Below are positions 1-22,709 of a DNA stretch of 22,709 nt, one piece after another. Below the pieces are notes generated by a model, which saw nothing but the letters and a program-made list of their open reading frames with translations, did not search any database and was not told the origin of the DNA. The stretch covers positions 3,300 to 26,008 of the IMG/VR virus record IMGVR_UViG_3300003410_000039. The stretch is one strand, 5' to 3'. The stretch's first letter is position 1, and each line of letters begins with the position of its first letter. The translations under genes were made by a program, and so were the position numbers. This DNA comes from a virus.

Positions 1-1
1 G

Positions 2-754
2 AACTTGTTGGGAACTACTTCAACCGGTGTTACTCCGCCACCACCCCCTGCCGCTCCAACAGAAACAAGTTTCTTTGATACCCTCAGTGAGTATGGAACT
101 AAAGCTAAAAACCTGTACGGTGAATATATTTCTCCATCGCGGGGAATGGAAAACATTCCAACCCTTGAAGCAGAAATGGCTCGAATTCAAGCGGCGAATC
201 CAACCATGGCGGCGGCCAATATTCAAAAAGCCGCCGAAGCAAGTATTGCAAGTCAAACACCCGGAATGATCCGTAGCTACGCACCGTTAGCCGCGGTTGG
301 TGCCGCAGGCGCGGCGGCAGGCGGGTTCTTTGACGCCGCTCCACAGGAAGACCCAAATCTTGTAGATCGCCGGACAGGTGCAGACCTACTTGCAGAAAAC
401 GAAAACCAGTACATGGTTGGTGGCCGTACTCCACAGTATGCGACAGGCCCAACGACAGTATCCACGCGTTATGGTGGATTGGGCACTTTTTCTCCACGCT
501 TCTTTATGAATCCGTTCATGCGCCCACAAATGTTTGCGGCGGCCGGTGGGGAAGTTTACCCACGCCGTAATGGCGGTATCATGCCAAATGAAGGCGTCCC
601 CGGAAAAGACAGCGTTCGAGCACTGTTAATGCCCGGAGAGTTTGTTATGACAACTGACGCCGTCAAAGGCTTAGGAAACGGAAGCATGAATCAAGGCATC
701 AACAACATGTATTCAATGATGCGGAATCTTGAATCAAGAGGACGGACCGTATAA
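2..754 (+). CDS. Virion protein with tape-measure-like C-terminus (5' partial)
   Basis: The frame is open to the left edge of the window, so the gene starts outside it; an in-frame TTG near position 5 is not a convincing start. About 250 residues are visible. They begin with a Pro-rich stretch, followed by an Ala/Gly hydrophobic segment around residues 91-108. The C-terminal 60 residues carry a GG-x-PGKDSVRALLMPGEFVM pattern followed by NxGINNMYSMMRNLE. In tape-measure and other tail or virion proteins, a similar G-x-DSVPAxLxPGEFVV segment lies near the C-terminus. A short MFAAAGG motif at 530-550 recurs in two other proteins here. The stop overlaps the next start by one base (TAATG), suggesting coupled translation. 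It is probably a virion component; whether it is a true tape measure cannot be judged from the fragment. Confidence 0.7.
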   Translation, partial: NLLGTTSTGVTPPPPPAAPTETSFFDTLSEYGTKAKNLYGEYISPSRGMENIPTLEAEMARIQAANPTMAAANIQKAAEASIASQTPGMIRSYAPLAAVGAAGAAAGGFFDAAPQEDPNLVDRRTGADLLAENENQYMVGGRTPQYATGPTTVSTRYGGLGTFSPRFFMNPFMRPQMFAAAGGEVYPRRNGGIMPNEGVPGKDSVRALLMPGEFVMTTDAVKGLGNGSMNQGINNMYSMMRNLESRGRTV

Positions 755-1692
755 TGGCTGAAGTAACCGAACAGATTGTCCGCGAAGCTCCCGAGATTGA
801 AGCCTATAAGCTGGGGCTTCTCAAATCAGCGAAAGAGCTTGCCGATCAACCCATCACCCTGCCGCAACAACAAATTGCAGAGCAGGCGTTTCTTCAGCAG
901 GAAGCCGCGCGTTTAGCTCAAGAAGGTATAGGAACTTACGAGCCGTACTTGACTGAAGGCGGGTACAGCATGGGCGACGCTTATCAAGCGTTAGCCGGTC
1001 CTCAAGCATTAGGTACAGAAGCCGCACAATTTTATCGTCAAGGTGCGATGGGGCCCTCGGCGGAAATGATTCAGGGTTACATGAACCCGTATCAAGATGC
1101 CGTTCAGGCTGAAATCAACCGCGCTTTTGATATTCAACAAAACCAAGCGGCCGGTCAGGCTGTTGGGGCAGGCGCTTTTGGCGGGTCTCGCGCAGAGATC
1201 GCACAGCGCGAAGTAGATCGCAACCGCGCGCAAGCTTTAGCACAGTCACAAGCGCAGAACTTTATGCAAGCACAGCAGGGCGCGACTAACGAACTGCAAC
1301 GTCAGCTTGCGGCCGCGCAAGGCATTGGATCACTGGGACTGCAAACAGGCGAAGCTTTGGGTACACTGGGCTTACGTCAAGCAAGTCTTGGCGAGCTTGG
1401 TCAAAAGATTGGTCAACAAGAATCTCAGTTCTTGTTTGATGTGGGCCAACGTCAACAAGCGCAACAGCAAGCAGAGTTGGAAGCAAAGCGTCAGAGCGAT
1501 TTGGCACAACTGTACGAGCCCTACCAAAGATTCTCTTATTTATCAGATATTTACAAAGGTGCACCGTCCACGCAACAAACCATTGCGTCATCGACAGCAC
1601 CAAGTGTTTCACCCGCTCAACAGTACCTCGGGCTAGGTATTGCAGGGCTTTCCGCCGCGGCAGGCGCAAATAAAGCAGGACTATTCGGATGA
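754..1692 (+). CDS. Ala/Gln-rich probable virion structural protein
   Basis: This is a 312-residue protein, mostly helical and very rich in Ala and Gln, with a YMNPYQDAVQAEINRAFD segment around residues 109-126 followed by GAGAFGGSRAEIAQREVDRN. I associate this arrangement with virion or tail-associated proteins of uncultured marine phages, but no enzymatic motif is visible. The C-terminus is a Gly/Ala-rich hydrophobic stretch ending in AGLFG, and the 1357-aa protein downstream ends similarly in GSLFG. Its start overlaps the preceding stop (TAATG) and its stop overlaps the next start (ATGA), placing it firmly in the late operon. The structural role is inferred from position and composition. 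Confidence 0.7.
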   Translation: MAEVTEQIVREAPEIEAYKLGLLKSAKELADQPITLPQQQIAEQAFLQQEAARLAQEGIGTYEPYLTEGGYSMGDAYQALAGPQALGTEAAQFYRQGAMGPSAEMIQGYMNPYQDAVQAEINRAFDIQQNQAAGQAVGAGAFGGSRAEIAQREVDRNRAQALAQSQAQNFMQAQQGATNELQRQLAAAQGIGSLGLQTGEALGTLGLRQASLGELGQKIGQQESQFLFDVGQRQQAQQQAELEAKRQSDLAQLYEPYQRFSYLSDIYKGAPSTQQTIASSTAPSVSPAQQYLGLGIAGLSAAAGANKAGLFG

Positions 1693-2276
1693 TGAACAGA
1701 AGCGTAATGCAACGGCAAATGTTTAAGGCAGGCGGAGCCGCAGGTTTTCCAGACTTAAACAAGGATGGGGACATTACTCAAGCGGACGTTTTGATGGGCC
1801 GCGGTGTAAAGATGCAGATGGGCGGTGATCCGATGGTCGCGGCCATGCAACAGCAAGCTCCTGTCGATCAGGGCGTTGCATCAATGATGCCTCCCGAAGC
1901 GATGCCCACGGCCCCCGGCCCTGAGATGGACATGGCGAGCATGGGTGTTGGTGAAGTGGATCAAGGTACTGTTGAGCAAATGCTGACCGAAGTTGCTCCC
2001 GCTATTGGCGATCCAGAGCAGGCCGAAAGCGCCGAAGAAATGATGAACATGGTTCGTGGCGACGAAGCTTCAATGGAAGAACGTCGGATGGAGCTTGCTT
2101 CAATCGTTGGTGAAGAAGACGCCATGCAAACTCCCGAGTCGGTTCTTGCTTTGGTGCAACCAATTGTACAAATGTCCTTGGTTGACGAAGGTATTGGTGG
2201 ACTCGCAGAACAAGAGATGCAACAACCCGTAGAAGGCGATATGGCCGGCGGGATTATGTCAATGATGGGAGGCTGA
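1689..2276 (+). CDS. Acidic Met-rich virion-module protein with EF-hand/dockerin-like loop
   Basis: This 195-residue, strongly acidic protein is unusually rich in Met and Glu. Near the N-terminus it has MFKAGG (residues 11-16) and then a 12-residue loop, DLNKDGDITQAD (22-33). Asp, Asn, Asp, Asp, Thr and Asp occupy positions 1, 3, 5, 7, 9 and 12, with Gly at 6 and Ile at 8, which fits the canonical calcium-binding EF-hand or dockerin loop. Only one loop is visible, so calcium binding is plausible but unproven. The remainder has low complexity and resembles no enzyme I know. It overlaps the upstream gene by 4 bases and sits 1 base before the next gene. A virion or assembly role is inferred from context. 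Confidence 0.65.
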   Translation: MMNRSVMQRQMFKAGGAAGFPDLNKDGDITQADVLMGRGVKMQMGGDPMVAAMQQQAPVDQGVASMMPPEAMPTAPGPEMDMASMGVGEVDQGTVEQMLTEVAPAIGDPEQAESAEEMMNMVRGDEASMEERRMELASIVGEEDAMQTPESVLALVQPIVQMSLVDEGIGGLAEQEMQQPVEGDMAGGIMSMMGG

Positions 2277-2277
2277 T

Positions 2278-4557
2278 ATGGCCGAACTACCTTATAAGTT
2301 TCCTCAAGGGAAATTTGGTAGCCGGGGTCTTACTCGTTTTGAGTCAGGCATAGGTTCGTTAGATGCTTACGATCAAACGGTTACTCCTATTGTTGAACTT
2401 CTAAGAAATGCACCTGTTCAACAGCGGCCTGCTTCTGTTCAACAGCCGACTGCGGCACAATCTTTGATTCCTAAAGTTCCTACGCTTGAACAAGAGTTTG
2501 AACAGCGACGAGACACTTACACTGGAATTCTTGGCGATCCGGCAGAGCAGAAGAAACAAACTCAAGCGCAAATGCTGTTTGATATTGCCAACACGGCGCT
2601 TGCTTTTAGTACAGCCGGATCACGTCCGGGCATGTCCCCTGCCGAACGGTTAGCCGAAGCGGCGGTTGAGACTAAGTTGTTCCCGACCATTTCTGCGCGC
2701 GTTGCGGCACAAAACGAACAACAACAGAAATTAGATCTGGCGGCTTTGCAGTCTGCGGAGTCTTCATTGACGGCCAAAGAAAAATACGCGGCAGACTTAC
2801 GAAAAACTTTGGCGGGCCAAGATCCTGAATACATGCGCGTCACGTTCTCTGACGGTAGCCAAAAAGTATTTAACGTAAACACTCCGATGGGCTCACGTTC
2901 GTTCCAATTGGCCACTGAACAGCCCGGAGCGCAAGCGTTCAAGGTTGGCACTGAGCCTACCCCGCCTACGCCAAAAGCGTCTTCATTCAAAGTTGTAGTA
3001 GATGCTAACGGTAAGCAAATCGGTCAGTTCGACGTTACAAACCCGACTGAAAGACAAGAAATGCGGGACGTTCTGGATAAGAACCCTTCGTATCAAATGG
3101 CAGGCGTTCCGACAGCACCTCAACTAGAGCGGCCCATCGGAGATCGCGATTACTTCACGAAGTTTGGTGTAACCAAAGATCAGTTCGATTTGTTACCGCA
3201 AGATACTCAAGACATCTTGATGGGTATCCCAACAGTTACAAACCGCGATTACTTCACGAAGTTCGGCCTGACCAAAGACGAGTTCCTTGGCATGACTCCA
3301 GACAACCGCAACTTCCTCATCGGTCTTCCTGTTCTTACAGACAAGGATTACTTCAAGAAGTTTGGTCTTACGAAAGCTGGGTTCGAGGATCTGGCGCAAG
3401 AAGACAAGGATGTATTGTTGGGATTGCCGACAATCACCGACGAAAACTACTTCACCAAGTTTGGCATGGACAAAGCGTCTTTCCTTGCTTTGGATCAAGA
3501 CGTCAAGAATCGTATTCTCGACATCACGCCAAAGCCCGTTATTCAGAAAGATGCGCGCGGCCGTTTGGTGGACGTTACCAATCCAGAAACTCCTCAGATT
3601 ATCTGGGACGTCGAAACGGTTACTCGTCCAAAACTGCAAACAATTACCATCGACGGTATTCCACAAACCGTGGATATCACGACTTCAGAAGGTATGGCGC
3701 GTGTCGATTTGGCAAACCAAGTCAATCAGCAACAGCCCGGACGTGCTTCGATCACAAACGTGACAAGCGCACCAACTCCAAAATCCTTTGTTGTATCAAA
3801 TCCAGATGGAAGCTCGCAGTTTGTCACGTCTTACGACAATGGTTCGACATATACCGACACCGCAGGTCAAATTCAATCTATGCCTTCCGGCGCGTATCCT
3901 GTATCGGATACCACGGCCAACGAAGTTGCAAAGAGTATTCGAGCCTCTGCAAAAGCCGGAGAAACTTTAACCGAGTTGGATGCCGATATTGCGGCACAGC
4001 TTGGAATGAATCCGAACGAGTTTACGCAGGAAGATATTACGGCGGTCAAGAGTGCGCTTGAAATGGCGCGTGAAGGTACGGGCGTTTATTCCAACTTCAT
4101 AGCAACATTAGACGGCATCAGCGGCTTAATACCGTTCTCTAGTGTGCGCGATTATGTTGCTAAATTCACTAAAGATAACCAAGCCGCTCGTCAATACTTG
4201 CGTGGCGTTATGACGTTAGGACGTTCTGCTCTTGTGGTTAACCCACGGTTCCCTGTGGCAGAAATGGAGAAAGTCGAGCAGTTATTTGTTCGTCCAGAAA
4301 CTTTCTTTACAAACCCTTCGACAGAAGCAAACAAGTTTATAGAACTCAAGAGCCTTGCAATTGCTCAATATCGCAGAAACTTGCAACAACTTAAGCAGGG
4401 TGTACCAAAAGCGCAACGTGAGCAGATCGAAGCCAATAACTTCGAGCTTCAGCGTTTAATGTCGCTACTTCCGGGTGTACCATTACCGGGAGCAGTCGGC
4501 GGAGCGCAAGACGATCTTGTAGACGAAGCCTCTAGCGTTTTATTTCCAGACCGATAG
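2278..4557 (+). CDS. 759-aa probable virion protein with four 33-residue repeats
   Basis: The N-terminal half is Gln/Pro-rich and then helical. Residues 290-421 hold four tandem repeats of exactly 33 residues, each starting with (D/N)YF-x-KFG-x-(T/D)K and with three of them ending near ILMGIP/LIGLP/LLGLP. A short beta-rich region (VSNPDGSSQFVTSYDNGSTY, about 508-527) follows, and then a helical C-terminal domain of about 220 residues containing SNFIATLDGISGLIPFSSV and RGVMTLGRSALVVNPRFPV. I recognise no catalytic motif. Position between virion genes and ahead of the giant internal-type protein suggests a structural or ejected protein. The four repeats are conserved enough to be functional and could bind repeated ligands or form a solenoid, but that is inference. 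Confidence 0.65.
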   Translation: MAELPYKFPQGKFGSRGLTRFESGIGSLDAYDQTVTPIVELLRNAPVQQRPASVQQPTAAQSLIPKVPTLEQEFEQRRDTYTGILGDPAEQKKQTQAQMLFDIANTALAFSTAGSRPGMSPAERLAEAAVETKLFPTISARVAAQNEQQQKLDLAALQSAESSLTAKEKYAADLRKTLAGQDPEYMRVTFSDGSQKVFNVNTPMGSRSFQLATEQPGAQAFKVGTEPTPPTPKASSFKVVVDANGKQIGQFDVTNPTERQEMRDVLDKNPSYQMAGVPTAPQLERPIGDRDYFTKFGVTKDQFDLLPQDTQDILMGIPTVTNRDYFTKFGLTKDEFLGMTPDNRNFLIGLPVLTDKDYFKKFGLTKAGFEDLAQEDKDVLLGLPTITDENYFTKFGMDKASFLALDQDVKNRILDITPKPVIQKDARGRLVDVTNPETPQIIWDVETVTRPKLQTITIDGIPQTVDITTSEGMARVDLANQVNQQQPGRASITNVTSAPTPKSFVVSNPDGSSQFVTSYDNGSTYTDTAGQIQSMPSGAYPVSDTTANEVAKSIRASAKAGETLTELDADIAAQLGMNPNEFTQEDITAVKSALEMAREGTGVYSNFIATLDGISGLIPFSSVRDYVAKFTKDNQAARQYLRGVMTLGRSALVVNPRFPVAEMEKVEQLFVRPETFFTNPSTEANKFIELKSLAIAQYRRNLQQLKQGVPKAQREQIEANNFELQRLMSLLPGVPLPGAVGGAQDDLVDEASSVLFPDR
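3145..3540 (+). repeat. Four tandem 99-bp coding repeats (33 aa each)
   Basis: The aligned DYF/NYF positions fall at residues 291, 324, 357 and 390 of the 759-aa protein, an exact period of 33 residues. Each unit contains YF-x-KFG, then an F about eight residues on and an Asp-rich turn; the first three end in I/L-GIP/LGLP plus T. The first two copies are nearly identical in DNA over their first 21 bases, while the others have drifted, which suggests old duplication under protein-level selection. A fourth, degenerate end (ILDITPKPV) closes the array. Confidence 0.9.
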
Positions 4558-4566
4558 GTAGCTTTC

Positions 4567-7500
4567 ATGGCGAACGGACAACCTCCTTTTATTCCCGGAA
4601 TCTCAGCGGCTTCGGCCGCCCCGGCGCAAACCCCAGCTCCGGCAGTGCCCACGGGACCAACGGTTTCTCCAGCCTCGATTGCACCTAGCCCGGTAATGCC
4701 GGTGTCGCCGGTTACCATCAGCAAAGAGCAGATGGATTTCCTTAATCAACGGTTTAACGATGTTGAAGGCGGTCCTTCCCCTATTGTTGCAAAGTCTATT
4801 GTTGGAGAACTTCAACAATCTGTTCCCGACTTATTTACTTATCAAAGTTTAAAAGACGGCACCGCGCCGTTGTTTGAGGTATTGCCGCAGTTCCAAGGTA
4901 AAGAGCCAGAACAGCGGAAACTGACAGACAATCAAATTATTCGACTGCTTGCCCGTGATACTGAAGGTAACAAGATTGAAGAAGGCTCGTTCTTTGCCGG
5001 TATGGGCCGTGAGCTGTTGCCACAGGGTGCCGGTTTTGGTGGCGCTTACACTGGCGCGCGGATCGGGTACCAGTTACAACAGGCGATTCCTCCAGTAAAT
5101 CCTGCCGCCGTAGCAGTTAAGTTTGCAATCCCTGTTGCAACGACAACGATTGGATTTTTAGGCGGCTACAGTGGTGGCCGGGAAGCGACAGACTTCCTGA
5201 TCGGACCTGAAGCTCCGCTACTTCCGGGAACTACAGCGTCTTATGAAGCGGGTAAAACGGCAATGGGCGCGCTGTCTTGGATGCCGCTACCATTTTTAAT
5301 TAGCAAAAACGTGAGTTTTGGTGGCGCGCAATTGCTTGATAACATTGCGTCATTGAAAGCACTCCGCTCTCCTGTTGGTCCTCCAACAAAAGAAGCAATG
5401 CCCGGTTATCAGGCGGCGATTGCAGAGTATCAAGCAGGGCGAGAAGCACTAGGCTCTGGAGCCGAAAAGCTTTTGAACGCTGACAAGGGCCCGCGGTCCA
5501 CGCGCCTTATTCGGATAATGGAAGGACTACTGTCTCGCACCGGAGAAGGGGCTCGTGCCGCTCCCAAGTTTACTCTTGGTATTGAAGGTGTTGCCGCGGC
5601 AGGCCAGACAAAAATGGCGCAGTTGGCAGAAGAAAGTGCTCCCGGAGATGTCGGTGTTCGTATTGGTGCCGAAGTTGCGGGTGCGCTAACGCCCAGTGTT
5701 TTCGGAGCGGTTTTAGCTTCTAAGCTACCGGTTATTGGCACAGTCCTGAAGCAAACGTTCAAGAAAGGCGGTCTCAAAAAAGCGGCCGAGCCGATTCTTC
5801 AGTATCGAGAAAACCAAGTTGTCAGAAAAATCTTAGATGCCTTGGAAAACAGCGGCGAAGATGTTGATAGCTTGATCGAAACGTTGGCTGATCCCAAGTT
5901 TTTGACAGACGAAAAGGGCGATCCGATTCAGTTAACGGCGGGAGCCAAGACCGGTAGCCCGACGTTACTTGCGTTCGAGCAGGCCGCAGATCAGTTATCT
6001 GGCGGTGCGTTAGCCAAGGAACGTGTCAAGGGTGCTAACAAGGCAGTCGATGCGTACAAAGTTTTGATCTACGCCATGATGTCTACCGGCGATCAAGACG
6101 CTTTGCAACAAGCCGCTGATTTAGCTCAAGAATTTTTTGCGGCAAGTATTCAATCGCGGATTGGAAATGCAACTGACAACCTGCTGAACGCCGTTGATAC
6201 AGTCGCGGGCGATCAACCTGTTGGGAACATGGAGCTTTCCGAGCGTCTGTTTAACCTGCTAGATACGCAACTGGGCATGGCGCGTCAAAAAGAACGTCAG
6301 CTTTGGCGTGCAATTCCTGACGAAGAAATCACCGTATTTAAAGATGCTGACGGCAATGTTGTGGATTACCCCCAGTTCTTAGATCGCTGGATTAGCCTTC
6401 TGCCACAAACAGAAGAAGCGCAGTCTCCTATCCTGCGGAAGCTTTCTAACCTTAACCAATATGTTATGCGTAAGCGGAGCGAGTTTGGTTTGGACACCGA
6501 CGGTGTTGCGGCGGCCGCGCCGGATGTCGATCCATTAGCGCGTTTTAATTTTGGTAAAGAAGTTAAGCCAACAGATAAGCGTCTAGCGGGCGTTGAGTTA
6601 CCCGAGGGCTACCGTGTTTTCCAGAGGTCTGAAGAAGTTCCGGGCGTTGCAGGGAAAGTTTCGACAACATCTGTAGTAGATCCGAACGGAAACCGCGTCG
6701 ATCTTACTCGTGACCCAGAAAACAAAATATTCCCGTATCAGGCAGACTTTGTCGATGGCACTAAAGACACCATGCAAGGCAGGGATCAAGCCTCTGAATT
6801 AGTTGCGGCAAGCAATCTAGCTCAAGCGGTAGATGCTGTAGCAAAAACAATGTCTCAAGGCCGCGTGAAGTTTTCCAGAACTCCGATTGATGAAGTTGCT
6901 GACGATGTCGCCGCCGGTGCAGTGCCTACGACCGACACCCCGTCGATCACGGTTCAGGAGCTGGAAGAAATTCGTTCTTCAGCATTGAGCTTGGGCCGCG
7001 AACTGCAAGCCGCCGGTGATTTAAACGGTGCGCGTGTTGCGTTTGGCTTAGGCGAAGCAATCCTCAGAGACATGAACAACTTTGACGTGGCAACAACCTC
7101 GGCTTACCACACGGCTCGCGCATATTCCAAAGCCTTGAACGATACGTTTACTCGTGCGTTTGCCGGCGATGTGATGGATACCACCCGCAAAGGTGCCGAG
7201 CGGATTGCTCCAGAACTGTTGTCTACCAAACTGGCTGTTGGCGGTAGCGATGCAACCTACCTGCGGATTGATCAAATCCAAGGGGTTGGACGTTTCGCCA
7301 AAGAAAACGGGTTTGAAGGCGCGGAAGATGCTGTTGCCAGTATTGATGGCACCGTCTTGTCCTTGCTCCGTAATGCACGGGCCGCGGCCACCGACCCAAC
7401 GACTGGTGAAATCAACATCCGGATGTTGGACAAGTGGCGTCGGGAAAACAAACCGTTGCTCGACATCTTCCCCGGTTTGAGCCGAGATTTGGAAGATTCG

Positions 7501-8640
7501 CGTAAAGCACAGCTCCTCTTGAACGAAGAGCGATTGGCAGAAAAAGCCGCAAGCAAAGCCTTGCAGGGCCAAGTAACGTTCAAAAACTTATTGTCTGGTT
7601 ACACAGAAAACCCAACGACTGCTGTTGCGGAAGCATTAGCTAACAGCAACAAGCGTAAGTGGCCTTCCATGAACGCTTTGCTGGATGTTGCTCAAGGCCG
7701 CAACTTAGAAAGAGCGACTGGTACAGAAGGCTTTGCCCTACCAGAAGCTAAAATTGAAAGCGCCATGAACGGTCTGAAAACGTCTGTTCTTGAGTGGGGT
7801 ATGACCAAAGCAGGCGGAACTGCCGGCAGTGGCTTCAAGCCGAGCGTTGCTTACCGCGCGTTTTTTGAGCCAATAGAAGGCGAACGCACTGGCGGTAGCT
7901 TGGCGGACTGGATGGTTTCCAACAAGGTCATGCCAAAGAAAGAAGCCGACAACCTGAAAACCATGCTTCAGGAAATGATGCGCTTTGAAGTAGCTCAAGT
8001 GAATGGAACGATTGACGACATCGTAGAACAGGCCGGACCGTTACTCGACTTCTACCTGCGAGTCACAGGTTCTAACTTGGGTGCCAAGGCTTCTGGAATC
8101 TTAGGCGGTGGCGGCGGAGACCTGATCGCACGTTCGGCAGGTTCCAAGATCATGCGTCAAGCGTTTGAAGATGTGCCAGAAGCGTTCCAGATCGACGTTA
8201 TGACCAAAATGATGCAAGACCCCGAGTTCTTGGCGGCCATGCTACGTCGTGGTGTGACAGAGCGTGAAAAGCTTAATATTGCCAACCGCGCGGCAGGAAT
8301 GGTTTACGACTTCTTTGGACGTCCCACGAGACGTGTTGCACCATCTATTGGCCGCGAAACAATGGAAGAAGATGTTGAAAGACCAACTCCAGAACCACAG
8401 GCTTCGGTCCAAGCACCACAACAGAATCTGATGGCACAGCGGTTTGCTCGCTCAACGCCGACGCAGGTTCAACCACGGCCCGCGGCTCCCGCTCCAGTAC
8501 AGCCTCCGATGGCGGCACCTGCCCCACCACAAGGCGGAGCGAATCCACAGCAACGTCAGCAGTTAGCGGCGATGTTCCCGAATGATCCAATCATTCAGGC
8601 GGCCGGAGGTGGCGGCGGCATAGGAAGCTTGTTCGGATGA
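4567..8640 (+). CDS. Very large (1357 aa) probable internal/ejected virion protein
   Basis: This is the largest gene in the window. The first 50 residues are a disordered Ala/Pro-rich leader. Residues about 150-205 form a Gly/Ala-rich hydrophobic region (including AAVAVKFAIPVATTTIGFLGG) and a second such region lies around 361-396; both could enter a membrane. The middle is long and helical. The last 100 residues are Pro/Gln/Ala-rich and end in AGGGGGIGSLFG. No lysozyme or transglycosylase catalytic motif was recognised by eye. Size, position late in the virion module and membrane-like segments match ejected internal virion proteins such as T7 gp15/gp16 in general character, without demonstrable homology. 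The start at 4567 follows the previous stop by 9 bases; its stop overlaps the next start (ATGA). Confidence 0.65.
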   Translation: MANGQPPFIPGISAASAAPAQTPAPAVPTGPTVSPASIAPSPVMPVSPVTISKEQMDFLNQRFNDVEGGPSPIVAKSIVGELQQSVPDLFTYQSLKDGTAPLFEVLPQFQGKEPEQRKLTDNQIIRLLARDTEGNKIEEGSFFAGMGRELLPQGAGFGGAYTGARIGYQLQQAIPPVNPAAVAVKFAIPVATTTIGFLGGYSGGREATDFLIGPEAPLLPGTTASYEAGKTAMGALSWMPLPFLISKNVSFGGAQLLDNIASLKALRSPVGPPTKEAMPGYQAAIAEYQAGREALGSGAEKLLNADKGPRSTRLIRIMEGLLSRTGEGARAAPKFTLGIEGVAAAGQTKMAQLAEESAPGDVGVRIGAEVAGALTPSVFGAVLASKLPVIGTVLKQTFKKGGLKKAAEPILQYRENQVVRKILDALENSGEDVDSLIETLADPKFLTDEKGDPIQLTAGAKTGSPTLLAFEQAADQLSGGALAKERVKGANKAVDAYKVLIYAMMSTGDQDALQQAADLAQEFFAASIQSRIGNATDNLLNAVDTVAGDQPVGNMELSERLFNLLDTQLGMARQKERQLWRAIPDEEITVFKDADGNVVDYPQFLDRWISLLPQTEEAQSPILRKLSNLNQYVMRKRSEFGLDTDGVAAAAPDVDPLARFNFGKEVKPTDKRLAGVELPEGYRVFQRSEEVPGVAGKVSTTSVVDPNGNRVDLTRDPENKIFPYQADFVDGTKDTMQGRDQASELVAASNLAQAVDAVAKTMSQGRVKFSRTPIDEVADDVAAGAVPTTDTPSITVQELEEIRSSALSLGRELQAAGDLNGARVAFGLGEAILRDMNNFDVATTSAYHTARAYSKALNDTFTRAFAGDVMDTTRKGAERIAPELLSTKLAVGGSDATYLRIDQIQGVGRFAKENGFEGAEDAVASIDGTVLSLLRNARAAATDPTTGEINIRMLDKWRRENKPLLDIFPGLSRDLEDSRKAQLLLNEERLAEKAASKALQGQVTFKNLLSGYTENPTTAVAEALANSNKRKWPSMNALLDVAQGRNLERATGTEGFALPEAKIESAMNGLKTSVLEWGMTKAGGTAGSGFKPSVAYRAFFEPIEGERTGGSLADWMVSNKVMPKKEADNLKTMLQEMMRFEVAQVNGTIDDIVEQAGPLLDFYLRVTGSNLGAKASGILGGGGGDLIARSAGSKIMRQAFEDVPEAFQIDVMTKMMQDPEFLAAMLRRGVTEREKLNIANRAAGMVYDFFGRPTRRVAPSIGRETMEEDVERPTPEPQASVQAPQQNLMAQRFARSTPTQVQPRPAAPAPVQPPMAAPAPPQGGANPQQRQQLAAMFPNDPIIQAAGGGGGIGSLFG

Positions 8641-9071
8641 ACGAGCTAGGAGTCGCCGTCAGCTTAATGATGCGGTCCGACTTCCATCGGCCGTGGTTTA
8701 TTTCTGATCTGGAAGACTGGATTACTCCTGCGATTGAAAACAATCGGATTCAGTTCTTCTTTGAGGGCAACGAAGTCATTGGCTTTTTTACCTATACGTT
8801 TTTACCTAAATGCACGGAACTGGGCTACCTGACAAAAACAGATAAGCTACAGCCGAGCGATTGGAAGACGGGACCAGAGGATGGCCGCTTGTATGCCATC
8901 GACTTTATTGCATTTAAAAATGTGAGACAATGCGTCAAAGATGCGGGCAGGACTTTGCAACGCCAGTACGGTGATGTCAAAGGTGAGTGTCACTTTTTCC
9001 GGTACGCAAAAGACCGCTTAGGACGCATAGCAAAGAGACGAGATGAATTATGTTTGAAGATGGCATCGTAA
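8637..9071 (+). CDS. HlyC/RtxC-type toxin-activating lysine acyltransferase homologue
   Basis: This 144-residue protein matches the layout of the HlyC family, enzymes that move a fatty acyl chain from acyl-carrier protein to internal lysines of RTX toxins. Visible matches are SDFHRPW (residues 14-20; HlyC has SPLHRNW with catalytic His23), a PAIENNRIQFF strand (31-41), a LQPSDWKTG loop (71-79; SLVAEDWTSGD in HlyC) and YAIDFIAF (86-93; FIDWIAP in HlyC with catalytic Asp92). His17 and Asp89 are 72 residues apart, against 69 in HlyC. The C-terminal FFRYAKDRLGRIAKRRDE resembles the HlyC end. The protein is slightly shorter than HlyC (about 170). It overlaps the giant virion gene by 4 bases and the polyglycine gene by 22 bases. 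No RTX repeats occur nearby, so the substrate is unknown; a virion protein is a reasonable guess. Confidence 0.82.
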   Translation: MNELGVAVSLMMRSDFHRPWFISDLEDWITPAIENNRIQFFFEGNEVIGFFTYTFLPKCTELGYLTKTDKLQPSDWKTGPEDGRLYAIDFIAFKNVRQCVKDAGRTLQRQYGDVKGECHFFRYAKDRLGRIAKRRDELCLKMAS

Positions 9072-9751
9072 AAGTTAGACAGCGCGGATTCGATCCAGAA
9101 ACGTCAATGTACTGCTTCGGAGGAGGCGGTGGCGGTGGTGGCGGTGGAAGCAACACCGATAATGCCTATTCAAATCAGCAAACAGGGCAGGGATCTCGGA
9201 CCACGCAACCCGGACCTAATACGCGTACAGATAGCCGTGGAAACACCGTGAACTTCAACACGACGCCTGCTACGGTAACAAGCACTCCTAACTACACAAA
9301 AACGCTTCCAAACGGTGTGGTGGTTACAGACTTCTCTCGAGATTTTGCAGGGCAGGTCAACTTGTCTAACCGCGGTACTCCTGAAGTAACAGACTTATCT
9401 ACAGCGAGACAATCTTTGACTACACCGACGGTACAACAGGGCTTGTATGACAACCTTGCCGTGAACATGCCCGGTCTTTCAACAGGGCAAACCGTATCTC
9501 GCCCGGATCTTGGAGCCGTGTCTAACGTTATGGACGCAATTAACGCCGTGACTCCAGAACAGGCCATGCAACAAGCTTTGGGTGCAGGCCAGTTTGGAGA
9601 CGGACGAATGGGGCTCGGAAGCGGGTTTTCTGTTGGAAAAGTTCCCGGCGGGTTCGGCCTTCAGTTTGACACGATGTTTGCCAAAGGCGGCGCCGTGACA
9701 AACCCCGTGAACTCAGGCATCGGATCTTTGCTCAAATCAACCAAGTCTTAG
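9050..9751 (+). CDS. Polyglycine-containing virion-module protein
   Basis: This 233-residue protein has a short N-terminal segment, then Cys-Phe followed by ten consecutive glycines (about residues 25-34), then a Ser/Thr/Asn/Gln-rich low-complexity region of the sort seen in fibre or adhesin linkers. The C-terminal part contains MFAKGGAV (209-216) and ends GIGSLLKSTKS; MFxxGG motifs also occur in two upstream proteins. The gene begins inside the acyltransferase gene (22-base overlap), so the two are probably translated together. It ends 20 bases inside the 3' end of the convergent helicase gene. No function is recognised; a structural role is inferred from position. Confidence 0.65.
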   Translation: MFEDGIVKVRQRGFDPETSMYCFGGGGGGGGGGSNTDNAYSNQQTGQGSRTTQPGPNTRTDSRGNTVNFNTTPATVTSTPNYTKTLPNGVVVTDFSRDFAGQVNLSNRGTPEVTDLSTARQSLTTPTVQQGLYDNLAVNMPGLSTGQTVSRPDLGAVSNVMDAINAVTPEQAMQQALGAGQFGDGRMGLGSGFSVGKVPGGFGLQFDTMFAKGGAVTNPVNSGIGSLLKSTKS

Positions 9752-11186
9752 TGTCTTCGCCAAGCACTTGACCGGCAATATCAATCTTCTCGCGTAAGGC
9801 ACCAAGGATTTTATCGTCCACGGTGTCTGGCGTGACAATATCAATGTAAGTCACGTTTTTTTCCTGACCAATCCGGTGAGCGCGATCTTCTGACTGCAAG
9901 CGTATTTCTAAGTCGTAACCGTTATTGTAGTAGATCATAGTGCTTGCTTCGGTCAGAGTAATGCCGTAACCGCCAGTTCGAGGCTGACCAACAAAGAACC
10001 GTAGCTCGCTGTCAGGATCTTGGAACCGCTCAACAATCGCCTGCCGTTCATCCTGCGGCGTTTCACCAAAGTAGATACTGGACGAGCCCTCACCGTACCG
10101 CTTGGTCAGCTCTGAGTGAATTGACTTCAGGTCATGAGTAAATGTCGCCCAGATGATGATCTTGCCTGACGTTTCTTCAATAATATCAAGCAGTTCTGTC
10201 AGCCGATTGCTTTTTAAAGTGTGCAGATCACCGGCATCGTCCGGAAGATGTCCACAACAAATTTGCTGTAATCGCATAATTTGAGTCAGTACAGAAGCGG
10301 TTGTGGATAACTCACCTGACTCAAGCTTTGCCAGAGCTAACTTCTGCATCTGTTTATACGCCTTGGCTTGCTCATCGGTCAGGCTAACGTTCCGTCGCAT
10401 GTACACTTTATCTGGCAAGTCCAAGCAGTCTGACTTCAGCACGCGGTTACTGAACCTGTCGAGTTTCTGGTTCAGTTCATCAAGGCGACGGTAGCCCGTG
10501 ATCTCGTTAAAGCTTTTGTGACCCATCGTCCGCTTCTGCACAACGGCGTACCGGTTCTGATAGCCGTAGTACGAATTGATGCCAAGCGCCTTGGGGGACA
10601 AGAACGCGCACTGGCTGAACAAATCCATCGGAGACTTTGTAATCGGCGACCCCGTCAGGATTCGGCGATACTTGCTGACCTTGAGCAGTTCAACAATGTT
10701 CGCGGTCCGCTGTGCTTTTCTGTTCTTAATCGTTGTCGATTCATCCACAATCACAAGATTGTCAGGATTCTTTTTGCAGAATTCATACGCGGCTCGCGTA
10801 CCCCTTGGAGTCGAAAACGCCTCAACGTTCATCACAAAAACTTTAAGCCCTTCAAAGGCTTCGTAGACCAACTTAACCAATTCTTCTTGGTAGCTTTTAG
10901 CAGAAGACGGCGTCCAACGAACAACCTGTGTCTCAATGCGATCTGGCAGGTGGGCTTCTAATTCTTTGCGAACCCAGTTATCGTAGACGCCCTTCGGAGC
11001 AATGATGAGCGCCGCGTCGATATGACCCTTTTCATACAGCATACCCATCGTATCAATGGTCACCTTCGACTTTCCCGTTCCCATCTCCATGAACAGCGCG
11101 TAGTATTCCGCGGCCCACGAGTCGCGTAACGCGTCTAGCTGATGCTCATACGGCTTGGTTTTAAATTCGTAGTTTTGAAATTTCAT
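9732..11186 (-). CDS. SNF2-like SF2 DNA helicase/translocase
   Basis: The protein (484 residues from the chosen start) shows the superfamily 2 motifs in order: YEHQLDAL (13-20), Walker A MEMGTGKS (33-40), Walker B VDEST (147-151), motif III LTGSP (177-181), motif IV IIWATFTHD (344-352), and motifs V-VI GGYGITLTEA and QSEDRAHRIGQ (431-441). The last is diagnostic of the SNF2 group. These ATPases move along duplex DNA and remodel or restart replication structures. An ATG at 11216 gives 10 more residues, but it lies inside the predicted -10 element; the ATG at 11186 has an AAGGGGA ribosome-binding site. It is the only minus-strand gene, and its 3' end overlaps the virion gene by 20 bases. Comparable phage genes usually sit in replication modules. 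Confidence 0.92.
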   Translation of the reverse strand: MKFQNYEFKTKPYEHQLDALRDSWAAEYYALFMEMGTGKSKVTIDTMGMLYEKGHIDAALIIAPKGVYDNWVRKELEAHLPDRIETQVVRWTPSSAKSYQEELVKLVYEAFEGLKVFVMNVEAFSTPRGTRAAYEFCKKNPDNLVIVDESTTIKNRKAQRTANIVELLKVSKYRRILTGSPITKSPMDLFSQCAFLSPKALGINSYYGYQNRYAVVQKRTMGHKSFNEITGYRRLDELNQKLDRFSNRVLKSDCLDLPDKVYMRRNVSLTDEQAKAYKQMQKLALAKLESGELSTTASVLTQIMRLQQICCGHLPDDAGDLHTLKSNRLTELLDIIEETSGKIIIWATFTHDLKSIHSELTKRYGEGSSSIYFGETPQDERQAIVERFQDPDSELRFFVGQPRTGGYGITLTEASTMIYYNNGYDLEIRLQSEDRAHRIGQEKNVTYIDIVTPDTVDDKILGALREKIDIAGQVLGEDTKTWLI

Positions 11187-11198
11187 GCAACTTTCCCC

Positions 11199-11227
11199 TT
11201 GACTCTTGCTAATCATAGGATTATATA
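11199..11227 (+). promoter_or_regulatory. Sigma70-like promoter for the replication operon
   Basis: TTGACT (11199-11204), a 17-base spacer, then TATATA (11222-11227) give a good match to the sigma70 consensus. Transcription would start near 11234 and read into the gene at 11276, which has GGAG at 11264-11267. It overlaps an opposed promoter on the other strand. This is a by-eye call. Confidence 0.6.
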
Positions 11228-11239
11228 TAGAAATGTCAA
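11212..11239 (-). promoter_or_regulatory. Sigma70-like promoter for the SNF2-like helicase
   Basis: On the minus strand, TTGACA (11239-11234), a 16-base spacer and TATGAT (11217-11212) form a near-consensus promoter. A start near 11205 leaves a leader of about 18 bases containing the AAGGGGA ribosome-binding site before the ATG at 11186. It interleaves with the plus-strand promoter, so polymerase could probably occupy only one at a time. The two -35 boxes form an inverted repeat, CCTTGAC/GTCAAGG (11197-11203 and 11235-11241). Confidence 0.62.
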
Positions 11240-11275
11240 GGCCCGAACGGTGCCTTTAACGACGGAGAAAAGCGC

Positions 11276-11863
11276 ATGAGCGATCTAAATGAATCAGCAG
11301 ACCTGCTGAAAATGATGGAGCAGGACACTGCCGAATCAAGCCTAGAAACGCTGAGTCAAGAGGGACTGCATACTGTTTCCTCATTGGCTATAGCGATTAA
11401 AAACAAAGAAGCGGACATCGAAGACCTTGAGAGTAAGCTCAAGAGGGAGAAGAACGCTTTACAAAAAATGACTGACGAAGACTTGCCGACCATGTTGGCC
11501 GAGCTTGGTTTGTCATCAATGACTCTGGATGACGGTTCAAACGTGACTGTAAAGCAGACGTATGGCGCATCCATCCGCATTGACGATAAGCCGCAGGCTT
11601 TCGAGTGGCTTCGTGATAACGGCTATGACGACATCATCAAGAATCAGGTGATGTGCATCTTTGGCCGTGGCGAAGATGATCAGGCATCTGCCTTCAAGGC
11701 CCTTGCATCACAGCAAGGTTTAGCGGCGGAGCAGAAGACTGATATTCACCCACAAACTTTGCGAGCCTTTATCAAGGAACGCGTAGAAAACGGTGATGAT
11801 TTCCCAATGGAGCTATTCGGCGCTTGGGTAGGACAACGTGCAGTAATCAAGAGGACTAAATAA
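11276..11863 (+). CDS. Conserved early phage protein, coiled-coil N-terminus, function unknown
   Basis: This is the first gene of the replication operon, 195 residues. Residues about 36-66 (AIAIKNKEADIEDLESKLKR and following) form a heptad-like coiled coil. After it comes a beta-like segment (SMTLDDGSNVTVKQTYGASI) and a compact domain with WLRDNGYDDIIKNQ and FGRGEDDQASAF, ending in FPMELFGAWVGQRAVIKR. The pattern recalls conserved hypothetical early proteins of marine phages. No catalytic motif is visible. It has GGAG 8 bases before the ATG and overlaps the next gene by one base (TAATG). Being first after a strong promoter, it is probably made early and in quantity. Confidence 0.75.
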   Translation: MSDLNESADLLKMMEQDTAESSLETLSQEGLHTVSSLAIAIKNKEADIEDLESKLKREKNALQKMTDEDLPTMLAELGLSSMTLDDGSNVTVKQTYGASIRIDDKPQAFEWLRDNGYDDIIKNQVMCIFGRGEDDQASAFKALASQQGLAAEQKTDIHPQTLRAFIKERVENGDDFPMELFGAWVGQRAVIKRTK

Positions 11864-12639
11864 TGGCAACATCAAAAGCAGTAGCAGAAAAGCAGTCTGG
11901 TGCAATCGCAGAGTTTGACCCAACAATGTTTGAGGCCGATGCGGGTATCGGCACACGACTGGAGCAAGAAGATCTTGCATTACCCTTCCTGAAAATCGTT
12001 TCGGCACTCGACCCATTGCTCGACGACGAAAGTTTTGAAGGACGCAAGGGCGACATCTACAACACGGTCAGCGGTACGGTATACAACGGCAAGGAAGGTA
12101 TTCGGGTCATCCCCTGTGCCTATCAGCGTCGTTTCATTCAGTGGGCTCCCCGTGGTTCGGGTAGTGGCGCGCCACAAGCGATGTACGCACCCAACGAAGA
12201 TCGTCCAAAGACGCAACGCGATGCCACTGATAACCGCGAGTATGTGGTTGGCGGGAACGGCGAGTACATCGAAGAAACGCATCAGCATTTTGTCATCGTA
12301 TTGAACGAAGACGGATCTGCTGAAACAGCCTTGCTTGCGATGAAATCAACGCAGTTGAAGAAGTCGCGTAAGTGGAACTCGATGGTAGCGTCCGCCAAGA
12401 TGGAAGGTGCAAACGGGCCGTTCACTCCGGCACGCTTTGCTTACATGTACCATCTCAAAACCCTGTCAGAAGAAAACTCAAAAGGTTCATGGCACGGTTG
12501 GGAAATGTCACGTTTAGAGCCAGTGTCTGACGGTGCTTTATACCTGCAAGCCAAGCAGTTTGCAGAGAGCATTATGGCCGGTGACGTCGTCGTTAAACAT
12601 GGGGATGATGAGGAAACTAATAACAACCCAGCGTTTTAA
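11863..12639 (+). CDS. Candidate ssDNA-binding protein (acidic C-terminal tail ending in Phe)
   Basis: This 258-residue protein has a mixed alpha/beta core with RVIPCAYQRRFIQWAPRGSGSG (residues about 81-102 region), which is positively charged and aromatic as nucleic-acid-binding surfaces often are. It ends with a flexible acidic tail, HGDDEETNNNPAF. Single-strand DNA-binding proteins such as T7 gp2.5 and bacterial SSB also end in an acidic tail with a terminal Phe that docks partner enzymes. Position just before primase, helicase and polymerase supports this, but I cannot show homology to either family. A terminator-like hairpin lies 9 bases after the stop, so its transcript may be more abundant than those of the enzymes behind it. 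Confidence 0.4.
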   Translation: MATSKAVAEKQSGAIAEFDPTMFEADAGIGTRLEQEDLALPFLKIVSALDPLLDDESFEGRKGDIYNTVSGTVYNGKEGIRVIPCAYQRRFIQWAPRGSGSGAPQAMYAPNEDRPKTQRDATDNREYVVGGNGEYIEETHQHFVIVLNEDGSAETALLAMKSTQLKKSRKWNSMVASAKMEGANGPFTPARFAYMYHLKTLSEENSKGSWHGWEMSRLEPVSDGALYLQAKQFAESIMAGDVVVKHGDDEETNNNPAF

Positions 12640-12647
12640 TGACATGC

Positions 12648-12673
12648 GGGGCGCGTTCGCGCGCCTCGTTTTT
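12648..12673 (+). terminator. Rho-independent terminator inside the replication operon
   Basis: GGGGCGCG (12648-12655) pairs with CGCGCCTC (12660-12667; one G-U) around a TTCG loop, followed by G and five Ts (12669-12673). It sits between the candidate ssDNA-binding gene and the primase with no new promoter in the 11 bases that follow, so it probably lets only part of transcription through. Confidence 0.75.
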
Positions 12674-12684
12674 GAGGATCAACT

Positions 12685-14217
12685 ATGTCAGTCGAAAAAT
12701 TTAGTTCCATCTTTGCAGGTTTAGAACAGGCATACGGAACTTTCAAAATAGAAAAACAGACGCAAAGCGGCAAGAACGCCGGTAAAGCGGCCGTCATTCG
12801 CGAAACGCGGACCACGGAACTATGGGAAGGTCACTTGTCAGGAACTGGCAAGGGCATCGGTATTATCCCGATCAACGAAGACAACAGTTGTGTCTGGGGC
12901 TGTATCGACATCGACCAGTACCCGCTCGACCACGCCGACCTCGTTGCGAAGATACGCCAAGCGAAACTGCCATTAGTGGTGTGCCGATCCAAGTCTGGCG
13001 GCGCGCATTGCTTCTTGTTTACGACCGAATGGATTGAAGCCAAAGTGATGCAAGGAACTTTGCAACACATCTCCACGGCTCTCGGTTACGGTAACAGCGA
13101 AATTTTTCCAAAGCAGGTGAAGCTTCATCTGGATCGGGGCGACATCGGTAACTTCCTGAACCTGCCTTACTACGACGCAGAGGACGGCCTACGCTACGCG
13201 ATTAAGGACGACGGCACTTCAGCTACTCTGGAAGAGTTTTTTGCTCTCTACGACGCGCATGTGCAGACTCCGGAGCAAATCGGCGGCTTAACGCAAGAAA
13301 CAAACAAGTCGGACATCATCGTCAAAGACGGGCCGCCGTGTTTGCAGTATCTGTGCAAAGAAAAGATTTCAGAAGGGGGACGAAACAATGGGTTATTCAA
13401 TCTGGGGGTCTACCTCCGCAAAGCGTACCCAGACGAATGGGAAAGTAAAATACTTGAGTACAATGCCCAGTATCTGGCTCCGCCCTTACCACTCAACGAA
13501 GTTAATATCGTTGCGAAACAACTTGAAAAAAAGGATTACGCTTACAAGTGCGGTGATGCGCCGATCTGCGCCCACTGCAATAAAGACCTCTGTCAAACGC
13601 GTAAATTTGGCATTGGGGCGGCAAGTCAGGGTGCGGCTATTGCAAACCTTAGAAAGTATAACTCCACACCTCCCGTCTGGTTCATGGACGTCAACGGTGA
13701 ACCGCTTGAACTCGACACAGATGCGTTATTGTCTCAAGCGACTTTCCAAAAAGCGTGTATGGAACAACTCAATTTCATGCCTCGCACCGCCTCCAAGCAA
13801 AGCTGGGAGAGTCGGATTAGCGCGCTGATGAGCGAGATGCGCGATAACGAAAGTGCCATTATGGAAGTGGCACAGGATGCATCGACCTCTGGCCAGTTCT
13901 ACGACTACCTCGAAGAGTTTTGTCGTCACCTACAGCAAGCGCAGGACAAAGAAGAAATCTTGCTCCGCCGCCCGTGGACCGACGAGGACTCCAACAAGAC
14001 CTATTTCAGACTGCGGGATTTTGAAGCGCATCTCCGCAAGAACAAGTTTTTTGAATTTAAATCACACAAGATCGCTCAACGGTTACGCGATATTAGCGGC
14101 GAAAGCACGGTGTTGAAGATCAAAGGACGTGCCGTCCGCGTGTGGTCCATACCGTCGTTTGAATCAGCGGATGTGGATTTGAAACCTAAGTTTAACCAAG
14201 AAGAGGCCCCATTCTGA
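12685..14217 (+). CDS. Archaeo-eukaryotic-type (AEP) DNA primase
   Basis: This 510-residue protein shows AEP primase motifs: hhDhD as CIDIDQYP (Asp75, Asp77, metal ligands), S-x-G-x-H-like CRSKSGGAHCFLF (Ser104, His108), and EIFPKQ followed by GNFLNLPYY (139-162), which matches the TOTE/PrimPol branch. A PriCT-like helical module follows (PPCLQYLC...GGRNNGLFNLGVYLRKAYP, about 217-249). A Cys cluster comes next (Cys289, 295, 298, 303) and could hold zinc. The C-terminal 200 residues contain no Walker motif, so unlike many phage primases it is not fused to a helicase. It would make primers for the PolA encoded downstream. GAGG lies 7 bases before the ATG; the stop overlaps the next start (TGATG). 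Confidence 0.85.
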   Translation: MSVEKFSSIFAGLEQAYGTFKIEKQTQSGKNAGKAAVIRETRTTELWEGHLSGTGKGIGIIPINEDNSCVWGCIDIDQYPLDHADLVAKIRQAKLPLVVCRSKSGGAHCFLFTTEWIEAKVMQGTLQHISTALGYGNSEIFPKQVKLHLDRGDIGNFLNLPYYDAEDGLRYAIKDDGTSATLEEFFALYDAHVQTPEQIGGLTQETNKSDIIVKDGPPCLQYLCKEKISEGGRNNGLFNLGVYLRKAYPDEWESKILEYNAQYLAPPLPLNEVNIVAKQLEKKDYAYKCGDAPICAHCNKDLCQTRKFGIGAASQGAAIANLRKYNSTPPVWFMDVNGEPLELDTDALLSQATFQKACMEQLNFMPRTASKQSWESRISALMSEMRDNESAIMEVAQDASTSGQFYDYLEEFCRHLQQAQDKEEILLRRPWTDEDSNKTYFRLRDFEAHLRKNKFFEFKSHKIAQRLRDISGESTVLKIKGRAVRVWSIPSFESADVDLKPKFNQEEAPF

Positions 14218-14471
14218 TGTTGAAGGCAGACGGACTAGACGATGCGATTATCGGTGTTGGTCACCGATGCGGGGAACCGACAGTTGTCGTGTACGACATC
14301 GACTTATCAATACAAGCGGTTCAACGAGAATTGAAGTGCGAGATTTGGGAAGCCGTTGAGTATTTCAATTTTAATATTTTGGGTTCTTACATCGGGGAAC
14401 ATACGCCGATATTTGTAGAACGCGTACAAGGAATCAAAGAATTAGAGGAGTGGATGGAATCCAATGGATAA
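14217..14471 (+). CDS. Small conserved phage protein, unknown function
   Basis: This 84-residue acidic protein has GLDDAIIGVGHRCGEPTVVVYD at its start and AVEYFNFNILGSYIGEHTPIFV in the middle. These dense conserved-looking segments recall a family of small hypothetical proteins common in phages near primase and helicase genes. I know no activity for it. It is coupled to the primase (one-base overlap) and overlaps the next gene by 8 bases. Confidence 0.7.
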   Translation: MLKADGLDDAIIGVGHRCGEPTVVVYDIDLSIQAVQRELKCEIWEAVEYFNFNILGSYIGEHTPIFVERVQGIKELEEWMESNG

Positions 14472-14667
14472 AAAAGACAGAAACTTTCAAATCTACGAGA
14501 TGCGGAAAAAGTATTACATGACGCTAACCGCAATTGGGAAACGCATGGGGCTGTCGCGCGAGCGGGTACGCCAAATCGTTCAGCATGTTGAAGACAACTT
14601 AAAGGACTACGGGAATGTTCAGAATCTTCGGGCCTCCGGGAACAGGAAAAACAACAACGCTTCTTAA
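14464..14667 (+). CDS. Sigma70 region 4-like HTH protein
   Basis: This 67-residue basic protein carries MTLTAIGKRMGLSRERVRQI (residues 19-38), a close match to the helix-turn-helix of sigma70 region 4, which reads the -35 element and contacts activators. No other sigma region is present, so it cannot act as a full sigma factor. It may be a small DNA-binding regulator or an anti-sigma/co-activator decoy. The last 53 bases overlap the helicase gene in another frame, so its tail (GNRKNNNAS) is constrained by the neighbour's Walker A segment. Confidence 0.65.
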   Translation: MDKKDRNFQIYEMRKKYYMTLTAIGKRMGLSRERVRQIVQHVEDNLKDYGNVQNLRASGNRKNNNAS

Positions 14668-16126
14668 TATGGTGGATAAGGCCCTCGAATCTGGCGTATT
14701 GCCACAAGAGATTGCCTTCCTTGCCTTCACAAAGAAAGCGGCGGCAGAAGCAAAAGAGCGAGCGGCAGAGAGGTTCGGGCTTGATGCCAAGCACGACCTT
14801 ATCTACTTTCGGACATTGCACAGCCTTGCCTTGTCGATGACCGACATTAGTTCGGGTCAGATTATGCAACCGGAGAACTACAAAGAACTGAGCCATGCCA
14901 TTGGCGTGGAACTCTTTGGTTCGACGCACGGCTCTGACGATTTCATGGATCTGGCGAAAACCAACGATCCGCTTCTTGGGCTGATCAACTTGGCGCGTCT
15001 ACGAAAGGTGGATTTACGCGAGCAGTACAACGAAAGCGAACTGGATCAAGACTGGAATACTGTTAACTATGTCGATCAATCCTTACGCAAGTACAAGGCT
15101 ATGTACAAATTGTTCGATTTTACGGACATGTTAGAGCTGTTTGTTGAGCAAGCGCCTAGTTTTAAGCATCGGTTCAAGCTGACGTTCTTAGACGAAGCGC
15201 AGGATTTGTCACCACTTCAGTGGGACATCGCACATATTCTGGATGGCATGTCCGATAAAATGTACTGCGCGGGGGATGACGACCAAGCCATCTACCGTTG
15301 GGCAGGGGCAGACGTGGATCATTTCATCAATCTGGATGGCGGATCTGAAATCCTTGCACAGTCCTATCGCGTACCGTCGTCAGTCCACGCCGTGGCAGAG
15401 AACATCTCCAACCGGATTAGCCGACGCTTCCCGAAACGTTATGAACCAAAGTCAGATCGCGGGCAGGTAACGCGGATATCCACCATCGATGGAATCGACA
15501 TGGCTGACGGATCGTGGCTGATCCTGTCTCAAGCGGGATACCAGTTGTCGCCAGTTGCGACCGATCTCAAGTCAAACGGGTATCTGTTCAACTACCGCGG
15601 ACACCGGTCCATCTCTGAAAAAGTGGCAGACGCCGTCAACGGTTGGGAAGCTTTGAGAAAAGGACGCGAAGTCTCAGGCAAGACAGCGCGCAACATCTAC
15701 GCATTTATGAGCGGCAAAGAACGTGTGGCGCGGGGGTTCAAGAAACTGCCGGCGCTTGCGGACGAAGATATGGTTAATCTCGATACGTTGATCACGGACC
15801 ACGGGCTTAACGCTGACAAAGAGATGATCTGGCACGTCGCAATGGACAAACTGCCAGAGCAAGATCGTGCGTATATCATTGCGCTCTTGCGTCGCGGGGA
15901 AAAGTTCAATGGCGAGCCCCGCATTACGGTGTCCACGATTCACGGGTCAAAAGGTGGCGAGGCGGATAATGTTGTACTTTTTACAGATTTATCTCCGGCG
16001 GCCGAGAAAGCGGCGCGCAATAATCCCGACGACTTACACCGTGTGTTCTACGTCGGCGTGACCAGAGCGCGTTCAAACCTGTTTATTGTTGAACCAGAAG
16101 ATGTATCGAGGAGCTACGAACTATGA
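14615..16126 (+). CDS. UvrD/Rep-like SF1 DNA helicase
   Basis: The 503-residue protein has all SF1A landmarks: Walker A GPPGTGKTT (6-14), motif Ia FTKKAAAEAKERA (38-50), Walker B LDEAQD (192-197), motif III GDDDQAIYRWAGAD (220-233), motif IV region AQSYRVPSSVH (248-258), motif V VSTIHGSKGGEADNVVL (439-455) and motif VI FYVGVTRARSNLF (478-490). These ATPases unwind DNA 3' to 5'. It is shorter than UvrD (720 residues), with reduced 1B/2B subdomains, as in compact phage versions. The start at 14615 lies inside the upstream HTH gene and follows AAAGGAC. With no DnaB-type helicase visible, it is a candidate for unwinding at the fork. The stop overlaps the next start. Confidence 0.93.
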   Translation: MFRIFGPPGTGKTTTLLNMVDKALESGVLPQEIAFLAFTKKAAAEAKERAAERFGLDAKHDLIYFRTLHSLALSMTDISSGQIMQPENYKELSHAIGVELFGSTHGSDDFMDLAKTNDPLLGLINLARLRKVDLREQYNESELDQDWNTVNYVDQSLRKYKAMYKLFDFTDMLELFVEQAPSFKHRFKLTFLDEAQDLSPLQWDIAHILDGMSDKMYCAGDDDQAIYRWAGADVDHFINLDGGSEILAQSYRVPSSVHAVAENISNRISRRFPKRYEPKSDRGQVTRISTIDGIDMADGSWLILSQAGYQLSPVATDLKSNGYLFNYRGHRSISEKVADAVNGWEALRKGREVSGKTARNIYAFMSGKERVARGFKKLPALADEDMVNLDTLITDHGLNADKEMIWHVAMDKLPEQDRAYIIALLRRGEKFNGEPRITVSTIHGSKGGEADNVVLFTDLSPAAEKAARNNPDDLHRVFYVGVTRARSNLFIVEPEDVSRSYEL

Positions 16127-16323
16127 GCATGAACCCAGTTCACTGCAACACTGTTGAGAAGATCATGGAAGATTGGTCCAAAGGTGCGACCTACGCAGAA
16201 CTCAGCAAGAAATATGACCGGTCAGTGCGCTCAATTGAAGCGACAGTCACCAACAACCGCGGAACATGGACCAGAGACTTTAATTTTCCGCACATCCTTC
16301 ACGCAAAGAGGTTTGGAGCATGA
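16123..16323 (+). CDS. Small HTH-like protein
   Basis: This 66-residue protein has KIMEDWSKGATYAELSKKYD followed by RSVRSIEATVTNNRGTW, a helix-turn-helix pattern of the kind found in small homeodomain-like or resolvase-type DNA-binding proteins. A second in-frame ATG at 16129 could be the actual start. It overlaps both neighbours by 4 bases. A DNA-binding role is inferred from the fold pattern only. Confidence 0.6.
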   Translation: MSMNPVHCNTVEKIMEDWSKGATYAELSKKYDRSVRSIEATVTNNRGTWTRDFNFPHILHAKRFGA

Positions 16324-16559
16324 AAACAGGAGAATACTACGGGACGCATTGGTACTGGGATGCGGACGACAACGAATACGAGCTTTGTGCGACTTGGTAT
16401 TTTGAGCGGAGCTATCCGGAAATGCCGGACAGTTGGATTCTTCAAGCGATTGAGGTTGAAGAAGGCGGCGAACTGGACGTGAGTGAAGGTAGCACAGTAT
16501 GGAATTACGTTGAAAAAGACGGCCCGCCGTCAGATCTTATCGAGGTGGATTACTTATGA
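16320..16559 (+). CDS. Small acidic protein, unknown function
   Basis: The 79 residues are acidic and rich in Trp and Tyr (GTHWYWDADDNEYELCATWYFE near the start), and probably form a compact beta fold. I recognise no family. ATGA overlaps tie it to the neighbours on both sides, which is the main support that it is translated. Confidence 0.62.
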   Translation: MKTGEYYGTHWYWDADDNEYELCATWYFERSYPEMPDSWILQAIEVEEGGELDVSEGSTVWNYVEKDGPPSDLIEVDYL

Positions 16560-16861
16560 ATCGCAGAGACATTTTAGAAAAAGCAGATGAATTTATCTCT
16601 GCAACACGCGACGAGGTTTACGGCGACCCGCGGAAGAATCACGAGAGGATTGCAGAAATGTGGTCTGCCATCCTTGGCGTGGACGTCACGGCAGAAGAAG
16701 TAGTGCTGTGCATGATTGCGGTCAAGATGAGCAGGCTGTGCGAAACGCCGCGTCATGAAGATTCTTGGGTGGACATTGCCGGTTATGCGGCTTTGGGCGG
16801 GGAGATTGCCGATCAGTTCTTTAAGGCAGTCGATGATATGAAGAGTGATGGTGATGTCTAA
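16556..16861 (+). CDS. DUF6378-like phage protein
   Basis: This 101-residue helical protein contains RDEVYGDPRKNHERIAEMWS (residues 18-37), MIAVKMSRLCETPRHEDSW (about 63-81) and VDIAGYAALGGEI. This order of YGDP..NH, KxSRL..TP.H.DSW and D-x-AGY is the hallmark I associate with DUF6378, a family of small phage proteins. Its conserved charged helices resemble all-alpha nucleotide pyrophosphohydrolases such as MazG, but I cannot point to a full catalytic set. A role in trimming nucleotides near PolA would be sensible but is inference. Start overlaps the upstream stop by 4 bases. Confidence 0.72.
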   Translation: MNRRDILEKADEFISATRDEVYGDPRKNHERIAEMWSAILGVDVTAEEVVLCMIAVKMSRLCETPRHEDSWVDIAGYAALGGEIADQFFKAVDDMKSDGDV

Positions 16862-17126
16862 CATGAAATTAGATCCAGAAGATGTTGGGTTGATACAGGC
16901 TTTACGCGCTGACGGCATGATGCTGAAAGAAATCGCGGCTAAGTTTGAGATAACGACCGCGCACGTTAGCAAGATTGTTAAAGGAAAGACTTGGAAGCAT
17001 CTTGTTGTACAAGAAAATGAAGAAGAGTTTCCAAAATGCGCTTGCGGAGAAAATGCGCTGATCATTGAGAAAGGTGTTGCCGAATGTGGAACATGTTGGG
17101 CTAGACCAAGAAGGAGAACGGTATGA
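16854..17126 (+). CDS. HTH plus zinc-ribbon small protein
   Basis: This small protein (90 residues) has an N-terminal helix-turn-helix (DGMMLKEIAAKFEITTAHVS, then KIVKGKTW) and a C-terminal CAC-x14-CGTC pair that could bind zinc. Several starts are close together: GTG 16845, ATG 16848, 16854 and 16863. I chose 16854 because AAGAG lies 8 bases before it. It overlaps the DUF6378-like gene by 8 bases and the next gene by 4. Likely DNA-binding, perhaps a regulator of phage transcription; the target is unknown. Confidence 0.65.
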   Translation: MSNMKLDPEDVGLIQALRADGMMLKEIAAKFEITTAHVSKIVKGKTWKHLVVQENEEEFPKCACGENALIIEKGVAECGTCWARPRRRTV

Positions 17127-17344
17127 CCGATAGAGATAACGAGGGCGCGATCTGGGGAAACAAGCGCAAAGAAAAAGAAACCCATGCGGATTTTACAGGT
17201 AATGCGACCATCGACGGCGTGGAATACTGGATCAATGCGTACAAACGCAAGCCAGACGCATCGCCCGCCGCGCCAAGCCTAAAGTTTTACTTTGTTAAGA
17301 AGCAAGTGCCGAACGATGAGCCGGCGCCAGAGGACGATTTATGA
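17123..17344 (+). CDS. Small conserved phage protein with acidic tail
   Basis: The 73 residues have the pattern DNEGAIWGNKRK, then HADFTGNATIDGVEYWINAYK, then LKFYFVKK and an acidic end (EPAPEDDL). Similar small beta-rich proteins (N-x-G-x-L/I-W-x-N...DGxEYWI) are frequent in phage replication regions and may have an OB-like fold. Overlaps of 4 bases on both sides, immediately before the DNA polymerase, suggest a replication-linked role. No activity can be assigned from sequence alone. Confidence 0.65.
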   Translation: MTDRDNEGAIWGNKRKEKETHADFTGNATIDGVEYWINAYKRKPDASPAAPSLKFYFVKKQVPNDEPAPEDDL

Positions 17345-19233
17345 GTTTGCAGATGGCGATGTTTACGCCAAAAACAGAATGGGTGCCTCCGGCCGAGCTT
17401 CCTGACCTCAGCAGTGCTACCCGCATTGCCATTGACGTCGAAACACGCGACCCAAACATCAAAACGATGGGTCCGGGATGGGCGACAGGTAACGGCGAAG
17501 TGGTTGGTTATGCTATCGCGACCGACGACTGGTCTGGTTATATTCCTGTAGGGCATAAGGGCGGGGGTAACTTAGACAAAAGAATTATAAGCAAGTGGCT
17601 CAAGAAGGTTTTTGAACTGCCTTGTGAAAAAGTCATGCATAACGCGCAGTATGATGCCGGTTGGATCAAGCGAGAAGGCTTTCAGTTGAACGGCCGCATT
17701 GTCGATACGATGTTGATTGCCAGTTTGTTGGATGAAAACCGCTTTAGTTACAGCCTCAACGCGCTGTCGTTCGACATTTTGGGCAAAACCAAGTCAGAAA
17801 AAGACTTGATTGAAGCGGCACGCACCTTCGGCCTCGACCCAAAAGGGGAGATGTGGAAGATGCCGGCCATGTATGTCGGGCCTTATGCAGAAGTTGACGC
17901 GCAGTTGGCGCTTGAACTGTGGAACTACATGCGTGTGGAAGTGGGCAAGCAAGGGCTTTGGGATATCGTTAACCTCGAACTCGACCTTCTGCCTTGTCTG
18001 GTAGACATGACCTACCGTGGTGTCCGCGTTGATATGGACAAGACCGAGCGTACACGCGACGCCTTGTTAAAGCGCGAGGCGGAGTTACACAAAGAAATCA
18101 AAAGACAAGCGGGGTTTGGCGTTGAAATCTGGGCGGCACAATCATTATCCAAAGCGTTCGACGAACTCGGGATTGCGTATCCTAAAACGGAGAAAGGCGC
18201 TCCTTCGTTTACGAAGACGTTCCTTGCAGAACAACACAACCCTTTTGCAAAGCTGATCGTCGAAGCACGCAACATCAACAAGACGTCGGGGACGTTCATC
18301 AATAATATTTTAAAATATTGCAATAAAGATGGACGCATCCACGGCCACATCAACCAGAACCGATCTGATCAGGGCGGCACGGTGTCAGGACGGCTGTCGA
18401 TGAACAACCCCAACCTGCAACAGATCCCTGCCCGCGATCCAGAACTGGGACCGATGATCCGCAGTTTGTTCTTACCAGAAGAAGGTGAGCAGTGGGCGGC
18501 CATCGATTTCTCGCAACAGGAACCACGGATCTTGGTTCACTATGCCCATGTGTATGGCAAAGCGCGCGGTATCCCATTGCAGGGAGCCAAAGATTTCGTG
18601 CAGAAGTACAACGACGACCCAGACACCGACTTCCATACGATGGTGGCAGAGATGGCCGGTATTGGCCGGAAGCAAGCCAAAACCATTAACTTGGGCATGA
18701 TGTACGGGATGGGCGTCAATAAACTGGCCGATCAGTTGGACATACCGGTTGAAGAAGCCAAGAGCTTGATTAACCAGTACCACGACCGCGTACCTTTTGT
18801 GAAAGGTTTGATGAACGGTGTGATGAACCGACTGAACGAAAAGGATGCGTCGGGATCGATCCGGTCTATCTTAGGCCGCAAGTGCCGCTTTGACCTGTGG
18901 GAGCCAGACAGCTTCGCCATGCACAAAGCCCTGCCTTACCGTGAAGCCATTAAAGAGTATGGGGATACCACGCGACTAAAGCGTGCGTTCACATACAAAG
19001 CCTTGAATCGCCTGATCCAAGCGTCGGCGGCCGATATGACCAAGCAAGCGATGGTCAATATTTACAAGATGGGGCGTATCCCACTGGTGCAAGTGCATGA
19101 TGAAATCGCCATGTCGGTCAAAGATAAAAACGAGGCATTAGAAATTGCAAACATCATGGAGTCTGCGGTACCTTTGGAAGTACCTAACAAGTGCGATGTA
19201 GAAATCGGACCCAGTTGGGGCGAAGCAGTTTAA
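17341..19233 (+). CDS. polA: Family A DNA polymerase with 3'-5' exonuclease (Leu at the 762-equivalent site)
   Basis: The 630-residue enzyme has a proofreading domain (ExoI IDVET with Asp32 and Glu34; ExoII NAQYD, 101-105; ExoIII YAEVD with Tyr182 and Asp186) and a polymerase domain: GRLSMNNPNLQQIP (350-363), motif A AIDFSQQEPRI with Asp389, motif B RKQAKTINLGMMYG (443-456) and motif C VQVHDE (584-589, Asp587). There is no 5' nuclease domain. In motif B the residue matching E. coli Phe762 is Leu451. Marine phages with Leu here have been linked to slower or temperate replication. The motif A QEP departs from the usual IEL. It is the last gene of the operon, overlapping its upstream neighbour by 4 bases and followed by a terminator. 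Confidence 0.96.
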   Translation: MSLQMAMFTPKTEWVPPAELPDLSSATRIAIDVETRDPNIKTMGPGWATGNGEVVGYAIATDDWSGYIPVGHKGGGNLDKRIISKWLKKVFELPCEKVMHNAQYDAGWIKREGFQLNGRIVDTMLIASLLDENRFSYSLNALSFDILGKTKSEKDLIEAARTFGLDPKGEMWKMPAMYVGPYAEVDAQLALELWNYMRVEVGKQGLWDIVNLELDLLPCLVDMTYRGVRVDMDKTERTRDALLKREAELHKEIKRQAGFGVEIWAAQSLSKAFDELGIAYPKTEKGAPSFTKTFLAEQHNPFAKLIVEARNINKTSGTFINNILKYCNKDGRIHGHINQNRSDQGGTVSGRLSMNNPNLQQIPARDPELGPMIRSLFLPEEGEQWAAIDFSQQEPRILVHYAHVYGKARGIPLQGAKDFVQKYNDDPDTDFHTMVAEMAGIGRKQAKTINLGMMYGMGVNKLADQLDIPVEEAKSLINQYHDRVPFVKGLMNGVMNRLNEKDASGSIRSILGRKCRFDLWEPDSFAMHKALPYREAIKEYGDTTRLKRAFTYKALNRLIQASAADMTKQAMVNIYKMGRIPLVQVHDEIAMSVKDKNEALEIANIMESAVPLEVPNKCDVEIGPSWGEAV

Positions 19234-19271
19234 GCTAACTGTTTTGATTTCATTTGACTCCCTTGATTATT

Positions 19272-19295
19272 GCCGCCCTTCGGGGCGGCTTTTTT
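19272..19295 (+). terminator. Strong Rho-independent terminator after polA
   Basis: A perfect 7-bp stem, GCCGCCC (19272-19278) and GGGCGGC (19283-19289), closes a TTCG loop and is followed by six Ts. It ends the replication operon 38 bases after the polA stop. Confidence 0.95.
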
Positions 19296-19315
19296 ATGCC
19301 TGAACGCCCAAAACT

Positions 19316-19355
19316 GTACATAATCTTGTATGTTCCCATAGGTTCGCATATAATC
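19316..19355 (+). promoter_or_regulatory. Promoter with candidate operator before the RHH gene
   Basis: TTGTAT (19326-19331), 17 bases, and a perfect TATAAT (19349-19354) form a good sigma70-like promoter that starts the small-gene cluster. An inverted repeat ACATA/TATGT (19318-19322, 19329-19333) overlaps the -35 box, and ATAATC occurs twice 30 bases apart (19320, 19350). Such repeats are a natural site for the ribbon-helix-helix protein encoded next, but that is inference. Confidence 0.65.
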
Positions 19356-19377
19356 GCAGATAAATGAGGAGAGCTTT

Positions 19378-19575
19378 ATGGATACCCAACGTTGGAAAAG
19401 CGTCCTTGTGCCTCGAGATGTGTATGAAGACATCAAAGAAATCGCTCAAGCCGAAGGCCGAACGATTTCTGGGCAACTGCGACTGATTTTTGAAACCTAC
19501 ATTGAGAAAGGTTTCGACAAAAAGCATTCGTATGACCCGAAGAAAGACCCGCGGCGCATGAACGTTTATGATTAA
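19378..19575 (+). CDS. Ribbon-helix-helix (Arc/CopG-like) transcription regulator
   Basis: This 65-residue basic protein has WKSVLVPRDVYEDIKEIAQA (residues 6-25) then EGRTISGQLRLIFETYI, the strand-helix-helix pattern of RHH proteins that pair their strands in the DNA major groove. Such proteins usually repress, often their own promoter. A strong promoter with repeated elements lies just upstream, and GAGGAG precedes the ATG by 7 bases. As first gene of the cluster it may control the small genes downstream. The stop overlaps a 31-codon gene. Confidence 0.72.
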   Translation: MDTQRWKSVLVPRDVYEDIKEIAQAEGRTISGQLRLIFETYIEKGFDKKHSYDPKKDPRRMNVYD

Positions 19576-19663
19576 ATTTGATCCAGACTTTATTTGGATC
19601 GTGCCGCTGATCGTGGCAGGACTATACGCAACCCACTGGTTGTACTTTGAGGCGATACGATGA
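19568..19663 (+). CDS. Tiny single-span membrane peptide (31 aa)
   Basis: Reads MIKFDPDFIWIVPLIVAGLY then ATHWLYFEAIR. Residues about 8-27 are a clear hydrophobic helix flanked by acidic and basic ends, so it should insert in the inner membrane. The ATG overlaps the end of the regulator gene by 8 bases and its stop overlaps the next ATG by 4 (ATGA), the same packing as its neighbours, which argues that it is real despite its size. It could be a holin-like or host-modulating peptide, but no family is recognised. Confidence 0.6.
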   Translation: MIKFDPDFIWIVPLIVAGLYATHWLYFEAIR

Positions 19664-19842
19664 CGAAGTTTGATAACCCAATCGACGCGTTTGACGAACT
19701 GGAGTTCATCGTCCGCGAAACACGGCTCACGCACCGCTTATTAAAAGATAAAAAAGGCAAATACTTTGTCAGCGGCGGCGGATACAACCCCAAAGGTTCA
19801 ACGATCATGGTTGCGGAGATGAACTGCCGTGTTGTTTCTTAG
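19660..19842 (+). CDS. Small protein, unknown function
   Basis: The 60 residues contain LTHRLLKDKKGKYFVSGGGY in the middle and an acidic N-terminus (DAFDELEF). No family recognised. Translation is supported by the 4-base overlap with the membrane peptide gene and a 14-base overlap with the next small gene. Confidence 0.55.
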   Translation: MTKFDNPIDAFDELEFIVRETRLTHRLLKDKKGKYFVSGGGYNPKGSTIMVAEMNCRVVS

Positions 19843-19960
19843 ACGGCTGTATCTGCGTTATCTGATGGCCAAGACCCGTCGGCTGTTGAAGAAGGCCGCA
19901 CGCGTCGAAGAAAAAGCCATCTGGTTGGAGATGAGGATGCGCGATGAACTCAAGCGATAA
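19829..19960 (+). CDS. Basic 43-aa peptide with GTG start
   Basis: Starts at GTG 19829 and reads VLFLRRLYLRYLMAKTRRLL then KKAARVEEKAIWLEMRMRDELKR. It is strongly basic and predicted to be one amphipathic helix. GGAG lies about 10 bases before the GTG; an ATG at 19865 would give 31 residues. It fills the gap between its neighbours and overlaps both, consistent with local gene packing. Nucleic-acid or membrane binding would suit the composition; nothing more can be said. Confidence 0.45.
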   Translation: MLFLRRLYLRYLMAKTRRLLKKAARVEEKAIWLEMRMRDELKR

Positions 19961-20156
19961 ACCGACAGAAGAACAACTGGATCTGAACCCCCAACCACTA
20001 GAAAACGAATTGAGCGACGCCGTCGGCGAACGACTGCGAAACAATCAATGCCCGCGTTGCATGGGAGACCTTGCGCGGATCACGGATCACGGTTCTACTG
20101 CGCGATATTGTTTTCAATGCCGCATGACCGTTATCGATAATTTAAAAGGAAATTAG
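19944..20156 (+). CDS. Zinc-ribbon small protein
   Basis: This 70-residue protein has an acidic N-terminus, then CPRC (residues 36-39) and CFQC (56-59), a classic pair of knuckles for one zinc ion. Zinc ribbons of this size in phages often bind nucleic acid or modify host transcription. The start lies inside the preceding basic peptide gene (17-base overlap). Specific role unknown. Confidence 0.65.
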   Translation: MNSSDKPTEEQLDLNPQPLENELSDAVGERLRNNQCPRCMGDLARITDHGSTARYCFQCRMTVIDNLKGN

Positions 20157-20157
20157 T

Positions 20158-20451
20158 ATGAAGAAGATGATTGCATTTGCCGTGCTTATCATGAGCGTAC
20201 AGGCAGAAGCGGCTTGCCGTTGGGTTTGGGTAGATCACGACTATAATACAATGACGCCGGCGATCCGAAAGCAGGTCTGTAATAACACGCTTGATCTGCC
20301 CGCGATTCAAAGCCCAAGTATCCGGCCTATTCAGCAACCTCAGATCCGACCCTTGCCAAGCGTGGGGTTACCGCCCCTAGGAACCTCCAGTTGCCGGACA
20401 GAAAGCGTTTATGAGTACGGACGTTGGGTCAACAAAAGAATTTGCCGGTGA
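20158..20451 (+). CDS. Secreted/periplasmic small cysteine protein
   Basis: The first 18 residues (MKKMIAFAVLIMSVQAEA) form a signal peptide with an A-x-A cleavage site before Ala19; the lipobox pattern is poor, so it is more likely soluble than lipid-anchored. The mature part has four Cys (20, 41, 79, 96), fit for two disulfides, around a Pro/Ile-rich linker (SIRPIQQPQIRPLPSVGLPP). The ribosome-binding site AAAGGA is strong. It would act in the periplasm or outside. Similar Cys-framed small proteins occur in other marine phages as far as I recall, without known function. It might aid lysis, exclude other phages or change the envelope; all of these are inference. Confidence 0.72.
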   Translation: MKKMIAFAVLIMSVQAEAACRWVWVDHDYNTMTPAIRKQVCNNTLDLPAIQSPSIRPIQQPQIRPLPSVGLPPLGTSSCRTESVYEYGRWVNKRICR

Positions 20452-20454
20452 CGG

Positions 20455-20649
20455 GTGGACAAAAAAGCACAGATCGTCCATGACTTGGCCGTTAAGGCCG
20501 GTGTCCGATACATTGAAGGCATGGAGCTTTGCAACGGCCGGCCTTACATCGGATATCTCGACGAACTGACAGAATTTGCGCGCCTTGTGGGCGAGATTGC
20601 CAGAGAAAGTGAAAGAAAACGTTTGCAAAGTTCTCATAAGGCGATATAG
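20455..20649 (+). CDS. Small helical protein, GTG start
   Basis: The 64 residues begin at GTG 20455 (no ATG in frame upstream of the coding pattern) and read DKKAQIVHDLAVKAGVRYIE, then a Gly/Pro turn and a helical tail (EFARLVGEIARESERKRL). No family is recognised. It lies 3 bases after the secreted protein gene. The ribosome-binding site is weak. Its 3' end carries a candidate promoter for a small RNA. Confidence 0.5.
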   Translation: MDKKAQIVHDLAVKAGVRYIEGMELCNGRPYIGYLDELTEFARLVGEIARESERKRLQSSHKAI

Positions 20650-20650
20650 T
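20623..20650 (+). promoter_or_regulatory. Candidate promoter for a small RNA
   Basis: TTGCAA (20623-20628), 16 bases, then TATAGT (20645-20650). Transcription would start near 20657, just after the preceding stop, and meet a terminator at 20717. The match is fair, not strong. Confidence 0.4.
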
Positions 20651-20656
20651 TTGCAC

Positions 20657-20717
20657 AACTATTCCCGTAGTTGACCCCAAGCCCCGAGTCGTCCTCCAAT
20701 GACTCGGGGCTTTTTTT
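20657..20717 (+). ncRNA. Candidate small RNA of about 60 nt (two hairpins)
   Basis: The transcript between the candidate promoter and the terminator would fold into CAACTA/TAGTTG (20656-20661, 20668-20673; loop TTCCCG) and the terminator hairpin, whose loop includes TCCTCC (20692-20697), an anti-Shine-Dalgarno-like run. The segment 20663-20674 is complementary to the leader of the next gene at 20765-20772 plus 20775-20778, with a 2-base bulge, reaching its ribosome-binding site. It may instead be only the 3' end of the upstream operon mRNA. No known RNA family is recognised. Confidence 0.35.
20679..20717 (+). terminator. Strong Rho-independent terminator
   Basis: AAGCCCCGAGTC (20679-20690) pairs with GACTCGGGGCTT (20701-20712) around a 10-base loop. 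Seven Ts follow (20711-20717). It ends the accessory cluster begun by the RHH gene. Confidence 0.95.
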
Positions 20718-20728
20718 CGTCTGGGGTG

Positions 20729-20757
20729 TTGACATGTATGCGATAAACGACTAACTT
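20729..20757 (+). promoter_or_regulatory. Candidate promoter for the second small-gene cluster
   Basis: A consensus TTGACA (20729-20734), 17 bases and a poor -10 TAACTT (20752-20757). A start near 20764 would leave a short leader containing GGGAG (20775-20779) before the ATG at 20787. It follows a terminator directly, so some promoter is needed here. Confidence 0.45.
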
Positions 20758-20786
20758 CCGAATCTCAACTACACGGGAGAACCGAA

Positions 20787-21050
20787 ATGAACCAGAATGA
20801 ATGGGTTGAAAAGCACAACGAAATGGTGGCCAAGCATAACAAGCGAGTGGCCTCGATCCGCGACACACGGCTACCAAAATCTTGCGTAGATGCCCTTGAT
20901 GAAACGATGAAGGTCTTGGATCAGGTGCATGAATCGTTGATTGATGGGGTATGCCACGGCTACCACCCACTAACGCTCGACGATATCGTCCGTCTAACAA
21001 CAGCCTTGCAGAAACTCAAAGCCGAGTTCAATCCACGGGAGATGCGGTAA
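20787..21050 (+). CDS. Helical protein, unknown function
   Basis: This 87-residue, helical protein starts MNQNEWVEKHNEMVAKHNKR and ends in LTTALQKLKAEFNPREMR, with a possible metal or substrate patch VHESLIDGVCHGYHP in the middle (two His, one Cys). No family is recognised. GGGAG lies 7 bases before the ATG, and this leader is complementary to the candidate small RNA upstream, so translation may be regulated. The stop overlaps the next start by one base. Confidence 0.6.
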   Translation: MNQNEWVEKHNEMVAKHNKRVASIRDTRLPKSCVDALDETMKVLDQVHESLIDGVCHGYHPLTLDDIVRLTTALQKLKAEFNPREMR

Positions 21051-21262
21051 TGGAAGCAGAAACACAGCGTTTGTTAAGCCTCGCCTTGTATTATGTCGAA
21101 GCGTCTTTGAAAGACATGCAGTACAAATCGTCTGGTGAAGATATTGTAAGTTTCAATATGGACACCAACGGTACGCCTTGTTTTGACTCTAAGGAAGAGT
21201 TGTCTGAATACTTGGACACCATGCGGGATTACGTCAACGAACTGAAGGGAGTTGTGAAATGA
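21050..21262 (+). CDS. Small acidic helical protein
   Basis: I take the ATG at 21050, which overlaps the previous stop (TAATG); a longer reading from 20951 would lie wholly inside the previous gene. The 70 residues run from MEAETQRLLSLALYYVEASL through a segment with SFNMDTNGTPCFDSKEEL to LDTMRDYVNELKGVV. No family recognised. Confidence 0.58.
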   Translation: MEAETQRLLSLALYYVEASLKDMQYKSSGEDIVSFNMDTNGTPCFDSKEELSEYLDTMRDYVNELKGVVK

Positions 21263-21435
21263 AAAAGCAATATCGCGTTCGCGTCACAACCTACTTTCCA
21301 AGCTTTGTTGTGGAAGCCGACAACGAAGAACAGGCAAAAGAATTAGCCTACATCATGCCTTGGCCGCACGCCGATGCGTGCAGTTTCTTTGAAGTCGAAG
21401 AAGATAAGGAGGACGACGATGACAATAATGACTGA
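21259..21435 (+). CDS. 58-aa protein with extremely acidic tail
   Basis: Begins at ATG 21259, overlapping the previous stop by 4 bases. Reads MKKQYRVRVTTYFPSFVVEA then a helix (NEEQAKELAYIM) and ends FFEVEEDKEDDDDNND. A beta-alpha-beta layout with a Glu/Asp tail is suggested. The tail is encoded over the next gene's AAGGAGG ribosome-binding site and start, so its acidity may partly be a by-product of that overlap. No family is recognised. Confidence 0.55.
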   Translation: MKKQYRVRVTTYFPSFVVEADNEEQAKELAYIMPWPHADACSFFEVEEDKEDDDDNND

Positions 21436-21697
21436 TCTCGAGCGCGTTGAACTGAAACAACTCCGTCTGCAAACCAAAGCCTTGCGGGAAGAAATTGCAG
21501 AATTGAAAGAACGTCTCGGAGCCATGCAAGCGCCGGTGACGGTTCAAGAGTTGATGGAAGCAATGGCATCCGTCGTGGACGACGACATGCCAGTGTATGT
21601 CTACGACCTAACGACCGAGGAAAGCTATCCGCTGATCATGGTTGATCCGACAATTAGCGACCGGATCGACCTCAACTTCCGGTCAGAACAGGTATAA
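21419..21697 (+). CDS. Coiled-coil small protein
   Basis: The ATG at 21419 is preferred: AAGGAGG ends 6 bases before it. An upstream reading from 21374 would overlap the neighbour more, and an ATG at 21428 is also possible. The 92 residues start with a leucine heptad coiled coil (LERVELKQLRLQTKALREEI, continuing to LKERL) and then an acidic domain with DDDMPVYVYDLTTEESYPLI. Unknown function; dimerisation through the coil is likely. Confidence 0.62.
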   Translation: MTIMTDLERVELKQLRLQTKALREEIAELKERLGAMQAPVTVQELMEAMASVVDDDMPVYVYDLTTEESYPLIMVDPTISDRIDLNFRSEQV

Positions 21698-21704
21698 TAA
21701 GGAC

Positions 21705-22076
21705 ATGGAAAAACGACCCACTATCGAAAGGGACTACGCCGGTTTGTTGACCGGCCAGTCCTGCTACGACTTCTGCCTCTTTGTTTCCGAAGACTATGAG
21801 ATGAAAGGCGAGCATGAACTCGCACTCGACTGGCTCGCCGAAGCCAATCTCTACAAAATGGAACTCGAACTGGGTATGAAGTCCCACAATCTAAACCCCA
21901 TGATCGAAGAAGAAATGGCCAAGGATCACGATGCGTGGCTCACGGTCACCGTCTCTTGGCAAGATCGACTCAAGCAATGGGAGATAGATCAAGAGGCTTC
22001 TTACAAGAAGAAATTGGAACGGCAGATGGAACGCGCAAAATCGGCAAAATGTGAGGAATCACAGAAAGCGGCGTAA
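21705..22076 (+). CDS. Helical 124-aa protein, unknown function
   Basis: ATG 21705 is chosen over a TTG at 21642. The protein has CYDFCLFVSEDYEMKGEHEL near the N-terminus, a tetratricopeptide-like helix pair (ALDWLAEANLYKMELELGM) and a charged helix (YKKKLERQMERAKSA) at the end. No family is recognised. AAGGA lies only one base before the ATG, which is too close for a normal site. A perfect TATAAT at 21693-21698 would place a transcript start on the ATG, but no -35 box is seen. A terminator follows 26 bases after its stop. Confidence 0.6.
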   Translation: MEKRPTIERDYAGLLTGQSCYDFCLFVSEDYEMKGEHELALDWLAEANLYKMELELGMKSHNLNPMIEEEMAKDHDAWLTVTVSWQDRLKQWEIDQEASYKKKLERQMERAKSAKCEESQKAA

Positions 22077-22313
22077 CTTTTACAGATTGTGTAACAACGG
22101 GAAAAGCTCCGGAGTCCACGGCTCACGGGGCTTTCTTGTTTTTGGTTACAAAAATTACATGTTACTTATATGGCTCAGAAATTATAAAAATATTTTTTTG
22201 AAAAAATGGCCGTAACCGGTGTAACCGTGTAACCAAATCGCTCTATCCTATATGTAGCAAGACTTTCAGAGGTTACATAAACTGTTACACCATGTAACTA
22301 CAAATATGTAACC
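22073..22313 (+). repeat. Cluster of eleven GTAAC motifs (iteron-like)
   Basis: GTAAC occurs at 22073, 22091, 22212, 22221, 22229, 22294 and 22308, and its complement GTTAC at 22145, 22161, 22272 and 22284. Eight of the eleven extend to TGTAAC, six of those or near them to GTAACC. Spacing is often 8-14 bases. One pair forms a perfect palindrome, GTTACA-CCA-TGTAAC (22284-22298). Nearby A/T-rich DNA (about 22166-22207) could melt. This is the layout of iterons at an origin or an operator cluster. The first copy overlaps the end of the upstream gene; the rest are non-coding. Confidence 0.8.
22103..22143 (+). terminator. Probable Rho-independent terminator
   Basis: AAAGCTCC (22103-22110) pairs with GGGGCTTT (22127-22134; one G-U) around a 16-base loop, followed by CTTG and five Ts (22139-22143). 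It ends the second small-gene cluster. The U-tract is interrupted, so strength is moderate. Confidence 0.65.
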
Positions 22314-22377
22314 AACAAATGAATAAATCAAAAGTGCGTTAGGCGGGGGGAGATGCAAAAAATATTTCTTTTGAATT

Positions 22378-22406
22378 TTGCTCTATATAAGAAAGAAGGC
22401 TATATT
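22378..22406 (+). promoter_or_regulatory. Candidate promoter for terminase
   Basis: TTGCTC (22378-22383), 17 bases, then TATATT (22401-22406). The -35 is weak; the region is A/T-rich, so chance matches are likely. A start near 22413 would leave a leader of about 30 bases. Confidence 0.35.
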
Positions 22407-22443
22407 TTAACTCTGATACGACTATTTACTGTTCGGAGGGGCA

Positions 22444-22709
22444 ATGCCTAGAATTAAGAGAGATCCAGTGGCTAACAAGGCTGAACTGGATAAGTTGAGA
22501 CAACGAAAGCTCACGCGGAAGCAAGAACTGTTTGTGAAAGAACTGGTCAGCAATGACGGCCAGATCACTATGCGTGAAGCGGCGATCAATGCCGGCTACC
22601 CTCCGGCAAGCGCACATGTTCGAGCGCATGAAATGACTAACCCGCAATTTTGTCCGCATGTTGTAGCGGCAATTAAAGAATATCGGGATGAACTGGACGT
22701 TAAGTACGG
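22444..22709 (+). CDS. Terminase small subunit (3' partial)
   Basis: The frame is open to the right edge; 88 codons are visible. It reads MPRIKRDPVANKAELDKLRQ then LTRKQELFVKELVSNDGQ, MREAAINAGYPPASAHVRAH, and NPQFCPHVVAAIKEYRDELD. The order LT-x-KQ-x-xFV, AA-x-xAGY and NP-x-x-x-PHV is the pattern of the terminase small subunit, whose helix-turn-helix recognises phage DNA for packaging and hands it to the large subunit. GGAGGGG lies just before the ATG. A terminase large subunit should follow outside the window. The large non-coding region upstream might contain the packaging start site. Confidence 0.82.
   Translation, partial: MPRIKRDPVANKAELDKLRQRKLTRKQELFVKELVSNDGQITMREAAINAGYPPASAHVRAHEMTNPQFCPHVVAAIKEYRDELDVKY

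Follow-up and report, generated by a model that had tools for sequence, protein, structure and literature searches.

Why should eleven copies of GTAAC, counting both strands, be crowded into 241 bp of a viral genome, and what might read them? The sites occupy 22073-22312 within an array region (22073-22313) of the window, by which we mean the whole stretch of 22,709 nucleotides analysed here (bases 3300-26008 of the 26,008-base viral contig IMGVR_UViG_3300003410_000039, which stops within a small terminase gene). A preliminary description of this DNA read the region as iterons plus a melting region, i.e. as a replication origin, and offered as alternatives an operator for an RHH or small helix-turn-helix protein, or a packaging site beside terminase. 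Our analyses lend support to the origin reading and argue against both alternatives, and we are confident that this is an iteron array to which the phage's AEP-TOTE primase binds and that, most probably, it serves as the replication origin or its core.

The counts reported in that description, with eight of the eleven sites extending to TGTAAC and both orientations represented, are correct, and the hexamers comprise GTAACC (six), GTAACA (three) and GTAACT (two). Dinucleotide shuffles of the region (n = 5000) averaged 1.14 copies of GTAAC and never exceeded 6, and so the excess stands, while the half a copy said to be expected by chance is slightly low for a region of 36.5% G+C (the window has 50%). 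Other separate 241-bp stretches of the window contain at most about five copies, so that the motif is less dense elsewhere, and the short direct-repeat array is unique in its genome, as in an iteron-type origin; other dense GTWAC clusters were inspected in two genomes (G036 and G092), the strongest of them (G092, 44512) lying inside an open coding frame. The array region is non-coding except at its first site, where there is an overlap with the stop of the ORF upstream. This ORF (21705-22076) is swapped between otherwise near-identical phages, in which it is 26-100% identical or absent, and consequently the left edge of the array looks like a point of module exchange; the array itself is retained in close relatives whose upstream gene differs.

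The core of the array is a triple direct repeat on the forward strand, GTAACCGGTGTAACCGTGTAACC (22212-22234), whose sites lie at 22212, 22221 and 22229 and which relatives conserve more strongly than any other part of the array. The "frequent one-turn spacing" noted previously applies only loosely, with steps of 9 and 8 bp within this triple and of 10 to 54 bp elsewhere. The "perfect palindrome" at 22284-22298 is an inverted repeat with 6-bp arms that are split by CCA (GTTACA-CCA-TGTAAC). An A/T tract, AAAAATATTTTTTTG (22186-22200), adjoins the core triple and is a candidate unwinding element; a short A/T-rich tract is conserved beside the triple in relatives, another feature of iteron-type origins. 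Between the array and the terminase small subunit gene terS (22444-22709, forward strand, PHROG 51, running off the contig end) lie, on the same strand, a conserved element GCGTTAGGCGGGGGG (22336-22350; TGCGTTAAGGGGGGTC-like in most relatives) followed by a T/A tract, and a TATATAAGAAAG box (22384-22395), which most relatives also have ahead of terS, in the form CTATATA(TA). The conserved element could serve as a priming start, belong to the origin or act in packaging.

Using the polymerase and TerS as queries, we obtained 160 related loci; the nearest isolated phages by polymerase are DSL-LC04 (57%), 023Pt_psg01 (53%), HTVC023P (51%) and HTVC027P (48%). At least five GTWAC per 300 bp were present upstream of TerS in 71 of the 72 distinct TerS loci having upstream DNA, compared with none of 635 control windows, and the motif content is thus conserved among relatives. 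The array lies 230-500 bp upstream of terS in these phages, and the order of elements is constant: first a short A/T tract, then the GTAACCGGTGTAACCGTGTAACC triple with its steps of 9 and 8 bp, additional copies in either orientation across the following 100-150 bp, an element resembling TGCGTTAAGGGG, a T/A tract, a TATATA box and finally terS. HTVC023P-type pelagiphages and DSL-LC04 resemble the window phage in carrying short repeats near terS, yet the repeat sequences differ, with about five CTAGGAAAA in HTVC023P, TGGCACA in 023Pt_psg01 and GGTGCAATG in DSL-LC04 (loci L166, L165 and L164, respectively); these may be their own iterons, and DSL-LC04 has S at the position of primase residue 476. 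Arrays of GTTACC also occur at L191:7846-8124 and L177:174-443, near apparent terminase genes with 194- and 228-aa products.

A feature of these arrays that bears directly on their reader is that their sites change as a block. In some relatives every copy, or nearly every copy, is GTTACC in place of GTAACC, with unchanged flanks, and the variants that replace GTAACC across the family include GTTACC, GGTACC, GGGACC, GCAACC, GTAACA and GTAATC. Such concerted change implies a single trans-acting reader. Two phages with different arrays, L141 (GTTACC) and L152 (GTAACC), have nearly identical TerS proteins with identical helix-turn-helix regions, and RHH proteins that are identical in their DNA-binding part, from which it follows that neither protein sets the array sequence. 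Scanning viral contigs for pairs of GTTACC gave matches that were mostly chance occurrences or collagen-like coding repeats, but it also yielded the GTTACC relatives and GTTACC arrays beside VapE- or Cch-type replication genes in unrelated phages, and the latter turned attention to the primase.

When the primases are aligned, all GTAACC phages have V at window residue 476, and all GTTACC phages have L or Q. We assembled a set of 68 phages whose arrays were curated against the sequence, automatic repeat calling being unreliable (in L018, L033, L034, L038 and several others), and which leaves out L033 (no terS) and L559 and L504 (T at 476, no clear array). Within this set, base 3 of the repeat is A in 46 of 46 phages with V, S or T at residue 476, and T or G in all 22 with L or Q. 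Bases 5-6 follow residue 478 in the same manner, with K accompanying CC (62/62), R accompanying CA (5/5) and A accompanying TC (1/1). New arrays come with new residues: GGGACC and GGTACC with Q476, GTAACA with R478, GTAATC with A478 and GCAACC with S476. Column 476, of the 510 in the primase, classifies base 3 with an accuracy of 1.000, as against 0.828 for the next column and 0.844 for the best in 300 label shuffles; column 478 classifies bases 5-6 with an accuracy of 1.000, the next column reaching 0.956, and no other primase column shows a perfect association. In control proteins the best columns reached 0.79 (Pol), 0.80 (TerS), 0.78 (RHH) and 0.82 (UvrD), the range with two further proteins being 0.78-0.84. 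A sigma-4-like protein gave 0.95, which is imperfect and could be compared in only 20 phages.

On a tree built from primase residues 1-395, and therefore excluding the wing domain, base 3 and residue 476 each change 16 times, and independent pairs are concordant in 16 of 16 cases (8/8 on well-supported branches alone, p = 0.008); for residue 478 and bases 5-6, five of five independent pairs agree. In one near-isogenic pair, L313 and L321, the primases differ at 4 of 513 positions, among them M/T475 and L/V476, and the central base is switched in all five sites of the compared array. Between the primases of L338 and L307 (L307 being the phage of L152) there are 17 differences in 525 positions, L/V476 being the sole one in the wing. 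A residue-base rule fixed before the last two scans was borne out for V (GTAACC) in ten contigs, several of them close to known ones. It also held for L (GTTACC) in L568 and for V with R (GTAACA) in L578, but L568 comes from a contig that the data set included beforehand, and L578 is close to a known phage, making both weak independent tests. Its further prediction, GCAACC for S476, failed, as L486 has GTAACC, and only in the light of that failure did we settle on the grouping of V/S/T against L/Q by which the final counts were made. A distant homologue, L221, breaks the rule, having T at the 476 position yet GTTACC repeats.

These patterns bear on several other explanations for the array. Its position 130-500 bp upstream of terS is comparable to that of the lambda R sites, which lie upstream of Nu1, and would suit a cosB- or pac-like packaging site bound by the small terminase subunit; however, specificity does not follow that subunit, whether judged by L141 and L152 or by the column test, and the assemblies of four complete relatives are circles that run through the array, with ends elsewhere and no fixed end at the array, although metagenomic assemblies of this kind are compatible with a cos site. 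We consider a packaging site highly improbable, and on these comparisons TerS is a neighbour of the array by position and not its specificity partner. Binding to arrays of short repeats is common among RHH proteins, and in most relatives an RHH gene comes after the polymerase, but array specificity fails to follow this protein too, no RHH column tracking the repeats, and the sigma-4-like protein, comparable in only 20 phages, does so imperfectly; an operator array for these or another small helix-turn-helix protein is accordingly given very little credence. Near-identical proteins with different arrays, together with the column tests, led us to reject RHH, TerS and other small DNA-binding proteins as readers. 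Finally, mutation bias or homogenisation might keep the repeats alike with no protein-specific function, the correlation reflecting shared ancestry, since both traits are common to related phages and repeats can be homogenised. Against this stand the 16 independent and uniformly concordant switches, the conservation of flanking DNA while sites change, and the lack of a tracking column in the other well-sampled proteins, and this explanation, which we find barely conceivable, is refuted on present data.

The proposed array-binding protein is encoded at 12685-14217 on the forward strand, as a primase of 510 aa with an N-terminal AEP-TOTE Prim-Pol domain and a predicted C-terminal winged helix (PHROG 21866). 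Its catalytic domain matches PF22548 at 43.4 bits, above the Pfam cut-off of 27, its N-terminal part has a fold match to the CAPP Prim-Pol domain structure, and the residues D75-x-D77 and SGGAH 104-108 are invariant. Pfam detected only AEP-TOTE in this protein and no helicase domain, the helicases being separate genes. It is preceded by two adjacent genes (11276-12636) with matches to the Pam3 phage gp33-like (DUF7307) and gp34-like families; further upstream, 4567-8640 encodes a 1357-residue protein, likely a virion protein, with no PHROG match at E 0.001. The full-length AlphaFold2 model of the primase is poor (pLDDT 63), and structural statements consequently rest on the model of its C-terminal 99 residues, which are predicted to form a winged helix (pLDDT 88). 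The winged-helix domain spans residues 398-490 (13876-14154), and its wing strand beta2 (residues 473-479, ESTVLKI; 14101-14121) carries V476 (codon 14110-14112) and K478 (codon 14116-14118), which, being two positions apart in this strand of the predicted wing, should face the same side. The helix residues AQRLRD, in contrast to the variable wing residues, are invariant. Neither the primase nor the wing profile found a match when solved structures were searched by sequence.

Direct reading of the repeats by the primase wing is the only explanation we found that would account for the residue-base covariation, and direct binding of the array by this domain is, on comparative grounds, strongly supported; the binding of repeats by an element's own replication protein, a further property of iteron-type origins, is indicated here through covariation only. 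The winged helix at the primase C-terminus would read each GTWACC-like repeat via its beta-wing, residue 476 setting base 3 and accompanying changes at base 2, and residue 478 setting bases 5-6. Several primase molecules on the array would then define where replication starts. The A/T tract alongside would unwind, and the catalytic AEP domain, brought to the site, would lay down primers for the phage family A polymerase, working with the phage helicases. Origin function and this order of events are put forward with moderate confidence. We infer the former because a replication protein appears to bind a single array beside an A/T tract, because of the analogy with the known SaPI and SCCmec origins (PMC7581432), and because similar arrays sit directly downstream of initiator genes. 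Arrays of GTTACC/GGTAAC with the same 8-9 bp spacing are found in unrelated phages (L279:538-735, L224:3981-4225 and L232:1003-1190), abutting the 3' ends of replication genes of the Cch type (DUF927 + HTH_56) or the VapE type, and are likely the same kind of origin. In L279 the array begins right after the stop codon of the Cch-type gene (DUF927 plus Cch helix-turn-helix), whose product has a wing similar in sequence to that of the primase.

The primase wing might instead bind the array to some other end, such as a late or secondary site for priming or assembly, control of the terS promoter, or the coupling of replication to packaging. The array does lie just ahead of terS, with TATATA boxes in the interval, and at a distance of 8 kb from the primase gene. 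On the other hand, the arrays that directly follow replication-initiator genes in unrelated phages are of the same type and lie away from terS, and a promoter and terminator scan stayed at chance level, with one sigma-70-like match near terS against 1.3 expected. We therefore regard a non-origin role as unlikely. The GC-skew switch suggested earlier as a check is not diagnostic, speaking neither for nor against an origin at the array, as skew in four complete relatives follows the coding strand and shows no clean switch.

In the open-access literature that we searched, we found no description of this array, of the primase-repeat rule or of the origins of HTVC023P-related phages. Both a candidate origin and its putative reader have been obtained here from sequence alone, with a rule specific enough to predict much of an unseen phage's array from its primase. 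The covariation also offers natural evidence that the C-terminal winged helix of a phage primase can set origin identity, and these phages provide a case in which an origin and the protein that binds it can be followed through repeated, concerted turnover across dozens of genomes. How the specificity of a whole repeat array is switched without loss of function hence becomes a concrete question. More tentatively, and with somewhat less than even confidence, we suggest that a stand-alone AEP-TOTE primase here acts as an origin recogniser with a two-residue wing code, whose specificity changes frequently. There would have been at least 16 changes in 64 phages, each involving one or two wing substitutions and the concerted rewriting of every repeat, in abundant marine phages, as if selection kept their origins distinct from those of competitors, satellites and superinfecting relatives.

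Among known systems, the best PDB fold match of the wing domain is TcpK of plasmid pCW3 bound to oriT (5VFX; E about 0.01, TM 0.58, 10% identity), a modest match that serves as an analogy only. TcpK binds 9-nt tandem repeats in oriT by placing its beta-wing, and not its recognition helix, in the major groove (PMC6137059), and in the window primase, too, the variable specificity residues are in the wing while the AQRLRD helix is constant; TcpK is, however, a conjugation accessory protein and not a primase, and the similarity is one of fold. A parallel in origin layout is offered by SCCmec Cch2 and SaPI Rep, whose origins contain short (5-nt) direct repeats, three of them in the core, that are bound by the C-terminal domain of the initiator helicase, an associated primase priming at the origin (PMC7581432). 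The window array shares the short direct repeats, the core of three and, as proposed, a reader that is the C-terminal domain of the element's own replication protein. It differs in that this reader belongs to a stand-alone AEP-TOTE primase and not to an initiator with a detected helicase domain, that specificity varies naturally via two wing residues, and that the array is not directly downstream of the initiator gene; from the end of the primase gene at 14217 there are 8 kb to the array, which starts at 22073 and lies beside terS, an order that is similar in relatives. Finally, the PolpTN2-like plasmid primases are AEP primases that, like the window protein, end in a winged helix; a role for it in recognising the origin has been put forward speculatively (PMC5862659), and for AEP primases the idea had gone no further than a guess. 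The window primase differs in belonging to another AEP family (TOTE), in having no detected PriL-like domain, and in that covariation between wing and repeats supports recognition.
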